This document shows, one piece after another, positions 1 to 64,000 of a stretch of 64,000 nt of DNA. The position numbers and the translations under genes are program-made. The stretch is from Adlercreutzia sp. ZJ304. Lineage in GTDB: Bacteria; Actinomycetota; Coriobacteriia; Coriobacteriales; Eggerthellaceae. Location: assembly GCF_011039075.1 (NCBI RefSeq), contig NZ_JAAKEG010000002.1, forward strand, positions 1-64,000, in the 5' to 3' direction. Within the stretch, counting starts at the first letter, position 1. Every line of letters begins with the position of its first letter. Below the pieces are notes generated by a model, which did no database searches, was not told where the DNA came from, and saw only the letters and a list, made by a program, of their open reading frames with translations.

Positions 1-1
1 C

Positions 2-250
2 ATCGAATGTAATGCTTCCATACGGTCGCGCCAGCCCCATAAGAAATACCCTCTCAAGGGAAGGTCTGTCTCCGGCGAAGTGGAGGCCATCGCCGCAAAG
101 GCCAACAAGCGGCTTTTCGAGAGATACTTGCATATGGTCGATGACTTGGGCAAAAACTCCAATACAGCAAAAGTGGCCATAGCCTCCGAAATGATCAAGT
201 GGATCTGGGTCATCGGACGTCAGGTAGACCAAGAACTGGGTCTTCCCTAG
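2..250 (+). CDS. Transposase C-terminus, IS110-like (partial, runs off left edge)
   Basis: An open frame enters from the left edge and stops at TAG 248-250, giving the last 82 residues of a protein. The tail has the pattern KKYPLKGR, then ANKRLFERYLHMVDD, then KVAIASEMIKWIWVIGRQV. The basic patch followed by a helix of the KVAxAxE-type is what I associate with the C-terminal (Transposase_20) end of IS110-family transposases, but without the catalytic N-terminal half the family is only likely. It is followed by other transposon debris, which supports a mobile-element origin. Confidence 0.5.
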   Translation: MECNASIRSRQPHKKYPLKGRSVSGEVEAIAAKANKRLFERYLHMVDDLGKNSNTAKVAIASEMIKWIWVIGRQVDQELGLP

Positions 251-533
251 TTCTTGGACCAGCATACCCCATCCCTGGTTCAGTGCCGTTGACGCGTTTT
301 GGCAACCCGCGTTCAGAGCATGTACAACAAAGTACTCTCCTTTGCTACGTACGACTTTTGAATTTGTCGCTTTCTGCGGCTCTGCGGCTCTGCCTCTACC
401 GAAGAGATCAACATGTGGGCAGTCTTGTACTGTATCCACGAATATGTGACTGGATCGCTTGAGCGACCGGGAGAAACTATCGATAGATAGCCACTGAACG
501 GATGCGCTTGATCGCACTGAATCCAATGGATTG
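251..533. other. Non-coding stretch between transposon remnants
   Basis: No gene is supported here. Open frames are short and without recognisable motifs, and there is no good ribosome binding site. The stretch probably contains the 3' end of the IS110-like element and unannotated IS scar. Confidence 0.4.
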
Positions 534-572
534 GAGCCTAACCCCTGTCTGCGCAAATCAGGGGTTAGGCTC
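534..572. repeat. Perfect 14-bp inverted repeat (hairpin)
   Basis: GAGCCTAACCCCTG at 534-547 is exactly complementary to CAGGGGTTAGGCTC at 559-572, with an 11-nt loop. It lies just upstream of the truncated ISL3-like transposase and downstream of the IS110-like gene. There is no T-run on either side, so a mobile-element end or a protective hairpin against read-through is more likely than an intrinsic terminator. Confidence 0.6.
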
Positions 573-586
573 ATATTGCTACTTGA

Positions 587-1306
587 CATCCCGATGGACA
601 TATGTGCTCTGACATGTACGACATCTATCTGAACGCAGCAAAGAAGTGGTGTAGGTTTGCTTGTATAGGAGTTGACCGGTTCCATGTCGCAAAGATCGGT
701 GTTTCCTGCATAGACGATGCGAGGTGTCGTCTGCAAAAGGGTGCAAGCAACAGGGCTGATATCAAAAGACGCCACCGAAAGCTTGCAGCCAACCGGGGCA
801 AGAGAAGACGTGAGTTCAAAGACGCGCCGTGGATAGAGGTAGAAAAGAAGACAATATGTAACATACTTGCCATCTGTGACTCTAAGCACTCTCACTTGCG
901 GCAAGCTTATCTGACACTTCAGCTCTACTACATATGGCAAGACCGACCTTGAACCGATAGGCAGGAATGCGAGAAGGTGCTTGATAGCTGGATTAGCAAG
1001 GCAAGCGGACTTGAGATACCTGAGATGAGACGCTTTGCCAAAACTGTTGCTAAGTACAAACGCTACCTGATAACGGCAACGATAAGCCATATCAACACAG
1101 CACGGGCAGAATCGACTAATGACAAGATCAAAGAACTCAAGCGCAAAAGCCGTGGGTTTGATCCCTTTAAAGAGACCAGAAGACGGCTGCTTTTGGCCTT
1201 TGGAGCACCGGATGCTATTGAGGGTACCACTGCCTACGTAAGAAGAAAGAAAGCCCAAGCTGCCGCCTTTGCCGCCAAGACTTCCAAGCACAAGAAAAAG
1301 CGCTAG
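587..1306 (+). pseudogene. ISL3-family transposase, truncated and interrupted by one stop
   Basis: The frame carries the ISL3 hallmarks: DMYDIYLNAA, then DRFHVAKI (the DRFHv motif of ISL3 DDE enzymes), and, nearer the end, a segment STNDKIKELKRKSRGFDPF, matching the conserved N-x-K-I-K-x-x-k-R-x-x-G-F motif. The N-terminal zinc-binding/HTH part is missing; an in-frame TGA at 584-586 bounds the remnant. A single in-frame TGA at 950-952 splits an otherwise continuous reading frame (both halves are in the same frame, joined by TDRQECEKVLDSWISKA). It is therefore a dead gene with a nonsense mutation rather than a frameshift. Confidence 0.75.
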
Positions 1307-1664
1307 GGGCAGGACATGACACACCTGCCTGTACCCAGGGACCCGCCTAGGTGCGAGGTCGCATGATGTCGTTTTCTTAGTTGTAAAGCTCATATCTCAT
1401 AGCTTGTTTTAAAGCCCTTGAATCTAGGGGCATCTGATAGTGCGGCCAAAAACCTATCGCTTTTCTTCTAAAACTGGTGTTGCCGTCTTAATTCTCATCT
1501 AAAACACCTGATCAAGTTAATGTTTTTGAGTTATCGGCAACACGATTTTCGGAAAGGCCCAAGATATTCAATTTTGTGACTTTTGGTCATATTTTTTGAA
1601 GCTACTTTAAGAAGGGCTTAATTTTTTGTATCCTTATTTTGCCTTCGAACGTTGACTTGGAATT
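1307..1664. other. Non-coding, IS scar with short inverted repeat
   Basis: No gene is supported. The region includes a 9-bp perfect inverted repeat, GTGTTGCCG at 1477-1485 and CGGCAACAC at 1535-1543, and an AT-rich tract at 1602-1660 that recurs in diverged form at 2199-2265 on the same strand (both contain AAG-AGGGCTTA followed by TAT-C-CTATTTTG). These are best read as remnants of mobile elements. Confidence 0.45.
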
Positions 1665-2332
1665 GGGTAAGTCTTAAAACGTATGGGATTTATCAAGGTT
1701 TTCACTGTCTCTTGTCTACCCATGCGTTTTCTGCCTGTTTTTGTATGATGTAGCGTTTTGTACCTTTCCCAGAGTCGCTAAGCCCTACAGTTGAGCGTAT
1801 AAGACGGGCTTTATTATCAATAGAGTAGAGGGACAGATATCCTTGCCCTCCCATGTTTTCAATAGGGATCTTAAGAGAGAGTAGAGCTCTCTTAAGATCC
1901 CTATGACAGTCCGCACCCTCAGAAAGCAGAACAGCCGTGGCAGAAAGCCTTAACAGGCAGATCAAAGACATCATACGTACATGTCGGGGATTTATGAGTT
2001 TTGCAAGTCTTAGACATCGCTGTATGCTGGTACTTGGACATGAGAGAAAACCCAACAAACCTGTTCCGCTGTTTACAAGAAGCGACAAGAGAAAAGAGGA
2101 TGAGAGTCACTAAGTAAGGATGTCGAGATGGGCTCTCGAGTTCCTCCATATAAGTATCAACATATTCAGTTCTAGCTGTACTAGTCATTTTTTAAAAGCT
2201 GTTCTTAAAGAGGGCTTATGTTTTTATACCCCTATTTTGTCCTTAATCGTAGAATCGAGGTTAGGTTTTCTTTGTTTTACCAGTTCAGACATCAAATTTG
2301 GTGAATTGTCCCACACGTTTTAAGACTTACCC
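1665..2332. mobile_element. Decayed insertion element with 24-bp terminal inverted repeats
   Basis: The left end (1665-1688) begins GGGTAAGTCTTAAAACGT and the right end (2309-2332) is its reverse complement with one mismatch over 24 bp. The 668-bp interval is too short for a complete IS. A forward-strand remnant at about 1950-2112 reads RQIKDIIRTCRGF and LRHRCMLVLGHERK before a stop, reminiscent of the basic N-x-x-I-K-x-x-x-R-x-x-x-G-F tail of ISL3-type transposases, but with stop codons upstream. I could not find a convincing target duplication. Family assignment is uncertain; the paired ends are what the sequence directly shows. Confidence 0.6.
1862..1904. repeat. Perfect 18-bp hairpin inside the decayed element
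   Basis: ATAGGGATCTTAAGAGAG at 1862-1879 is exactly complementary to CTCTCTTAAGATCCCTAT at 1887-1904 with a 7-nt loop. No T-run follows on either strand. It lies inside the decayed element and could be a nested insertion scar or structural element of the transposon. Confidence 0.7.
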
Positions 2333-2360
2333 GTCCTTTATTGAATTCCTTTCAAGATAT

Positions 2361-3284
2361 TCATAGAAAACTATTCTCTAGTACATCTACAGCTATCTTT
2401 ACATTATTTAATAACCCATTCCTAGAATCATTATGTACGAATAAAATGACGAAAAGCCCCCGAATTCTAAATGATATTTTTTTTAGCAATTTATATCTAT
2501 TTAGCAATTCTGGATAAAACTTCTTAATAAATACAAGTTCATTTTCCTGCATTTTTCTGAACTTATGGTAACTCATATTTTGCAGTTCGCTAACACCACC
2601 AATATGAATTACTTTTTTATCAGGAAATATAACTGTATGTTTCCCAAGCAAAGTACTCATTTTTATACAAAGATCCATATCTTCTGTATACATATAATAA
2701 TCTTTGCTAAATCCATCTATAGCTTTTATATCCATCGTTCGCGAATATAAAGCAGCACCCATAAGCCAATCTACTATACAAGGCGTATCGTATATATAAT
2801 AGAATGGAGTATATTTTCTTTTTAACCTTTTTGGTAAAAACCTTCCTATTCCCAAGTTTCGAATAAACGTATTAAAAGGACGCTCGAAAGTGCTGACTGA
2901 TGGTTGCATGGTTCCATCTGGATTCAAAAGAGCAGGTCCCACAATACCAACACTCTTATTTTTACAAAAGTATGAGACAATATCCCCGCTGATACTTTCA
3001 ATTAAAACTGTATCTGGATTTAAAAAGCAAACATATTCAGTGTGTACATATTCCAATCCTCTGTTATTACCCTCCGCAAAACCAACATTGCTGTCTTGTT
3101 CAATCAGAGTAATGTTTCCATCAAACTTGTCTTTTAGTAATTCAATGGTTGAGTCTGTGGAACAATTATCCACAACAACAATTGATGAACCAGATTCGTA
3201 TTCCAAAATGGAATCAACGCAGTTGACTATCGTATTCTCATTATTCCAAGTTACAATAATGTAGGTTAAATTATCGATATGAAT
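2361..3284 (-). CDS. GT2 family glycosyltransferase (rhamnosyltransferase-like)
   Basis: A WbbL-like GT2 enzyme of about 307 residues that would transfer a nucleotide-activated sugar to a lipid-linked oligosaccharide at the cytoplasmic face. Visible motifs in order are YIIVTWNNENTI (Rossmann start), VDNCSTDST, CFLNPDTVL (the metal-binding DxD equivalent), and LLNPDGTMQPS, the last typical of rhamnosyltransferases. The conserved N-terminus lies upstream of the first ATG/GTG/TTG (TTG at 3206), and the frame is open back to a stop with no ordinary start; an ATT codon at 3284-3282 just after a purine-rich AAAAGAG is the likeliest start, overlapping the preceding gene by 19 nt. It is the last gene of the minus-strand polysaccharide operon, directly before IS debris, so genes beyond it may have been lost. 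Strongly AT-rich compared with the NusG genes upstream. Confidence 0.8.
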   Translation of the reverse strand: MHIDNLTYIIVTWNNENTIVNCVDSILEYESGSSIVVVDNCSTDSTIELLKDKFDGNITLIEQDSNVGFAEGNNRGLEYVHTEYVCFLNPDTVLIESISGDIVSYFCKNKSVGIVGPALLNPDGTMQPSVSTFERPFNTFIRNLGIGRFLPKRLKRKYTPFYYIYDTPCIVDWLMGAALYSRTMDIKAIDGFSKDYYMYTEDMDLCIKMSTLLGKHTVIFPDKKVIHIGGVSELQNMSYHKFRKMQENELVFIKKFYPELLNRYKLLKKISFRIRGLFVILFVHNDSRNGLLNNVKIAVDVLENSFL

Positions 3285-4543
3285 CTCTTTTCGCTTTTGC
3301 AGCCAACAAAAGAAACAGTAAAATGTTTTCGGGCATCACTATTTTTATTTATTATAAATGCAAACAGTGTTACATATAAAGTTAACTGATACAAAGGATA
3401 CGTCAGCACATTATCAGTCATAAATATTGCTACCGTCACAATCATTAATGTAGACGCAAATATATAGCATCGATTCCCAAAATATCTTTTTATCGAATAG
3501 GGAAATATAATCAAAATAAAAATAAACCAAGCCCAAAAACCCCAGAAACCTGTTTCTATATATATTTGAAGGATACTATTGTGAAGATAATCAAAATCAT
3601 TGACCAGTTCACTACCAAGTCCAGCATTCATATATTGATGAATATATTGGAATCCTTTGCCGAAATACACCGGTGTAATATCATACTGATCGGTGAACCA
3701 TTCATAAACTTCGATTCTGCCCATACTATTTATTGCAAAATAATTCGCTATGTTTCCTAATATCCCACTATGAATAATACATACATATGCATAAGAACCT
3801 ATAAGTACACAAATTGCCGAGATAAAAACAACCGAGATGCGATTTCTTTCATCCCTCGTAATCCTGTAAATTAAAAAGCAAAATATCCCCACGCAAAGAC
3901 CCATTAACGCACTCCGCTTGCCGCAAATAAAAAGAATTAACATAAGCGCCAATAGTACAGCTATACAAATCCGCTTATTAGAGTTTCCCATTTCTTTAAA
4001 TTTAAATATCAAAAAAATAACCAGAGGCACAACCGATACCCCTACATCATGCTTTTCGAACCAAACTGAACTAATTAAATTAGAGCCCGACAAATACAAT
4101 ATGAACCCATTTAGCCCAACAGACAAAAATCCTACAAACAAAGATAGCGCATATGACAAACATATGGCCGCAATCATTATCAATATAGATTTCGTCTTAA
4201 AGACAGACACAAGACAGTATGCTGCCAGCATATCCACTATTAAATAGATGGTAGTAGTAATCGCCTGAATAGTAATGTTTAATTCATCACCAACTAAAAA
4301 ATACATAGAAACAGTACCTATTGCTGCAATCACAAAAGGAGCGTAAGCAAGATTCGCAATAAGGAACATTCGATTTAGAACTAAGTTGTATCTATCTCGC
4401 ATAATAAATACGAAAATACCTACTATCGCAAGCAGTATCCATAATGCTTTCTGTAAAATCGCCTGATTAGGAATAGATAGCTCGCATACAATTGCAACAG
4501 CAATAACAAGCGATAACACACATATTTTTCTCGATAATGGCAT
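3266..4543 (-). CDS. O-antigen polymerase/ligase-like membrane protein (Wzy/WaaL type)
   Basis: A 425-residue polytopic membrane protein with about ten to twelve hydrophobic segments. Between them is a larger loop containing GKRSALMG around the middle and, toward the C-terminus, a periplasm-type loop GKGFQYIHQYMNAGLG followed by YLHNSILQIYIETGFWGF. The H-N-S-x-L-x-x-x-x-E-x-G pattern is typical of the Wzy_C/O-antigen ligase superfamily that polymerises or ligates undecaprenyl-linked repeat units outside the membrane. Placement among glycosyltransferases supports Wzy; ligase cannot be excluded by sequence. Its 3' end overlaps the following GT2 gene. Confidence 0.8.
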   Translation of the reverse strand: MPLSRKICVLSLVIAVAIVCELSIPNQAILQKALWILLAIVGIFVFIMRDRYNLVLNRMFLIANLAYAPFVIAAIGTVSMYFLVGDELNITIQAITTTIYLIVDMLAAYCLVSVFKTKSILIMIAAICLSYALSLFVGFLSVGLNGFILYLSGSNLISSVWFEKHDVGVSVVPLVIFLIFKFKEMGNSNKRICIAVLLALMLILFICGKRSALMGLCVGIFCFLIYRITRDERNRISVVFISAICVLIGSYAYVCIIHSGILGNIANYFAINSMGRIEVYEWFTDQYDITPVYFGKGFQYIHQYMNAGLGSELVNDFDYLHNSILQIYIETGFWGFWAWFIFILIIFPYSIKRYFGNRCYIFASTLMIVTVAIFMTDNVLTYPLYQLTLYVTLFAFIINKNSDARKHFTVSFVGCKSEKRFISII

Positions 4544-4606
4544 TGAAAAATTCTAGAAATTTCTTTGATGGACTTTGTCTGATCTTTTATTAATCAAATA
4601 TTATGT

Positions 4607-5923
4607 TTAGGATTGATATTGTCGTTTTACACACACGCAATGTGTTTCCATATCATATTTCTTCTTATCGAGTACTGTTGCTTTAGCTATATTGCCATTA
4701 ATTAGATCAACTAAAACTCGCGCCAAAGAAACTGGATTCCCGCTCTCAAATATTAGATCTTTTGGAACCAAATCCTTTGCCCCAACCGTATCAGAGCACA
4801 CCACTGGAACTCCAGACAATAAAGCTTCAAGAGTAATGAAACTAAACGTTTCTGGCCATACGGATGGCACTATAACAACATCCAAATCCCGAAATACTGA
4901 CATCTCGTCCGAAAAGCAGTAAGAACCTTTATCGATTATTCTCTCATCATCAATAAAGTCACCATAGTCATCTCCATAAAGAAATAGCTTCCATTTGATT
5001 CTATAATGATCTAAATAATAGAGAGCATCTAATAATATATTTAATCCTTTGCATGGATTCGTACCGCCCATATAACCTAATACCACTTCATTGTTCCTCG
5101 CATTAGATCTATCTAGACAGCAATTCGGAAGAAAGTCATGTGTTATAGGCAGATAAACGGATTCAATTGATGGAAAGTATTTGAAATAAATAGATTTAGT
5201 CAATTCGCTGTTACAAAGCAACTTATCCATAAGAAGCATAGTTCTCGTATAGTAATTTAATAGTTTTTGATACTCTTCAACAATCTCCAAAGAAACAACA
5301 TCTTTGTTGCATCTATCTATCATTAGGTTTTTCGCTCTATTATTAATTCTTTTCATAAACGATGTTTGCTTAAGCGATTTATACATTTGCGACTGCATAA
5401 TAAAACTACTTGTTTTCGTTATTCCGCTTTTAAAATTACAATTGGCACACTTTTCCCCAGAAGGTCCATCACATAAAATTCCATCAACATTCACAAAACA
5501 ACATCGAAGACATATCGGATAGTAATCATGCGTTGTAAAGACAATGCGAATGCCCATTTTATGTGCTAATTCAAAAAACTCCTTATGAATTCCCATAATA
5601 CTATGTACATGGATAACATCAGGACTCCATAACTCTAAAAGAGTTTTATAAGATGGACTATCAGCTGTTTCCATGAAAGAGCATGGATTCCCTATCCCGA
5701 AAGTTAAAGCGACAGGCAAAGGATTAACCACTTCAAAAACCTTGATTCCGCCAAAATAATTTTGCTTTATTGTTGTATTTTTACCTATTTTATGTGAGCC
5801 CGGAAATAATAGCGCAACTTCATCACCAGCTTTTTGCTGGGCATTGATTAAATCCATGCAGTATCTAACAAGACCGCCTTTCCTTAATGGAGGTAAACCT
5901 ATAGACACATGAAGAATTTTCAA
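4607..5923 (-). CDS. GT4 family glycosyltransferase
   Basis: A 438-residue retaining glycosyltransferase of the GT-B fold. The N-terminal domain begins MKILHVSIGLPPLRKGGLVR, the classic GT4 glycine-rich start, with DVIHVHS near residue 115 and a Cys-rich insert (CLRCCFVN, CDGPSGEKCANCN) around residues 155-180 that resembles the cysteine cluster seen in some GT4 proteins. The C-terminal donor-binding domain has LGYMGGTNPCKGLNILLDAL and the E-x7-E region PSVWPETFSFITLEALLSG. It starts with TTG (5923-5921) overlapping the upstream stop in TTGA, so it is translationally coupled to the gene before it. Donor and acceptor sugars cannot be read from sequence. Confidence 0.85.
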   Translation of the reverse strand: MKILHVSIGLPPLRKGGLVRYCMDLINAQQKAGDEVALLFPGSHKIGKNTTIKQNYFGGIKVFEVVNPLPVALTFGIGNPCSFMETADSPSYKTLLELWSPDVIHVHSIMGIHKEFFELAHKMGIRIVFTTHDYYPICLRCCFVNVDGILCDGPSGEKCANCNFKSGITKTSSFIMQSQMYKSLKQTSFMKRINNRAKNLMIDRCNKDVVSLEIVEEYQKLLNYYTRTMLLMDKLLCNSELTKSIYFKYFPSIESVYLPITHDFLPNCCLDRSNARNNEVVLGYMGGTNPCKGLNILLDALYYLDHYRIKWKLFLYGDDYGDFIDDERIIDKGSYCFSDEMSVFRDLDVVIVPSVWPETFSFITLEALLSGVPVVCSDTVGAKDLVPKDLIFESGNPVSLARVLVDLINGNIAKATVLDKKKYDMETHCVCVKRQYQS

Positions 5924-7137
5924 AACGAACCTTGAATCATAAGGTGAAACAAAGAACTATACTCATCATCAATATGGTGCCAAGAGTATTTCGCTTCAAC
6001 TCTTGACATCGGATTGTTTAATGATATTTTCTCGGTATCTTTAAAATGCAAATCAATACCATCTATCAAACTATTTAGAGAAGCAATTTCTTTCTCCCAA
6101 TATAATGCAGTGTTCTCTGCTACTTCTCTATTGAATCCGACATCTAAAAGAAGATTTAACTTAGTAGATGCAAGCGCCTCTAACAAACTCGGGTTTGTGC
6201 CTCCAACTTCATGACCGTGTATATATGCAAAAGCCTTCTCTCGTATCTTCTTTAGGAGGTCTTGGTCATAAACCGTTCCTACAAATTTGATTCTTGGGTC
6301 ATTAGAGAAATGTAGTTTGTTTTCTAATTCACTTAAAAATGAGCCTTCAGCTTTTGTGATTATTACTAAATCGCGTTTAGTGTTTGAAGCCATGAATTCA
6401 CGAATTATAGTTTCGTAATTATTTTCAGGAACAAAACGTCCTACTACTAAATAGTAGTTATCAGGAGTAAGTTCGTTTTTGTTTAGCCACTCTACAAATA
6501 CAGGTGAGTCATCTTTTAAAGGGGATGGCGTTGTATCTGCACCATATGCAATATAGGTAGTTTTTGGGTTGTATTTAGAGTATTCACGCTGAATATATGC
6601 TTCTATGGTTTTACTGTCGCAGATAACCAGATCAGCATGTTTAATCATTCCTTTTTCTGAAATCTTCCAATATCGCTTTACCGGAGCACTCCATTTTGCA
6701 CGCATCCATTCATGTCCATCAGGATTGACAAAAACTTTGCCTCCTAATTCATGAATCCGTTTTACATAATGACCAATGAATGGTCCTATTCGACATGCAA
6801 GAATATAGATTATTGGATGCTTGATATTTTCTTTTTCAATATAATTAAGAGACCACTTAAGAGCATCAAGGTCATAGGTAATTGCTCTAGCAGCACCAAT
6901 AGGGCGCCACTCTATACAAAAGCAATGTGCGCCATTGTATTCATATTCTCTTTCTTTGGGCATTTTATCTACAGCACAAGCCACATGATACTGAATGTCT
7001 TTAGATACCTGATATTCAGTAAGCTTCTCAACAAAGGTTTCAAAACCGCCATATTTAGCGGGAATACCCTTTGACCCTATTATGAAAACATGCTGGGTGT
7101 CTAAAGACTCTTTCAACTGATTAGTAAGCTCCGTCAC
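5920..7137 (-). CDS. GT4 glycosyltransferase with DUF1972 N-domain (rhamnosyltransferase-like)
   Basis: A 405-residue GT-B enzyme. The N-terminus HVFIIGSKGIPAKYGGFETF is the signature of the DUF1972 group, whose characterised members (Cps2T of pneumococcus) add beta-1,4-rhamnose as the second sugar of the repeat unit. The C-terminal half has VVGRFVPENNYETIIREF and the region HEVGGTNPSLLEALAS, replacing the usual E-x7-E motif. It starts with GTG 17 nt inside the end of the upstream sugar-phosphate transferase gene, so the two are coupled. Position directly after the initiating transferase agrees with a second-sugar role; a dTDP-rhamnose donor would come from rmlABCD at 44-48 kb (inference). 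Confidence 0.85.
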   Translation of the reverse strand: MTELTNQLKESLDTQHVFIIGSKGIPAKYGGFETFVEKLTEYQVSKDIQYHVACAVDKMPKEREYEYNGAHCFCIEWRPIGAARAITYDLDALKWSLNYIEKENIKHPIIYILACRIGPFIGHYVKRIHELGGKVFVNPDGHEWMRAKWSAPVKRYWKISEKGMIKHADLVICDSKTIEAYIQREYSKYNPKTTYIAYGADTTPSPLKDDSPVFVEWLNKNELTPDNYYLVVGRFVPENNYETIIREFMASNTKRDLVIITKAEGSFLSELENKLHFSNDPRIKFVGTVYDQDLLKKIREKAFAYIHGHEVGGTNPSLLEALASTKLNLLLDVGFNREVAENTALYWEKEIASLNSLIDGIDLHFKDTEKISLNNPMSRVEAKYSWHHIDDEYSSLFHLMIQGSF

Positions 7138-7834
7138 CTTTAACCATGATTAGAGCAGTTTTGCCGATAATTTTTAGATCGGTTATAGGGGACGCATCGT
7201 TTATGTAGTCGATATCTAGATTTACCATGTCGTTGAATGTAAGGTCACTTCTGCCACTTATTTGCCAATAGCCTGAAAGTCCCGGTTTTACTGTTAGGCG
7301 AAGACGGTCACGCTCTGTATACTCAGCTACTTCACTTGGAAGAGGAGGACGAGGTCCTACACAAGAAAGCTGTCCTAGAAATACATTTAGAAACTGAGGC
7401 AGTTCATCTATTGAATGTTTTCTAATGAAGTGCCCTACACGAGTAACACGTGGGTCATCTTTAATCTTAAACAGAGGTCCTGTTGCTTCGTTTTTATCTT
7501 TTAGATTAGGTAGTAGTTCATCTGCACTAGGTATCATGCTTCTAAACTTATACATCTTAAAAGGCTTCTCGCCTCTACCTAGTCTAGTTTGAGAATAAAT
7601 TGGACTTGCCCCCGGAGAATCTATAACTATTGCAATAGATAATATTAGCGCTGGTACAAACCCAACTACTATAACTGCACTGCTAAACACAATATCGAAT
7701 GTGCGCTTTATGAAGCGGTATGGTAGGGGTTGGGTGCGAACGTTGGTGTTGGCATCGGCACCTACACACGTTGGGTTCGCAAGCAATTCTGCTGCCGCTG
7801 CGTTATCTATTTGATTATCAAAAGTTTCTTGCAA
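7121..7834 (-). CDS. Initiating sugar-phosphate transferase (bacterial sugar transferase family)
   Basis: A 237-residue short-form polyprenyl-phosphate sugar-1-phosphate transferase (PF02397). After a variable N-terminus a single hydrophobic re-entrant helix (FDIVFSSAVIVVGFVPALIL, residues about 47-66) is followed by the catalytic core: GEKPFKMYKFRSM, HSIDELPQFLNVFLGQLS, VGPRPPLPSEV and KPGLSGYWQISGRSDLTF. All family hallmark residues (KFRSM, DELPQ, GPRP, PGLxGxWQ) are intact. It would transfer galactose- or glucose-1-phosphate, or similar, to undecaprenyl phosphate and start the repeat unit. The best start is TTG at 7834-7832 behind AAAGAAAAGA. It lacks the four-helix N-terminal domain of WbaP/WcaJ proteins. 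It follows the third NusG-like gene after only 24 nt. Confidence 0.92.
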   Translation of the reverse strand: MQETFDNQIDNAAAAELLANPTCVGADANTNVRTQPLPYRFIKRTFDIVFSSAVIVVGFVPALILSIAIVIDSPGASPIYSQTRLGRGEKPFKMYKFRSMIPSADELLPNLKDKNEATGPLFKIKDDPRVTRVGHFIRKHSIDELPQFLNVFLGQLSCVGPRPPLPSEVAEYTERDRLRLTVKPGLSGYWQISGRSDLTFNDMVNLDIDYINDASPITDLKIIGKTALIMVKGDGAY

Positions 7835-7858
7835 TCTTTTCTTTATTGTTTCCCGCCA

Positions 7859-8410
7859 TTACTCCGGGAGAATACCCAGACCAACGGTGGTTTTTATCCT
7901 TATGGAACCCACATGGAACTCCAACAACGCTAGGCTGTCGGAGCGTTTCACTTTCGTAATGCGCCCTTCGTAACCCTTAAGCGGACCCTGTGTCACTTCC
8001 AGCGTATCGCCCACTTTGCGACCAAAGCTCATAGGGACCACGCGGTCGCCGCGGCTAGTGTGGGCTTCCAGCCATGTGCGCTCGTAAGCGTTCAAAGGAA
8101 CATACGTCTGACCACTCTTAACCACTCGGCAAAAATCATTCACACGGCGCAAGCGCTGCGCCAGCTGAACAGGATCATTAACAGCAGCTATAAGATAGCC
8201 CGGCATCAGGGCTCGCTCCACATTTCGCCACTCGCCATACATTTTCTTTTGTGTGCGGTAGCGGGGCGCGAAGCATTCATCTAGTACAAGTGGCTCCTGC
8301 AAGTCGGCAGATTCTTCGTCATCCTCTGCACACGCAGTTTCGATAAACTGTATCATCTTGCGCTCTTGTCCAGACATAACCTGCACCGCATACCAGTCGA
8401 AATGGGGCAT
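7859..8410 (-). CDS. NusG-like transcription antiterminator (LoaP-type), third of three
   Basis: A specialised NusG paralog of 183 residues that should travel with RNA polymerase and suppress termination in the long polysaccharide operon. The NusG N-terminal domain starts FDWYAVQVMSGQERKMIQ, has RYRTQKKMYGEWRNVERALMPG (basic loop and the GY at the end of the NGN core) and a C-terminal KOW domain: GDTLEVTQGPLKGYEGRITK. I chose ATG 8410 because it has AAGGAAGGA nine bases upstream and begins immediately before the conserved WYAVQV; a longer TTG start at 8452 is less convincing. It is the closest to a canonical LoaP of the three paralogs and sits just before the sugar transferase. Confidence 0.85.
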   Translation of the reverse strand: MPHFDWYAVQVMSGQERKMIQFIETACAEDDEESADLQEPLVLDECFAPRYRTQKKMYGEWRNVERALMPGYLIAAVNDPVQLAQRLRRVNDFCRVVKSGQTYVPLNAYERTWLEAHTSRGDRVVPMSFGRKVGDTLEVTQGPLKGYEGRITKVKRSDSLALLEFHVGSIRIKTTVGLGILPE

Positions 8411-8470
8411 AGCTTCGCTATTCCTTCCTTCAAAGGTTTCAGGGGTCTTCAACGAACATAGCTTCGCTAT
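8408..8470. repeat. Two copies of a 14-nt self-complementary motif at a NusG-like start
   Basis: CATAGCTTCGCTAT occurs at 8408-8421 and 8457-8470, 49 bp apart. Each can fold as ATAGC-TTC-GCTAT. On the coding (minus) strand the first copy ends exactly in the ATG of the LoaP-type gene, so a folded leader would include the start codon and the spacing from the ribosome binding site. A regulatory role is inference. Confidence 0.5.
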
Positions 8471-8588
8471 GGTCGCCTAGACCTGTTTGGTCAAACGTAT
8501 TGTTCCCGCACCTGCAAGCCCTCTGTGGAAGGAGCTGCTCGCAAGGCTTCCCGGGAGTATGTAGTTTTGAGGTTGCTGCCGAAAAAGC

Positions 8589-8648
8589 AGCTTCCTACGG
8601 CGGAGGCACGCCTGCGCTCCCGCCGTAGGAAGCTGGCATACGCCAGCT
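8589..8648. repeat. Strong hairpins between second and third NusG-like genes
   Basis: AGCTTCCTACGGCGG at 8589-8603 pairs perfectly with CCGCCGTAGGAAGCT at 8620-8634 (15-bp stem, 16-nt loop), and a second stem AGCTGGC/GCCAGCT (8631-8637/8642-8648) shares its first four bases, so the two are mutually exclusive in part. On the transcribed strand there is no U-run after them, so they are not ordinary intrinsic terminators. Given three antiterminator genes around them, a recognition hairpin for a NusG-like protein or an attenuator is a fair hypothesis. Confidence 0.6.
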
Positions 8649-8653
8649 TCGCC

Positions 8654-9247
8654 TCAGGTGGTTGCCGCTACAGCAATCTGCGGCGCTAAAGTTTGCGCAT
8701 TAGCCCGCGACCCTGCCTTCGCCATTGCGGCACCTTCGCGCTGGCGTGTAACGCGCAGACCCATACGAGCTTCCACCTCATGTCCTGCTACGCTCATGTG
8801 CACATAGGCGCGCTTGCCGCGATGGCTTATGCGACGGATTAAATCTTCGTGTCCGCAAAGCGGTCCGTTTATCACCGTAACTTCGCCGCCTTTCCCGACA
8901 AATCCTTCTGAAAAGCCGACAACACGGCATCCCGGACGCGTCAGCGCATCGATAAGCGCGACCTCAGCATCTGCCATCTGTGCGGCACCGGGTCGGGAAG
9001 TAAGCACCTCGTCAACACCGCGAGCGTGCCGTAAAGCGGCTCGCACCTCGTGTCTGCCGGGTGCCACAGCCACAACAACACCGGGGATCAGAGGCTCTGC
9101 GCTCTCGACCATTTTTCCGCCGCGTACCGTGCGTGTTACTGCGCTCGGTACGAACAGCTCTTGAAGACTGTCAGCTGCGGCGGTGCCCCGCAAGAGTGAT
9201 AGCGCCTCTTGCTCGCAGCCCTGTTTCACATTTATCGCGAACCACAT
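8654..9247 (-). CDS. NusG-like antiterminator, second of three
   Basis: A 197-residue divergent NusG paralog. N-terminal NGN-like domain: MWFAINVKQGCEQEALSLL, then LQELFVPSAV, then PLIPGVVVAVAPG (corresponding to the P-G-Y at the end of the NGN core). C-terminal KOW: GKGGEVTVINGPLCGHEDLIRRI. A 25-residue alanine-rich tail beyond the KOW domain is unusual. The start ATG at 9247 lies 10 nt after the stop of the upstream paralog, so it is co-transcribed and probably coupled. Markedly GC-richer than the glycosyltransferase genes it precedes. Sequence identity to its two neighbours is low apart from domain motifs, so it is an old duplication or independent acquisition. Confidence 0.75.
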   Translation of the reverse strand: MWFAINVKQGCEQEALSLLRGTAAADSLQELFVPSAVTRTVRGGKMVESAEPLIPGVVVAVAPGRHEVRAALRHARGVDEVLTSRPGAAQMADAEVALIDALTRPGCRVVGFSEGFVGKGGEVTVINGPLCGHEDLIRRISHRGKRAYVHMSVAGHEVEARMGLRVTRQREGAAMAKAGSRANAQTLAPQIAVAATT

Positions 9248-9257
9248 GCCAGTTGCC

Positions 9258-9845
9258 CTAACTCTTGAAGGGAACTTCTATGGGCATGAACTCGGTGAAC
9301 CCGCGTCCGCCATCGCCCACTCGCACCACACAGCAGCGCTTGTGGCGGTCAATCTTGCTAACGCGCGCTTCCTGACCTACCAGAGGACCGCTCTGCACAC
9401 GCAACTGCCCATTCGCTATTACTGCAGTACTGTTGCGCAGGATTCGCTTGTCGTCTAAGGCAGACTCGAACCACGCTTGGGCTTCTATCGATAGCGGTGT
9501 CGGGCGCATACTGCGCGCGCCGGCAACTTCGACAGGAAAACTTAGGCGGGAAATGGAGCGTGCCAGCGCACGTCCGTCGCGCGACACGGCAAAGAAATAG
9601 CCACTATATATCGGCGCGGATTCTAAACGCCAAACACCACCGCGCTTAAACCAGCGTTCCTTACATATTACGAAGGCGTCGTCGAGCAACTCGGGCGCGA
9701 CGACGCCGCGCACCTTTTCGCACGTAGATGCCTCGAGTCCTTCAGGTACGTGTACGAGGTACCAGCGTGCACATCCGCGCAGACTATCGCCTGCATGAAC
9801 GCCACTCAGAAGCCTCTCGGCAGCGACGGCCTTAACTGCTGCCAA
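9258..9845 (-). CDS. NusG-like antiterminator, first of three
   Basis: A 195-residue NusG-family protein. After about 25 residues the NGN-like domain reads RWYLVHVPEGLEASTCEKV, with the basic loop KERWFKRGGVWR and SAPIYSGYFFAVS (the P-G-Y equivalent). The KOW segment is NGQLRVQSGPLVGQEARVSK. TTG at 9845-9843 is the start, preceded by GGGAGGTGAG on the minus strand. It is the first gene of the minus-strand operon and follows the candidate invertible promoter. Three NusG paralogs in a row ahead of one glycan operon is not an arrangement I know as standard. Confidence 0.75.
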   Translation of the reverse strand: MAAVKAVAAERLLSGVHAGDSLRGCARWYLVHVPEGLEASTCEKVRGVVAPELLDDAFVICKERWFKRGGVWRLESAPIYSGYFFAVSRDGRALARSISRLSFPVEVAGARSMRPTPLSIEAQAWFESALDDKRILRNSTAVIANGQLRVQSGPLVGQEARVSKIDRHKRCCVVRVGDGGRGFTEFMPIEVPFKS

Positions 9846-9884
9846 ATCGGCTCACCTCCCTCTAACCAAGGCAACATCCAGAAA

Positions 9885-9902
9885 CGTGGAGGCTTCTCCA
9901 CG
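9885..9902. promoter_or_regulatory. Leader hairpin upstream of the NusG-like operon
   Basis: CGTGGAG (9885-9891) and CTCCACG (9896-9902) form a perfect 7-bp stem with a GCTT tetraloop. It lies in the leader between the candidate invertible segment and the first NusG-like gene. LoaP-type factors are known to use leader hairpins, so it is a candidate recognition element; this is inference from position only. Confidence 0.4.
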
Positions 9903-9915
9903 CACGAGTGTCACC

Positions 9916-10049
9916 AAAAAGTACACTTTTTGCGAGGTCGTCGCGAAAGGACCTTTTGATTTAATAAAAAGTCAGTTTTCCGGGTGTTGTATGGGAGGGA
10001 GGAGATTTATAATACGATAATTATTGTTGCGTAAAAAAGTGTGCTTTTT
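9916..10049. promoter_or_regulatory. Candidate invertible promoter segment bounded by palindromic sites
   Basis: AAAAAGTACACTTTTT (9916-9931) and AAAAAGTGTGCTTTTT (10034-10049) are near-palindromes 118 bp apart. Read as inverted repeats (second site taken on the minus strand as AAAAAGCACACTTTTT) they match at 15 of 16 positions and share the central dinucleotide AC, as expected for serine-invertase crossover sites. Read as direct repeats the core matches 13 of 16, but both are followed by GCGAG. The enclosed DNA carries a promoter, a serine recombinase gene lies 40 bp away, and the polysaccharide operon begins on the other side. Invertible control of the operon is inferred; a shared operator pair is the alternative. 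Confidence 0.5.
9987..10013 (+). promoter_or_regulatory. Promoter inside the candidate invertible segment, currently pointing away from the operon
   Basis: A perfect -10 hexamer TATAAT at 10008-10013 on the plus strand. The -35 is TTGTAT at 9987-9992 (15-bp spacing) or TGTTGT at 9985-9990 (17-bp). In this orientation it fires toward the 3' end of the recombinase gene, antisense to it, where there is no plus-strand gene to express. After inversion between the flanking palindromes it would fire toward the NusG-like genes. No equally good promoter is seen on the minus strand of this segment, although TATTAT is present there. Confidence 0.45.
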
Positions 10050-10088
10050 GCGAGTCTCAAAATATCCTTCTCACCTGCGTAAACAAAG

Positions 10089-10706
10089 TTATTTGAAACT
10101 TTCTTTCCCGTCGGACTTCAACCATCTATCAAATGTCGTCGCGCATATTTTGAGGCGGTTGGCAGCCTCTCGCCGGGTGATATGCCCGCTCAAATAAGAC
10201 TGCTTAGTGTCCTCGTAGCATGCGGGTCGCTTCTTTTTCGGTCTGCCGAACTTGACCCCACGAGCGTGCGCCGCCGCTATTCCCTCAGCCTGACGCTGGC
10301 GTATATTCTCGCGCTCGACCTGCGCAACGTAGCTTAAAAGCTGAAGGACAATGTCGGCAATAAACACGCCCGTTATGCTTTCCTGCGTCGCGCGGGTATC
10401 AAGCAGGGGCATGTCTAAAACCACGACACCCACACCCTTTTCCTTGGTGATGGTGCGCCACTCGCTTAGTATTTCCTCGTAGTTGCGCCCAAGTCGGTCG
10501 ATGCTCTTTACAACGAGAACATCACCTTCACACAGAGTTGTCATAAGGCTGCGGTATTCGGGGCGCTCGAAGTTTTTGCCGCTAGCCTTATCTGCAAACA
10601 CTCTCTCTGGCATCACCCCAAATGCTGCAAGCGCGTCGAATTGCCGGTCCAAGTTCTGGTCCTTCGACGATACGCGGGCGTACCCGTACACAACTCTTTC
10701 TTCCAT
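10089..10706 (-). CDS. Serine recombinase / DNA invertase family
   Basis: A 205-residue small serine recombinase. The catalytic domain opens YGYARVSSKDQNLDRQ, with the nucleophile serine in RVSS, and continues with FADKASGKNFERPEYR, GDVLVVKSIDRLGRNYEEIL (the R-x-x-R motif region) and the long E-helix ending ERENIRQRQAEGIAAA. A C-terminal Hin/Pin-type helix-turn-helix follows KFGRPKKK. The length matches Hin/Gin-type invertases and Tn3-type resolvases. ATG 10706 is chosen because GGGAGG lies just upstream; an in-frame extension to 11054 has no family similarity. It sits next to a promoter segment bounded by palindromes and reads toward the polysaccharide operon, which suggests invertase activity on that segment (inference). 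Confidence 0.9.
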   Translation of the reverse strand: MEERVVYGYARVSSKDQNLDRQFDALAAFGVMPERVFADKASGKNFERPEYRSLMTTLCEGDVLVVKSIDRLGRNYEEILSEWRTITKEKGVGVVVLDMPLLDTRATQESITGVFIADIVLQLLSYVAQVERENIRQRQAEGIAAAHARGVKFGRPKKKRPACYEDTKQSYLSGHITRREAANRLKICATTFDRWLKSDGKESFK

Positions 10707-11108
10707 AGAAACCTCCCATCCGACCTGACCTCCATTCCAGGCCTCTTCTCTAGTGAAACGGCGCGATGCCGCCACGCAAGTATTGTTTTGGCGAGAAAAG
10801 CCTCGCGAACAACTGCGCAGCAAGCACTGCAATCTTTTCACTATCCTCCAGACTTGCCATTTCATGTCCTCGTCACCGCAGACGGGGAGCAGGCTGCTGA
10901 GAAACGGTTCTAAATTTGAAAGAGGTATTTGTATAAGAGGGTAAAGTTTATTAACCGATATTGCTCTCGGCGCGCAGATGTGCTCGATACTATTTTTTCG
11001 TAGCTTCATGCGTTCCGTCCCTTCGCGGCTTTCGCAACGGGAGGTGCAATCCATTCATCGGTTCTGCTAAAACTGAAGACTCTGGTAACGCTTAGATAGC
11101 TTTTTATA
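10707..11108. other. Intergenic region upstream of recombinase
   Basis: The minus-strand frame is open through this stretch and could extend the recombinase by about 116 residues, but the predicted sequence has no recognisable domain and the internal ATG has the better ribosome binding site. Nothing else is supported; it should hold the recombinase promoter. Confidence 0.35.
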
Positions 11109-11137
11109 ATAGTATATTATAAAATATAATATACTAT
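11109..11137. promoter_or_regulatory. Palindromic operator/promoter of the VapBC-like pair
   Basis: ATAGTATATTAT (11109-11120) and ATAATATACTAT (11126-11137) are perfect inverted repeats with a 5-nt spacer, about 28 bp before the antitoxin ATG. The repeat overlaps TATAAT-like -10 hexamers. Such a site would allow autorepression by the ribbon-helix-helix antitoxin, as is usual for type II systems. Confidence 0.65.
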
Positions 11138-11164
11138 ATTTGTTTTGCTTGAGAAGGGCATGTT

Positions 11165-11404
11165 ATGTCTCAGGTTTCGCTATATTTGAACGATGCTGCT
11201 ATGGCTCAGCTGCGCTCTGTCTGTAAAAAAGAACAGCGGTCTCTTTCTAGTTATGTGTCGGAACTTATCATGGATAACCGCAATTCCACTTCATGGCCGA
11301 AGGGCTATTGGGATTCAGTATACGGCTGCCTTAACGACGATAGTTTTATTGTTCCGCCCGACCTTGATGCTGTAACTGATGGTCCACTTCCTGCTTTCGA
11401 TTAG
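11165..11404 (+). CDS. Antitoxin, ribbon-helix-helix type (VapB-like)
   Basis: A 79-residue protein with an N-terminal ribbon-helix-helix pattern: MSQVSLYLNDAAMAQL forms the strand and first helix, and RSLSSYVSELI the second helix. The acidic C-terminus (DSFIVPPDLDAVTDG) is typical of the flexible toxin-binding tail. ATG 11165 is preceded by GAGAAGGG. It ends 8 nt before the PIN-domain toxin gene, forming a standard antitoxin-toxin operon behind a palindromic operator. Confidence 0.8.
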   Translation: MSQVSLYLNDAAMAQLRSVCKKEQRSLSSYVSELIMDNRNSTSWPKGYWDSVYGCLNDDSFIVPPDLDAVTDGPLPAFD

Positions 11405-11412
11405 AGGCGTGT

Positions 11413-11820
11413 ATGTATCTGCTTGATTCTGACATTTGCATCAATCTGATGCGAGGAAATCTGCCGTACACTTATGAATTGATGCGTGCAAGCGAGCCTT
11501 CATTATTTGGTGTATCTGCAATTTCAGAAGCTGAACTTCGTACCGGTGCCAAAAAGAGCAATCATCCAAAGAAGAACAAATTGCTGCTTGAACGTTTCTT
11601 AGCGCCATATAGAATTGTTCCATTTGACAGCGGTTGTGCCATTGAATATGCAAAGATACGAGCCGATCTTGAAAAGCGTGGGCAGAAGATTGGTCCGAAC
11701 GACATGCTTATAGCAGCAACAGCAATTGCAAATAATGCAACATTAATTACTGGCAACACGCGAGAATTTTCGCGCGTGCAAGGTATTGAGTTAGAAAATT
11801 GGGCTGAGGTTAACCTTTGA
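11413..11820 (+). CDS. VapC-like PIN-domain ribonuclease toxin
   Basis: A 135-residue PIN-domain protein, the size typical of VapC. It begins MYLLDSDICINLMRG (first catalytic Asp, and the usual D-x-x), has AISEAELRTGA (conserved Glu of helix 3), and near the end NDMLIAATAIANNATLITGN with the third and fourth acidic/polar positions and the T-x-N-x-x-x-F motif. All four catalytic positions appear intact, so an active Mg-dependent RNase is expected. Target RNA cannot be inferred. Co-operonic with the ribbon-helix-helix antitoxin. Confidence 0.88.
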   Translation: MYLLDSDICINLMRGNLPYTYELMRASEPSLFGVSAISEAELRTGAKKSNHPKKNKLLLERFLAPYRIVPFDSGCAIEYAKIRADLEKRGQKIGPNDMLIAATAIANNATLITGNTREFSRVQGIELENWAEVNL

Positions 11821-11852
11821 TAAGGAAAAGTCTAATCTAGTAGAATTTGTAA

Positions 11853-11869
11853 TCGTACAACATGTACGA
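11853..11869. promoter_or_regulatory. Palindromic operator upstream of TetR gene
   Basis: TCGTACA-ACA-TGTACGA is a perfect 7-bp inverted repeat with a 3-nt spacer, 27 nt before the TetR start. A matching half-site TGTACGA recurs at 12468-12474, between the TetR gene and the DUF262 genes. Autoregulation and control of the downstream pair is inferred from position. Confidence 0.55.
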
Positions 11870-11896
11870 AAAACCAATCTAAGGAAAGCGCCACAC

Positions 11897-12445
11897 TTGA
11901 CTATACGTAGCGAACGAAGCCGCGAAGCCATAAAGAATTCCTTGCTTTCGCTGCTGGGTGAAAAACAACTAGACGACATTACTATGTCGGAATTGGCGGC
12001 AGGTGCGTCGGTTAGCCGGTCTACTCTTTACAGTCACTATGCAAACACGCGAGAAATCTTCGACGATGCTGTAGCGGATTTTTGCAAAGGACTGCGATCG
12101 CTAGGAACGCAACTGCGCTGTGGCGAATGCCAACCCAATGCCGATGGATACCGTCCATTTTGTGTGGCAATACGCGACGCGGGCAAATATGATGCATTGG
12201 TGCGCGACCCATCTTTTCTGCCAACAATTCTTGACATTATGTATTCGTATAATTGCCCCGAAGAGGCTAACAATTCCGATAACGCCAAATTCACCGCGAA
12301 GGCGAAGCGCGCTTTGTTCCGATTCCAAATGAGCGGGTGCTACACCGTCGCTATGGACAAAACGCTAGATAGCGACTGGCAGCAAATTCAAAAATTGCTG
12401 GATACTTACATACGAGGAGGCGTGAACGCGACGCGCAACTTCTGA
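11897..12445 (+). CDS. TetR/AcrR family transcriptional regulator
   Basis: A 182-residue TetR-type repressor. The N-terminal DNA-binding domain reads SREAIKNSLLSLLGEK, then DDITMSELAAGASVSRSTLY followed by SHYANTREIFDDAV, matching the TetR_N helix-turn-helix (x-x-I-A-x-x-A-x-V-S-x-x-T-x-Y-x-H-F). The C-terminal ligand domain is not assignable. It starts with TTG at 11897 behind AAGGAAAG. A palindromic operator lies just upstream, and two DUF262 genes follow on the same strand after 85 bp. Confidence 0.85.
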   Translation: MTIRSERSREAIKNSLLSLLGEKQLDDITMSELAAGASVSRSTLYSHYANTREIFDDAVADFCKGLRSLGTQLRCGECQPNADGYRPFCVAIRDAGKYDALVRDPSFLPTILDIMYSYNCPEEANNSDNAKFTAKAKRALFRFQMSGCYTVAMDKTLDSDWQQIQKLLDTYIRGGVNATRNF

Positions 12446-12530
12446 AACTGTACACATTTGCCTTATTTGTACGAAATCGCTACGCACATCTCTGTAGTCT
12501 TTTGTCAGAAGATTACAGGAGGTGAAAACT

Positions 12531-13613
12531 ATGCATGTTGAAACAAAGAAACTACTGGATTTCTTAGCAGCCGACGGAGCAAAGTTTTCTATACCGCTAT
12601 TCCAAAGACCATACTCTTGGGAGCAATGGCAGTGCGAAATATTCTGGAACGACATTGAGCGAAGCGCTCATGAAAATAAATCACATTTTTTCGGAGCTGT
12701 GTTCTATAGAAAAGATTGCATCGATGAAGAAACTACTTTATCTCTTATCGACGGGCAACAGCGAACCCTAACTTCACTTTTATTGTTGGCTGCGTTGACT
12801 GAACGCGTGGATGCCGCCAACTTTGCGGACACTGATTTGAACAGCGCTTACATTACACAAACATATCTGCGCTCAAACGGCGGCATAAAGGTTCAGCCGT
12901 CTAAGTGTGATGAAGCGGAATTTCTGCGTGCATTAAACGCCGACAAAAGCCAGCAACCAATAGATAGCGAAGATTCCGCAGAACAGCACCACAATGCTAT
13001 AGCCAACAAAGCTTTCTTTGTAGCCAAGATGGCGGCTGCAGATTTCGACCCACTATCTTTTTGGAAAGGGCTTAACAGCTTTGAAGTGGTTGTTGTAGAA
13101 CTTGAAGACGAAGATAACGCGCAGTCTATATTTGAATCGTTTAACTCAAAAGGCGTGCCTTTAGTTGCCGCCGACATGGCAAGAAATTACTTGTTACTGG
13201 CGGAAAGCGAAGAAGAACAAAAAAGGCTGTATGTTAATTACTGGGAGCCAATTCAGGGGCTTTTTGGAGATGACCCCGGCTCTTTGCGCCTGAACAATGC
13301 GCTGCGAGCATGGACTGTAATACGCTGCAAAACACCGAAAGCTAAGAACGATTCTGAATCTTTTAACGATTTCAAACAGTATTTTGTTAATGAATACGAC
13401 GGTACCAGCGAAGACCTTATGGAAGAATTGCTAAGTTTTTGCATAGTGTGGGCTGAAAACTACAGATATCACGCCGTTAAAAAATACCGCAGTTCTAATT
13501 GGGCAAAAATTGGAAGAAAAACCTTGGTTTCTGACAGACCGCTTGCGCCATCTAGTCAGCAAAGTCGCGATTTCTATTCGCAGCATTACGGTATCGAAGT
13601 CAAGGGAGAGTAA
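12531..13613 (+). CDS. DUF262 domain protein, first of tandem pair
   Basis: A 360-residue protein with the DUF262 (GmrS-like ParB/Srx fold) signature: FSIPLFQRPYSWEQWQCEIF near residue 18, then SLIDGQQRTLTSLLLLAAL (the D-G-Q-Q-R motif that binds NTP in GmrSD-type enzymes), and IFESFNSKGVPL. ATG 12531 has AGGAGGTG immediately upstream. The DUF1524/HNH nuclease domain that normally follows in type IV restriction enzymes is absent and the protein is about half the length of GmrSD fusions. The C-terminus ends SRDFYSQHYGIEVKGE. It is 3 nt from the second DUF262 gene. Possibly a reduced phage-defence pair; function unproven. Confidence 0.8.
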   Translation: MHVETKKLLDFLAADGAKFSIPLFQRPYSWEQWQCEIFWNDIERSAHENKSHFFGAVFYRKDCIDEETTLSLIDGQQRTLTSLLLLAALTERVDAANFADTDLNSAYITQTYLRSNGGIKVQPSKCDEAEFLRALNADKSQQPIDSEDSAEQHHNAIANKAFFVAKMAAADFDPLSFWKGLNSFEVVVVELEDEDNAQSIFESFNSKGVPLVAADMARNYLLLAESEEEQKRLYVNYWEPIQGLFGDDPGSLRLNNALRAWTVIRCKTPKAKNDSESFNDFKQYFVNEYDGTSEDLMEELLSFCIVWAENYRYHAVKKYRSSNWAKIGRKTLVSDRPLAPSSQQSRDFYSQHYGIEVKGE

Positions 13614-13616
13614 TTT

Positions 13617-14633
13617 ATGAAAGCTCAAGAGATGCAATTTCTTGATATAGTTGGTCGCCCAAATGTGCAATTCAGCGTGCCCGCATTTCAGCGTGTATAT
13701 TCTTGGACAGCCCGAGAGTGCGAAGATTTGATAGCTGATGTAATGCATGCAGGCGCTACAAACAATGCGCATTTCGTTGGCACTTTTCTATATTCAACTC
13801 CTGACAATTCGCCTGACAAAATAAGCAAACTGCAAGTAATTGATGGTCAGCAGCGCATTACAACATTAACGCTAATGTTAATGGCGTTTGTCGAGTATCT
13901 GAAAACCCAAGGCGATGCCCAAGCGCAACGCGCTCAGCAGCTAACAAAGCGCTTTTTGCTGTGCGACAACGGCGCTCAACCGAAATTACTTTTAACGTCA
14001 ATAGATGAGGATATGCTTGCATATTTGCTTGGAGTGCAAAGCGAGCCAGAAGACATAGCCACTCGTTTAGTTGAAAACTTGGACCTATTTCGCAATAAAA
14101 TGCTGCAACCAGACTTTGACGAAAACACATTCTGGCGCGGCTGCAACTTGCTGCAAATTATAGCTATTGAACTTACCAGCGAAGATTCCCCGCAAGAAGT
14201 GTTCGAGAGCCTGAACTCTAAAGGGAAGCGGCTAGCTATTGAAGACTTAGTTCGCAATACTATTTTGCTTGGAACTTCCAACAAAACTGGCGACGAGGCG
14301 CTGGCTTTGTACGAAAATTATTGGCTGCCATTAGAATACAAGATTGCAGACACTAAAGATATAACTATGGAAGATGTGCTGTGCGCATGGCTGGCGTTTC
14401 ACCATGAAGATGTTTACCTTGATTCAAAAAGCGAAGTGTTCCCGCTATTTAAGGCAGATCTTACAAGTAAATTTAATGGCGACTACAAGCGTCTGTTAGT
14501 TGACCTAGCGGCTTATGCCGACAAATTGGCATCTAGCGAACAATGGCGCAGAAATCAGCTAAGCGAAATGGATAGGTGGCTGCAGGGCAAACCGAAGAAC
14601 ATAATTTCCGAGCGCAAAATGTTTGGCGACTAG
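13617..14633 (+). CDS. DUF262 domain protein, second of tandem pair
   Basis: A 338-residue paralog of the previous gene: FSVPAFQRVYSWTARECEDL, QVIDGQQRITTLTLMLMAF, VFESLNSKGKRLAIEDLVRN. The same three DUF262 motifs are intact, and again no DUF1524 nuclease domain is present. ATG 13617 directly follows the stop of the first gene with a GGGAG ribosome site inside it, so the two are translated together and may form a heteromer. The final residues ISERKMFGD give no domain. The pair resembles the ATPase-like half of GmrSD without the nuclease half. Confidence 0.8.
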   Translation: MKAQEMQFLDIVGRPNVQFSVPAFQRVYSWTARECEDLIADVMHAGATNNAHFVGTFLYSTPDNSPDKISKLQVIDGQQRITTLTLMLMAFVEYLKTQGDAQAQRAQQLTKRFLLCDNGAQPKLLLTSIDEDMLAYLLGVQSEPEDIATRLVENLDLFRNKMLQPDFDENTFWRGCNLLQIIAIELTSEDSPQEVFESLNSKGKRLAIEDLVRNTILLGTSNKTGDEALALYENYWLPLEYKIADTKDITMEDVLCAWLAFHHEDVYLDSKSEVFPLFKADLTSKFNGDYKRLLVDLAAYADKLASSEQWRRNQLSEMDRWLQGKPKNIISERKMFGD

Positions 14634-14661
14634 AGCAACTAGAAAAAGCAACCCAATCTTG

Positions 14662-14695
14662 GCACTATAAGTAAAACCGGCTTTGCTTATAGTGC
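14662..14695. promoter_or_regulatory. Inverted repeat before AEC transporter
   Basis: GCACTATAAG (14662-14671) and CTTATAGTGC (14686-14695) form a perfect 10-bp inverted repeat around a 14-nt loop. No T-run follows on the plus strand, so it is either a weak terminator for the DUF262 operon or an operator for the transporter gene that begins 38 bp later. Confidence 0.5.
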
Positions 14696-14733
14696 TACAA
14701 GTAACCTGTTTCCTAAATAGGTTTTCGACTAAT

Positions 14734-15699
14734 ATGTTTTCTATGGATAGTGGCATATTAGAAATATTCGGCAACATGGTTACCCTTTTCGCCATTGTAG
14801 GCGTGGGGTATGCAGCCAAAAAATTAAACCTTATGAACGACACTTTCGACAAATCCTTATCGAAAGTAATCATCAACTTGGCCTTGCCTGCTATGATTCT
14901 AGGTTCCGTCCTAACCGCAGAAGAACTGCCCAGCTTAGAGAATATCCTGCTAACATTTCTTTTGTCGTGCGCTAGTTACGCTGTAATAATAGTTATCGCG
15001 TATGCCCTAACTGCGATTATGCGAATATCTATAGGGCACCGCGGCGTTTTTAAATTCATGCTTACATTTGGCAATGTTGGATTTATTGGCTTTCCAGTGC
15101 TTTCTGCTATATTTGGGAAGCAAGCGCTTATTTACGCGGCGGTTTTCAATCTGCCGTTCAACTTTTTAGTTTTCACAATGGGAATTTGGTTTCTAACGCA
15201 AGACAATAATAATTCGCAGAAATCGAACACCACATGGCGCACGTTTCTATCGCCCGCAATTGTGTCTTGCGTAATAGCAATTATATGCACGCTTCTGAAC
15301 ATTCACGCTGTTCCGGTTTTGGGTGACTCGCTTGAAACGCTTGGATCGCTAACCACGCCGGCAGCGCTGTTGATAATTGGCTCGTCACTTGCAAACATGC
15401 CCGTGCGCGACCTAATAGGTGGGTTCCGTTTATGGGTGGCATCGCTGTTTAGGCTAATTGTGAACCCGCTGTGCATCTGGTTCGTATTCCACTTCTTTGT
15501 AAGCGACCCACTATTGCTTGCTGTAATTGTTGTAATTTCCGGAATGCCAGTAGCAACAAATGGCACAATGCTTTGCTACCAATACGGCGGCGATTCCAAA
15601 ACTATGGCGCAAGGAACGTTCGTAACCACCGTACTTGCAATAATTTCAATTCCCGTTCTTGTAACTGCGCTTTCTATGCTTGGTGTTGTAGTGATGTAA
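14734..15699 (+). CDS. AEC family transporter (auxin efflux carrier type permease)
   Basis: A membrane protein of about 321 residues with two five-helix halves. Visible: ILEIFGNMVTLFAIVGVGYA at the first helix, FKFMLTFGNVGFIGFPVLSA (the hallmark F-x-N-x-G-F-x-G-x-P of AEC proteins), a hydrophilic mid-loop, and TPAALLIIGSSLANMPVRD and GMPVATNGTMLCYQYGGD in the second half. Family members export or import carboxylates such as malate or malonate. ATG 14734 or ATG 14743 is the start; neither has a strong ribosome binding site. It is convergent with panD with only 3 bp between stops. Confidence 0.88.
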   Translation: MFSMDSGILEIFGNMVTLFAIVGVGYAAKKLNLMNDTFDKSLSKVIINLALPAMILGSVLTAEELPSLENILLTFLLSCASYAVIIVIAYALTAIMRISIGHRGVFKFMLTFGNVGFIGFPVLSAIFGKQALIYAAVFNLPFNFLVFTMGIWFLTQDNNNSQKSNTTWRTFLSPAIVSCVIAIICTLLNIHAVPVLGDSLETLGSLTTPAALLIIGSSLANMPVRDLIGGFRLWVASLFRLIVNPLCIWFVFHFFVSDPLLLAVIVVISGMPVATNGTMLCYQYGGDSKTMAQGTFVTTVLAIISIPVLVTALSMLGVVVM

Positions 15700-15702
15700 T
15701 AT

Positions 15703-16092
15703 TTAATCTAGCCGACCATGAAGTTCATAGCGCGCATGCTTAACAATACGATTTTCGCTATTGACAAACACCACATGGGGCGCATTCGCAGGGTCGTTGT
15801 GTTCCTCTAAGGTCATCTCGGCGTATGCCATTATTATTATTTTGTCTCCCACACATGCACAATGCGCCGCCGCGCCGTTCAAACAAATTATGCCGCTTTC
15901 AGCTTCGCCGAATATTACATATGTTTCGAAACGATTGCCGTTGTCCACATTAGCTACTTGCACCTTCTCATATTCAACGATGCCAGCAGCTTCTGCCAGC
16001 GAAGCATCTATCGTTATTGAGCCTACATAATCTAATTCGGCTTGCGTTACAGTAGCGCGGTGAATCTTGCTTTTTAGCACGTGTATAAGCAA
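15703..16092 (-). CDS. panD: Aspartate 1-decarboxylase
   Basis: A pyruvoyl enzyme converting aspartate to beta-alanine for pantothenate. The 129-residue proenzyme begins [20 protein letters not shown] and has the self-cleavage site Y22-V23-G24-S25 (DYVGSIT), where Ser25 becomes the pyruvoyl group. Also visible are K9, the catalytic Tyr region [12 protein letters not shown], and the substrate Arg in the TxxG/ENGxR type region. Length and motif match the family precisely. It is the last gene of a panB-panC-panD operon, starting 3 nt after panC. Confidence 0.96.
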
Positions 16093-16095
16093 CTG

Positions 16096-16941
16096 CTACT
16101 CCTCGAAAATGAAATTGTCTATAAGCCTTGTATTGCCTATATAGACCGCCATAGCCACTAATACCGATTCATTAATAGTGTCAATTGGCTGCATTGTAAG
16201 ACCGTCTACTACCTCAAGATAATCTATACGAGCAAGCGGTTCAGCGCTCAAAACATCTGCCATCAGCTGCTTCAGTTTCGCCGCGTTGCGCTCTCCGGCT
16301 TCCACGGCGGCGTATCCCTTTTTCACAGCACGCGAAAGTACAAGTGCTGCTTGGCGCTCTTCAGTTGACAGATAGGTGTTTCGCGAGCTTTTCGCCAAAC
16401 CGTCCTCTTCGCGAACTATTGGACAACCTACAACTTGCACGTTCATGTTCAAATCGCGCACCATGCGCTTTATTATGGCTAGCTGCTGTGCATCTTTCTG
16501 ACCGAAGAATGCCATATTGGGTTGCACAATGTTGAACAGCTTGTTAACCACCGTGCAAACTCCGCGGAAATGCCCCGGACGCGACGCGCCACAAAGCGTT
16601 TCTGCTAGCGCATCCGCCGACACATACGTAGCGAACCCTTCTGGATACATTTCTTGAACCTCGGGGTGAAATATTAGATCTACCCCATGCGTTTCGCATA
16701 TGGCAGCATCGTGGTCTAAATCGCGCGGATAGCTGTCGTAGTCTTCATTCGGACCAAATTGTATGGGGTTTACAAAAACCGACACCACCACTTTGTCGCA
16801 TGCAGCGCGTGCCGCGTCCATTAAGCTTTCGTGCCCCGCATGTAAGTATCCCATAGTTGGTACTAGTGCAACTGCATGCCCAGAAGTTCTCCACTGTGCC
16901 ACTGCATCTTTTACTTCTGCGATAGAACTAACAATACGCAC
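16096..16941 (-). CDS. panC: Pantothenate synthetase
   Basis: ATP-dependent ligation of pantoate and beta-alanine. Of 281 residues, it shows PTMGYLHAGHESLMDAA (HIGH-like nucleotide-binding motif), VSVFVNPIQFGPNEDYDSYP, RPGHFRGVCTVVNKLFNIV and FGQKDAQQLAIIKRMVRDL, then SSRNTYLSTEER; all active-site segments are intact. ATG 16941 follows panB after 17 nt with AAGGGAGAC in between, so it is in the same operon. Together with panB and panD the cell can make pantothenate from valine-pathway ketoisovalerate and aspartate. Confidence 0.97.
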   Translation of the reverse strand: MRIVSSIAEVKDAVAQWRTSGHAVALVPTMGYLHAGHESLMDAARAACDKVVVSVFVNPIQFGPNEDYDSYPRDLDHDAAICETHGVDLIFHPEVQEMYPEGFATYVSADALAETLCGASRPGHFRGVCTVVNKLFNIVQPNMAFFGQKDAQQLAIIKRMVRDLNMNVQVVGCPIVREEDGLAKSSRNTYLSTEERQAALVLSRAVKKGYAAVEAGERNAAKLKQLMADVLSAEPLARIDYLEVVDGLTMQPIDTINESVLVAMAVYIGNTRLIDNFIFEE

Positions 16942-16958
16942 GATGTCTCCCTTCTTCG

Positions 16959-17792
16959 CTACAGTTCGCCCAATTCATCTAGCACGCCAGCAGGTGTGGC
17001 ATAGCAATGCTCTTTTGTAGGAAATTCGCCACTTTTTACGCATTCGTCGTATTCACGATAAGCTTGCTTCATCAACGCGCCAACTTCAGCAAAGCGCCGC
17101 ACAAATTTTGGTGTGAAATCGTCGAACATGCCTAACATATCTTGGTTGACTAGCACTTGCCCGCTGCATTGAGCACCAGCCCCTATGCCTATGGTGGGAA
17201 TGGATAGCTGGCGTGTAATTAGCGCTGCCACCTCAGCCGGCACAGCTTCTATTACTACGGCGAATGCGCCGGCATTTTGTACCGCGTGCGCATCCTCTAG
17301 TAACTTTTTTACGCCGCTTGTAGTTTTGCCCTGAACTTTGAACCCGCCAACAGCGTTTATGCCCTGAGGAGTAAGACCAATATGTGCGCACACGGGAATT
17401 TTTGCCCGCACTATGGCTTGTATGCGGTCTGCCATTTCGGTGCCACCTTCAAGTTTCACGGCGTTTGCGCGCCCCTCTTTTACAAGGCGACCTGCGTTTA
17501 CCACCGCATCGTATGCGGAAGTTTCGTAAGACATAAACGGCATGTCGGCTATAACAAGTGCATTTTTTGCGCCGCGCGTTACCGCGGCTGTGTGACGCAC
17601 CATGTCATCCATAGTAACCGGTATTGTGTCGCCAAGACCAAGCATCACATTTCCCAGCGAATCGCCTACCAAAATGGAATCCACACCAGCTTCGTCAACT
17701 AGATGCGCCGTAGTGTAGTCATAGGCGGTAAGCATAGAAATTTTCTTGCCAGCCCTCTTCATTTCTTGAAAAGTAGAAACCGTAACAGCCAT
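16959..17792 (-). CDS. panB: 3-methyl-2-oxobutanoate hydroxymethyltransferase
   Basis: A TIM-barrel enzyme transferring a hydroxymethyl group from methylene-tetrahydrofolate to ketoisovalerate, the first step of pantothenate synthesis. The 277-residue protein has ISMLTAYDYTTAHLVDEAGV, ILVGDSLGNVMLG (metal-binding Asp), AVKLEGG, VCAHIGLTPQ and IGIGAGAQCSGQVLVNQDM, all family signatures. ATG 17792 is preceded by AAAGGAGATG. It is the first gene of panBCD. Confidence 0.97.
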   Translation of the reverse strand: MAVTVSTFQEMKRAGKKISMLTAYDYTTAHLVDEAGVDSILVGDSLGNVMLGLGDTIPVTMDDMVRHTAAVTRGAKNALVIADMPFMSYETSAYDAVVNAGRLVKEGRANAVKLEGGTEMADRIQAIVRAKIPVCAHIGLTPQGINAVGGFKVQGKTTSGVKKLLEDAHAVQNAGAFAVVIEAVPAEVAALITRQLSIPTIGIGAGAQCSGQVLVNQDMLGMFDDFTPKFVRRFAEVGALMKQAYREYDECVKSGEFPTKEHCYATPAGVLDELGEL

Positions 17793-17906
17793 GCTTCATC
17801 TCCTTTTCCGAGTTTTAGATGGTAATGGCTTATAAAACAGTCTATTTGCTGGCTATTTTAAGTCAGTGGCACAAATATGCGGCGCAGCGCTAAGCGAGTT
17901 ACGCAT

Positions 17907-19157
17907 TTAATCTCTTAAGCGGGCTTTCTTGGCAGCCTCTTCACGCTGGCGACACATTTCTGCCCAGCTTGGCATCGTCTCTAGTGCGCCAGCTAATTCT
18001 GAAAGCACTTCTGGAATGTTTATTAGCTGCGGACATATGCGGCTACACGCCCTGCAATCAATGCAATCTCTAGCGCGCTGTCCCTCAGGCACAGCATCCA
18101 TTTGCATAGATATAGTGAAGTTGCTGGCAAATTGAAGATCGTTGTAGGTTGCCAACATAACCGGAATGTCTATTTGCTGTGGACAACTAGCCGTGCAGTA
18201 ACGACAGGCGGTGCATGGCACGCCACCTTTAAGCGTTTCGGCTACGTCTGCCAGCATTGCAGTTTCCGCTTGCGTAAGCGCCGCAGCTTCGGCAAAGTAG
18301 CTGCAATTTTCGTGCACTTGGTTAAGGTTCGACATGCCGCTTAGCACTACTTTCACATTCGCTATATTTTGAAGCCAGCGAAACGACCACTCTATAGGGC
18401 TTCTGTTTGAACGAGCAGCCTGCACGACGTTAAGTTGTTCATCTTGCCAATCTACCAGTCTTCCGCCGCGCAATGGCTCCATTGCAACAATAGGAATTCC
18501 CGCGCTTTCAAGCATGGCGCATTTCTCGGATGCGCGCTGCAGCGTCCAATCCAAATAATTCAGCTGAATCTGGCAAAATTCCATAACATTTCGACCAACA
18601 AACAGCGCTGCCGTCTTCGAATCACACTTAACAAGTTCAGCGTATTTGCGCGCGCCATAGTCTAAAAACGCAGCCAAATTGTCAGGTCGTCCATGGCTAG
18701 AAAACCCTAAGTGGCGAATTCTGCCCAGCCGTTTCTGCTCAATAAAATAGTCAACAATTCCCCATTTTTCATCGGTGTAAATATCTATCGAATTTTCACA
18801 CACGTTGTGCAGCAGATAGAAATCGAAATATTCAACTCCGCATTTTTGCAGCTGTTCTTCAAATATTACCGCCGGGTTGTAAGTGCTCAAAATTTGATGC
18901 CCCGGATATTTTGTAGCTAGGTAAAAGCTATTGCGTGGGTAACGTGCCAGCGATTCCCCGAGCACCTGCTCTGATGTGTTCCCATGGTAGGGATACGCCG
19001 TGTCGAAATAATTAATTCCAGCTTCAAACGCTGCATCCACCATCTGATCTAGCTGCGATTGGTCAATATTTGCCTGATCGCCATCAATCACGGGCAGCCG
19101 CATAGCGCCAAAACCCAAGCGTCCAACTTTATCACCAAGAAAATCGTTGCAAATCAT
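17907..19157 (-). CDS. Aldo/keto reductase with C-terminal 4Fe-4S domain
   Basis: A 416-residue oxidoreductase of the Fe-S aldo/keto reductase group common in anaerobes. The TIM-barrel part starts FLGDKVGRLGFGAMRLPVID, has INYFDTAYPYHGNTSE (catalytic Asp/Tyr), LATKYPG (Lys) and YFDFYLLHNVCEN (His). The C-terminus carries two cysteine clusters, CTACRYCTASCPQQIDIP and CIDCRACSRICPQLINIP, for two 4Fe-4S centres. Substrate unknown. It is transcribed away from the GH25 gene, with a 170-bp divergent promoter region between them. Confidence 0.92.
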   Translation of the reverse strand: MICNDFLGDKVGRLGFGAMRLPVIDGDQANIDQSQLDQMVDAAFEAGINYFDTAYPYHGNTSEQVLGESLARYPRNSFYLATKYPGHQILSTYNPAVIFEEQLQKCGVEYFDFYLLHNVCENSIDIYTDEKWGIVDYFIEQKRLGRIRHLGFSSHGRPDNLAAFLDYGARKYAELVKCDSKTAALFVGRNVMEFCQIQLNYLDWTLQRASEKCAMLESAGIPIVAMEPLRGGRLVDWQDEQLNVVQAARSNRSPIEWSFRWLQNIANVKVVLSGMSNLNQVHENCSYFAEAAALTQAETAMLADVAETLKGGVPCTACRYCTASCPQQIDIPVMLATYNDLQFASNFTISMQMDAVPEGQRARDCIDCRACSRICPQLINIPEVLSELAGALETMPSWAEMCRQREEAAKKARLRD

Positions 19158-19327
19158 GTGCGCCCCTTTGCTACATATTTGAATTCACTTCTCAGCACTT
19201 CTTAACAAAACTATATCGAACTTGCTTATATATTAGAAACATTAGAAACAAAGTTATTGCGTATGTTTTAAGCATATTTTGGCATAATCTATACGACAAT
19301 ACGTTTGAAAGCCGATTTGCAAAATAC

Positions 19328-20212
19328 ATGCACAAATATAAATGCAATAAACCTATAAGGAATGCGCCCAGCCGCCATCTAATGACAAGGCGCGCAGCCA
19401 TAATAGCCATGGGAGCTATGGCTGTTGCGTGTATGACTGGATGCAGCAAAAACCGCCCATCTATTATTCGCGAAAATGTATACATGAGTCCATACGACTG
19501 GAACGGTCTTGTGCGCAATGGCGAGAGGCTGGAATACAGCGAGAATGGGGTGCTGCTGTCGCACTGGGGCATAGATGTTTCCGAACACCAGAAAACAATT
19601 GACTGGAGTCAGGTGCAGCTTGCTGGAGTGCAATTCGCATTTATACGCATTGGAAATCGTGGATCTACTGCAGGAGCATTAAAGGTAGATAAAGAATTTC
19701 TGGCAAATTGCCGCGGTGCGCAGCAAGCGAAAATTCCCACGTCGGGGTATTTCTTTTCGCAAGCCATAACTGCGGACGAAGCGCGGGAAGAAGCAGAATT
19801 TGCGCTTGAACAAATGCATATTGCCGAAGCTGCCGGTGCAAAATTTCAAGCAATAGCATACGACCATGAAGCGGTAAATATTGATGGTGCCCGCGCAAAT
19901 AATTTGTCGGGTGAACAGCTGTCTGAAAACGCAGCTGCATTCTGCGAAGCGATAACAGCTGCCGGATATGAACCGCTTCTATACGGCAACCAGCGCGACT
20001 TAAAGAAGCTAAGTCGGCAAGTGCGCGATGCTTTTCCAGTTTGGCTTGCGGAATACGACACAGAAATTCCCACAGCACCGCTTGATTTCACCATATGGCA
20101 GTACACGAATGCGGGCAATATACCGGGTATTCCTACTCAGGTTGACTTAAATATATGGCTGCCCACAAAACGTGGTGCAGAAATAGTGCTTCTTGAAAAC
20201 ACGTATGTCTAA
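19328..20212 (+). CDS. GH25 muramidase, exported lipoprotein
   Basis: A 294-residue lysozyme-like protein. The N-terminus has a twin-arginine pattern TRRAAIIAMGAMAVAC followed by MTGC, consistent with a Tat/lipoprotein signal (two candidate lipobox cysteines). The GH25 barrel begins WGIDVSEHQKTIDWSQV with the first catalytic Asp, has FIRIGNRG, GYFFSQAITADEAREEAEF, AIAYDHEAVNI (the D-x-E pair) and ends FTIWQYTNAGNIPGI. Catalytic acids are present. It would cleave the glycan backbone of peptidoglycan from the cell surface. An alternative start is ATG 19382 inside the signal; the upstream one keeps a normal positively charged n-region. Confidence 0.88.
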   Translation: MHKYKCNKPIRNAPSRHLMTRRAAIIAMGAMAVACMTGCSKNRPSIIRENVYMSPYDWNGLVRNGERLEYSENGVLLSHWGIDVSEHQKTIDWSQVQLAGVQFAFIRIGNRGSTAGALKVDKEFLANCRGAQQAKIPTSGYFFSQAITADEAREEAEFALEQMHIAEAAGAKFQAIAYDHEAVNIDGARANNLSGEQLSENAAAFCEAITAAGYEPLLYGNQRDLKKLSRQVRDAFPVWLAEYDTEIPTAPLDFTIWQYTNAGNIPGIPTQVDLNIWLPTKRGAEIVLLENTYV

Positions 20213-20315
20213 AGTTTGTATTTCATCTTTTGTTAAACAGTTTGTACTTTTTTGGGCGCAACGCATTTAGAAGTAACACAATAGCCCTAAGTTGATTTCG
20301 AAAGGGGAATTCGAC

Positions 20316-20918
20316 ATGGTTAAGGAAATATACCTAGCGGGCGGATGCTTTTGGGGTACACAAGCCTACATTGATAAGCTGCCCGGTGTTTTAGCTACAG
20401 AAACAGGCTATGCAAATGCCACAACTGAAGCGCCAACTTACGAGGAAGTATGTACGGGCGACACAAATGCTGCCGAATGCGTGCGTGTAGAATTTGACCC
20501 GAATGTGATAAGCCCCCGACTGCTTCTGCAAGCATTTTTGCGCACGATAGACCCCACAAGTTTGAATCGGCAAGGAAACGATTCTGGAACGCAGTACAGA
20601 ACGGGAATTTACTGGACAGATAGTGCCGATTGCCGCGTGGTTTCCGAAGCGTTAGAGGAACTTCAGCAGCATTTTGAAGCGCCAATAGTAGTGGAAGCCC
20701 AACAATTGCAGTCGTTTTTTCCAGCTGAAGATTACCATCAAGAGTATTTACGTAAGAATCCCGGCGGTTATTGTCATGTAAATTTGGCAGATGCTAGGCA
20801 ATTTATAAGCGAACACGCATCGGAATTTGGGCAAATCAAGCGCACGGTGCGACTAAACCCCACATTCAAGCGCGAAGATGGAGCCACTGTTTCAGTAAAA
20901 CTTCCAGATAATTTCTAG
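20316..20918 (+). CDS. msrA: Peptide methionine-S-sulfoxide reductase
   Basis: A repair enzyme reducing Met-S-sulfoxide. The 200-residue protein begins MVKEIYLAGGCFWGTQAY with nucleophile Cys11 in the GCFWG motif, has TGYANATTEAPTYEEVCTGD, NRQGNDSGTQYRTGIYW and the C-terminal PGGYCHVNL with a candidate resolving Cys. ATG 20316 has AAAGGGGAA upstream and begins at the conserved motif; the longer TTG frame is not needed. Cytoplasmic, single gene, preceding a toxin-antitoxin pair. Confidence 0.95.
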   Translation: MVKEIYLAGGCFWGTQAYIDKLPGVLATETGYANATTEAPTYEEVCTGDTNAAECVRVEFDPNVISPRLLLQAFLRTIDPTSLNRQGNDSGTQYRTGIYWTDSADCRVVSEALEELQQHFEAPIVVEAQQLQSFFPAEDYHQEYLRKNPGGYCHVNLADARQFISEHASEFGQIKRTVRLNPTFKREDGATVSVKLPDNF

Positions 20919-20959
20919 CTTTGCGCTGCTTAGATGTGGCGGGGAACAGGCAAGCTTGC

Positions 20960-20990
20960 TATAATACGTATACGATGTATACGTATTATA
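20960..20990. promoter_or_regulatory. Palindromic operator/promoter of RelBE-like pair
   Basis: TATAATACGTATAC (20960-20973), a 3-nt spacer GAT, and GTATACGTATTATA (20977-20990) form a perfect 14-bp palindrome. The -10 hexamer TATAAT is built into the left arm, so binding would block transcription. It lies 11 nt before the first start codon of the antitoxin gene. Autorepression by the RHH antitoxin is inferred. Confidence 0.75.
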
Positions 20991-21000
20991 GATTCAACGT

Positions 21001-21252
21001 ATGAAAGCGAGACAGATTATGGCTATGACAGCTTCCGCCATCCGCTTCGAACAAGACGAAAAAGAATGGATTAACACATTTGCCCAGCTAAACGGGAATA
21101 GCTTCTCTGCACAGGTTCGCCAGTGGACGCTAGAGCGTCTGGAAGACGAGATGGATGCCTACGATCTGAAAATGGCTATTGCAGAAAGTCGTCGTGACAA
21201 AAGCGATACTGGTATAACTATCGATGAATTCATTCAGAAGTATGGCGAGTAA
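21001..21252 (+). CDS. Antitoxin, RHH/RelB-like
   Basis: An 83-residue protein: TASAIRFEQDEKEWINTFAQ then NSFSAQVRQWTLERLEDEMD, a ribbon-helix-helix pattern (S-x-R-F strand and two helices) as in DUF6290/RelB antitoxins, followed by an acidic C-terminal toxin-binding tail (DTGITIDEFIQKYGE). Start may be ATG 21001 or ATG 21019; the second begins directly at the RHH domain. It overlaps or abuts the toxin gene, consistent with a type II operon behind the perfect palindrome. Confidence 0.85.
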   Translation: MKARQIMAMTASAIRFEQDEKEWINTFAQLNGNSFSAQVRQWTLERLEDEMDAYDLKMAIAESRRDKSDTGITIDEFIQKYGE

Positions 21253-21253
21253 T

Positions 21254-21532
21254 ATGGGATATAGGGTAATAATCAAGAAGCAAGCTGAAAAGCAATTAGC
21301 ATCCATAGAACCTAAAACAAGAAGATTGATTCAGACATTCATAAAAGACCAGCTAGAAGGCAGCACAAACCCTCAGGCACTTTCCGGCTGTAAAAAACTG
21401 CAAGGAGTTCAAAACGGTTGGCGCTGGCGTGTAGGGGTGTATCGTCTGCTTGGCATAGTAGATGGCGACACTATAACAATACAGCTTTTCCGAATAGGGC
21501 ATCGCCGCGACGTATACAGACGCATGAACTAG
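21254..21532 (+). CDS. RelE/ParE-like toxin
   Basis: A 92-residue protein of the RelE/ParE fold: MGYRVIIKKQAEKQLASIEP, QDQLEGSTN-type linker, CKKLQGVQNGWRWRVGVYRL (the conserved K-L-x-G...WRxRxGxYR core) and a basic end RIGHRRDVYRRMN, matching the H-R-x-x-V-Y C-terminus. RelE-type catalytic basics are present, suggesting an mRNA interferase acting at the ribosome. ATG 21254 is 1 nt after the antitoxin stop; ATG 21242 overlaps it and is an alternative. Confidence 0.88.
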   Translation: MGYRVIIKKQAEKQLASIEPKTRRLIQTFIKDQLEGSTNPQALSGCKKLQGVQNGWRWRVGVYRLLGIVDGDTITIQLFRIGHRRDVYRRMN

Positions 21533-21636
21533 CAAACACGTGCAGCCCTAGAACACAAACAGTCAGAATTCCCGCAGACCTCACTTAATTTTCAGCGCAT
21601 TCCAAACATTTCGCCAAACTAATTTATGATGTATTC

Positions 21637-22563
21637 ATGGAAAACGCACAGAGAAAAATGTGGGCAGGCATAGCGTTTACGCTTCTGGGCGGAACTCTTT
21701 GGGGCATATCTGGCACCAGCGTGCAATTTCTTACCACGGAAGGCGGCGCACCACCAACACTGGTTACGCTTATGCGCGTAGTATTGGGCGGCAGTTTATT
21801 TTTTGCATTTCTACTTATACGTAAACGCGCAACCGTGCACGCCGTATTTACAAGCCGCCGAACAATTGCAGGCATTTTGCTATTTGCATTTTCGCTTTAC
21901 GCAAACCAACTGTGTTATGCACAAACAGTACAAATAACGAATGCAGGCACAGCTACAGTTCTTCAAATGCTAGGCAGCGTTTTCGTAATGCTGTTCGTAT
22001 GTACAACAACGCATAAGCTGCCGCGTGTAAAAGAATTTATTGGGCTGGTTATAGCCATAATTGCCACTGTTCTTATAGCTACACAGGGCAACATTTATGT
22101 ACTTAGCATAGATGTTGCTGGATTAACATGGGGGATAGCCACGGGCTTATCTACTGCGTTTTACATTCTTGTTCCAAAACGATTTGGGCTGTTCGAGCAA
22201 TTTGGAAGTGTGGTCGTGGTGGGGCTTGGCATGTTTCTGGGCACAATTTTCGCCATACCCATATATGCAGTTCAAAGCGCGGGCGCTATGAACGCCGTTA
22301 GCGTGCTTTCAGGGTTTGGCGCGTTTGAATGGCTAGTCTTTATAGTGGGGCTTGTAATTGTTGGAACCATCGGCGGCTATGGCTTCTATCTGCACGGAGT
22401 ATCTATTGTAGGCTCGGTAAAGGGAAGTTTGCTGGGCGCAATAGAACCCGTTAGCGCAACTATAATGGCTGCGCTTTGGTTGGGCACCGCATTCACAATG
22501 CACGATATTGTTGGCATGTTGCTAATGTGCATAATGGTGGCATTCATAACCACCGATGAGTAG
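21637..22563 (+). CDS. DMT/EamA family exporter
   Basis: A 308-residue drug/metabolite transporter with ten predicted helices in two EamA halves. First half: GIAFTLLGGTLWGISGTSVQ and RVVLGGSLFFAFLLIRKR; second half: TWGIATGLSTAFYILVPK and VKGSLLGAIEPVSATIMAAL (the E-P motif near the last helices). It is monocistronic and convergent with the following minus-strand gene. Substrate is not predictable. Confidence 0.88.
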   Translation: MENAQRKMWAGIAFTLLGGTLWGISGTSVQFLTTEGGAPPTLVTLMRVVLGGSLFFAFLLIRKRATVHAVFTSRRTIAGILLFAFSLYANQLCYAQTVQITNAGTATVLQMLGSVFVMLFVCTTTHKLPRVKEFIGLVIAIIATVLIATQGNIYVLSIDVAGLTWGIATGLSTAFYILVPKRFGLFEQFGSVVVVGLGMFLGTIFAIPIYAVQSAGAMNAVSVLSGFGAFEWLVFIVGLVIVGTIGGYGFYLHGVSIVGSVKGSLLGAIEPVSATIMAALWLGTAFTMHDIVGMLLMCIMVAFITTDE

Positions 22564-22617
22564 CTATTTTGTCACTTCGGTTTGCAGAAATTGCTAACAA
22601 AGCGCAGATGGAGCGCG

Positions 22618-23853
22618 TTAGCAGTTCAATTCGTCTGCCAAAAGTTTCAGAAATAAACCTACGTCGGTAATTATGCCTATAGTTTGGAAACTGCCGCGAT
22701 CGGACAACTTTGTAACTACTGCAGGGTTTATATCTACACACACAGTAGTAACAGATGCAGGCAGCAAATTTCCCGTAGCAATTGAATGCAGCATGGTAGA
22801 CATCATTAAACATGCGCCGGCCTTTTGACACCACGGGCGCATAGCTTCCTGCGCTTTCATAGTGTCGGTTATAACGTCGGGTAGTGGACCATCGTCGCGA
22901 ATAGAGCCCGCCAATATATACGGCGTATTCGTTTCCACAAGTGAATGCATTAATCCATCGGTTAAAACGCCCTGTTCGACCGCTTGACGAATGCCCCCAC
23001 AAGCGCGAATGCGATTTATGGCGCGCAAATGATGTTCATGCCCACCCGGCACAGAAACGCCTGTAGCCATATCAATGCCAAGCGAAGTGCCATACAGAGC
23101 CGACTCAATATCGTGCGTAGCTACGGCATTTCCACCAAACAACACGTTTATATAACCAGCGCGCACAAGGCGTTTTAAATGCTCGGCTGCACCGGTATGC
23201 ACAACTGCAGGTCCAACTACTGCAATTATCGCTTGATTAGATTCGCGAACTTCGCGAAGTAGCGCCGCGGCTTGGCGAATTATTTGTCCTTTGGGCTTTT
23301 CGCTGCTGGCAGTAGAATTCATAAACTCAAATTCTTCTTTTTCGCGCAAACGCTCTTGCGACATAACACGTATGCCCACTTGTCCCACAGCTATTGCGTC
23401 ACCTTTGCGCACTTGTGAAATGGGCACGCCCCATGCGCGATGCGCTTCCGTATCTACGCAAATTCCCAAGTCCATCTCGGTTCCCCAAACCGGATACCAC
23501 GCGCCGCCTATGCGTACCTGCGTTTCCAAGTTGGTTGTGGAATAAAAGCCTTCCGGAAATACGCCGTCGGCTGGCGCGGATTCCACGGAAACATTGCCCG
23601 GATGTGCTGGCACAACGCCCAAACCGTGAAGCATGCGCAACATTTCCGTAAGGTGGCTGCCATCGCGCCCGAACACGCGCATGGTCATAGTGGATGGATT
23701 CTCATTTCCGCGCCCAATCTGAAACGACAGCACTTCATATTCGCCATCTAGTTCTACAATGCCGCTCATCATACGCGACAAAATATTCGAATCTATTAAG
23801 TGCCCTTCGGCTTCTATATCCTCGTAAACACGGTGGTTGTTGCCATTTTCCAT
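22618..23853 (-). CDS. Ornithine cyclodeaminase-like, LOR/SDH-type (TIGR00300)
   Basis: A 411-residue protein of the TIGR00300 family: an N-terminal LOR-type domain (GHLIDSNILSRMMSGIVEL, YEVLSFQIGRGNENPS) joined to a Rossmann-like domain with VVGPAVVHTGAAEHL, INVLFGGNAVATHDIE (the family's hallmark F-G-G-N-A-x-A-x-H-D-I-E) and MSTMLHSIATGNLLPA. Characterised relatives deaminate ornithine or convert arginine, so a role in arginine/ornithine turnover is likely but not proven. ATG 23853 is favoured because AGGAAATGA precedes it; ATG 23859 would sit on that site. Confidence 0.88.
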   Translation of the reverse strand: MENGNNHRVYEDIEAEGHLIDSNILSRMMSGIVELDGEYEVLSFQIGRGNENPSTMTMRVFGRDGSHLTEMLRMLHGLGVVPAHPGNVSVESAPADGVFPEGFYSTTNLETQVRIGGAWYPVWGTEMDLGICVDTEAHRAWGVPISQVRKGDAIAVGQVGIRVMSQERLREKEEFEFMNSTASSEKPKGQIIRQAAALLREVRESNQAIIAVVGPAVVHTGAAEHLKRLVRAGYINVLFGGNAVATHDIESALYGTSLGIDMATGVSVPGGHEHHLRAINRIRACGGIRQAVEQGVLTDGLMHSLVETNTPYILAGSIRDDGPLPDVITDTMKAQEAMRPWCQKAGACLMMSTMLHSIATGNLLPASVTTVCVDINPAVVTKLSDRGSFQTIGIITDVGLFLKLLADELNC

Positions 23854-23985
23854 ATTCATTTCCTATTCAAATCGGTTGCGAAATGATTTCGTAGAACTAT
23901 GTTTAACCATTTCGATGCTATTTTATATCCATACATTATTGGCACTGTCTATTATGTGTATGTAACACTGAGGAAAGGCGGGAAT

Positions 23986-25008
23986 ATGCCATTGAACAAA
24001 GCAATTGTAGCCGCCGCAAAAGCTATAACTCGACTAAAAGCGGGCAATAATATTCAGGAATCTTACAAGCAACAACGCATTGCAGAAGATGCCACATCGA
24101 AACTTACTGTGGTAGACCCACGGTGTCGCGTTGACAATATAACAGCCACTTCAAAAGATGGTTACGACATACCATTGCGGGTATTCACCCCGCTAGATAT
24201 AGATTTTTCTCTGCGTAATGGTTTGCACGTGAACGACGATTTTCGCGGCACTATTCTGTTTTTTCATGGTGGAGGCTGGGCAAACGGCGATGTAGATTTC
24301 TACACCGATTCTTGTATGCGCACAGCGCTGAAGTTAGAGCGAAGGCTTTTAGCGGTTGATTATCGGCGTTCTCCCGAATATAAATTCCCCACCGCCTTGG
24401 AAGATTGCTACGAAGTAGCGCGTCAGCTTTTCGCGGGAGAACTGCTCTACGATGTAGATCCTGAGCACATAGTAATTTTTGGTGATAGCGCGGGCGGAAA
24501 TCTGGCAGCAGCTATGTCGCTTTTGGCGCGCGACCGCGGCGAATTTCTGCCGCGCGCACAAATGCTGCTCTACCCACTGGTTTACGACGACCACAGCGAA
24601 ACAACCATTTTCAATTCCGTGCGCGAAAACGGCGAAGAGTACCTTCTGACTCGGGAAGAAATAGTTGGCTATATAAATATGTATTTGAGCAAACCAGAAG
24701 ATCTTGAAAGTCCCTATTTTGCACCGCTTATTGCGGATGATCTTTCTAATCAGCCGCGAACGCTGGTCATTTCCGCAGAATTTTGCCCGTTGCGCGATGA
24801 AGGAGAAGTGTATGCCGAGCGTCTTCACGAAGATGGAAATGCCGTGGAATGTTTCCGCATGATAGATGGAATACACGGGTATTTCCTGTATCCAGCTGCA
24901 ATAAGTTTGGTGCGTGACACCTACACCATAATGAAGCATTTTTTAGATGGTGACGAATTGCCCGCAGAAAGAAGACCGGCATGGATAAAGCTAATCGATA
25001 CAAATTAG
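23986..25008 (+). CDS. Alpha/beta-hydrolase, HSL-type esterase/lipase
   Basis: A 340-residue hydrolase: oxyanion-hole motif FFHGGGWANGD, then the nucleophile elbow VIFGDSAGGNLAAAMSLLA, then PFYPLV-type loop (MLLYPLVYDD), catalytic Asp around FCPLRDEGE, and His in DGIHGYFLYP. This is the hormone-sensitive-lipase family. ATG 23986 is preceded by GAGGAAAGGCGGG; longer starts at 23899 are unlikely. It overlaps the downstream acyltransferase by 28 bp, so both probably act in a common acyl/ester pathway. Confidence 0.9.
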   Translation: MPLNKAIVAAAKAITRLKAGNNIQESYKQQRIAEDATSKLTVVDPRCRVDNITATSKDGYDIPLRVFTPLDIDFSLRNGLHVNDDFRGTILFFHGGGWANGDVDFYTDSCMRTALKLERRLLAVDYRRSPEYKFPTALEDCYEVARQLFAGELLYDVDPEHIVIFGDSAGGNLAAAMSLLARDRGEFLPRAQMLLYPLVYDDHSETTIFNSVRENGEEYLLTREEIVGYINMYLSKPEDLESPYFAPLIADDLSNQPRTLVISAEFCPLRDEGEVYAERLHEDGNAVECFRMIDGIHGYFLYPAAISLVRDTYTIMKHFLDGDELPAERRPAWIKLIDTN

Positions 25009-26249
25009 ATAACGTAGGCAAATTCTACTCGGCAGAATCTACTGGTCCTTGGCAAACCGTGTTTCGCTTCTCGGCAGAATTTGTCGATGAAGTGAACCCA
25101 GAGGTGCTGCAAAAAGCACTAGAGCACACTATAGAGCGGTTTCCCGGCTTTAACGTTTGCCTGCGCAATGGCGCTTTTTGGCATCATTTAGAACCAGCAG
25201 CTTCAATACCGCAAGTGCAGCCCGAAAGTATTCCAGCGTGCTTTAGGTTGCATACCGGTCCTAACAGTACATTGTTTCGTGTAAGCTACTTTCGCAACCG
25301 TGCCAACTTAGAGGTTTCGCACATAATATCGGATGGGCGCGGCACACTTGGCTTCTTTCGCGTGCTAGTGCAGTCGTATGTGGAAGAGCAATATGGCGCA
25401 TCGTGTGCTTCTATGAAGCATATCGACTACGACAGCCCCCAATACAACGAGGATGGGTTTCACAAACACTACGAGCCGCACAAAGCGGGCTCTACGCCAA
25501 CGCGACGCGCTTATCGCATACGTGGTCTGCGCGATCGGAATAACCCCACCTACATGGAATATCATCTTTCAGCATCAGAAGTGCTGGAAGTGGCGCACAA
25601 ATTTGATGTAAGCATTACGTCTCTCATGATAGCTGCGGTCATAAATGCCATTCGCGCAACTATGCCCAGCAATGCTTTGAAACGACCTATTCGCCTTACG
25701 GTTCCGGTAGATTTGAGGCAGTTTTTTGAAACGGACACTATGCGCAACTTTTTCGGTTTAGTTACCATAAGTTATATGCCGCACCGCGAATTAGAGTCGC
25801 TGGAAGAAGTTGCACAACTGGTACAACTACAATTAAGTGAAGCGGCGCAACCAGAGCAACTTGAACGGCGCATGAATCGCATGACAGCATTGGAGAAAAA
25901 CCCATTTTTGCATATAGCGCCTTTGTTTTTGAAGGACTGGGTACTAAATTTTGCCGCCCGCGTGTCTGCGCGCGACATAACTAGTGCAGTTTCAAATCTT
26001 GGGCAACTAACGTTCGATGAATGCACTGACGGACACATAAAAAGTGTAAATGTGCTTACTTCAACAAACGATCTGAATTTTGTTATTTGCACATTCGGCA
26101 ACGATTTAAGTGTGGGAATTTCCACAATATTCAAAAATCTAGACATAGTGCACGAATTTTGTCGCATATTTTCCAACTTGGGAATATGCGGACATGTCAA
26201 CATGAATAAGCCGGATGGTGAACTTTGTGAGACAATCAAGGAAACTTGA
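24981..26249 (+). CDS. Condensation-fold acyltransferase (alcohol acetyltransferase-like)
   Basis: A 422-residue protein of the condensation/wax-ester superfamily. It begins KANRYKLDNVGKFYSAESTG, has RFSAEFVDEVNPEVLQKAL and the catalytic motif SHIISDGRGTLGFFR, in which the H-x-x-x-D-G sequence is intact. Toward the end TSAVSNLGQLTF corresponds to the conserved S-N-x-G of these enzymes. Acyl donor and acceptor cannot be seen. It overlaps the esterase upstream and is followed by a DUF2130 gene. Confidence 0.82.
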   Translation: MDKANRYKLDNVGKFYSAESTGPWQTVFRFSAEFVDEVNPEVLQKALEHTIERFPGFNVCLRNGAFWHHLEPAASIPQVQPESIPACFRLHTGPNSTLFRVSYFRNRANLEVSHIISDGRGTLGFFRVLVQSYVEEQYGASCASMKHIDYDSPQYNEDGFHKHYEPHKAGSTPTRRAYRIRGLRDRNNPTYMEYHLSASEVLEVAHKFDVSITSLMIAAVINAIRATMPSNALKRPIRLTVPVDLRQFFETDTMRNFFGLVTISYMPHRELESLEEVAQLVQLQLSEAAQPEQLERRMNRMTALEKNPFLHIAPLFLKDWVLNFAARVSARDITSAVSNLGQLTFDECTDGHIKSVNVLTSTNDLNFVICTFGNDLSVGISTIFKNLDIVHEFCRIFSNLGICGHVNMNKPDGELCETIKET

Positions 26250-26266
26250 TTGGAAAGGCGCATTGC

Positions 26267-27493
26267 ATGAATCAAATAAAATGCCCCCGATGCGGCGAAG
26301 TATTCACGGTTGACGAAAGTGGTTATGCCGAAATACTGAAACAGGTGCGCGACAGTGAATTTCGCCAAGAAATAGAGCGCCAAACAGCAATGCAACAAGA
26401 GCAATTCAAAATGCAAAAGCAGCTGTCTATTCAAAAAGCCAAGCAGCAAATTGATTTATTGACGCAAAAACTGGAAGCGCAAGAAGCGCAAGCTGAAGCT
26501 CAGAAGCAACTAGCTATTCAGCAGACCCAAAACGCTGCGGCAGAGGCGGCTCGTGCAATAGAGCATGAGCGCGACGAATTGGCGATGCAAATTGAGCGCG
26601 AACGTGCCGAAGCTGAGCGCGCGGCGGCTGCCCATGAACTTGAGTTGGCATCGAAGCTTCAGCTTAAGGATGAAATAATTGCCACGCGCGAACGCGAAAT
26701 AGAAGACATGCGTCATATGCGCGCCGAAACCACAGTAAAAATGTTGGGCGAAAGCTTAGAGCAGTACTGCGAAAACGAATTCAACAAATTACGCGCCACC
26801 GGGTTTCAAAGTGCGCAATTCGGAAAAGATAACGATGCAAGCGAAGGCACCAAAGGCGATTATATTTATCGCGAATTGGATGCTAATGGCGACGAAATTG
26901 TGTCAATAATGTTCGAAATGAAAACAGAAGCCGATGATTCGGTTCATAAAAAACGCAACGAAGACCATTTCAAGAAGTTAGATAGCGATAGGCATAAAAA
27001 AGGCTGCGAATATGCTGTGCTGGTTTCGCTGTTAGAGCGCGATAGCGATTATTACAACACCGGAATTGTGGATGTAAGTTATGCGTCTGGATTTGAGAAA
27101 ATGTATGTCATACGCCCGCAATTCTTTATTCCTCTAATTACGCTTATTCGAAACGCTGCGCTAAAGTCGATGGATTACCGCCACCAGCTTGCCGAAATAC
27201 GCCAGCAAAACATAGATGTGACCAACTTCGAACAATCGCTGGAAGATTTTAAAAGCGGTTTTGGACGCAATTGTGAACTTGCTAGCCGCAAATTCCAAGA
27301 TGCCATAAAAGATATTGACGCAACTATTAAAAAGCTTGAGAAAATAAAGGATGAACTGACCAGCTCTGATCGTAATATGCAACAGGCGAACAAAAAGCTA
27401 GAGGGTCTTACCGTAAAGCGACTCACGCGCAAAAATCCTACGATGAAAGCTGCATTTGAATTGGCGGCTGGCAGTTTGGAGTCGGCTGAATAG
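26267..27493 (+). CDS. DUF2130 domain protein with zinc-ribbon and long coiled coil
   Basis: A 408-residue protein. The N-terminus MNQIKCPRCGEVFTVDE is a half zinc ribbon (C-x-x-C); residues about 25-170 are a long charged coiled coil rich in Gln, Ala and Glu (repeated heptads such as QKLEAQEAQAEAQKQ). The C-terminal domain contains KGDYIYRE, MFEMKTEADDSVHKK and NEDHFKKLDSDRHKKGCEYA, the DUF2130 signature with a PD-(D/E)xK-like E-x-K arrangement. A nuclease-like role is inferred. ATG 26267 follows GGAAAGG; it begins just after the acyltransferase. Confidence 0.85.
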   Translation: MNQIKCPRCGEVFTVDESGYAEILKQVRDSEFRQEIERQTAMQQEQFKMQKQLSIQKAKQQIDLLTQKLEAQEAQAEAQKQLAIQQTQNAAAEAARAIEHERDELAMQIERERAEAERAAAAHELELASKLQLKDEIIATREREIEDMRHMRAETTVKMLGESLEQYCENEFNKLRATGFQSAQFGKDNDASEGTKGDYIYRELDANGDEIVSIMFEMKTEADDSVHKKRNEDHFKKLDSDRHKKGCEYAVLVSLLERDSDYYNTGIVDVSYASGFEKMYVIRPQFFIPLITLIRNAALKSMDYRHQLAEIRQQNIDVTNFEQSLEDFKSGFGRNCELASRKFQDAIKDIDATIKKLEKIKDELTSSDRNMQQANKKLEGLTVKRLTRKNPTMKAAFELAAGSLESAE

Positions 27494-27512
27494 GCTTCTG
27501 CGGCAAAACAGG

Positions 27513-27592
27513 ACCGCATCAATACAATCGGGAGGATGGAGTGAAGGCTGCGAAGCTTCTGAACGTAATCTTCCCGATTGTATTAATGCGGT
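27513..27592. repeat. Long inverted repeat between convergent genes
   Basis: ACCGCATCAATACAATCGGG at 27513-27532 (plus one base) pairs with the segment at 27572-27592, 20 of 21 positions matching, around a 38-nt spacer. It lies between the DUF2130 stop (27493) and the stop of the minus-strand glycosylase (27611). It would fold into a long stem and act as a bidirectional stop or RNA 3' end; no T-run is evident, so a mobile-element origin is also possible. Confidence 0.6.
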
Positions 27593-27610
27593 GTTTACTA
27601 GCCGCTAGCT

Positions 27611-28453
27611 TTATCGGTTGGTCATGTAATAGAACACGTATTGTTGCATAATGCCTGCGTTAGCGCCGAATTGCGCAAATGGGTCGCAGCCGGCGCATTC
27701 ATCGTTTATGGCGCGTTCTATCCACACATCGACAGGAACCATTTGACTGCGCCCGTATCCGAACAAGCACACACAGTTGGCTACCTTTTTGCCTACGCCA
27801 TGTACGCGCTGAAGTTCCGCGAACAAATCTTCATCAGAAAAATCTGCTAAGGCGGCTAAGTCAAGTTCACCAGATTCCACCATAGTTGCTGCACTTCGCA
27901 CATAGGAAACGCGATAACCTAGTCCGCATGCTTTCAGATCGTCGTCTGATGCGGCGGCAATAGCAGCCGGTGTAGGAAATGCGAACAGCGGCTCGGTATC
28001 GCAGATTGGTCTACCAAAACGCTTTGACAACTCTTCTACCGCGCGCGATATGGCAGGAATACTTTTGCGCTGCGAAATGATGAACGTTACCAGCATTTCC
28101 CATGAATCCTGATTCAACACGCGAAGCCCTGCGCCAAAACGCATGGCGGTATCTACAAATTCGCTGCGCCCATCACAGGTCTGACGAATGGCGCAGTAGT
28201 TGCGTTCCATGTCGAAGTATTTATGCCAAAATTCATCCCATTCTTCCTGAGGCGCGCTTATTTCGTAAACACCAGCAGCGTAGGGCTTTTCAAAACTGTA
28301 TTGTTGTGGCTGCTCTGCGCGGCGAATGTACAAAACGCGGTCTTGCGCAATAAAGCGCCACCAGCCCGCATCTACTTCGTGCACGCGAAAACACTGCCCA
28401 CTTCGCGCAATCTTCACCAAACTAAAGTCATCTTGTATGACAACCTTATGCAT
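27611..28453 (-). CDS. OGG1-family 8-oxoguanine DNA glycosylase
   Basis: A 280-residue bifunctional base-excision repair enzyme. The OGG_N domain comprises DDFSLVKIARSGQCFRV, then WWRFIAQDRVLY; the HhH-GPD domain has LVTFIISQRKSIPAISRAVE, and the motif VHGVGKKVANCVCLFGYG followed by MVPVDVWIERAI. The catalytic Lys (GVGKK) and Asp (PVD) are both in place, as in clostridial and eukaryotic OGG1. ATG 28453 has AAAGGCGAA upstream and begins just before the OGG_N domain, so the longer start at 28483 is not used. Confidence 0.9.
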   Translation of the reverse strand: MHKVVIQDDFSLVKIARSGQCFRVHEVDAGWWRFIAQDRVLYIRRAEQPQQYSFEKPYAAGVYEISAPQEEWDEFWHKYFDMERNYCAIRQTCDGRSEFVDTAMRFGAGLRVLNQDSWEMLVTFIISQRKSIPAISRAVEELSKRFGRPICDTEPLFAFPTPAAIAAASDDDLKACGLGYRVSYVRSAATMVESGELDLAALADFSDEDLFAELQRVHGVGKKVANCVCLFGYGRSQMVPVDVWIERAINDECAGCDPFAQFGANAGIMQQYVFYYMTNR

Positions 28454-28675
28454 TTCGCCTTTGCACCCTTTCTGTAAAAACAAGTCTCACCAGAATACAC
28501 TTAATCAGTTATTGAAAACACGCTACTTTACCCATCTGGGATAGCATTAGCGCATTCGATAACACACATGCATAGCAAACCTTAGACATTTTCCGTTTCT
28601 GCACTTTAGAAAAGGAAAACGACCTAAGATTAATATAATGGTTCACATAGTTTAAAGCGAAAGGCGAAGTGCAAT

Positions 28676-29119
28676 TTGGCAGGCAATACCAAAATAGAAA
28701 CAAGCGATGATTCGAAAAACGCTTCGACGGGCAATGCCCACGCGAAAACATCCATCTTGCGACAAGGTGCGCTTTATATTTTTGTTGGAGTATCTAGCGC
28801 ATTGATTGAGTTGATTCTATTCCAGCTGCTTTATCACTTTGAAATATTAAACGTAGAATTATCGAACATTGTGGCAGTTGTTATTGCAACAATTTATAAT
28901 TTTCTTCTAAATGGAACTGTCACATTTAAGGGAACCAAAAACCCCTTATTATCACTTGTAAAGTATTTACTACTTTTTGCATTCAACCTAGCATTCACAA
29001 CCATAACTATTAGTTTCTTGGTGTCTATAGGTTGGGATTCCCTAATCGCAAAGTTAATAACAATGGCGTGTGTTGTACTGTGGAATTTCGTTTTATATCG
29101 TAAAGTTGTTTTTGTTTAG
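28676..29119 (+). CDS. GtrA-family membrane protein
   Basis: A 147-residue protein with four predicted helices: ALYIFVGVSSALIELILFQL, LSNIVAVVIATIYNFLLNGT, YLLLFAFNLAFTTITISFLV and the last ending FVLYRKVVFV. The N-F-x-x-N motif in IYNFLLNGTVTF is diagnostic of GtrA, thought to flip polyprenyl-phosphate-linked sugars. TTG 28676 is the start with AAAGGCGAAG upstream. It begins a GtrA-GT2-DUF2304 trio typical of glucosyl-modification modules. Confidence 0.88.
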   Translation: MAGNTKIETSDDSKNASTGNAHAKTSILRQGALYIFVGVSSALIELILFQLLYHFEILNVELSNIVAVVIATIYNFLLNGTVTFKGTKNPLLSLVKYLLLFAFNLAFTTITISFLVSIGWDSLIAKLITMACVVLWNFVLYRKVVFV

Positions 29120-29127
29120 GAGAACAT

Positions 29128-29877
29128 GTGATTACCGATACTTCACATAATTTGTCACCATCAAAATCCACGCAGTATAAAAAGGAAGATGTATTGGTAA
29201 TTATTCCTGCCTACAATGAACAGGAAGCCATTTTATCTACAGTATCTAAAGTAATGTCTGCAGGTTACGATTGCGTAGTAATAAACGATGGTTCTACAGA
29301 CTACACTCTTGATATATGCAGAGATGTAAACATTCCCGTTTTGAATCTAAGCGTTAATCTGGGAATTGGTGGAGCGGTACAAACTGGTCATAGGTATGCA
29401 AGAGAACATGGTTACGCTGTAGATATTCAATTCGATGGCGACGGTCAGCATGACGTAAGCTCGATACCGGCTTTAGTTGCAAGTATCGAAACTGGTGCTG
29501 ATTTGGTTGTGGGTTCGCGATTCGTCGACAAAAGTAAATCTTCATTTCAGTCTACCGGATTACGCCGCGCTGGAATTAAGTGGCTCTCTGCAGTAATAAA
29601 ACTTATGACAGGTTATAAAATTATGGATGTGACTTCAGGTTTTCGCGCATGCAACACAAATGCCATCAATTTATTCTGTAAACACTATCCCAGCGATTAT
29701 CCTGAACCGGAATCAATAGTGGAAGCACTAAAGGCCGGTCTGGAAGTAGCAGAAGTGTCCGCCACTATGCACGAGCGACAAGGTGGCGCTTCGTCTATTA
29801 AGGCATTCTCTAGTATCTATTATATGTTGAAAGTAACTATTTCAGTCATCCTACAAGGATTGACTCGCGGGAAATGA
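29128..29877 (+). CDS. Polyprenyl-phosphate glycosyltransferase, DPM1-like GT2
   Basis: A 249-residue GT2 enzyme: VLVIIPAYNEQEAILSTV, VVINDGSTDYTLDI, NLGIGGAVQTGHRYAREH, and VDIQFDGDGQHD carrying the D-x-D metal site. No C-terminal membrane pair is present, so it is the soluble DPM1-like type that makes polyprenyl-phosphate-sugar. Gap to GtrA is 8 nt and to DUF2304 is 7 nt, so the three form a single transcription unit, likely adding side sugars to the glycan outside the membrane. Confidence 0.9.
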   Translation: MITDTSHNLSPSKSTQYKKEDVLVIIPAYNEQEAILSTVSKVMSAGYDCVVINDGSTDYTLDICRDVNIPVLNLSVNLGIGGAVQTGHRYAREHGYAVDIQFDGDGQHDVSSIPALVASIETGADLVVGSRFVDKSKSSFQSTGLRRAGIKWLSAVIKLMTGYKIMDVTSGFRACNTNAINLFCKHYPSDYPEPESIVEALKAGLEVAEVSATMHERQGGASSIKAFSSIYYMLKVTISVILQGLTRGK

Positions 29878-29884
29878 GGAACTC

Positions 29885-30235
29885 ATGCCGTTAGAACTAC
29901 GAATAGCTGTAGGCATCATATGTGTAATATTCCTGTTGTATACGCTTTATCAGGTGAAACTACATAGGCTCATGTTGAGATTTTCTCTTTTATGGATAGC
30001 TCTTAGCATCGTCATTTTCGCGTTAGCTATTTTCCCGCAGCCAATCTTTGCTCTATCATCTGCTCTTGGTTTTGACACTGCGTCGAATTTTATTTTTCTT
30101 ACCGGATTCTTCTTTGTTTTGCTGATATCTTTGAGCCATGCACGTGCAATCAGTCGAGAAACTGAAAAAACAAAATGCCTTACACAACAAGTAGCATTAC
30201 TGGAAAAACGTTTAGAAGATATGTCGAAACGCTAA
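29885..30235 (+). CDS. DUF2304 membrane protein
   Basis: A 116-residue protein with three hydrophobic segments (AVGIICVIFLLYTLYQVK, WIALSIVIFALAIFPQP, NFIFLTGFFFVLLISLSHA) and a C-terminal coiled coil (RETEKTKCLTQQVALLEKRL). This pattern is DUF2304, a family nearly always encoded after a DPM1-like GT2 in glycan loci. Function unknown; a helper of the neighbouring GtrA/GT2 pair is inferred from synteny. Confidence 0.85.
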   Translation: MPLELRIAVGIICVIFLLYTLYQVKLHRLMLRFSLLWIALSIVIFALAIFPQPIFALSSALGFDTASNFIFLTGFFFVLLISLSHARAISRETEKTKCLTQQVALLEKRLEDMSKR

Positions 30236-30251
30236 ACAGTATTAAGAAATA

Positions 30252-32330
30252 TTAAATGTCTGCAATGCGATAAAGACGCATATCGCCTTCAGACAATACT
30301 ATCTCAAAACCGGGAGTATCGTCATTTACTCCATCGACACCTTCCCAAAGCGATTCGTCATATGTGAAAAGATACGGACTTTGTCTTATGTATTGATCAT
30401 CCTGATCTAGCTTGATTAAGTATTGTGCCCCTGTCTGCTCCACAGCTTTCTGCACCGACAAATCAGTAGAAACATTATTCAGGTTTTCACGAATTATCTT
30501 ACTTATTTCGATTTCATCTTCATTCCCGTATGTACGCGTATAGCGATAGAACACATTAAGACCATCTATACCATAAGCAAAAGCTGATCCATCGTCAGGC
30601 ATGTTCAAAACAATATCATCGCCTGTAATATCTAGTGTTTTCTGAACAAAACTGCGTTCGTCTGCATCATAAACGTTTGGCGCTTTCGAATCATATACAG
30701 CCTTTACCGTTTCATGTATGTCTAGCAAAGCAGGACGTACTCCCATCAAAGTTGATATGAAGCTTACTGGAGAGAAAACTGCAATAATAAAGATAAGAGC
30801 CACTGTCGCCTGAGCGGCATTGCTTATTTTCTCTACATTTTGGCGTCTAGAAGCTACACTTAATACAAATTTACTAATCAATGAAAGTAGCGTAGTTAAT
30901 CCTAAACATGCAAGAGGTATAGCATATAACGCAGCTGAAGCAGCTAAGCGCATTGTGTCTGTATACCAAAACCCTCCAAGTACCTGTTTGATTATTCCTT
31001 CTGAAGCTGCACAAACGATATAAATAATGCACATCATTACATATGCCACTGTTACCCAACGCAATTTGCGATAAACGAAAGAAGCAAAAATACCAACAAC
31101 TACTAAAAAGCCTAATACAATTTGCGGCTGCGTTCCGTTAAACGATAGCATTGCCACATTTATTAATGCCTGGCGTTTGCCTTCGAAAGGCGGCCAGACA
31201 TGACTAACCACTTCATGCAAAAAAGGAGTTTCATATAGTAAACACCAAATTGCACTAATAACTACAATTGATAATCCGGCGCATATCAAACGATGCCATA
31301 GGGCACATTTATCGCCTTTCAATAACAAAGGAATTCGTGATGCTTGCATAATTACGAACGGAATTAAGAATACAGCCATTGTAAATACAGCATTGGTTTG
31401 AGCCAGCACTAAACAAATCGATCCCAACACAAACAGAATTGTCGCCAAAGCGCGTTCGTAGCGACTACGCTTCGTCTCGAAAAGAATTAAAAACATAAAA
31501 ATAACTGGGGCCATAAGCGCATACGAAGCTAGATTTGGAAACAGTGGACCCCATACTAAAAATTTCCAAGGAAAGGCAGCAAAAGCAAACGATAAAATGC
31601 AACCTAACATATGAGCTTTAGAAAATTTACCAAAAAGTATCTCAAGAAGAGAAAACATGCCAGCAGGAAAAACAAATGCAACGAACAAGATATTAGTCGC
31701 ATTTGCCGCTAGTGCGACTGGTACTCCAACAGCGCTTACAAGGATTGCACCAACCATATGCCAAATCGTAGGATAGAAGTTCCAGCCTTGAATAGCTTGC
31801 ATATCCTCAGGTATTCCACCGTATGCTGCAACATGCAAAAAACTCCATTGTCCAGTTTCAACAAATGTCCTTACAACTCCAAGATGGTGAACATTGTCAA
31901 AGGCCTGCAAAACTGAATCGGGGTTACTTAACCCTGAAACAAATATTAAGCATGTAGCAGCAATGCCACACATAATATAAAGAGCAAATACAATTACTCT
32001 TTTATAGCGAAAAGGTTTGTTAGCTTCGTGGGCTCTTTCTTTTGGAATTAGTAATTCGTATCGAAAGCCATTTTTAGCTCTAACTATTTTGGACACAACA
32101 AAAACTACAATCGTAACTGCTAAAACAGGAAGTACTACATTCAGCCATGTAGAAAATACGTCTATTTGTCCGTAGACGAACCCAAGAATTGCATACAGTA
32201 ATGTGCTAATAATTGGAGCAAATGAAACAGCAATTAATTTATCTAGCCGAATCGAAAGCAGCAACAGAATTCCTGGAAGCCATAAAAAGACAACTCCAAC
32301 AACAACCGCAAGAAACAAATCTATGAACAT
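30252..32330 (-). CDS. Large polytopic membrane protein, DUF6541-like (GT-C-like)
   Basis: A 692-residue membrane protein with a dozen or more helices followed by an extracytoplasmic C-terminal domain of about 170 residues. Sequence such as FLWLPGILLLLSIRLD, and the first outer loop with DNVHHLGVVRTFVETGQWS, resembles DUF6541 proteins of Actinobacteria, where a loop with acidic residues after the first helices recalls GT-C glycosyltransferases. A role in adding a sugar from a lipid carrier outside the cell is plausible. It is divergent from the GT2 gene at 32438. Confidence 0.7.
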   Translation of the reverse strand: MFIDLFLAVVVGVVFLWLPGILLLLSIRLDKLIAVSFAPIISTLLYAILGFVYGQIDVFSTWLNVVLPVLAVTIVVFVVSKIVRAKNGFRYELLIPKERAHEANKPFRYKRVIVFALYIMCGIAATCLIFVSGLSNPDSVLQAFDNVHHLGVVRTFVETGQWSFLHVAAYGGIPEDMQAIQGWNFYPTIWHMVGAILVSAVGVPVALAANATNILFVAFVFPAGMFSLLEILFGKFSKAHMLGCILSFAFAAFPWKFLVWGPLFPNLASYALMAPVIFMFLILFETKRSRYERALATILFVLGSICLVLAQTNAVFTMAVFLIPFVIMQASRIPLLLKGDKCALWHRLICAGLSIVVISAIWCLLYETPFLHEVVSHVWPPFEGKRQALINVAMLSFNGTQPQIVLGFLVVVGIFASFVYRKLRWVTVAYVMMCIIYIVCAASEGIIKQVLGGFWYTDTMRLAASAALYAIPLACLGLTTLLSLISKFVLSVASRRQNVEKISNAAQATVALIFIIAVFSPVSFISTLMGVRPALLDIHETVKAVYDSKAPNVYDADERSFVQKTLDITGDDIVLNMPDDGSAFAYGIDGLNVFYRYTRTYGNEDEIEISKIIRENLNNVSTDLSVQKAVEQTGAQYLIKLDQDDQYIRQSPYLFTYDESLWEGVDGVNDDTPGFEIVLSEGDMRLYRIADI

Positions 32331-32369
32331 ATTTTTCCTTTAAAGCCATATTGTGAGCAGCTAACACAC

Positions 32370-32401
32370 TTGTGTAAACGCTTATAAACCTAATGTATAA
32401 T
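32370..32401 (+). promoter_or_regulatory. Probable promoter of GT2 gene cluster
   Basis: A -10 TATAAT at 32396-32401 lies 36 bp before the ATG of the next gene. A -35 match is weak (TTGTGT at 32370-32375, spacing 20). The region separates divergent genes. Confidence 0.35.
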
Positions 32402-32437
32402 TTTAACATTCACCACAGCTCTTTCTGAAAGGTATAT

Positions 32438-33550
32438 ATGACAGGAAACATGACTCCACGCGTTTCATTTATTGTGCCTGTTTATAATCCCGGAGATTAT
32501 CTGCGGCAAGCGCTTGACAGTGTAAAAAACCAAACTTATGAAAACATTGAGATTATATGCATTAATGATGGGTCCACAGATAAATCTCTTGAAGTGTTGC
32601 GCGAGTACGAAACTGCCGACCCAAGATTTCGTGTTATTGATAAGCAGAATGAAGGCTATGGCGCATCCTGCAATCGCGGATTAAACGAGGCTAAAGGCGA
32701 ATGGATAGCCATATTAGAACCAGACGATTTCATAGATGCAGACATGGTTGAAAAAATGTTAGCGTTTGGCGATTCCTTTAGTGAGCGTATAGACATTATC
32801 AAGACTCCTTACTGGCGCATCCGTATGCCTGAAATCTCAGGACAAAAGCGGCTGAATTGTTCGTATAAGAATTTGGTTAAACATACCCATCAACCATTTT
32901 CAATAGCTGAAGCTACCGATTATATGTCTCATCATCCTTCAATTTGGTCGGCGCTTTACAGGCACGATTATCTAAACGAAAAAGACATTCGCTTTCCCGA
33001 AATTCCGGGTGCAGGCTGGGCTGATAATCCGTTTATGATAGAAGCGCTGCTTCAAACCGATAAAATCGTTTACTTGGATGAACCTTTCTATAACTATCGC
33101 GAAGATTCAGCAGAAAAAGCTTATGCCTTTACTCGTAGAACCCCGCTGATTCCATTTGAACGATGGAATGACATGATGGACATAATTGAACGCTTAAACG
33201 TTACAGATAGGCGCATTTTGCAGGCACATAACCAACGCGGTTTTCTTTATATGGCTGGTGTAATTGAAGTGGTAGGTCTTGACCGTGCTGATGTTCGAGA
33301 AGCGACCGAGCATATGTTTATGCGGATGGATAAAGAGCTGGTTTTATCTGACCCCAAAGTGTCACCAGGGTATAAAAAGCTTTTCTGCAGTATGCTTGGA
33401 ATCAAATGCCCACATTTAAATTATCCAAATTATTGGTTCCGTTTAGCGTCCAAAAGCTTCTACAACATGCGAAATACTGGACTTACACAGGCTCTTTATA
33501 GCATAGGTATATTTTTATCTACGCATTCTAAGCGTGTTGGTAAGGGGTAG
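32438..33550 (+). CDS. GT2 family glycosyltransferase
   Basis: A 370-residue inverting glycosyltransferase. N-terminal domain: RVSFIVPVYNPGDYLRQALD, IICINDGSTDKSLEVL, GYGASCNRGLNEAKGEWIAI and the D-x-D equivalent LEPDDFIDADM. The rest includes SHHPSIWSALYRHDYL, similar to acceptor-binding parts of capsule transferases. ATG 32438 has GAAAGG upstream. It precedes the two-domain GT2 gene after 5 nt, so both are in one operon with the rhamnan-type cluster. Confidence 0.85.
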   Translation: MTGNMTPRVSFIVPVYNPGDYLRQALDSVKNQTYENIEIICINDGSTDKSLEVLREYETADPRFRVIDKQNEGYGASCNRGLNEAKGEWIAILEPDDFIDADMVEKMLAFGDSFSERIDIIKTPYWRIRMPEISGQKRLNCSYKNLVKHTHQPFSIAEATDYMSHHPSIWSALYRHDYLNEKDIRFPEIPGAGWADNPFMIEALLQTDKIVYLDEPFYNYREDSAEKAYAFTRRTPLIPFERWNDMMDIIERLNVTDRRILQAHNQRGFLYMAGVIEVVGLDRADVREATEHMFMRMDKELVLSDPKVSPGYKKLFCSMLGIKCPHLNYPNYWFRLASKSFYNMRNTGLTQALYSIGIFLSTHSKRVGKG

Positions 33551-33555
33551 ACAAT

Positions 33556-35424
33556 TTGAAGCACTCGAGCAAAATAGAACTTATCCAAGTGTTCGAAAAA
33601 GAGAATGATAGCAGGTGTTATCGTTTCTGTGTTTCCAACGGTGCCAAATTAGGAACAGAGATTATAGAGGCTGTACGTATAAGTCGCTATGAGATGCATA
33701 TCGACGCACAAATAGTTCTATTGGAGCAGATCGAAGAAGGTCAATATGCTGACGCTGCTGTGATATCAGTAACAATTCCTGCCAAGATTAAAAGTTTCAA
33801 AATATCTATATCTGGAATTGGATCTGAGAAAATATCATCCAAATTAATTGACGAAATAATAGCTCAACGCGATTCTATGATGGTTAATCCTGGAATAGAT
33901 GGTCTGTATCAAAAATGGATTCAGATAAATGAACAACCCGACTCATTTGTATCTATTGAACGACTTTCTAAACTTGCACATCAACCATTATTTAGTATTG
34001 TTGTACCGTTATTTAATACTCCAGAAGAATATTTCAAACAAATGATCAATTCGGTACTTGCTCAAACATATCAAAATTGGGAACTTATCCTTGTAAATGC
34101 AAGTCCGGAAAATACGTCATTATGTAGCGCCTTGAATAATCTTAACGACAAAAGAATAGAAATAATTGCACTTAACGAGAATTTAGGCATTTCTGAAAAC
34201 ACCAATGTCGGGATAGCAATAGCGCAAGGAGATTACATCTGCTTTTTAGACCATGACGATACTCTATCTCCTTATGCATTAGCAGAATACGCAGCTGCAA
34301 TAAATGAAAATCCGAATATTGATCTGCTTTATTGTGATGAAGATAATATTTCAGGTGATACCAGTATGCGCTTTGCGCCATGGTTTAAGCCCGATCTTAA
34401 TACAGATTTACTAGCATCCCATAACTATATTTGCCACTTCTTAACTATAAGTCGCAAAATCTTAAATAAAGTTGAGCCTTATAAAAAAGATGTTGATGGT
34501 GCTCAGGATTATGATTTGACATTAAAGGTCGTTGATGCCGGTGGCATAGTTAAACATATTCCAAAAATACTCTATCATTGGCGACAACATGAAGGATCTA
34601 CAAATGGTGGCAGTGTTAAAGCAAAACCATATATCGAAAAGGCAAGTAAAATAGTTCTTCAAACGCATTATACACGACACAATCTTCCGTCCTCAATCAG
34701 CACAACAGACATACCGTGTGTTTTTAGGACAAACTTTCCAGCCAGCAACACAAACATATCGATTATTAAAACCAGAGCAAACTTTAGAGGGCAACAATAT
34801 GCACAATCGATTAATCAACAAGCTCAAAACACGAAAAATGAACTAATTGCCGTAATATGCGACACAGTACAAATAAAAGCAGAATCTGTAAGATCGCTTA
34901 GCTGCTGGTTTTGTAGGAACGATATTGGAATTGCATCACCAAAAATGCTATATGCAGATGGCTTGATTCAACATGCAGGGCTTTGCATACGCGAAAACAA
35001 AACAATTGGTCATCTAAATCAAGGTTTTATCAACAATATGGGCGGAGGCTACAACGGTACAGCAGAAGCTATCTGCGATTTTAGCGCTGTAGATCCTGCT
35101 TGTATGATGTTTCGTACTGAAGACTTTCTTGAAGTTGGTGGGTTTGCGACTGATTATGAAAATGCCCTAATTGCAGCAGTAGACTTCTGCTTTCGCATTA
35201 GAAGTTTAAACAAATTAGTGCTAGTAGACCCAGATTCTAAAGCAATTAATAGAGCTCCTGTGTTTTGGGCAAATAGAATTCCACCTTGGGAACAGCCCGA
35301 TAATTCTGATCTGCAGTTATTATGGAGCCGTTGGGGAAAAGAGTTTCAACAGGATGTACTCGCAAACCCAAATGTTTCTCTTGCGGAGTCGTATTTCCAC
35401 TTAAACACCCAAGGAATTATATAA
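33556..35424 (+). CDS. GT2 rhamnosyltransferase-like, second GT domain degenerate
   Basis: A 622-residue protein related to the 798-residue one at 37974. Residues 1-145 are an uncharacterised beta-rich N-domain; residues about 148-385 form an intact GT2 domain (LFSIVVPLFNTPEEYFKQMI, CFLDHDDTLS with D232-H-D-D, LLYCDEDNI, VDGAQDYDLTLKV, YHWRQHEGS). The C-terminal part aligns with the second GT2 domain of the paralog (IGIASPKMLYADGLIQHAG, VDPACMMFRTEDFLEVGGF) but has lost most of its Rossmann half, and the metal-binding N-N-D is replaced by VICDTVQ. So probably monofunctional. Starts with TTG at 33556 (weak ribosome site). Confidence 0.8.
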   Translation: MKHSSKIELIQVFEKENDSRCYRFCVSNGAKLGTEIIEAVRISRYEMHIDAQIVLLEQIEEGQYADAAVISVTIPAKIKSFKISISGIGSEKISSKLIDEIIAQRDSMMVNPGIDGLYQKWIQINEQPDSFVSIERLSKLAHQPLFSIVVPLFNTPEEYFKQMINSVLAQTYQNWELILVNASPENTSLCSALNNLNDKRIEIIALNENLGISENTNVGIAIAQGDYICFLDHDDTLSPYALAEYAAAINENPNIDLLYCDEDNISGDTSMRFAPWFKPDLNTDLLASHNYICHFLTISRKILNKVEPYKKDVDGAQDYDLTLKVVDAGGIVKHIPKILYHWRQHEGSTNGGSVKAKPYIEKASKIVLQTHYTRHNLPSSISTTDIPCVFRTNFPASNTNISIIKTRANFRGQQYAQSINQQAQNTKNELIAVICDTVQIKAESVRSLSCWFCRNDIGIASPKMLYADGLIQHAGLCIRENKTIGHLNQGFINNMGGGYNGTAEAICDFSAVDPACMMFRTEDFLEVGGFATDYENALIAAVDFCFRIRSLNKLVLVDPDSKAINRAPVFWANRIPPWEQPDNSDLQLLWSRWGKEFQQDVLANPNVSLAESYFHLNTQGII

Positions 35425-35542
35425 ACACAATCCATTTCTGCCGGTGCACAAATTGTGCGACTGCATTCTCATACAGATACCCTAAATCCGCAGGAAGACT
35501 ATTACTCAGAAGTTTCGCATAGATGGCTGTGTTTGCCTACTT
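35425..35542. other. Short gap before IS3 remnant
   Basis: No gene or terminator is supported in this 118-bp gap; the boundary between cluster DNA and the inserted DNA lies about here, judging from the shift in base composition. Confidence 0.3.
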
Positions 35543-35770
35543 TCACTGTTGAGAGTCTATTAGATCGAATAGTCGCTTGAGCTCTATACGGGTTTTGATG
35601 AGCTCGCGTCTGAGGCTATCTTCTGTTTCCTTCACGCTTTCAGGCAGGATCGATGGCGTCTTTTTCGAATGATAAAGACCCGAAAGACCACCCTTTTCGT
35701 ATTTCTTCAGCCAAGACTGGAATGCCGTTATGCTCACATTTTGAAGATGGAAATCCGGATTCCCGTGTCT
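35543..35770 (-). pseudogene. IS3-family OrfA remnant
   Basis: The minus-strand frame encodes NVSITAFQSWLKKYEKGG followed by LSGLYHSKKTPSILPES and a Leu-heptad tail RRELIKTRIELKRLF. This is the second half of an IS3-type helix-turn-helix OrfA, with the W-x-x-x-Y-x-x-x-G-x-x-x-L signature. The frame is open upstream to about 35770 but lacks the first helix-turn-helix residues and no OrfB follows, so it is a fragment. It marks the left border of the foreign DNA. Confidence 0.65.
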
Positions 35771-35886
35771 ATTTAGAGATTAGCGGCAGAATTTTGGTTT
35801 ATTTCGTTTCGGCTTTTCTTTTGGTTCTATAATGCTTACGCGAGAAATAGCTTGGGTCGAAGTTAGAGTTAAAAACGGGTTTTCAG

Positions 35887-37299
35887 ATGGTGTTTAATGT
35901 TCGAAAAGTCGATAGATGTGTTGTTGCAGCTATCGTTGTTTGTCTAATCACGATTTTTATATGTATTGCACCCATGGGACTTAATCCTGCATGGAACGGG
36001 GATGTGCCGACACATCATAATCAATATGAGTTGATGGCGCAATCGCTTATCCAAGGGCACTTGTATCTAGACTTGCCCGTCGATCCTGTATTGGCACAGC
36101 TGAACAATCCCTATGATCCGGTCGCCAGAAATGATTCGGGGGCTTCATTTTTCTGGGATCACGCCTTCTATGATGGGCGCTATTACATGTATTTCGGCAT
36201 AGTACCAGTCCTGGTCCTATTCTTGCCCTACCAATTGATTACCGGACATTCTTTAACAACATATCATGCTACACAGTTGTTTGTTGCTCTCTTCATAGTG
36301 GGACTTTTTTCGCTGTTCTGGAGGATGCGTAAAATCTATTTTAAGCAGATGCCTTTCGTTTCGTTTCTAATTCTTTGTGTAGCCTTCTCTCTTATGAGCG
36401 TATGGTATGGGGTCGGATCACCCGCTTTATACTGCACAGCAATTTCATCGGCGCTGTGCAGCGAGGTATGGAGTCTATATCTATTTGCTCAAGCTATGGG
36501 GATGGAATTCGGTTCGCGCCTCGACATACGAAGAAGGATCTTTCTTGTACTTGCCTCTCTGCTGGGAGCTATGGCGTTCGGCTGTCGCCCTCCGATTGCG
36601 CTTGCCAATCTCGTCGTAATCCCTCTACTTGTTTCGCTGTTCAGAATGCGGGATACGCGCAATTTCATTATCGATGCTACTGCCATAATCGCACCCTATG
36701 TAATTGTTGGGGCGCTTCTCATGGGATACAATTTTCTTCGTTTTGAAAGCCCCTTCGAGTTCGGGCAGTCCTATCAGCTTACCGTAGCCGACCAAAGCGG
36801 GTATGGGGAAGGCGGTCGGTCGTTTAGTTCGTCCCTGCAGGAATTCAGCAAGTTCTTTTTTGAGCTACCTGGAGAATCTACAACATTTGCAGGAGTTTTT
36901 ATAAATTACCCCATGTTATTTATCTCATTTTTTTCATTGGCTTACCCCAGAGTAAGGGTAATGTTAAGGGAGAGGAGGCTTCTGACATACCTCTTTACGA
37001 TGATTGTCGCCATCATACTGATAGGTCTATTCGATTCCGTATGGTCGCCCTATATTCTGGAGCGCTACAGAATGGATGTATATTGGCTTTTGGGGATAAT
37101 ATCCTTTGTCCTATATGGCTTTTGGGGTGAAAGCGTCAAGAACCAAGTCTTCTACGTCGCACTTTCGGTGCTTGGAGTCATTACAGCGGTTACGAGCGTT
37201 CTGTTGTTTCTGGTTCCTTACGACAGTAATCTCGCATCTTTGTATCCAGACTCAGCCAAAACACTGAGACAGTATATAAGCTTGGGGATATGGAAATGA
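35887..37299 (+). CDS. Polytopic membrane protein, probable GT-C-like glycosyltransferase
   Basis: A 470-residue protein with ten or more helices. The first outer loop has PAWNGDVPTHHNQYELMAQS, and GSFFWDHAFYDGRYYMYFGI follows in the next loop; acidic residues after helix 1 and W-D-x-x-x-Y-x-G-R-Y resemble membrane glycosyl- or mannosyltransferase-like proteins of actinobacterial glycan loci. ATG 35887 has an adequate spacing but no strong ribosome site. Its base composition and codon use (more G/C at third positions) differ from the AT-rich genes on either side, and an IS3 remnant lies upstream, indicating transfer into the cluster. Confidence 0.7.
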   Translation: MVFNVRKVDRCVVAAIVVCLITIFICIAPMGLNPAWNGDVPTHHNQYELMAQSLIQGHLYLDLPVDPVLAQLNNPYDPVARNDSGASFFWDHAFYDGRYYMYFGIVPVLVLFLPYQLITGHSLTTYHATQLFVALFIVGLFSLFWRMRKIYFKQMPFVSFLILCVAFSLMSVWYGVGSPALYCTAISSALCSEVWSLYLFAQAMGMEFGSRLDIRRRIFLVLASLLGAMAFGCRPPIALANLVVIPLLVSLFRMRDTRNFIIDATAIIAPYVIVGALLMGYNFLRFESPFEFGQSYQLTVADQSGYGEGGRSFSSSLQEFSKFFFELPGESTTFAGVFINYPMLFISFFSLAYPRVRVMLRERRLLTYLFTMIVAIILIGLFDSVWSPYILERYRMDVYWLLGIISFVLYGFWGESVKNQVFYVALSVLGVITAVTSVLLFLVPYDSNLASLYPDSAKTLRQYISLGIWK

Positions 37300-37973
37300 T
37301 AGCATGCTTCTCATTTTGAAGCGGCGTAATCTGCGGTTTAGGCTTGATTCTCTATATGCGCTCTCACATGGTCTGAGTCATGTAACCTTAAAAACCCTTT
37401 GTGCTAGTACAAGTTTCATAGACGTTTTACGGTTTTCCCAGTAACGTCCAAGCAATAATGAAAGGTAATGCGTAATACATCTGTATTGAACAGTGTAATA
37501 AGACTACAGGAGCGAAAAGCAAAAACGAAAAAAGCACAGCTTGAACGAGCCCGTATCGGCAGAAAGTCCCAAAGGATAAACAGGGTCACTTACACGCATG
37601 GTCGGCAACACCACCCCAGCACGCTCTAGCCAATCAAATGCTGTGGCAAGGTTAACGAATCGTATGTTTTTCCCCTAATTTGGCAAATTCTCTGCCAGTG
37701 GTAGTCTTGCTTACTTGGCGTGCGCCCGTTACTAGCATTCCTTGCTATGTTTTTAGTTTCTTCTATGCCATCAATTCGCTATATGCCCGGTGCTTTAACA
37801 TTAGCGATCTCCTTTGTTATTCACGAAACGCAACCGATTATGTTAATAAAATCAACGAAACGCAACCTGATTCATCAAAATTTTTCGCGCAAAGGAACCT
37901 TTAGTGCGCATGACCAGCTCTAGCCTTTATAATGTCTAGCACCTGTCGATAATTAAACGATGTGGAGCATACT
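37300..37973. other. 674-bp non-coding gap after the transferred gene
   Basis: No gene is supported. A short basic frame at about 37497-37626 (KAKTKKAQLERARIGRK) has no family match. A 16-nt-like near repeat ACGAAACGCAACC occurs twice around 37823-37872. The region reads like recombination scar at the right border of the inserted DNA, and should hold the promoter of the next gene (TATAAT at 37928-37933). Confidence 0.4.
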
Positions 37974-40367
37974 ATGCAAGTTGCATTCAAAGGTCTTTGC
38001 CGCGGCAATGGAAAGATATTTATAAAAGTAGAAATCGAACAGCTGCAAAGTGACTCTAAAATCAAACTTACTTGCACGGCAAAGGACGGCTTCATTCTGC
38101 CGAGCAGAATTTATCAACTAGATAAGAATGAAACAACCACTTCTTATGTAGTTGTTTTACCAAATATGCCAGTTAAAGAGGAACTCACTTTTACTGAGGT
38201 AGATTCCAACGAAAACCTTATAGGGGAGCCGGTTAAAAAATCCGTTTCGAGCTTTATAGCCAAATGGGAATCTCGCATAAATTATAAATTGCATAAAGGA
38301 TTAACAAAACAAATACGCGATTTTGATGAGCGCGCACAATACGACCGTATACATATGGAATTTTGGGAGATAATTCCTTTAGAAAACGATCAATTTAGAG
38401 TTCGGCTTCAACTAGAAATTCCATATAACAGTGATGCCGATATTGAACTGCAATGCTTTGATGAGTCTTTAAAATTGGTAGATTCGGAATTTATATTCTT
38501 AGGAGAAGACTACAGAAGTGTATCATGGAAAAATACTGTTTCATTTCGCGTGCTGCGCTATTCAATAGTGTTGAACAATAAAAATAAACATTACTTATTT
38601 ACGGCACGCAATAAAAACGATCAAAAATTGAGTGGATTTGCCGTTCTAAAACCAGCAAATTGCAAACGCAGGATTAAAGAGTGGGTAGGTGATCACATAC
38701 CTATCATAGATATTCCTTATGAAGAATGGTTTGATATGCATCGTGCAAATCAAGCTGATATTAATATGCAAGTGAATACACATTTAGATATGGAGCCACT
38801 TTTTAGTTTTATTGTTCCCCTATATAAAACCCCAATAAAACTATTTGATGAAATGGTTCGTTCCGTCATCGAGCAAAGTTATGCTAAATGGGAATTGCTT
38901 CTAGTAAACGCAAGCCCCGAAGATAGCGCATTGTCTAGTCGTATAGCGGCAAATGCGGAAACTGATCCTAGAATAAAAGAAATAAAATTAGAAAGCAACA
39001 TGGGGATATCGCTTAATACTCGTGCAGGAATAGAGGCTGCATCTGGTGATTATATATGTTTCTTAGACCATGACGATACAATTGAGCCCGATATGCTATT
39101 TGAATATGCTATAGCAATTAATAAAAATCCAAAAATAGATTTACTCTACTGTGATGAAGATAAGCTTATGCCTAACGGCTCATATGATGGTCCTTTCTTC
39201 AAGCCAGATTTCTCAATAGACTTGCTTAGAAATGTTAATTATATTTGCCATATGCTATGCGTTCGCAAATCGCTAATAAATTCACTTGAATTGTATACTC
39301 AGGAAGTAGATGGTGCACAAGACCATGATTTAACATTAAAGGTAGCTGAAATATCTACAAACATCCATCACGTTCCTCGCATTCTTTATCACTGGAGGAT
39401 TTGTGAGGGATCAGTAGCTGCAGGAGCAGATGCTAAACCATATGCGATTCAGGCTGGCGTTAATGCTGTTCAGAGCCATTTAGATCGATTAGGAATTCGC
39501 GCAAAAGTAACACCTAACAAAATACCATTCTCGTACGATATTGAATATTTAGTAGATGATATTAATCCCCTTATCTCAATTATCATCCCGTCAAAAGACG
39601 AATGCGAAACGCTTGCAAGATGTATAGATTCAATTATTGAAAAAACTACATACAACAACTACGAAATAGTTGTTGTAGAAAACAATAGCGAACAAAGCGA
39701 AACATTTAAGTATTACGAAACAATTTCAGCAAAGTACGACTATGTGAGAGTTGAGCGATGGGCTCACGAATTTAACTTTTCAAAAATAGTTAATTTTGGT
39801 GCACAAAAAGCCCAAGGAGATTACCTTGTTTTACTCAATAACGATACAGAAATAATTACAAATAACTGGCTTGAACAGATGCTAGGAGTTTGTCGGCGCG
39901 ACGATGTCGGAATTGTTGGAGTACGACTCTGGTATCCAGATGATACAATTCAGCATGCTGGTATAGTTATGGTTCAAACTGGACCAATTCATATTTACCA
40001 CGAACTACCTAAAGGAAACAGTGGATACAGTGGGTTGACACTTCAGACACAAGACTTAAGTGCAGTAACAGCAGCTTGTGTAATGGTTAAAAAAGAAATA
40101 TTTGACCAAGTTGGAGGATTCGACGAAGAATTTGCCATCGCTTTCAATGATGTAGATTTCTGTCTTCGTGTACGCGAACTAGAAAAACTAATAGTCTACT
40201 TGCCATCAGTTGAACTTTATCATTATGAATCTCTATCTCGCGGATATGAAAATACGCCTGAAAAACAAATAAGATTCAACAAAGAAGCAGCATTATTAAG
40301 ACTAAGATGGACTAAATACTATATTTTAGGAGATCCTTATTTTAGACCTACGTTGTCACTTGGATAA
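37974..40367 (+). CDS. Two-domain GT2 glycosyltransferase (rhamnan polymerase-like)
   Basis: A 797-residue protein: a beta-rich N-terminal region (residues 1-265), a first GT2 domain (FSFIVPLYKTPIKLFDEMVR, CFLDHDDTIEPDML with D365-H-D-D, LLYCDEDK, VDGAQDHDLTLKV), and a second GT2 domain (ISIIIPSKDECETLARCID, VVVENNSEQSET, LVLLNNDTEI with D624, TAACVMVKKEIFDQVGGF, FNDVDFCLRVR). Both metal sites are intact, so it may be bifunctional, like RgpF- or WbbL-type enzymes building rhamnose backbones. ATG 37974 (TGTGGAG upstream) preferred over GTG 37962. Confidence 0.85.
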   Translation: MQVAFKGLCRGNGKIFIKVEIEQLQSDSKIKLTCTAKDGFILPSRIYQLDKNETTTSYVVVLPNMPVKEELTFTEVDSNENLIGEPVKKSVSSFIAKWESRINYKLHKGLTKQIRDFDERAQYDRIHMEFWEIIPLENDQFRVRLQLEIPYNSDADIELQCFDESLKLVDSEFIFLGEDYRSVSWKNTVSFRVLRYSIVLNNKNKHYLFTARNKNDQKLSGFAVLKPANCKRRIKEWVGDHIPIIDIPYEEWFDMHRANQADINMQVNTHLDMEPLFSFIVPLYKTPIKLFDEMVRSVIEQSYAKWELLLVNASPEDSALSSRIAANAETDPRIKEIKLESNMGISLNTRAGIEAASGDYICFLDHDDTIEPDMLFEYAIAINKNPKIDLLYCDEDKLMPNGSYDGPFFKPDFSIDLLRNVNYICHMLCVRKSLINSLELYTQEVDGAQDHDLTLKVAEISTNIHHVPRILYHWRICEGSVAAGADAKPYAIQAGVNAVQSHLDRLGIRAKVTPNKIPFSYDIEYLVDDINPLISIIIPSKDECETLARCIDSIIEKTTYNNYEIVVVENNSEQSETFKYYETISAKYDYVRVERWAHEFNFSKIVNFGAQKAQGDYLVLLNNDTEIITNNWLEQMLGVCRRDDVGIVGVRLWYPDDTIQHAGIVMVQTGPIHIYHELPKGNSGYSGLTLQTQDLSAVTAACVMVKKEIFDQVGGFDEEFAIAFNDVDFCLRVRELEKLIVYLPSVELYHYESLSRGYENTPEKQIRFNKEAALLRLRWTKYYILGDPYFRPTLSLG

Positions 40368-40417
40368 TAATGCATAGATTGATAACACTCTTCAACTACA
40401 GATACTAAGCGACAGAT

Positions 40418-41236
40418 ATGAATACAAACATTCCTAAAACTAACCAACAGCAAAAAAATAGCATCTATTTGCTTTACAACTTGGTGTCCAAAGAATTCAA
40501 ACTACGTTATAGGCGCTCTGTCCTAGGCGTAGTTTGGAGTATGCTAAACCCATTACTAATGATGATAGTAATGGCTCTTATATTCAGTAATATTTTCAGG
40601 TTCACATTTGATATGTACCCATTTGCGGTGTACCTAATCTTGGGTCAAACGTTCTTTACCATATTCCAAGATGGCACTAATGGCGCAATGCGTTCAATCA
40701 TAGATGCAGCACCGCTAATTAAAAAAGTTCATGTCGAAAAAATTATTTTTCCAACTGAAAAAGTAATATTCGCGGTAGTGAATTTCTTCTTCTCGCTAAT
40801 TGCGGTCTGCTTAGTTTTACTGTTCTTTGGCATGATTCCAAGTTGGAAAATAGTGTTTGTACCGGTGCTTTTATTATTACTGACTGTTTTTACTTTAGGT
40901 GTGGCTTATCTTGTCAGCGCACTAACTGTTTTCTTCCGCGACATAGAACATCTATGGACTGTTTTAACTACAGTTTGGTTTTATTTCACCCCAATTTTCT
41001 GGCCGCTCGATGCACTTAGAAATAACGGTATAGAGTGGGTTTATACATTAATACAATTTAATCCTATGTATTATTTTGTATCGGGCTTTCGTCAAATGGT
41101 TACAGGAGTTGCCTTACCTACAGACATTGGCATTAGCTTAACATTAGTGTACTGCTCTGTTTTCGCTATAGTAACTTTTGCAGTAGGGCTTTTTACATTC
41201 AAGAAACTTGAAAGAAAATTCATCTTATACGTTTAG
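40418..41236 (+). CDS. ABC-2 polysaccharide export permease
   Basis: A 272-residue permease of the Wzm/TagG/RgpC family, six helices. It begins with the cytoplasmic amphipathic part FKLRYRRSVLGVVWSMLNPL, a motif characteristic of this family, then LGQTFFTIFQDGTNGAM, KKVHVEKIIFPTEK and the last helices ending WFYFTPIFWPLDALRNN. It would export the lipid-linked rhamnan polymer synthesised in the cytoplasm. It is 12 nt before its ATPase gene. Confidence 0.92.
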   Translation: MNTNIPKTNQQQKNSIYLLYNLVSKEFKLRYRRSVLGVVWSMLNPLLMMIVMALIFSNIFRFTFDMYPFAVYLILGQTFFTIFQDGTNGAMRSIIDAAPLIKKVHVEKIIFPTEKVIFAVVNFFFSLIAVCLVLLFFGMIPSWKIVFVPVLLLLLTVFTLGVAYLVSALTVFFRDIEHLWTVLTTVWFYFTPIFWPLDALRNNGIEWVYTLIQFNPMYYFVSGFRQMVTGVALPTDIGISLTLVYCSVFAIVTFAVGLFTFKKLERKFILYV

Positions 41237-41247
41237 CGGAGAGCAAA

Positions 41248-42030
41248 ATGTCAGACAAACTTTCAAATACCTACGATATTTCCGATAGTAGCTCAGCCGA
41301 GCCTATTGTTGCCGTTCAAGACGTATCCGTCATATTTAATATTGCCAACGAAAAAATTCAGAGCTTAAAAGAATACTTCATTAAGTTAATGCGTCGCGAA
41401 TTGATGTTCCGCGAATTCGTCGCTGTAGACGATGTGACGTTTACTGTTAATCGGGGAGATGTGTTCGGACTTGTAGGCACAAATGGTTCTGGTAAATCTA
41501 CTATGTTGAAAGTTATTGCAGGTGTACTTGAACCTAGCAAAGGTACATGTACTGTAAATGGCAGTATATCTCCGCTTATTGAACTTGGTGCTGGATTCGA
41601 TATGGAACTAACAGCACGAGAAAATATATATCTGAATGGTGCGCTTTTAGGTTTTTCTAAAAAGTTTCTCGACGATCATATCAATGAAATAATCGATTTT
41701 GCCGAGCTGCAAAGTTTTATGGAAATGCCTCTTAAGAATTATTCATCGGGTATGGTGGCGCGTATTGCATTTGCAATAGCCACAGTAACTGAACCTGACT
41801 TGTTAATAGTGGACGAAGTGCTTTCCGTAGGCGACTTTCTTTTCCAGCAAAAATGCGAAGACCGAATTAATCAAATGATTAAAAATGGTACCACTGTACT
41901 TATTGTTTCTCACAGTATCGACCAAGTGCGCAGGCTTTGTAACCGCGCACTTTGGATAGAGAAAAGTCACCTAAAAATGCTTGGCGATGCCCAAGAAGTC
42001 TGCGATGCATACAGTAGTTATCAGCAATAG
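41248..42030 (+). CDS. ABC-type polysaccharide exporter ATPase
   Basis: A 260-residue nucleotide-binding subunit (Wzt/TagH/RgpD type). Walker A GLVGTNGSGKSTMLKVIAG, signature YSSGMVARIAFAIA, Walker B LLIVDEVLSVGD and the H-loop VSHSIDQVRRLC are all intact. It lacks the long C-terminal carbohydrate-binding domain of some Wzt proteins, so it probably recognises polymer differently. Short C-terminus ends after the core. Works with the permease upstream. Confidence 0.93.
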   Translation: MSDKLSNTYDISDSSSAEPIVAVQDVSVIFNIANEKIQSLKEYFIKLMRRELMFREFVAVDDVTFTVNRGDVFGLVGTNGSGKSTMLKVIAGVLEPSKGTCTVNGSISPLIELGAGFDMELTARENIYLNGALLGFSKKFLDDHINEIIDFAELQSFMEMPLKNYSSGMVARIAFAIATVTEPDLLIVDEVLSVGDFLFQQKCEDRINQMIKNGTTVLIVSHSIDQVRRLCNRALWIEKSHLKMLGDAQEVCDAYSSYQQ

Positions 42031-42064
42031 CAAAAACCATCGAACTTCTAGGTTGCATATATAC

Positions 42065-44200
42065 TTAGGATGCATTAACTAGTTCGTAAGTATAGAAACT
42101 TCCTTCTGTATCTAAGGGCAATATTTGAGTCTGGGAACTTGAATAGTTGTCCAAATTAGGATCTGATGAATATATTTTTGTCACATCAAGATTAGCTAAA
42201 TCGTCTGCCGTTAACGCTAAACTAAATGCATCTGCGGATATTAATGAAAATTCTGGGTCACCTTCATCCTTAATATTTATAGCGATATGAGCATAACGAT
42301 TGTAGATATCTTCAAAATTACCATTTGTATCTAGTTTTTTCCAAGTCTCCAACTGCGGATACGTATTAGTAGAGTTAATCGTTTTTGCTCCACTTGTAAT
42401 ACCTATATTATTAGTAGATACTAAAGGTATATTAACTGCAGCCCAAACATCGTTTTCGCTATTTACGCTCTCAATATCACGTAAAAGTTCTGAAGATTTA
42501 TATCCATCTATTCCAACATTGATGGGGTTAACTAACCCTCCGCCAAGCAAACCAATAACTATACATATTGCACAAAATATCTTTTTGCCGATATAGGTAA
42601 ATGAAAACATAGCAGAAGCCATAAATACAAGAACAAGTGCAAACGCAAAAGCAAGTCTCGAAGAGCTTACGGAATGAGTGCTTAAAACATAAAAGCAAGC
42701 AATTGCAATAGCCCAACACGCCAACACTGCAGGGATGGCAACACGAACTGATATTGGCTTTAAGTATTTAATACTTGCAAACATAACTAGCAATAATCCA
42801 AAAGTGGCTACAGCAGTAGCTCTTGGAGCAGTAGATTTTCCAAGCAGAGTGACTTTAGAAATAATTTCAGGAAAACCTACAACTCCGTAAACTAAAAGAA
42901 AGATGCAAACCACTAGTAGAGGAGCAACAAGACTTCTGCTAGATGAATTCCTATATAAAACAATCAAAGCTAAAACTATACATAGAGGAAAACCGGTAAA
43001 AAATGTAGCCGCCTCGCAAACATTGGGGGTTATTCCTGAATTATCAATTGGAGATATTAAACAAACAACATAATCAAAAAGTAATAGCTCCGCTCCTCCT
43101 CCGGCAGAATTACGTTGTCCCGGATAGACAGTATTCATTACCTGAGCAATGGTGTCTGCCGACTTGAATAGAAAAACATATGCAACAGCAAAACAAAGAA
43201 TCAAAATAGCGCATAAACATAATGCTATATCGCGCCAACTCTTATAAGCGGAAGGCAATTCTTGTATAAGCAAAGCAACCAGCAATGCTAAGAAAATATA
43301 TGCAAGTGGAACTTGCCATGCGGGGTAAAAAACAAATACATATATACCAAGACACCATGTAATGCCTAATGTATACAGGGAACGCTTCGCATACGATTCT
43401 GTCTTCAAATAGCATTGTGCCCACATTAAAGCTAGCTGCCCAAATAAGAGCATTTCTACAAGACCGTTTACAGAAAACCACCACTGCACTATTGGCGCAA
43501 AAGCAACCATAAACGCATATCCTAATGCCAGCGGTTTTGAACCCCTAACTAAGAAACGGTAGCCAAACTCAAAGCTAACCATAAATAAGAAAATGAATCT
43601 TCCGCACCAGAAGAATGCAAGACCTTTTGCTGCACCAAGAATAAGGTATCCCCATTGAAATGGTCTGAAAATTTCCGCAATATCCCAAACAGGTTGTCCG
43701 TAAACACCAAACATATCGGTTTCTGTGGCACGAAGAGTATCTTGAAAATAGGAAAAACTGCCCCCATCTGAAGCAACTTGCGAAAATGCCATTGGGGTAA
43801 AAACGGCCCATTCATCGCTTCTGATAGGGCGAGATACTCCGAATAACACATCGCTATTTCCGCCAGCTGCTGCGGCAAGCTGGGCTATAGATGAGCCAGA
43901 TATCTCGAACAGAACACACAAAACGAACAAGCAACATGCAATAAGCCATCGATATCTGAAAATCGTATTAGTAAAACACCGAAAATGAAAAGCAATTCCA
44001 TACCCGATCAATAAACAAGGAATCCAAATTAGCAAAAAACGAAGAGATAATAAAGATCCCCAAGACATATTTGAAAAAGTTGTTGCTTCAACCAGTAATA
44101 TATAAATACATAATGCAAGAGGTAATAATATGCCTAACACAATAAAGGCTAGCCACTTCTTACCTACATTATGCTGATTTTTTATCGTCAAAGATTTCAA
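42065..44200 (-). CDS. Large polytopic membrane protein with C-terminal outer domain
   Basis: A 711-residue protein with about 13 helices and a roughly 140-residue extracytoplasmic C-terminus. The first outer loop has the acidic patch GVSRPIRSDEWAVFTPM and FGVYGQPVWDIAEIFRPF, a pattern seen in the DUF7657/YfhO-like GT-C-type proteins of glycan loci. A later loop contains YPGQRNSAGGGAELLLFDY. It is transcribed in the opposite sense to the rml genes and convergent with the ABC ATPase. Likely attaches a sugar or other group to the glycan outside; not proven. Confidence 0.65.
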   Translation of the reverse strand: MKSLTIKNQHNVGKKWLAFIVLGILLPLALCIYILLVEATTFSNMSWGSLLSLRFLLIWIPCLLIGYGIAFHFRCFTNTIFRYRWLIACCLFVLCVLFEISGSSIAQLAAAAGGNSDVLFGVSRPIRSDEWAVFTPMAFSQVASDGGSFSYFQDTLRATETDMFGVYGQPVWDIAEIFRPFQWGYLILGAAKGLAFFWCGRFIFLFMVSFEFGYRFLVRGSKPLALGYAFMVAFAPIVQWWFSVNGLVEMLLFGQLALMWAQCYLKTESYAKRSLYTLGITWCLGIYVFVFYPAWQVPLAYIFLALLVALLIQELPSAYKSWRDIALCLCAILILCFAVAYVFLFKSADTIAQVMNTVYPGQRNSAGGGAELLLFDYVVCLISPIDNSGITPNVCEAATFFTGFPLCIVLALIVLYRNSSSRSLVAPLLVVCIFLLVYGVVGFPEIISKVTLLGKSTAPRATAVATFGLLLVMFASIKYLKPISVRVAIPAVLACWAIAIACFYVLSTHSVSSSRLAFAFALVLVFMASAMFSFTYIGKKIFCAICIVIGLLGGGLVNPINVGIDGYKSSELLRDIESVNSENDVWAAVNIPLVSTNNIGITSGAKTINSTNTYPQLETWKKLDTNGNFEDIYNRYAHIAINIKDEGDPEFSLISADAFSLALTADDLANLDVTKIYSSDPNLDNYSSSQTQILPLDTEGSFYTYELVNAS

Positions 44201-44280
44201 GTGTCTTGTTCCTAACCTTCGTTTTCTCGATATTAATAGGATAGTGCTTTAACAATAGCGCTCTAAACAATTATATTATT

Positions 44281-44309
44281 TTGGATACTAGATACCCTGA
44301 TGCTAAAAT
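44281..44309 (+). promoter_or_regulatory. Promoter of rml operon
   Basis: -35 TTGGAT at 44281-44286, 17-bp spacer, -10 TAAAAT at 44304-44309, followed by rmlA start at 44344. This is the best vegetative-type promoter seen in the cluster. Confidence 0.65.
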
Positions 44310-44343
44310 CTTAACTTAGAGATTATTACAGCGAAAGGTGCAT

Positions 44344-45246
44344 ATGAAGGGCATAATTCTTGCTGGAGGAAGTGGCACGCGGCTTTACCCTCTTACTACG
44401 GTAACTAGCAAGCAGCTGCTACCAGTCTACGATAAACCGATGATCTACTATCCGCTGTCAGTGCTTATGATGGCGGGCATTCAAGAAATTCTTATAATTT
44501 CGACCCCTACTGATCTTCCGAATTTTGAACGGCTTTTGGGTGATGGGTCGCGCTACGGTGTACATCTTTCTTATGCAGAACAGCCATCTCCTGATGGTCT
44601 TGCGCAGGCGTTCATAATTGGAGAAGACTTTATTGCCGGCGATTCTTGCGCACTAGTTCTTGGCGACAACATATTTTATGGTAATGGCTTGAAGCGTCAT
44701 CTGCGCAACGCTGTTGAATCTGCCGAAACAAACGGGGGAGCTACAGTTTTTGGCTACTATGTGGACGACCCGGAGCGTTTCGGTGTAGTGGAATTTGATA
44801 ACAACTTTAATGCTATCTCTATTGAGGAAAAGCCTCAGCATCCTAAGAGCAATTACGCCGTAACTGGGCTTTACTTCTACGATAATCGTGTATGCGAATT
44901 GGCAAAACAAGTAAAACCAAGCGACCGCGGTGAGCTGGAAATAACCACGCTTAATCAAATGTATTTATCCGATGGCACTCTAAACGTAGTAACGCTTGGC
45001 AGGGGCTATGCTTGGTTAGATACAGGAACCATGGAAAGTCTCTTCGAAGCATCAGAGTTCGTCCGCGCGGTGGAACGCAGTCAAGGGCTTTCAGTTTCGG
45101 TCATTGAAGAAACCGCTTACGAAAATGGATGGATTTCCCACGAACAACTAATTGAAGCTGCAAAAATGTATGGCAAAAGCACTTACGGTCAACATTTGAT
45201 GAAGGTAGCTGAGGGACGTATTGTTCCTAGCAAATATAAGGATTAA
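44344..45246 (+). CDS. rmlA: Glucose-1-phosphate thymidylyltransferase
   Basis: First step of dTDP-L-rhamnose synthesis: glucose-1-phosphate plus dTTP to dTDP-glucose. The 300-residue enzyme begins [18 protein letters not shown] (nucleotide-binding G-G-x-G-T-R-L), has [44 protein letters not shown] and [20 protein letters not shown]. All active-site blocks are conserved. ATG 44344 follows GAAAGGTG; the upstream GTG 44338 is not needed. First gene of rmlADBC. Confidence 0.97.
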
Positions 45247-45248
45247 CT

Positions 45249-46145
45249 ATGCGTATTCTTATAACAGGTGCATCTGGGCAACTTGGCAACGAACTGCGAA
45301 GACTGCTCGAAAGTGGTAAAGCTGAAATTGGTCCAATTCCCGAAGAATACCGCGATGCTGAAGTTGTATATACCGACACTCCCGATCTTGATATAACAAA
45401 CGAAAAAGCCGTGATGGACGCCATTAAGCTTGGCAGATATGATCTAGTTATAAATTGTGCCGCAATGACAAATGTTGATGGCTGCGAGGCAAACGAAAAT
45501 ACGGCAAAGTTGGTTAACGCTATAGGGGCTTGGAATTTAGCCCGCGCTACGAAAGAGCATGGTATACCTATAGTGCATGTTTCCACCGACTATGTTTTCG
45601 CGGGTAATGAACCCGGCGAGCGCGTTGAATCGGATCCCGTTAATCCAATAAGCGCATATGGTCGCACTAAACTTGAAGGTGAAAAACTTGTAGCAAGTGC
45701 TAACAATCGTCATCACATAGTGCGCACCGCATGGTTGTATGGGTACGTGGGCAAAAACTTCGCAAAAACGATGTTGCGCTTGGCGGAATCGCACGATGAG
45801 GTAACTGTTGTAGACGATCAGCTGGGCAACCCCACTAGTGCAAACGATTTAGCTTACGAGATACTAAAAATAGCGCTAACTAACGACTATGGCATATGGC
45901 ATGTTACAAATGAAGGAACCTGCTCGTGGGCAGATTTTGCTGAAGCTGTTCTCGCGAATACAAACTGCAAAGTGAACCGCTGCACCAGCCAAGAATACAA
46001 AGCCGCTCACCCTGAAAGCGCTAATCGCCCCGCATTTTCCAGCTTGAAAAATAAACATCTGGAATCAACTATCGGCAACGAAATGCGCCCTTGGCAAGAA
46101 GCGCTCGCTGGGTATATGGATAAACTGGCAGAACTAGGAGCATAA
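45249..46145 (+). CDS. rmlD: dTDP-4-dehydrorhamnose reductase
   Basis: Last step, reducing dTDP-4-keto-L-rhamnose to dTDP-L-rhamnose. 298 residues: MRILITGASGQLGNELRRLL (Rossmann), DLVINCAAMTNVDGCE, VHVSTDYVFAGNEPGERVE, SAYGRTKLEGEKLV with the Y-x-x-x-K pair, and RTAWLYGYVGKNFAKTML. Starts 2 nt after rmlA. The order rmlA-rmlD-rmlB-rmlC differs from the common BDAC or ACBD orders. Confidence 0.96.
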   Translation: MRILITGASGQLGNELRRLLESGKAEIGPIPEEYRDAEVVYTDTPDLDITNEKAVMDAIKLGRYDLVINCAAMTNVDGCEANENTAKLVNAIGAWNLARATKEHGIPIVHVSTDYVFAGNEPGERVESDPVNPISAYGRTKLEGEKLVASANNRHHIVRTAWLYGYVGKNFAKTMLRLAESHDEVTVVDDQLGNPTSANDLAYEILKIALTNDYGIWHVTNEGTCSWADFAEAVLANTNCKVNRCTSQEYKAAHPESANRPAFSSLKNKHLESTIGNEMRPWQEALAGYMDKLAELGA

Positions 46146-46172
46146 ACTACCATTAAGTATATGCCGTAATAA

Positions 46173-47198
<1,026 letters not shown>

Positions 47199-47211
47199 AG
47201 AGGCGGTTGGC

Positions 47212-47790
47212 ATGTCAGCAGAATGCATACAAAGTGGCAATTTTACTTTTACCAAAACTAGCATTGACGGCGTAATAATTGTTGATGTTAAAGCCTACGG
47301 TGACGATCGCGGCTACTTCATGGAAACATACAAAAAGCCCGATTTTGTTGCCGGCGGAATTGATGTCGATTTTGTACAGGACAATCAATCTTCTAGCACG
47401 CGCGGAGTGCTGCGAGGTTTGCATTTTCAGATAAATCACCCGCAAAGCAAACTAGTGCGCGTAACGCAAGGTGAAGTTTTTGATGTAGCGGTAGATTTAC
47501 GTGAAGGCAGCCCGACATACGGGAAATGGGAAGGCGTTGTACTATCTGCGGAAAATCGCCGACAGTTCTTCATTCCCCGAGGTTTCGCGCATGGTTTTTT
47601 GGTTCTAAGCGATACGGCTGAATTCTGCTACAAATGCGACGACGTTTATCATCCCAACGACGAGGGTGGGTTGATGTGGAATGACCCTGCTATAGGTATT
47701 GAATGGCCACCTTTATCTGGCGACTCCGCTTTTGATGAATCAAAAATTATCCTTAGCGAAAAAGATAAAGCGCATCCTGGGTTTAAGTAG
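47212..47790 (+). CDS. rmlC: dTDP-4-dehydrorhamnose 3,5-epimerase
   Basis: Third step, epimerisation at C3 and C5. 192 residues from ATG 47212: IIVDVKAYGDDRGYFMETYK, VQDNQSSSTRGVLRGLHFQI with the catalytic-histidine region, GEVFDVAVDLREGSPTYG, and FFIPRGFAHGFLVLSD. The H and D/Y of the cupin active site are present. ATG 47212 preceded by GAGGCGG; a longer start inside rmlB is unnecessary. Completes the dTDP-rhamnose set used by the GT2/GT4 genes. Confidence 0.97.
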   Translation: MSAECIQSGNFTFTKTSIDGVIIVDVKAYGDDRGYFMETYKKPDFVAGGIDVDFVQDNQSSSTRGVLRGLHFQINHPQSKLVRVTQGEVFDVAVDLREGSPTYGKWEGVVLSAENRRQFFIPRGFAHGFLVLSDTAEFCYKCDDVYHPNDEGGLMWNDPAIGIEWPPLSGDSAFDESKIILSEKDKAHPGFK

Positions 47791-47811
47791 CAATAAATAC
47801 ATTGACTGGTG

Positions 47812-47843
47812 CTGCCCTTAATTTGATAACAAATTTAGGGCAG
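47812..47843 (+). terminator. Intrinsic terminator after rmlC
   Basis: CTGCCCTTAATTTG and CAAATTTAGGGCAG form a 14-bp stem with one mismatch and a 4-nt loop, followed by TTAGATTTT. It ends the rhamnose operon. Confidence 0.7.
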
Positions 47844-47887
47844 TTAGATTTTCGCAATGAACTTCCAACTATGTGTCCTGTGCTTAT

Positions 47888-47931
47888 CGCATCCTAATAT
47901 TGTGTTTTCGCATTTCGGATGCGCTTTTTTT
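47888..47931 (+). terminator. Second terminator-like hairpin with T-run
   Basis: CGCATCC (47888-47894) pairs with GGATGCG (47917-47923), followed by CTTTTTTT. Loop is long (22 nt), but the T-run argues for termination, perhaps insulating the next gene. Confidence 0.45.
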
Positions 47932-47999
47932 GTTACCATAGTGACACTTGTCAACTAATGTAAAACTTAGTGTGCATTAGGTTTTGCTGGAGGGGGTTT

Positions 48000-50900
48000 A
48001 TGAAGTATCCGAAACATTCTGATACCGCAATACGCGAAGTAACGGTTTGGCAAAAGGGAATAGCAATCTTCTTAGGTCTAGCTTTAGTTTGCAGCATGGT
48101 TCCTGTGTTGTCCAATACAGATGCTTTTGCTGGCAACACTGTTGTGGCAGACAATACCGCCTCAACCGGCTCTACCGACGGCGAACTTCTTGTGGTCTAC
48201 GAAAATGAAGCTTTAGAGATTGATGAAGATGCCACACCAGAGCAGCCCGAAGCGAAAGATACGCTGGAAAACGCTGGTGTTAAAGAGCAGTCTGAAGTTA
48301 TAGATGCTGCCGGAACCAAAGGTGCAGTTTCTGTTGTTTCGCTTTCAGACAATACAGATACTGCCGAAGCTCTCGAACAAATTCAAAATCTTCCGGGCGT
48401 TGAAAGCGTCCAGCCAAATTATGAATATTCGCTACTAACCACCACATCTGATCCGTACAACACGGAAGACCGTTCAGCAGCACAAAATCAGTACTATTTG
48501 TATGAAAGCGCTGTAGCTGATGCTTGGGATTATGCTAAAGCCGATGCCGACGTTACTGTTGCTGTGTTGGATACTGGTTGCAATCTAAAACACGAAGACC
48601 TTGCGGGTACCGTGAACGCGAATTTAGCTTACGACGTAACCACAGATTCTCCCCTTGCAAGTAGCGGTGTAGCTAATAATGGTGACGCAATGGGTCATGG
48701 CACGCTAGTTACAGGCGTACTTGCTGCACAAGCAAACAATGCGCGTGGTATTGCTGGTGCTTCGTACAATGCCAGCGTACTTCCCATCAAAGTGTTTGAT
48801 GAAAACCAAATTTGCACTACAGCTGACATAATAGCCGCATACGGATACTTAAAAGAGCTAATAGAATCTGGAAAAGTTAGTAATTTAAAGGCAATTAATA
48901 TTAGCTTAGGATATTATGCTTCCGGCGCTAACGATACAGACGAAGCTTTGCATGCAGCTATTGTCGACCTGCAAAGCAATTACGGAGTGCTTACTGTTGC
49001 GGCTGGCGGCAATGGTGACTCTTCAGGCAAAGCGCGTACTGGTGCACTCTATCCATCCGACTTCTCTGAAGTGCTATCTGTAACAGCGCTAGATAAAGAT
49101 GGCAAAGCAGCTTCTTTCGCCGATCAAAATGCTAACAAAGACATAAGCGCTCCCGGTGTGGACATTCTTTCTACGACTAATACTGGCGGTTATGCTAAAT
49201 CCACTGGAAGCTCTATGGCGGCTCCTATTGTTACGGGCACTGCCGCATTGCTTTGGGCGGTCGATCCATCGCTTTCATGCAGTCAAGTAACATATGCATT
49301 AAAAGGAACAACCAGCGAAGTTTCGTCCGATTTAGAATTTGGCAACGGAAATAGTGGAGCATTAAATGCTCTAGCCGCATTGGATAGCGTTGTCGAGGAA
49401 GATCTTATTGTTTCCGATAGCGCTGCAGAATCTGAAGCACCTGAAGCACCAGAAGAGCCTGCTGAAAATGACGGTAGTGCCGAACTTGCTCCTGATGCAG
49501 ATAAAAATGCTGTAATGGGGTCTAGCCAGCAAAAACCTAGCGAACAAGAATTTGCACCTGAAGTTTTAGATGCAACAGAGCTAGAAACTCTAAACAGCGA
49601 TGAATCTAAAGAAAACAGTTGGCGCTTTGATGACGGTGAATTGTTGCCGCCCGAAAATATGACTACCGATAATGATGCCAATTTAAGCACATTCAGCATT
49701 GTTAACAATGGCGGTCATAACATGTTCAATTGGTTCGACTCTGTGGGAGGAAAATGTCCCAGCAATGGGGCTTCGAAAGGTATAGATGTTAGCTACCATA
49801 ACGGAGTTATCAATTGGACGGCTGTTAAAAATTCAGGCGTGAATTTTGCCATTATTCGTTGCGGGTATGGGCAAAACTTTGTATCGCAAGATGATGATAG
49901 ATGGAAACAAAACGTACAAGGATGCGTTAATGCAGGCATTCCGTTTGGAGTTTATCTCTATTCTTACGCCGACAACACAGCCAAGGCTAAAAGCGAAGCA
50001 GAACATGTAGCTCGTTGCTTAAAAGAAGTAAATACAGGCTCTTATTTCCAACTGCCAATCTTCTACGATATGGAAGATTCAACTACTGCAAATAGCAATC
50101 TTTCGGCTATAGCGAGCACTTTCTTTAGCACTTTAAAAGGGAAGGGCTACACCAATCTTGGCGTATATGCGAATAAAACATGGTGGGAAAGCAAGTTAAC
50201 GTCTAGTACTTTTAATGGAATAAAGCGCTGGGTAGCTCAGTACAATACATGGGGAAATGATTATAGTAAATTTGATATAAATAATGATATTTGGCAGTTT
50301 ACTAGCGCTGGATCTGTTCCGGGCATCTCCGGCAAAACAGACTTGAGTTATACCCACATGTCCGGTGTACCCAAAGCTAATGTAACTCCGGCTTCAAGCG
50401 CTGTTCTTCCAAATGGAACATATACTATTGTTAGCACTATTGCAGGAAGTAAGGTTCTTGATATTAATGGTGGTTCCAGCAGTAATGGAGCTAACGTTCA
50501 AATTTATTCTTCGAACAATACAAACGCCCAAAAATTTACACTAACGTACAGTGGGGGCTTTTACACAATAAAGAACGTTGGATCCGGCAAAGTGCTTGAT
50601 GTGGCTGGAGGGTCTACTTATTGTGGCGCCAATGTTCAACAATATGCATCAAACAATACCGATGCACAGAAGTGGCGCATTGACAAGAATAGTAATGGAA
50701 CATATACATTAGTAAGTAAATGTTCTGGAATGGTAATAGATATTGCGGGTGGCTCTAATAGTAATGGAGCTAATGTTCAGCAGTATTTTTCAAATGGTTC
50801 AAACGCTCAAAGATTCAAGTTTACAGCAACAACTGCTGCTGGTTCTGGGTCTGGATCTGGGTCTGGCAACCCGTCCAATACGCCTCCTGTTGAAAATGGC

Positions 50901-51317
50901 ACTTACGTAATTGTAAGCGCCCTATCCTCCAGTAAAGTTATTGACATTTCTGGAGGCTCTAGAGCCAACTCTGCAAATGCACAGCTTTACCAAAGCAATG
51001 GTACCAACGCTCAGAAGTTCACGTTTACTTACTCAAATGGCTACTACACAATAAAGAATGTTGGTTCTGGCAAAGTGCTCGATGTTAGCGGAGCTGGTAA
51101 ATTCAATGGTGCCAATGTTCAACAATATGCATCCAACAATACCGACGCACAGAAGTGGCATATTGATAAGAATAGTGATGGAACTTACACATTAGTTTGC
51201 AAATGCTCTGGCAAGGTGCTAGATATAGCTGGTGCAGGCACTGCCAATGGAACCAATGCTCAGCAGTATTCATCAAACGGAACTAAAGCCCAGAAGTTCA
51301 CACTTAAACGTGTATAA
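48000..51317 (+). CDS. Secreted subtilase-GH25 muramidase-ricin-lectin fusion
   Basis: A 1105-residue exported protein. ATG 48000 follows GGAGGGGG; an N-terminal signal peptide (GIAIFLGLALVCSMVPVLSN, then AFA) is followed by a propeptide-like region ending VQPNYEY. A subtilisin domain shows the complete triad: D191 (VAVLDTGCN), H233 (GHGTLVTG) and S405 (GSSMAAP). After a linker of acidic and Pro/Glu-rich sequence comes a GH25 lysozyme domain from about residue 592 (KGIDVSYHNGVINW, D596; FYDMEDS, D690 and E692; WQFTSAGSVPGI), then two ricin-B-type lectin domains (about 803-945 and 964-1105) with repeated GSGKVLDVAGG and GANVQQYASNNTDAQKW units separated by a Gly-Ser linker. Each repeat pair is very similar at DNA level. 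Acts outside the cell, probably on wall polymer; whether the protease and muramidase cooperate is unknown. Confidence 0.9.
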   Translation: MKYPKHSDTAIREVTVWQKGIAIFLGLALVCSMVPVLSNTDAFAGNTVVADNTASTGSTDGELLVVYENEALEIDEDATPEQPEAKDTLENAGVKEQSEVIDAAGTKGAVSVVSLSDNTDTAEALEQIQNLPGVESVQPNYEYSLLTTTSDPYNTEDRSAAQNQYYLYESAVADAWDYAKADADVTVAVLDTGCNLKHEDLAGTVNANLAYDVTTDSPLASSGVANNGDAMGHGTLVTGVLAAQANNARGIAGASYNASVLPIKVFDENQICTTADIIAAYGYLKELIESGKVSNLKAINISLGYYASGANDTDEALHAAIVDLQSNYGVLTVAAGGNGDSSGKARTGALYPSDFSEVLSVTALDKDGKAASFADQNANKDISAPGVDILSTTNTGGYAKSTGSSMAAPIVTGTAALLWAVDPSLSCSQVTYALKGTTSEVSSDLEFGNGNSGALNALAALDSVVEEDLIVSDSAAESEAPEAPEEPAENDGSAELAPDADKNAVMGSSQQKPSEQEFAPEVLDATELETLNSDESKENSWRFDDGELLPPENMTTDNDANLSTFSIVNNGGHNMFNWFDSVGGKCPSNGASKGIDVSYHNGVINWTAVKNSGVNFAIIRCGYGQNFVSQDDDRWKQNVQGCVNAGIPFGVYLYSYADNTAKAKSEAEHVARCLKEVNTGSYFQLPIFYDMEDSTTANSNLSAIASTFFSTLKGKGYTNLGVYANKTWWESKLTSSTFNGIKRWVAQYNTWGNDYSKFDINNDIWQFTSAGSVPGISGKTDLSYTHMSGVPKANVTPASSAVLPNGTYTIVSTIAGSKVLDINGGSSSNGANVQIYSSNNTNAQKFTLTYSGGFYTIKNVGSGKVLDVAGGSTYCGANVQQYASNNTDAQKWRIDKNSNGTYTLVSKCSGMVIDIAGGSNSNGANVQQYFSNGSNAQRFKFTATTAAGSGSGSGSGNPSNTPPVENGTYVIVSALSSSKVIDISGGSRANSANAQLYQSNGTNAQKFTFTYSNGYYTIKNVGSGKVLDVSGAGKFNGANVQQYASNNTDAQKWHIDKNSDGTYTLVCKCSGKVLDIAGAGTANGTNAQQYSSNGTKAQKFTLKRV

Positions 51318-51582
51318 CACTTGGCAAGTCCAACTAAGAAAACCGTCGAAAGGGGCTATAACGGAAGTCCCATCAATAAGAAACCTGCCACAATATGTGG
51401 TGGGTTTCTTGCATTTCATTTCAATATATAGCGGTTCAAGATAACCATTCAAGACTTTTGTTACAGCCCCTTTCCTTTTATAAGGCTTAGCGCAAACTGA
51501 TGACGCGCAGCTCGTAAAACATAGCGTGGCGAAGGCGATACAGCTAGTTATGTGCTGCCTTCGTCACTTTTTCGCGAAGACG
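51318..51582. other. Intergenic with terminator and MITE flank
   Basis: No gene is supported. The segment 51556-51582 (TGCCTTCGTCACTTTTT and following) reappears, in the same orientation, at about 61946-61975 beside the second MITE-like copy. Confidence 0.5.
51378..51410 (+). terminator. Intrinsic terminator after the subtilase-GH25 gene
   Basis: AAGAAACCTGCCAC pairs with GTGGTGGGTTTCTT (two mispairs at centre) around AATAT, followed by TTGCATTTCATTTC. The T-rich end is short but the stem is strong. No T-run on the minus side. Confidence 0.65.
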
Positions 51583-51735
51583 TGGTCAAAACTTCCGACT
51601 TTCCATGGTCATGGCACCGCACAGCTAACTTGAATTGTGGAGAACACTGGGCAAACAGGGTTCTCCAATTCTATTTTGATTTGTAATTGGCGTAATTTGG
51701 CATTATAGACTGTGGAAAGTCGGAAGTTTTGACCA
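51583..51735. mobile_element. MITE-like element, copy 1 (153 bp)
   Basis: Two perfectly complementary 23-bp ends (51583-51605 and 51713-51735; TGGTCAAAACTTCCGACTTT and its reverse complement) enclose a 107-bp core without any coding frame. The core is about 95 percent identical by eye to the reverse complement of the one at 61999-62105. No target duplication could be confirmed. The element may be mobilised in trans or be a repeat with a structural role. Confidence 0.75.
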
Positions 51736-51769
51736 TTTTTCTGAAATAAAAAGGATATTTGCAGAAAAT

Positions 51770-53329
51770 TTAGTCTACCAACGGCAGCTTTACGATGAAA
51801 GCGGTGCCGCTGCTGCCCTCAGAGCTTTCTACTGTAATATCGCCACCGTGTTCGTGTGCAATTTCTTGCGCTATGGCAAGCCCCAGCCCGTAACCGCCTT
51901 TGCCCGACGTGCGGGCTTTGTCGGCACGATAGAAGCGGTCAAATACGTGGGGCAAATCTTCGCTAGGGATAGGTGCTCCGGTGTTGCGAACTGTTAGTTT
52001 TGCATCTTTACCGCGCGCAGTAGACAGAGTTACGTTTACGCTGCCGTTTTCGTTGGCGTATTTGCATGCGTTATCTATAAGCGTAGACACCATGCGCTGC
52101 AGTCTTGCCGGGTTGCCCAACACGTGCGTATTGGGTGCAAGTTCGCTTTCCAAAACAACACCGCGTTCAAACGCAACAGATTCAAATTGCAGCACTTCGG
52201 TTTCTACCAAATCGGTTAAATCGGTAGGAACATGAGGCATTTCGGCGCGCGTGGCATTTTCGGGGCGTGCTAAATCTAGCATGTCGTTCACCAGCTGCTG
52301 CATGCGTTTCGCTTCGGTTTGCGTGCTTTCTATCCATTGTGACTGCTCCGCTGCCGTGGCATCTGGCTGCGATTTCACAATAGCCATATTCGCCAAAATG
52401 ACTGTAAGGGGCGTTTTTAATTCGTGCGATGCGTCTGCCACAAATTGTGTCTGCTGATCCCATGCCTTTTGTGCCGGACGCAGCGCCCACCACGAAAAGA
52501 AAATGTTTATTACCAGAAATGCCAGCAAAACAGCTACGCCCACACCTACAAGCGTCCATGCAAGCGATTTCCACGTGTCTACGTTGCTTTCGTCGGCGTA
52601 TGCGATAAGCGTGCCGTTCGATGTTTCGCGGCGCTCGAAATAAAGACCCACATCTTCTAAAAGACCGCTATTTTCCGGATAAGCTAATGCCTCGGCGTTA
52701 GCTTGTAGAAGCAGCGAATGCGAAATTGATGCGCTGGCGTAATCTCCGAGGGCTGTATATACGCCGTCTGATTTCACTAGGTACACAGCTATAGGGATTA
52801 TCATTTCGTCGCGCGTGCCTATTTCGGGCATTGATATTTGCGATTGGGAATTTTCGCCAATAGTTGTGTTGGGCTGATTTTGCTGAGTTTGCTGATCTTG
52901 AGCGCTTCCGGCTGCAGATGCGGCTGCAGATGCAGACGTAGATTCAGGCGCGGGCTCTTGTTGTTGGGCATCGGGCACATATGCAGTTTCTGTTTGATTT
53001 TCCGGCTGCGCTTCTGCAGAATTTGCGTTCGCCACTTCGCTGGAAGCTGCATTTTCCGCGTTCGCTGTGTCTGCTAAGTTTTCATCTGCGGCTGCAATCG
53101 CATCTGCACCGTTAGCGTCCGACTCGCTTTTGCGCAGCGGAAACAGCTGCTCAATCTGACTGGCTGTAGGGCTTTGCGCCTGATTCAGCGTGAATGTGAG
53201 CTCTTCGTATAAATCGTGCACGCGCGACTGGTAGTCGATATAGCAAATAGCACCAAACGCCGCCGTAAGCACCACGGCGGCAAGCACCATGTTCAAAAAT
53301 ATGAAGCGAAGACGTAGCCGTTTAAGCAT
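51770..53329 (-). CDS. Sensor histidine kinase with low-complexity ectodomain
   Basis: A 519-residue membrane kinase. Helix 1 (residues about 12-30), an extracytoplasmic region of about 220 residues, helix 2 (about 258-280), then HisKA with FVADASHELKTPLTVIL (phosphoacceptor H302), N-box TLIDNACKYANENG, and G boxes FDRFYRADKARTSGKGGYGLG. The ectodomain has an unusual low-complexity stretch rich in Ala, Gln, Asn and Glu (about residues 70-165) before a folded part. Located 3 nt after the response regulator; partner of it. Confidence 0.92.
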   Translation of the reverse strand: MLKRLRLRFIFLNMVLAAVVLTAAFGAICYIDYQSRVHDLYEELTFTLNQAQSPTASQIEQLFPLRKSESDANGADAIAAADENLADTANAENAASSEVANANSAEAQPENQTETAYVPDAQQQEPAPESTSASAAASAAGSAQDQQTQQNQPNTTIGENSQSQISMPEIGTRDEMIIPIAVYLVKSDGVYTALGDYASASISHSLLLQANAEALAYPENSGLLEDVGLYFERRETSNGTLIAYADESNVDTWKSLAWTLVGVGVAVLLAFLVINIFFSWWALRPAQKAWDQQTQFVADASHELKTPLTVILANMAIVKSQPDATAAEQSQWIESTQTEAKRMQQLVNDMLDLARPENATRAEMPHVPTDLTDLVETEVLQFESVAFERGVVLESELAPNTHVLGNPARLQRMVSTLIDNACKYANENGSVNVTLSTARGKDAKLTVRNTGAPIPSEDLPHVFDRFYRADKARTSGKGGYGLGLAIAQEIAHEHGGDITVESSEGSSGTAFIVKLPLVD

Positions 53330-53332
53330 AAG

Positions 53333-54034
53333 CTATGCCACATCGACATTGGCACCTTCAGCGGGTGCCACCACAAAGCGATAGCCGGCTTTGCGAATAG
53401 TTTCAATTTTGCATTGCGAGCCCACATGTGCAATTTTCTTCCGCAAAAACGATATATATGCCTCAACATTATTATCGCCAGCGCTAGAAGTTACGCCCCA
53501 TGCTTTATCTATTAGCGTGTCTTTTGAAATGACAGCACCCGGGCTGCTCATAAGTATTTTCAAAATGCTAAATTCTTTGAAGCTAAGTCGGATGGATTTT
53601 CCGCGGCACGACAAGTCGTAGCTTTCCAGCGAAAGCTGCAAATCACCGCAGTTCAGAAGCTCAAATTGCACTTCGCCCTGCCTGCGGGTAAGTGCGCGAA
53701 GGTGCGCCATAAGTTCAGCCGGGCTGAAAGGCTTAGTCATGTAATCGTCTGCGCCGGAATCGAGTCCTGCTATTTTATCGGCAGTAGAATCGCGGGCGGT
53801 AAGCAAAATAATAGGCGTGTTTATCTGCTGACGGCGCAATTCAGACGTTACGGTAAAGCCGTCCATTTTCGGCAACATAACGTCAAGTATAACTACGTCG
53901 TAGCCGCCTGCTAGCGCATAGTTAAGCCCCGATTCTCCATCGTGCACTTTGTCTACGTCGTAGCCGTTATCTTTCAGTATCTTCTCAAGCGCTGCGGCCA
54001 GCGATTCGTCGTCTTCAACAATTAAAACGTGCAT
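53333..54034 (-). CDS. OmpR-family response regulator
   Basis: A 233-residue regulator: receiver domain MHVLIVEDDESLAAALEKIL with D51 in VVILDVMLPKMDG, T/K switch residues (LLTARD, MTKPFSPAEL), and a winged-helix DNA-binding domain (SLESYDLSCRGKSIRLSFKEF, EAYISFLRKKI, ETIRKAGYRFV). ATG 54034 starts exactly at the receiver; the upstream ATG 54073 is less likely. Upstream there is a palindrome 54086-54133 with direct-repeat-like CTTAAAAGTTCCTTAAAG, possibly autoregulatory. Confidence 0.94.
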   Translation of the reverse strand: MHVLIVEDDESLAAALEKILKDNGYDVDKVHDGESGLNYALAGGYDVVILDVMLPKMDGFTVTSELRRQQINTPIILLTARDSTADKIAGLDSGADDYMTKPFSPAELMAHLRALTRRQGEVQFELLNCGDLQLSLESYDLSCRGKSIRLSFKEFSILKILMSSPGAVISKDTLIDKAWGVTSSAGDNNVEAYISFLRKKIAHVGSQCKIETIRKAGYRFVVAPAEGANVDVA

Positions 54035-54085
54035 AATACCTGCTTTCAGTGTTTTGTTAATTCTATACCGCACACAGTTCAGAAA

Positions 54086-54133
54086 CCTTAAAAGTTCCTT
54101 AAAGCTTATGTATTGTTTAAGGAACTTTTAAGG
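54086..54133. promoter_or_regulatory. Perfect 18-bp inverted repeat upstream of the two-component operon
   Basis: CCTTAAAAGTTCCTTAAA (54086-54103) and TTTAAGGAACTTTTAAGG (54116-54133) are exact complements separated by 12 nt. Each arm also contains a tandem (CCTTAAAAGTT-CCTTAAA), typical of OmpR-type binding sites. It could be an autoregulatory operator or a 3' end hairpin of the small leader frame. Confidence 0.65.
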
Positions 54134-54223
54134 ATTAGCGCGTAGTATTCCAAATGGTGTTTCCCAGCACCAGCGTGATGCGCAGTATGGCACATACACC
54201 CACGCCCTTGGGTTCATGCGCAT
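54128..54223 (-). CDS. Possible leader peptide of the two-component operon (31 residues)
   Basis: On the minus strand ATG 54223-54221 lies after AAAGGGAG with a 4-nt spacing and codes for MRMNPRAWVYVPYC and then ASRWCWETPFGI before stopping inside the 18-bp palindrome. It is rich in Trp and Cys and ends 94 bp before the regulator's start. A translated leader of an attenuation device is an inference; it could be a chance frame. No similarity is recognised. Confidence 0.3.
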   Translation of the reverse strand: MRMNPRAWVYVPYCASRWCWETPFGILRANP

Positions 54224-54229
54224 CACGCT
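54172..54229. repeat. Perfect 13-bp inverted repeat overlapping the small frame
   Basis: AGCGTGATGCGCA (54172-54184) and TGCGCATCACGCT (54217-54229) pair across 32 nt and include, on the minus strand, the candidate leader start codon. Could block leader translation when folded. Confidence 0.5.
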
Positions 54230-54270
54230 CCCTTTACATAAAAGCTTTTCCTCCTTGCTTTGTTTAATTG

Positions 54271-54302
54271 AAAGATGTCGCGACCTCCTTCGCGGCATCT
54301 TT
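54271..54302. repeat. Hairpin exposing an AAGGAGGT loop on the minus strand
   Basis: AAAGATGTCGCG (54271-54282) and CGCGGCATCTTT (54291-54302) form a 12-bp stem (one wobble). The 8-nt loop reads AAGGAGGT on the minus strand, a perfect Shine-Dalgarno. A second AAGGAGG at about 54252 is followed by an ATG-TAA minimal frame. Functional meaning unknown. Confidence 0.4.
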
Positions 54303-54601
54303 AGTGTATGTAGTGGTTCTCGCAGAAAAAATCACAAGATAATGTATATTCTCGTTCAAAATCTTTGCATGTATTGTTACTATAGAAAAGGTCGCGGGCA
54401 AACACCGTATCAAACATTCTAGGCCCGCAGCTTTTTTCAAATTCGCATATTTACAGTAGAGGTTTTCCTAATAGCCAGTTCAGCTGCAAGGTGGCTAATG
54501 CGCGGTGGTTGCTCAAATAGCTTAGAAGCGCAAAGCGGCGCGTCCGCTAAAAAGAGTGTTGCTAGGTGCGTCTCAATTAAGAAGCGCGGTGCAGCTGCTA
54601 G
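54303..54601. other. Intergenic, no clear gene
   Basis: A stretch of about 300 bp between the two-component leader region and the MenE-MenC gene. I see no convincing coding frame or RNA; it must contain the promoter of the fusion gene. Confidence 0.3.
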
Positions 54602-57409
54602 ATGATAGATGTTTTTGAAAGCAGCGTTCGCATTAATCCTGAAAGCGTTTTCTTCACATTCATAGACGAAGAGAATGTCGAAACGGCATTCACATATCGC
54701 TTTACGCGCTTAGTGGCGGCAGCGCTGGCTAGGCGTTTGCAGTATTTGGGCGTGCGCGCGGGCGAAGTTGTGGCGGTCGATTTGCCCAATAGCCCCGAAT
54801 TCGTCTTTTTTGCGTTGGCGTGCGCCTATGGCGGCTTTACGCTAATGCCCCTTAACCACCAAGCTTCTTCTAGCGAAAAACTAAGCCGCATTATGGAAGC
54901 GCAGCGAGGCGGCTTGCGCGTAGCGTGCCAAATAGACACAGAGCGCGCTAGACAGCTTGTAGGGCGTGCTCGGCAGGCTTTTGCTGACGAATGCGACGTA
55001 ATAGCTAGCATTGTTGGCAACTTGCGCCGAGAACGCGCCATTATGGGTGCGAGGCAAGATCTTGTGCACGATACGGTACATTTTGCAGAGCGTGCCGCGC
55101 ATCTGTTTAGCGGCAATACTCGTGAAGGCATAATAGTTACAGCTGGTGTAAAAAGTCGGGCAAAATTAGTGATGCTTTCGTGGGTGAAGCTGGCTGCTGC
55201 GTCTCGGGCGCTAAGTCGTGCGCTTGAAAACGATATGGCGGCATGGCAAGACAGGGCAACACAGGGCTCTTTAACTGCAATAGGCGGCAGCGCTCAGTTA
55301 TGGCAGCTTTGCACTCCAATGTATAACATTGACGGCTTCCAGACCTTAGTGCGCGCGGTGTACAGCATGTGCCCTCTGCGAATTTATGCGCATTTCGACC
55401 CAGAGCAGATACTCTACGATGTTCATACAAGCGGCGCTACGCACATTTGCGTATACGATCAAATGCTTCAAGATTTACTCACAGTTGAAGAATGGCGTTT
55501 GGAATTAGACTCTTCGGTGAAAAGCCGTCTGTCTGCATACCGATGCGTGCTGCTGGCAAATCGGACAGTTAACCCGCATACAATAGAGCGCAGTTGTGAA
55601 GTAAATGCACGCATATTCGTTAGTTACGGCATGGCGGAAACAGCGGGATCTATTGCTTGCGCCTGCGCTACATCAGATTTTCGCGGGGCGCTGCGGCTGC
55701 TTGATGGCTACGACGTTCGCATAATAGACGAGCAGCCTACAGGTTTTGGCAGCCTTGCGGTGCGTGGTCATGGCGTTTTCAATGGTTACATAGGCGCAAA
55801 CACCGCTTTTACGGCAGATAGGTATTTCATAACGGGCGATATAGCCGCTTTTTCTGAAGGTTGCATTTATGTGAAAAACCGCAGCATGAGCATATTTATG
55901 AACGGTGGTGCCAGCATATATCCGGCTGAAATTGCCGAAGTGCTATTGCATGTTCCGGGCGTAACAGCTGCGCATGTGTTTGCCGTAGAGGCGCAAGGCG
56001 CCGATTATGTGCCAGTTGCGGTTGTGGAATGCCCCGACAATAGCTGTTCGCTCGATTTTATACGAAACACAATGTCTCCTTGGCTTTCCCCGCAAAGCAT
56101 TCCGCAAGAAATGCTGATAGTGCATAACATGCCGCGCAAATCGGACGGGCGAATAGACAGGCAGGCTGCCGAAGCTGCGTTTAATTCCAGATTGCAGGTG
56201 TGCGAAATTCATATGCACCACGTGCGCATAGAAATGACGCAGCCCATATCGCGCCACCGTTTTCGCGAAGCTGTAATTATAGAAGTGGTGGATAGCTGCG
56301 GTAGGCGTGGCTTAGGGGAATGTCCGTCGCTTGCCGTGGAATGGGTGGGGCGCAAATCGCTTGCTGAAGATACGAAGGCTATCAGAGATGTTTTGGCACC
56401 ATGTTTACTGGAAAATACATTCAGCCACCCGCGCGAAGCGTATGCAGCTATGGCGGCTTTGCCCGGCGCGCGCAACGCGCCTATGGCGCTAAACGCACTG
56501 GAAAACGCAATGTGGGATTTGTATGGGCATGTAACAAAGCAGCCTTTGTGGCAGCTTATTAATAAGGAATACGCCCGTATATGGGAAAGTTTTGGCACGT
56601 TAGCGCAACTGTCAAGTTTTCCGCGCGTTGCCGAGGTGCAAGGTTCGCAGGTTATGGTAAGCGCAGGCGCGGTTATAGAAACTGCGCCTACTCCAGTTGT
56701 TATGCAGAACGCTACACAGGCGGTGCGTGCAGGTTACAAGCGCCTTAAAATAAAGATATCGCCTGATGGCGGGCTGGCATCAGTGCATGCTGTACGGCGG
56801 GCATTTCCCGATATGCTTATAACGCTAGATGCAAATCGTAGCTTTCGCAACGATCAAGTGAAAGAGCTGCACCAGTTAGATAGCTTGAATATCGGCTGGA
56901 TAGAAGAGCCGTTCGATGTTAGTGGTGCTTCCACGAAGCTAAGGCGCGATCATTTGGCGAATTTAGCATTTATGCAGTCAAAGTTGGATACGCCTCTTTG
57001 CGTTGACGAAGCTTATTCCGATGCAAAACAGGCGAATCGCATCTTGCAATTCCCCGACATTCGATGCATCGCTATAAAAGTGGCAAAATTTGGTGGCATA
57101 ACGCCGGCGTTGGCATTTATAGCGCATGCCAAATCTAAAGGGTGCGTGGTTTGGATGGGCGGCATGCACGACACCGGCATAATGCGCCGTGTTAGCGCTG
57201 CTTTTGAGACGCTGCCCGATATGGTAATTCCGGGAGATATTGGCTCAACCTCGCGCTATTTAACATGCGATATAACCACGCCGCCTTACGCCGCCACGCG
57301 CGGGCTAGTGCTGTTGAATGGCGATGGTTTTGAATACGGCTTGGGTTGCACGCTTAATCGATCGGTGCTTAGCCAAGTGGAGGTTAACAGTATCGTCTTG
57401 CGTCTATAA
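54602..57409 (+). CDS. MenE-MenC fusion: acyl-CoA ligase-like (degenerate) plus o-succinylbenzoate synthase
   Basis: A 935-residue protein. The N-terminal half is an AMP-binding domain of the OSB-CoA ligase type (FTYRFTRLVAAALARRLQYL, FVSYGMAETAGSIAC, YFITGDIA, VKNRSMSIFMNGGASIYP), but the Gly/Ser/Thr-rich P-loop that should read like STSGTTGKPK is IIVTAGVKSRAKLVMLS, and the catalytic Lys of the A10 motif is Arg517 (GRIDRQ), so adenylation may be lost. The C-terminal half is an enolase-superfamily o-succinylbenzoate synthase with K716-x-K718, D743-A-N745, E768, D802-E803 and K826 all present. Both are steps of menaquinone synthesis, in which MenC precedes MenE. I have not seen this fusion described; whether it is one is inference from the frame. 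Confidence 0.85.
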   Translation: MIDVFESSVRINPESVFFTFIDEENVETAFTYRFTRLVAAALARRLQYLGVRAGEVVAVDLPNSPEFVFFALACAYGGFTLMPLNHQASSSEKLSRIMEAQRGGLRVACQIDTERARQLVGRARQAFADECDVIASIVGNLRRERAIMGARQDLVHDTVHFAERAAHLFSGNTREGIIVTAGVKSRAKLVMLSWVKLAAASRALSRALENDMAAWQDRATQGSLTAIGGSAQLWQLCTPMYNIDGFQTLVRAVYSMCPLRIYAHFDPEQILYDVHTSGATHICVYDQMLQDLLTVEEWRLELDSSVKSRLSAYRCVLLANRTVNPHTIERSCEVNARIFVSYGMAETAGSIACACATSDFRGALRLLDGYDVRIIDEQPTGFGSLAVRGHGVFNGYIGANTAFTADRYFITGDIAAFSEGCIYVKNRSMSIFMNGGASIYPAEIAEVLLHVPGVTAAHVFAVEAQGADYVPVAVVECPDNSCSLDFIRNTMSPWLSPQSIPQEMLIVHNMPRKSDGRIDRQAAEAAFNSRLQVCEIHMHHVRIEMTQPISRHRFREAVIIEVVDSCGRRGLGECPSLAVEWVGRKSLAEDTKAIRDVLAPCLLENTFSHPREAYAAMAALPGARNAPMALNALENAMWDLYGHVTKQPLWQLINKEYARIWESFGTLAQLSSFPRVAEVQGSQVMVSAGAVIETAPTPVVMQNATQAVRAGYKRLKIKISPDGGLASVHAVRRAFPDMLITLDANRSFRNDQVKELHQLDSLNIGWIEEPFDVSGASTKLRRDHLANLAFMQSKLDTPLCVDEAYSDAKQANRILQFPDIRCIAIKVAKFGGITPALAFIAHAKSKGCVVWMGGMHDTGIMRRVSAAFETLPDMVIPGDIGSTSRYLTCDITTPPYAATRGLVLLNGDGFEYGLGCTLNRSVLSQVEVNSIVLRL

Positions 57410-57433
57410 TAAGTATGCAAGAGGTGAATAAAG

Positions 57434-59362
57434 ATGGGTCTTACAAGAAAACAATGGTTCATGCTTATAGCGCTTGTTGTGGGCACGTTCGTAACAGTGC
57501 TTAATCAGACGCTTATTACGCCAGCACTACCTTCAATAATGACAGAGATGGGAATAGATGCTCCTACGGGTCAGTGGCTAACTACAGGCTTTACGCTTGT
57601 GAATGCCATAATGATTCCAATAACGGCTTATTTGCAAGATCGTTTTTCGACACGGCGGCTGTTCCTCTTTTCTATGATTGTGTTTGCTGTTGGAACGGCG
57701 CTGTGTGGCTGGGCACCGAATTTTCCAGTGCTGTTGGGCGGGCGCTTGGTACAAGCTGCAGGCGCGGGCATTCTAATGCCGCTATCTATGACGGTGCTGC
57801 TAGTTACGTTTCCCATAGAGCGCCGCGGCAGCGCTATGGGCATATTCGGATTGGTTATTGCGTTTGCCCCAGCCATTGGTCCAACAGTTGCCGGCATTGT
57901 AATCGATATAGCCGATTGGCACATTATGTTTGTCGGCATATTGGTTTTGGTGATGTTGGTAATCGTAGCGTCAATTTTCCTTATGGAGGGTCGTCCGCCT
58001 GCCAATAAAGGCGATTCTGCGCTTGATCCTTTGTCGCTTATTCTTTCTACGGCGGGCTTTGGCGGTCTGTTATATGGATTCAGTGTATTTGGCTCCAGCG
58101 GGCTAAACGCCATATCGGTTGCTATAACTGCGGTGGGAATAATATGCGTAGTGTGGTTCTTCGTTCGGCAGACGAAACTTGATGTGCCTATGCTGCGCGT
58201 GAAAGTACTGGCTAATCGGAAGTTTCTTATAGCAACCATAATTGGAATGTTGGTGCAAGGTTCGCTTTTAGCTGCGGGCATTCTGATGCCAATTTATGTG
58301 CAAACGCTTATGGGATATTCAGCCACTATGTCTGGTTTGGTGCTAATGCCAGGCGCTATTCTAATGGGCATAATGAATCCCGTTGCGGGCAAACTGTTCG
58401 ACAAGCACGGACCGCGCATGTTGGGCATTGTGGGAATGGTGCTGCTGTTCATAACCACTATAGGCTTTGGGTTGCTTACGCTTGAGAGCAGCCTTGTTTA
58501 CATAACATTGCTATATATGGTCCGCATGGTAAGTATGGCGCTAGTGAACATGCCCATAACTACATGGGGAATGAATGCGCTAGACACTAGGTATATAAAT
58601 CATGGTACAAGTGTGAATAACACGTTGCGCCAAGTGGCTGGCTCTATCGGTACCGCAATGGTAATTTCTGTGTCGGCAATGGTTACTAATGCTTCGCAAT
58701 CTGCGGTTGGCAGTACGCAAGCTAACATGTATGGCATCAACATTGCTTTTATGGCGTGCGCATTGCTTGTGCTTATAGGGCTTGTACTTACTGTAATTTT
58801 TGTAAAAGGGAAGCCCGGCGAAACTGCTCCGGTCGGTGTTGAAGACGAGGAAAAGGCGGCGACTTCTCAAAAGGGCACGGCAGTTTTGCGCGACCTAATG
58901 AAGCGCGATGTGTTCACACTTCCGTCTAATGCCACCGTGCAGCAGGCTGTGCAGCTGTTTATAGACAAGGGGATAAGCGCGTGCCCAATCATTGACGAAA
59001 ACGGTCAGGCAGCAGGGTTTATATCCGATGGCGACATACTCAAACAGCTTTCGCGGCGCAGCGGCAGCTATATCGATCCAATTGTGCTGATAGCAATGTC
59101 GGCAACCGACGAGTCTACATACAGCGACAAACTGCAAAAAGTGATGCAGCTGCCGGTTAGTGCCGTGGGCGTGCGCGAATCTATAAGCGTGAATGTGCAT
59201 GCCGACCTTGAAGAAGTTTGTCGCGTGTTATCGCAAAATCATTTGAAAAAAGTGCCGGTTTTAGAAGACGGGCACATAGTTGGCATTATCAACAGAAGCG
59301 ACATAACGCGCTATTCAATGGAAGAATACGTCCGGTCGGTTTTACCTAGTGAAGAGCAGTGA
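57434..59362 (+). CDS. MFS (DHA2) exporter with C-terminal CBS domains
   Basis: A 642-residue protein. Residues 1-460 are a 14-helix EmrB/QacA-type multidrug transporter (VLNQTLITPALPSIM, WLTTGFTLVNAIMIP, LGGRLVQAAGAGILMPLSM with motif A/B-like RLFLFS). After a linker with Glu/Lys (about 470-480) follow two CBS motifs (VLRDLMKRDVFTLPSNATVQ, ISACPIIDENGQAAGFISDG, then CRVLSQNHLKKVPVLEDGH and IVGIINRSDITRYS). CBS pairs sense adenine nucleotides and are seldom seen on MFS exporters, so energy-state gating is inferred. ATG 57434 follows AAGAGGTGAA; begins 25 bp after the MenE-MenC gene and probably shares its transcript. Confidence 0.9.
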   Translation: MGLTRKQWFMLIALVVGTFVTVLNQTLITPALPSIMTEMGIDAPTGQWLTTGFTLVNAIMIPITAYLQDRFSTRRLFLFSMIVFAVGTALCGWAPNFPVLLGGRLVQAAGAGILMPLSMTVLLVTFPIERRGSAMGIFGLVIAFAPAIGPTVAGIVIDIADWHIMFVGILVLVMLVIVASIFLMEGRPPANKGDSALDPLSLILSTAGFGGLLYGFSVFGSSGLNAISVAITAVGIICVVWFFVRQTKLDVPMLRVKVLANRKFLIATIIGMLVQGSLLAAGILMPIYVQTLMGYSATMSGLVLMPGAILMGIMNPVAGKLFDKHGPRMLGIVGMVLLFITTIGFGLLTLESSLVYITLLYMVRMVSMALVNMPITTWGMNALDTRYINHGTSVNNTLRQVAGSIGTAMVISVSAMVTNASQSAVGSTQANMYGINIAFMACALLVLIGLVLTVIFVKGKPGETAPVGVEDEEKAATSQKGTAVLRDLMKRDVFTLPSNATVQQAVQLFIDKGISACPIIDENGQAAGFISDGDILKQLSRRSGSYIDPIVLIAMSATDESTYSDKLQKVMQLPVSAVGVRESISVNVHADLEEVCRVLSQNHLKKVPVLEDGHIVGIINRSDITRYSMEEYVRSVLPSEEQ

Positions 59363-59386
59363 AATGTTTGATTACGGTTGAGAAAA

Positions 59387-59470
59387 TGGTGCCCGGGGTG
59401 GGAGTCGAACCCACACACCCGAAGGTAGAGGTTTTTGAGACCTCCGCGTCTGCCATTCCGCCACCCGGGC
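59387..59470 (-). tRNA. tRNA-Leu (anticodon CAA)
   Basis: On the minus strand the acceptor stem GCCCGGG/CCCGGGC, D-arm GCGGAATGGCAGACGC, anticodon stem GAGGT/ACCTC with loop CTCAAAA (anticodon CAA), a long variable arm, and T-arm GTGGGTTCGACTCCCAC are all intact. The discriminator A and CCA (59387-59389) are encoded. The long variable arm is as expected for a class II Leu tRNA. It decodes UUG. Confidence 0.96.
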
Positions 59471-59562
59471 CCAACAAATAAGAATCAGCCTTGTAAGCTG
59501 AACACTTATCGAGTATAGCGTAAAAGTGTCACGTTTTCTCGGTGAACGGTCTGTTTGTGCAT

Positions 59563-59568
59563 TATAAT
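59563..59568 (+). promoter_or_regulatory. -10 element before the LytTR regulator
   Basis: TATAAT at 59563-59568, followed by about 42 nt to the GTG start and GGGAG. No strong -35 is visible. Because it lies between the earlier in-frame start (59542) and the gene, it argues for the later start codon. Confidence 0.5.
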
Positions 59569-59610
59569 AGTGTAACTGTCAAAACGAAAGACGTTAGTGG
59601 GAGTAACCAA

Positions 59611-60324
59611 GTGTTGAAAGCAATCATCGTAGATGACGAAGCGCCTGCGCGTTCTGAACTTAATTTTTTACTTGAGGAAGTAGGCGGTGTAGAAGTAGTT
59701 GCCGAAGCGGCTGGTGTGCGTGAGGCTATAGAAAAGCTAAAAGAGTATCCATGTGATGTCATGTTTCTTGATGTGAACATGCCTGAGGCTACAGGTCTTC
59801 AGTTGGCGGAAGCTCTCAAGCATTTAAAGTTCCCCCCAGCAGTTGTGTTTGTTACTGCTTACAGCGAACATGCGCTTGATGCATTCCAAGTGCATGCTAT
59901 CGATTATCTGGTGAAGCCGGTTGAAACCGAGCGTTTAGCGCAGGCTATAGCTCGCGTTCGTGAGCAGGTTGCGCTGCATGTACAGGCGCAAAAGAGCGAA
60001 CGCATTCCGGTTGAAAAGGGCGGCAAGAAAATTCTTATCGGTATCGACAAGATTCGTTTCGTTATGGCGCGTGACGATTATGCGTATTTACAGACCGACA
60101 CAGACCGTTACTTCAGCACGGTAAGTTTGGCGCAGCTTGAAAAGCGGCTAGATGGTCATGGGTTCTTCCGTGTACACAGGGGTTATTTGGTTAACCTAGC
60201 CATGGTGGAAGAAATTGAGTCGGTTTCTGGCGGCACGCTGCTGCTTATGCTGAATGGTGTTGACGAGAAAATTCCCGTTAGCCGTCGTCGCGTAAGCAAT
60301 TTGAAGAAAGCGCTCGGAATTTAG
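59611..60324 (+). CDS. LytTR-type response regulator
   Basis: A 237-residue regulator. Receiver domain VLKAIIVDDEAPARSELNFL with acceptor D54 (VMFLDVNMPEATG), T/K positions FVTAYSEHALD and LVKPVETE; C-terminal LytTR domain IRFVMARDDYAYLQTDTDR, GFFRVHRGYLVNLAMV and RRRVSNLKKALGI. It starts with GTG 59611 (GGGAG upstream) directly followed by TTG, an alternative. No kinase gene is adjacent, so it is an orphan of the AlgR/LytR type. Confidence 0.92.
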   Translation: MLKAIIVDDEAPARSELNFLLEEVGGVEVVAEAAGVREAIEKLKEYPCDVMFLDVNMPEATGLQLAEALKHLKFPPAVVFVTAYSEHALDAFQVHAIDYLVKPVETERLAQAIARVREQVALHVQAQKSERIPVEKGGKKILIGIDKIRFVMARDDYAYLQTDTDRYFSTVSLAQLEKRLDGHGFFRVHRGYLVNLAMVEEIESVSGGTLLLMLNGVDEKIPVSRRRVSNLKKALGI

Positions 60325-60380
60325 GCAAGTTGCGCGTTTGCATCTTTGCGTCAAACGTTGCTAGGAAATTTTGTTACTTA

Positions 60381-60414
60381 TCGAGCGATTAGCCCATTAA
60401 GATTAATCGCTCGA
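60381..60414. terminator. Bidirectional terminator between convergent genes
   Basis: TCGAGCGATTA (60381-60391) pairs exactly with TAATCGCTCGA (60404-60414) followed by TTTTTC on the plus strand. It stops the LytTR transcript and overlaps the last codons of the HlyC-type gene. Confidence 0.75.
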
Positions 60415-61740
60415 TTTTTCAGTGCGCTCTATTTTTGCTTCCACTTTATCTACACGGAAGCGATCCATTGTCTGCACAGTTAATGGCACTACGATAGATT
60501 CTGTGGCTGTTTCGTGCTCTAGTACAATTTTGTCGCCTTCTTCGGGAATACGATCTAGCATGTTGGCTATTAGTCCGCCTAGAGTTTCCACGTCGTCGGC
60601 TTCGGGCGGCTCAAAGCATATTATGTCTTCAAGCTGATCTATCGACATGCCACCGTCAATAACTAGCGTGCCGTCGTTTAGTTTCATAATGTCTTCGCAG
60701 TCGTGGCGATACTCATCATCTATGCGACCAACTATTTGCTCCATAACATCGGACAGCGTTACTATGCCAGCGGTTCCGCCGTGCTCATCTACCACCAAAC
60801 AAATTTCCGTGCGCCCTTCTTGTAGCGTGTCTATGAGGCGAGCAATAGACACGGTTTCGGGCACAGCTGGCATTTCGCGAATTTTCCATTCGCTCATAGG
60901 CGTGTTAGGTGCCAAACTGTATAAGTCTTTTATGTGTACAAAGCCTACAATGTGGTCTTTATTGCCACGGCATACGGGGTAGCGCGAATAGCTGTATTGG
61001 CGAATTACTGCCTCGTTGTCTTCCAGCGAATCGTCTATGTCGAGAAACACTACATCGGTGCGTGGAGTCATTATGGCTTCAGCATCTTTGTCGCCTAAAT
61101 CTAGCACGTTGTCCACAAATTCGTTTTGCTCTGCGGCGATAAGACCGCTTTCTGTAGACTCATCAACCAAAATTTTAATTTCGTCGCCAGTGTATACTTC
61201 GTGTTCATTTGCAGGATCGTGTCCAAGTAGGCGCACAACACCGTTTGTTATGGTGTTGAAAAGCCACATAATCGGATAGGTTATGCGATAGAACCACATA
61301 AGCGGTGTAGCTGTTGCCAGCGCGTAGCGTTCTGTTGAAAAGATGGCAAGAGACTTCGGAATAAGTTCGCCAACAACTACATGCAGGGTAGTCATAATGA
61401 AATAACCTATAGCCACGGCGCAAATAGTTATAACGGCTTCAGGTGCGCCGAATAATTCAAACAGTGGTCGTATAAGTTCCGAAAAAGCAGGTTCGCCCAG
61501 CCAGCCAAGCGCAAGGGATGCCAACGTTATGCCAAGTTGGCAGGCTGACAAATAGGCATTAACATTATTGGCTATGGTTAAAGCGTTTGCGGCACCGCTT
61601 TTGCCGTCGGCGGCTGCCAGTTCTAACTGCGATTTGCGCACGCGCACTAATGCAAATTCTGCAACTACAAAAAAGGCATTCATAGCCAAAAAAACTACAA
61701 CTAAAATTAGACTTATCGCAATATAAGTGCTTTCTGACAA
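60403..61740 (-). CDS. CNNM/HlyC-family membrane protein with CBS pair
   Basis: A 445-residue protein of the hemolysin C/CorC type. N-terminal CNNM membrane domain with four helices (LVVVFLAMNAFFVVAEFALVR, the A-E-F motif; AYLSACQLGITLASLALGW; VVVGELIPKSLAIF), cytoplasmic CBS pair (EAIMTPRTDVVFLDIDD, ICLVVDEHGGTAGIVTLSD), and CorC_HlyC domain ending in CFEPPEADDVETLGGLI and MDRFRVDKVEAKI. Associated with Mg2+/Co2+ transport or membrane stability in related bacteria. ATG 61740 is the likely start. Confidence 0.92.
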   Translation of the reverse strand: MSESTYIAISLILVVVFLAMNAFFVVAEFALVRVRKSQLELAAADGKSGAANALTIANNVNAYLSACQLGITLASLALGWLGEPAFSELIRPLFELFGAPEAVITICAVAIGYFIMTTLHVVVGELIPKSLAIFSTERYALATATPLMWFYRITYPIMWLFNTITNGVVRLLGHDPANEHEVYTGDEIKILVDESTESGLIAAEQNEFVDNVLDLGDKDAEAIMTPRTDVVFLDIDDSLEDNEAVIRQYSYSRYPVCRGNKDHIVGFVHIKDLYSLAPNTPMSEWKIREMPAVPETVSIARLIDTLQEGRTEICLVVDEHGGTAGIVTLSDVMEQIVGRIDDEYRHDCEDIMKLNDGTLVIDGGMSIDQLEDIICFEPPEADDVETLGGLIANMLDRIPEEGDKIVLEHETATESIVVPLTVQTMDRFRVDKVEAKIERTEKSSD

Positions 61741-61975
61741 TTCTCTCTCCCAAATATATTTATGTATTGCTGCATATTATAGGATTATACGCAGCGTTCA
61801 TCTTTGCAGAGGTATTTGTTACCGATTGATTGACCGCGCCCTAACTCCTACTTTGCGGCATATAGACAAAAAAAGTGTGTAAGGCTCAGTCCATCGCAAA
61901 TGGGTAAGGAATGCTGTTGTGGAATTCTGACCAAACCAGACCGTGTGTTGCCTTCGTCACTTTTTAGGCGAAAAA
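61741..61975. other. Intergenic upstream of MITE copy 2
   Basis: No gene is supported. It ends with TGCCTTCGTCACTTTTT (from about 61949), which also precedes the first MITE-like copy in direct orientation. Confidence 0.4.
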
Positions 61976-62128
61976 TGGTCAAAACTTCCGACTTTCCACA
62001 GTCTACAATGCCAAATTACGCCAATTACGAATCAAAATAGAATTGAAGAACCCTGTTTGCCCAGTGTTCTCCACAATTCAAGTTAGCTATGTGGCGCTAT
62101 GACCATGGAAAGCTGGAAGTTTTGACCA
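61976..62128. mobile_element. MITE-like element, copy 2 (153 bp, core inverted)
   Basis: The left end (61976-61998) is identical to that of copy 1; the right end (62106-62128) differs from the perfect complement by two positions (AGCTGG instead of AGTCGG). The core of 107 bp is the reverse complement of copy 1 with roughly five percent difference. It has no coding capacity. Confidence 0.75.
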
Positions 62129-62743
62129 TTTTTCTAACTTTTTTGAACTAGTATGCGGATGAGTTGAATCGTAATCTAGTGTCAAGGTGTTGAGAGTTTA
62201 CCCAAAAGCCATCCAACAAACACTTTAAGCTATCTTGTGGAGGTATCGTTTTTCCCAACACTAGAGCCTCCGCATAAGCTACATCTCCACCTTTGCTTTC
62301 CTGCTTTTGTAAATCCTTTTTTCTTCATCTTGCCGCCGCAGATTGCACATTTTCTAGTAAACACCGCTCACACCTGTTCATAACTGACTTTTTCTTGGAA
62401 AAAGCTCGCCTGAGCAGGCATGTCAAGTGAGAATCCTACACACTTATCAAGCCATTCCTGTGTCAAATGAAGCTCTCGAAATATGTTCCATTCAGCGGAA
62501 TTGAGGATACAGCGATTCTGAATCGAGTCTATAAGATTGCTCTCAAATTAAATCTCCACATACATTATACGAGGGTTATCTTCTAAATGATCGCTCATGA
62601 CATCCTGTTGCAAGTTCGGGGATTACCGTATCATATAGCTCTTCAAAAAAACCAGTCTTCCATCCTTCTCTAAGGCTTGTTAAGATGAACTCAAATATCA
62701 TATTCTTATTCATCTAATTTTCGACCAGTTGTGAGGGAGCATC
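62129..62743. other. Intergenic with broken short frames
   Basis: A minus-strand frame at 62576-62713 encodes a 45-residue peptide starting MNKNMIFEFILTSLREGWKT, directly followed in another frame by MSDHLEDNPRIMYVEI; this looks like a decayed small gene with a frameshift. Its coding status is weak. The rest of the interval, including an imperfect inverted motif TATGCGGA/TCCGCATA around 62151 and 62268, is probably element scar. Confidence 0.35.
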
Positions 62744-64000
62744 ATGTTCGTAGGCAGGCAGCGAGAACTCACCATACTGGAAAAGTGCTTCTCGAAGCAC
62801 GCATTCCAGATGATAGTGATGTATGGAAGGCGTCGTGTTGGCAAGACAACGCTTTTGAGCTATTTTGCGAAGGATAAGCCCACCCTGTTCTTTACAGCCC
62901 AAGAGCAAAGCGACAGCGACAATCTCAAGGATCTCGCAAGGCAGATCGCAGAGTGCTTCGGGTTGCCGCAGGGACTAACGTTCGAGAGTTGGGATGCAGT
63001 TTTCGACTATCTTGCAAATCTTGCAGCAGATGATCCATTTCTGTTCATCTTCGACGAATTCCCTTATGCGGCTCAAGCGAACCCAGCTCTTCCTTCAAAG
63101 CTGCAGATCGCAATCGACCATAAGCTGAAGAACACGAGGATGTGCCTTGTGCTTTGCGGTAGCAATCAGGGATTCATGGAGAGTAACGTTCTCGGCAAGA
63201 AGAGTCCACTGCATGGTCGCCGTACAGCGCAGATCAAAGTAGAGCCTTTCGGCTATAGAGATGCGGCCTGCATGCTCGGAAACGTATCTTCTGATGATGC
63301 TTTCCGCTATTACGCCTGCATTGGTGGCATCCCATATTACTTGGCGCAAGTGGATCGATCGTTGTCTTTCAATGAGAATATGCTCGAGCTGTTCTTCAGT
63401 CCAGAGGGCTTCTTGTTCGGAGAGCCGACGAGCCTGCTCCGTCAAGAGTTGAGGGAGCCTTCGCTCTACAACTCGATTCTCCGTGCGATCGCGCATGGCG
63501 CGAACAAGCAAAACGAGATCGCGAACAAGACGGGTATTGAGCGTAGTCATCTACCGAGATACCTTCGTGTGCTCATAGAGCTTGGGATTGTTGAGCGTGT
63601 CGTGCCTTTCGGGGAAGATGCGCAACGTAGTAGGAAGGGCATATATCGGCTTCGCGATGCCTGCTATGCGTTCTGGTATCGCTTCGTGTCCCCGGTCGTG
63701 GGCGACATCGAATCAGGTGCGGGAGAACTTGCCTTTCGAACGGTGACGCCAGAAACGCTCGGGGAGCATCTTGGTCATAGATTCGAGGGTGTTTGCCTAG
63801 AATGGCTTTTGGAAGAAGCGCTCGCTGATTCCCTGCCTGTGGACGCCACGACGGTTGGGATATGGTGGGGCACGGATCCTAATACGAGAAGCCAGACCGA
63901 TATTGATGTTATCGCAGCTAACAGAACAAGTTGGCACGCCATCATCGGTGAGTGTAAGTACCGTAACTCCTTCAACGAGACGGAGGCCGTGGATTCGCTT
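62744..64000 (+). CDS. ATP-binding protein, archaeal-type ATPase with DUF234 (partial, right edge)
   Basis: A frame open from ATG 62744 (GAGGGAG upstream) to the window edge, at least 419 residues. It begins MFVGRQRELTILEKCFSKH, with Walker A YGRRRVGKTTLLSYF, Walker B FLFIFDEFPYAAQ, sensor-like LVLCGSNQGF, the conserved EPFGYRDA, a winged-helix segment QNEIANKTGIERSHLPRYLR, then a DUF234-type region including CYAFWYRFVSPV and LGHRFEGVCLEW, and a nuclease-like D-x-D...E-C-K pattern (QTDIDVIAAN, IGECKYR). The family is common in anaerobes and archaea; function unproven, often a selfish or defence-associated ATPase. GC-richer than the neighbouring DNA. Confidence 0.85.
   Translation, partial: MFVGRQRELTILEKCFSKHAFQMIVMYGRRRVGKTTLLSYFAKDKPTLFFTAQEQSDSDNLKDLARQIAECFGLPQGLTFESWDAVFDYLANLAADDPFLFIFDEFPYAAQANPALPSKLQIAIDHKLKNTRMCLVLCGSNQGFMESNVLGKKSPLHGRRTAQIKVEPFGYRDAACMLGNVSSDDAFRYYACIGGIPYYLAQVDRSLSFNENMLELFFSPEGFLFGEPTSLLRQELREPSLYNSILRAIAHGANKQNEIANKTGIERSHLPRYLRVLIELGIVERVVPFGEDAQRSRKGIYRLRDACYAFWYRFVSPVVGDIESGAGELAFRTVTPETLGEHLGHRFEGVCLEWLLEEALADSLPVDATTVGIWWGTDPNTRSQTDIDVIAANRTSWHAIIGECKYRNSFNETEAVDSL

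Follow-up and report, generated by a model that had tools for sequence, protein, structure and literature searches.

A candidate recombinase-linked invertible promoter in front of a NusG-glycan operon of Adlercreutzia and its relatives across Coriobacteriales

Introduction

The locus analysed here raises the question whether a short stretch of DNA, flanked by two inverted palindromes and placed between a serine recombinase gene and a polysaccharide operon, can be turned round so as to switch that operon on and off, and which of the two states the assembled sequence represents. It lies in a 64-kb window (i.e. the whole stretch of DNA that was analysed, the first 64,000 nucleotides of contig C24) of the 2.0-Mb genome of Adlercreutzia sp. 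ZJ304, and the original prediction, made from the letters of this window, had read it as a phase-variable promoter caught in its OFF state. In the Hin/Gin family, inversion is carried out by a small serine recombinase on sites with palindromic arms and a matched 2-nt centre. Capsule promoters of Bacteroides fragilis are invertible through the serine recombinase Mpi (PMC5903667), and in Bacteroidales UpxY is found beside invertible promoters, upxY being the first gene of the polysaccharide operon (PMC8748976).

Results

Two matched palindromes bound a 118-bp segment

The segment and its immediate surroundings comprise the following features (window coordinates):

9916-9931, + strand: operon-proximal recombination site, AAAAAGT-AC-ACTTTTT, crossover dinucleotide at 9923-9924; matched inverted cores occur in relatives
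10034-10049, - strand: recombinase-proximal recombination site, AAAAAGC-AC-ACTTTTT, crossover dinucleotide at 10041-10042
9923-10042, strand not applicable: predicted invertible segment, 118 bp from core to core; segments of the same type are inverted between relatives with fixed flanks
9993-10004, + strand: G-rich stretch (GGGGAGGGG-like) 5' of TATAAT, by eye similar in several relatives
10008-10013, + strand: predicted -10 TATAAT, 25 nt from the core that it faces, pointing away from the operon and toward the recombinase
10089-10709, - strand: small serine recombinase of 206 aa, predicted invertase (Pfam Resolvase, E=2.8e-32)

Both 16-bp sites are built of 7-bp arms around the asymmetric central dinucleotide AC and stand in inverted orientation to each other; as originally described, they are palindromic, differ at one of 16 positions in the inverted register, share the centre AC and lie 118 bp apart from core to core. 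The segment 9923-10042 is hence bounded by inverted repeats, as an inverton is. A search of the whole genome for the 16-bp motif, which had been proposed together with the prediction, returned exact AAAAAGTRYRCTTTTT matches at these two sites only, with one further place at no more than one mismatch, and our detector of matched inverted core pairs found exactly one pair in the 64-kb window (9916-9931/10034-10049). Strict paired-core patterns (N{60,90} gap for AC, N{80,110} gap for AG) had no match in the strain's own genome, the window pair being missed by the strict AC pattern because one of its sites reads GCACAC. A point that the first reading had missed is that GCGAG follows 3' of both sites on the + strand (i.e. 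as a direct repeat), and that inversion would join the two GCGAG-flanked half-sites as CTCGCAAAAAGC-AC-ACTTTTTGCGAG. Inside the segment we also observed a terminator-like stem on the + strand (9926-9950), which in the ON orientation would come to lie upstream of the promoter and act as an insulator.

The adjoining recombinase

The gene at 10089-10709 ends (3' end) 39 bp from the nearer site and encodes a Resolvase catalytic domain with its active-site motifs, and the protein could be aligned to Sin and gamma-delta resolvase, inclusive of the YARVS and DRLGR motifs. The 'Hin/Pin-sized serine recombinase 40 bp away' of the original prediction is accordingly a small serine recombinase at 39 bp, the Hin/Pin type being a loose description, as the closest PDB relatives are Sin/Tn552 Bin3 (104 bits), with DNA-invertase entries at 70 bits. 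Against the NCBIfam model for Mpi (NF009949) it scored 52.1 bits, below the cut-off of 272. We infer from its position and from its co-occurrence with the sites (see below) that this enzyme is the agent that flips the segment. The same genome has a second recombinase (C28, 75576-76166; 69% identical), at whose 3' end TTAGAC and GTCTAC, separated by 106 bp, form a degenerate AG pair. Among plasmids, a search for distant matches to the recombinase turned up a single weak one, in a Collinsella record.

Given an enzyme that by sequence is nearest to Sin/Tn552 Bin3 and Tn3-type resolvases, and a transposase remnant elsewhere in the window, one might think of a decayed transposon that left behind its resolvase (the recombinase) and its res site (the two sites), in which case the switch would be incidental or dead. 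We regard this as extremely unlikely: the sites stand in inverted and not in direct orientation, the recombinase gene has no transposase next to it, and the same layout with glycan operons is found repeatedly within the order Coriobacteriales.

Homologous segments are inverted between relatives

A comparison of orientation at the same locus in related genomes, likewise proposed at the outset, revealed inverted interiors between fixed flanks in three near-identical pairs of loci. For L121/L123 the interiors are 94% identical in inverted and 38% in direct alignment (flanks 91/99% direct), for L114/L115 the values are 96% and 46% (flanks 92/96% direct), and for L087/L091 they are 92% and 49% (flanks 95/87% direct), the maximum of the null for interior identity being 58%; several more distant pairs of loci follow the same inverted-interior pattern at 63-76%. 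The inversion junctions fall within the sites, such that the outer arms stay and the inner sequences are swapped. By these alignments the three close pairs are natural inversions between relatives, and homologous segments thus occur in both orientations between fixed flanks among species and genera (as opposed to within one culture), which supports the reading of the locus as a phase-variable promoter. The window's own locus is represented by one orientation, that of the assembled sequence. Contig ends near recombinases (e.g. one contig ending 15 bp past the gene, G087:C76) were considered as a sign of mixed orientations but given no weight, the breaks not being traced to the sites.

These pairs also bear on a rival reading in which no inversion takes place and the palindromes serve as operators: a protein bound to them, be it the recombinase or some other regulator, would hold the DNA in a loop and keep the promoter repressed. 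Such a role would agree with sites that are palindromic, that flank a predicted promoter at helically phased distances and that persist in front of NusG-like genes also at loci lacking an adjacent recombinase; a conserved operator pair was in fact our first reading of two loci with sites but no recombinase (L014/L015) taken alone, and it was dropped after the inverted relatives had been found. It fails because operators give no reason for the intervening DNA to be reverse-complemented while the flanks stay fixed, as happened in the three close pairs, and operators have no need of a matched asymmetric central dinucleotide. As a full explanation for the family it is, on sequence comparison, already refuted, and for the window we deem it very unlikely. 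Neither of the two outcomes that had been named as speaking against the original prediction (a single orientation in all relatives, or conserved operators) was thus encountered.

The predicted -10 keeps its distance from the core in both orientations

The TATAAT at 10008-10013 (+) points away from the NusG-glycosyltransferase operon, as predicted. We found no consensus -35 and no consensus sigma-70 promoter in the window, and the opposite, operon-reading strand carries TATTAT/TATAAA (5/6 matches to TATAAT) over the same bases; since a -10-like reading thus exists on both strands, calling the orientation of the window required relatives. Across 21 AC loci the distance from TATAAT to the core that it faces is 24-27 nt and is kept in both orientations, TATAAT being directed toward the operon in 5 (L115, L117, L119, L123 and L187) and pointing the other way in 16, the window included. 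It is this constancy that argues for TATAAT as the -10 and for OFF as the best reading of the window, in support of the state originally proposed. An early reading of the window as ON, with TATTAT directed toward the operon, was given up in view of the inverted relatives and of these distances. That the inverton is real and the window nonetheless ON, with the - strand TATTAT/TATAAA as its promoter, is a reading that the 5/6 matches on the operon strand would allow but that we judge unlikely: at other AC loci the operon strand usually has TATACA/TATACC (i.e. no good -10) where the opposite strand has TATAAT, and it is TATAAT that faces the operon in the five inverted loci.

At the AG-type NusG loci (L084-L091, L186, L188 and L189) the -10 lies exactly 17 nt from the recombination core TAGACT, a spacing at which the core could double as a -35 element; recombinase binding and transcription initiation would then compete.

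A recurring module in Coriobacteriales

With the NusG-like protein and the recombinase used as queries against 137 genomes of the family, the two genes were found as neighbours in many of them, and in relatives the spacer between them holds an inverted site pair with a matched centre, AC or AG. The module that recurs in the order Coriobacteriales consists of a recombinase, an inverted AC/AG pair on its 3' side and often a LoaP/NusG-like gene with a sugar operon. Class-wide, recombinase homologues were present in 93 of 398 genomes, all 93 of them within the window's order. The strict detector picked up an inverted pair, in every case 3' of the gene, at 40 of the 89 recombinase loci, and 20 rounds of dinucleotide shuffles of the same 89 loci yielded 0 pairs. 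Among the 398 genomes, any site was found in 36 of the 93 that bear a recombinase and in 21 of the 305 others (p=2e-12), and exact inverted pairs in 14 and 0 genomes, respectively (p=7e-10); as the loci are related, these counts and p-values overstate independence, kinship inflating the significance. On a tree of the recombinases, AC and AG loci are more clustered than after shuffling, an effect to which close copies contribute.

The strict detector gave no pair at the remaining 49 of the 89 loci, for which a looser search brought 10 more candidates with other cores, some perhaps due to chance. Inverted repeats with another core (e.g. the perfect TGCAAAAGGTACAGGTTT) were observed at five recombinase loci (L150, L152, L158, L126 and L176) and suggest further site specificities. 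Three loci (L078, L082 and L083) have site pairs with no recombinase nearby, which implies that the recombinase acts in trans there or that the loci are locked.

Measured from core to core, 47 distinct segments fall into groups near 105, 116, 127, 138, 149 and 161 bp, steps that repeat with a period of 10.7-10.9 (Rayleigh p ~1e-14, overstated owing to the kinship of the loci and to the scanning of the period). Such a helical ladder would be expected if a short, stiff piece of DNA had to present both sites in the same direction; more tentatively, segment lengths in whole helical turns might reflect synapsis on the same face of short DNA with no separate enhancer.

The operon downstream

The operon reads leftward from the segment:

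9885-9902, - strand: GC-rich hairpin CGTGGAG-AAGC-CTCCACG, seen on folding the operon leader; lies outside the segment
9258-9845, - strand: first operon gene, NusG/LoaP-like antiterminator, TTG start with GGAGGTGA upstream (LoaP 76.5 bits; no Pfam match)
8654-9247, - strand: second NusG/LoaP-like gene (Pfam NusG 26.2 bits; LoaP 84.1 bits)
7859-8452, - strand: third NusG/LoaP-like gene, with KOW (LoaP 93.4 bits)
7121-7834, - strand: initiating sugar transferase (Bac_transf, E=1.4e-58)
4607-7137, - strand: two glycosyltransferases (DUF1972/GT4 and GT4)
3266-4543, - strand: Wzy-type polymerase/ligase (Pfam Wzy_C 45.8 bits)
2361-3206, - strand: family 2 glycosyltransferase

Three NusG/LoaP-like genes stand in this single operon (7859-9845). 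LoaP is the best NCBIfam model for all three proteins, the scores (76.5, 84.1 and 93.4 bits) lying below its cut-off of 125 (NF033641); the UpxY model (NF033644, cut-off 100) gave 31.9 and 38.8 bits and had no match to the first protein. The leader hairpin is a possible antiterminator target, its loop (AAGC) being different from the UNCG hairpin of the known LoaP RNA element. A NusG paralogue on another contig (C31) had no inverted repeat nearby. Elsewhere in the window we observed a gene for a PIN-domain toxin-like protein, preceded by a small ORF (11413-11820, VapBC-like), two adjacent GmrSD_N (DUF262-type) proteins (12522-14633) and, past the distal end of the glycan operon, an ISL3-family transposase remnant (977-1306).

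Discussion

Taken together, the anatomy of the sites, the conserved module, the inversion of homologous segments between relatives and the fixed position of the predicted -10 are the observed basis on which we consider it very probable that the NusG-glycan operon has its promoter on a site-specific inverton, namely the 118-bp segment. By means of this segment the bacterium, an actinobacterium of gut type, is probably able to switch its surface-polysaccharide operon on and off. In the mechanism that we propose from these sequence features, the serine recombinase encoded 39 bp away would bind the palindromic arms of both sites, cut at the 2-nt AC centre and rejoin the segment in the opposite orientation. 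The assembled state, with TATAAT toward the recombinase, would be OFF; once inverted, TATAAT would be directed at the operon, the leader and then the LoaP-like gene would be transcribed, and the product of that gene may help the polymerase to read through the long sugar operon. We infer that the segment would switch in this strain as well, and the strength of the promoter, the antitermination and the surface phenotype are likewise presumptive.

With the Mpi/UpxY system of Bacteroides fragilis the locus has in common a serine recombinase, a promoter (here a predicted one) set between short inverted repeats and a NusG paralogue as the first gene of a polysaccharide operon, and the likeness to Bacteroides capsule promoters that was initially proposed holds in so far as the locus would work like those capsule switches. 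It differs in belonging to another phylum, in a first gene that is LoaP-like and not UpxY, and in a recombinase far below the Mpi cut-off; as this enzyme and the NusG-like proteins score below the cut-offs for Mpi and LoaP, the window's switch is to be read as like Mpi/UpxY and not as a tested member of either family. Modules of the window's type, in contrast to Mpi, often each have their own recombinase at a fixed place, and their site and promoter sequences are different. With Hin/Gin they share a small serine recombinase, palindromic arms and a matched 2-nt centre, whereas the Coriobacteriales segments are only ~105-160 bp long and helically phased, and the closest solved relatives of the enzyme are Sin/Tn552 Bin3.

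LoaP has been reported from Actinomycetota (PMC12691694), signs of inversion have been noted in 3 of 19 Actinobacteria species (PMC5903667), and the main text of a study that mapped reads from a defined community puts the median number of invertons per Actinobacteriota genome at 14 and names neither Collinsella, Slackia, Eggerthella nor a recombinase-LoaP-glycan module (PMC11892184). In the literature that we searched (few subscription journals, no supplements) we found no description of this module in Coriobacteriales. More tentatively, and with slightly less than even confidence, we suggest that the modules form a recombinase-linked family of promoter switches that spread through Coriobacteriales partly by transfer and whose recombination core can also serve as a promoter element.

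At the strength given above, these findings would place in Coriobacteriales, major gut actinobacteria, a Bacteroides-like, capsule-type ON/OFF switch whose recombinase is distinct and whose antiterminators are LoaP-like, and they provide simple site rules by which switches may be found and tested across the order. Phase variation and specialised NusG proteins would thereby be paired in a second phylum, making the reason for the pairing testable by comparison.
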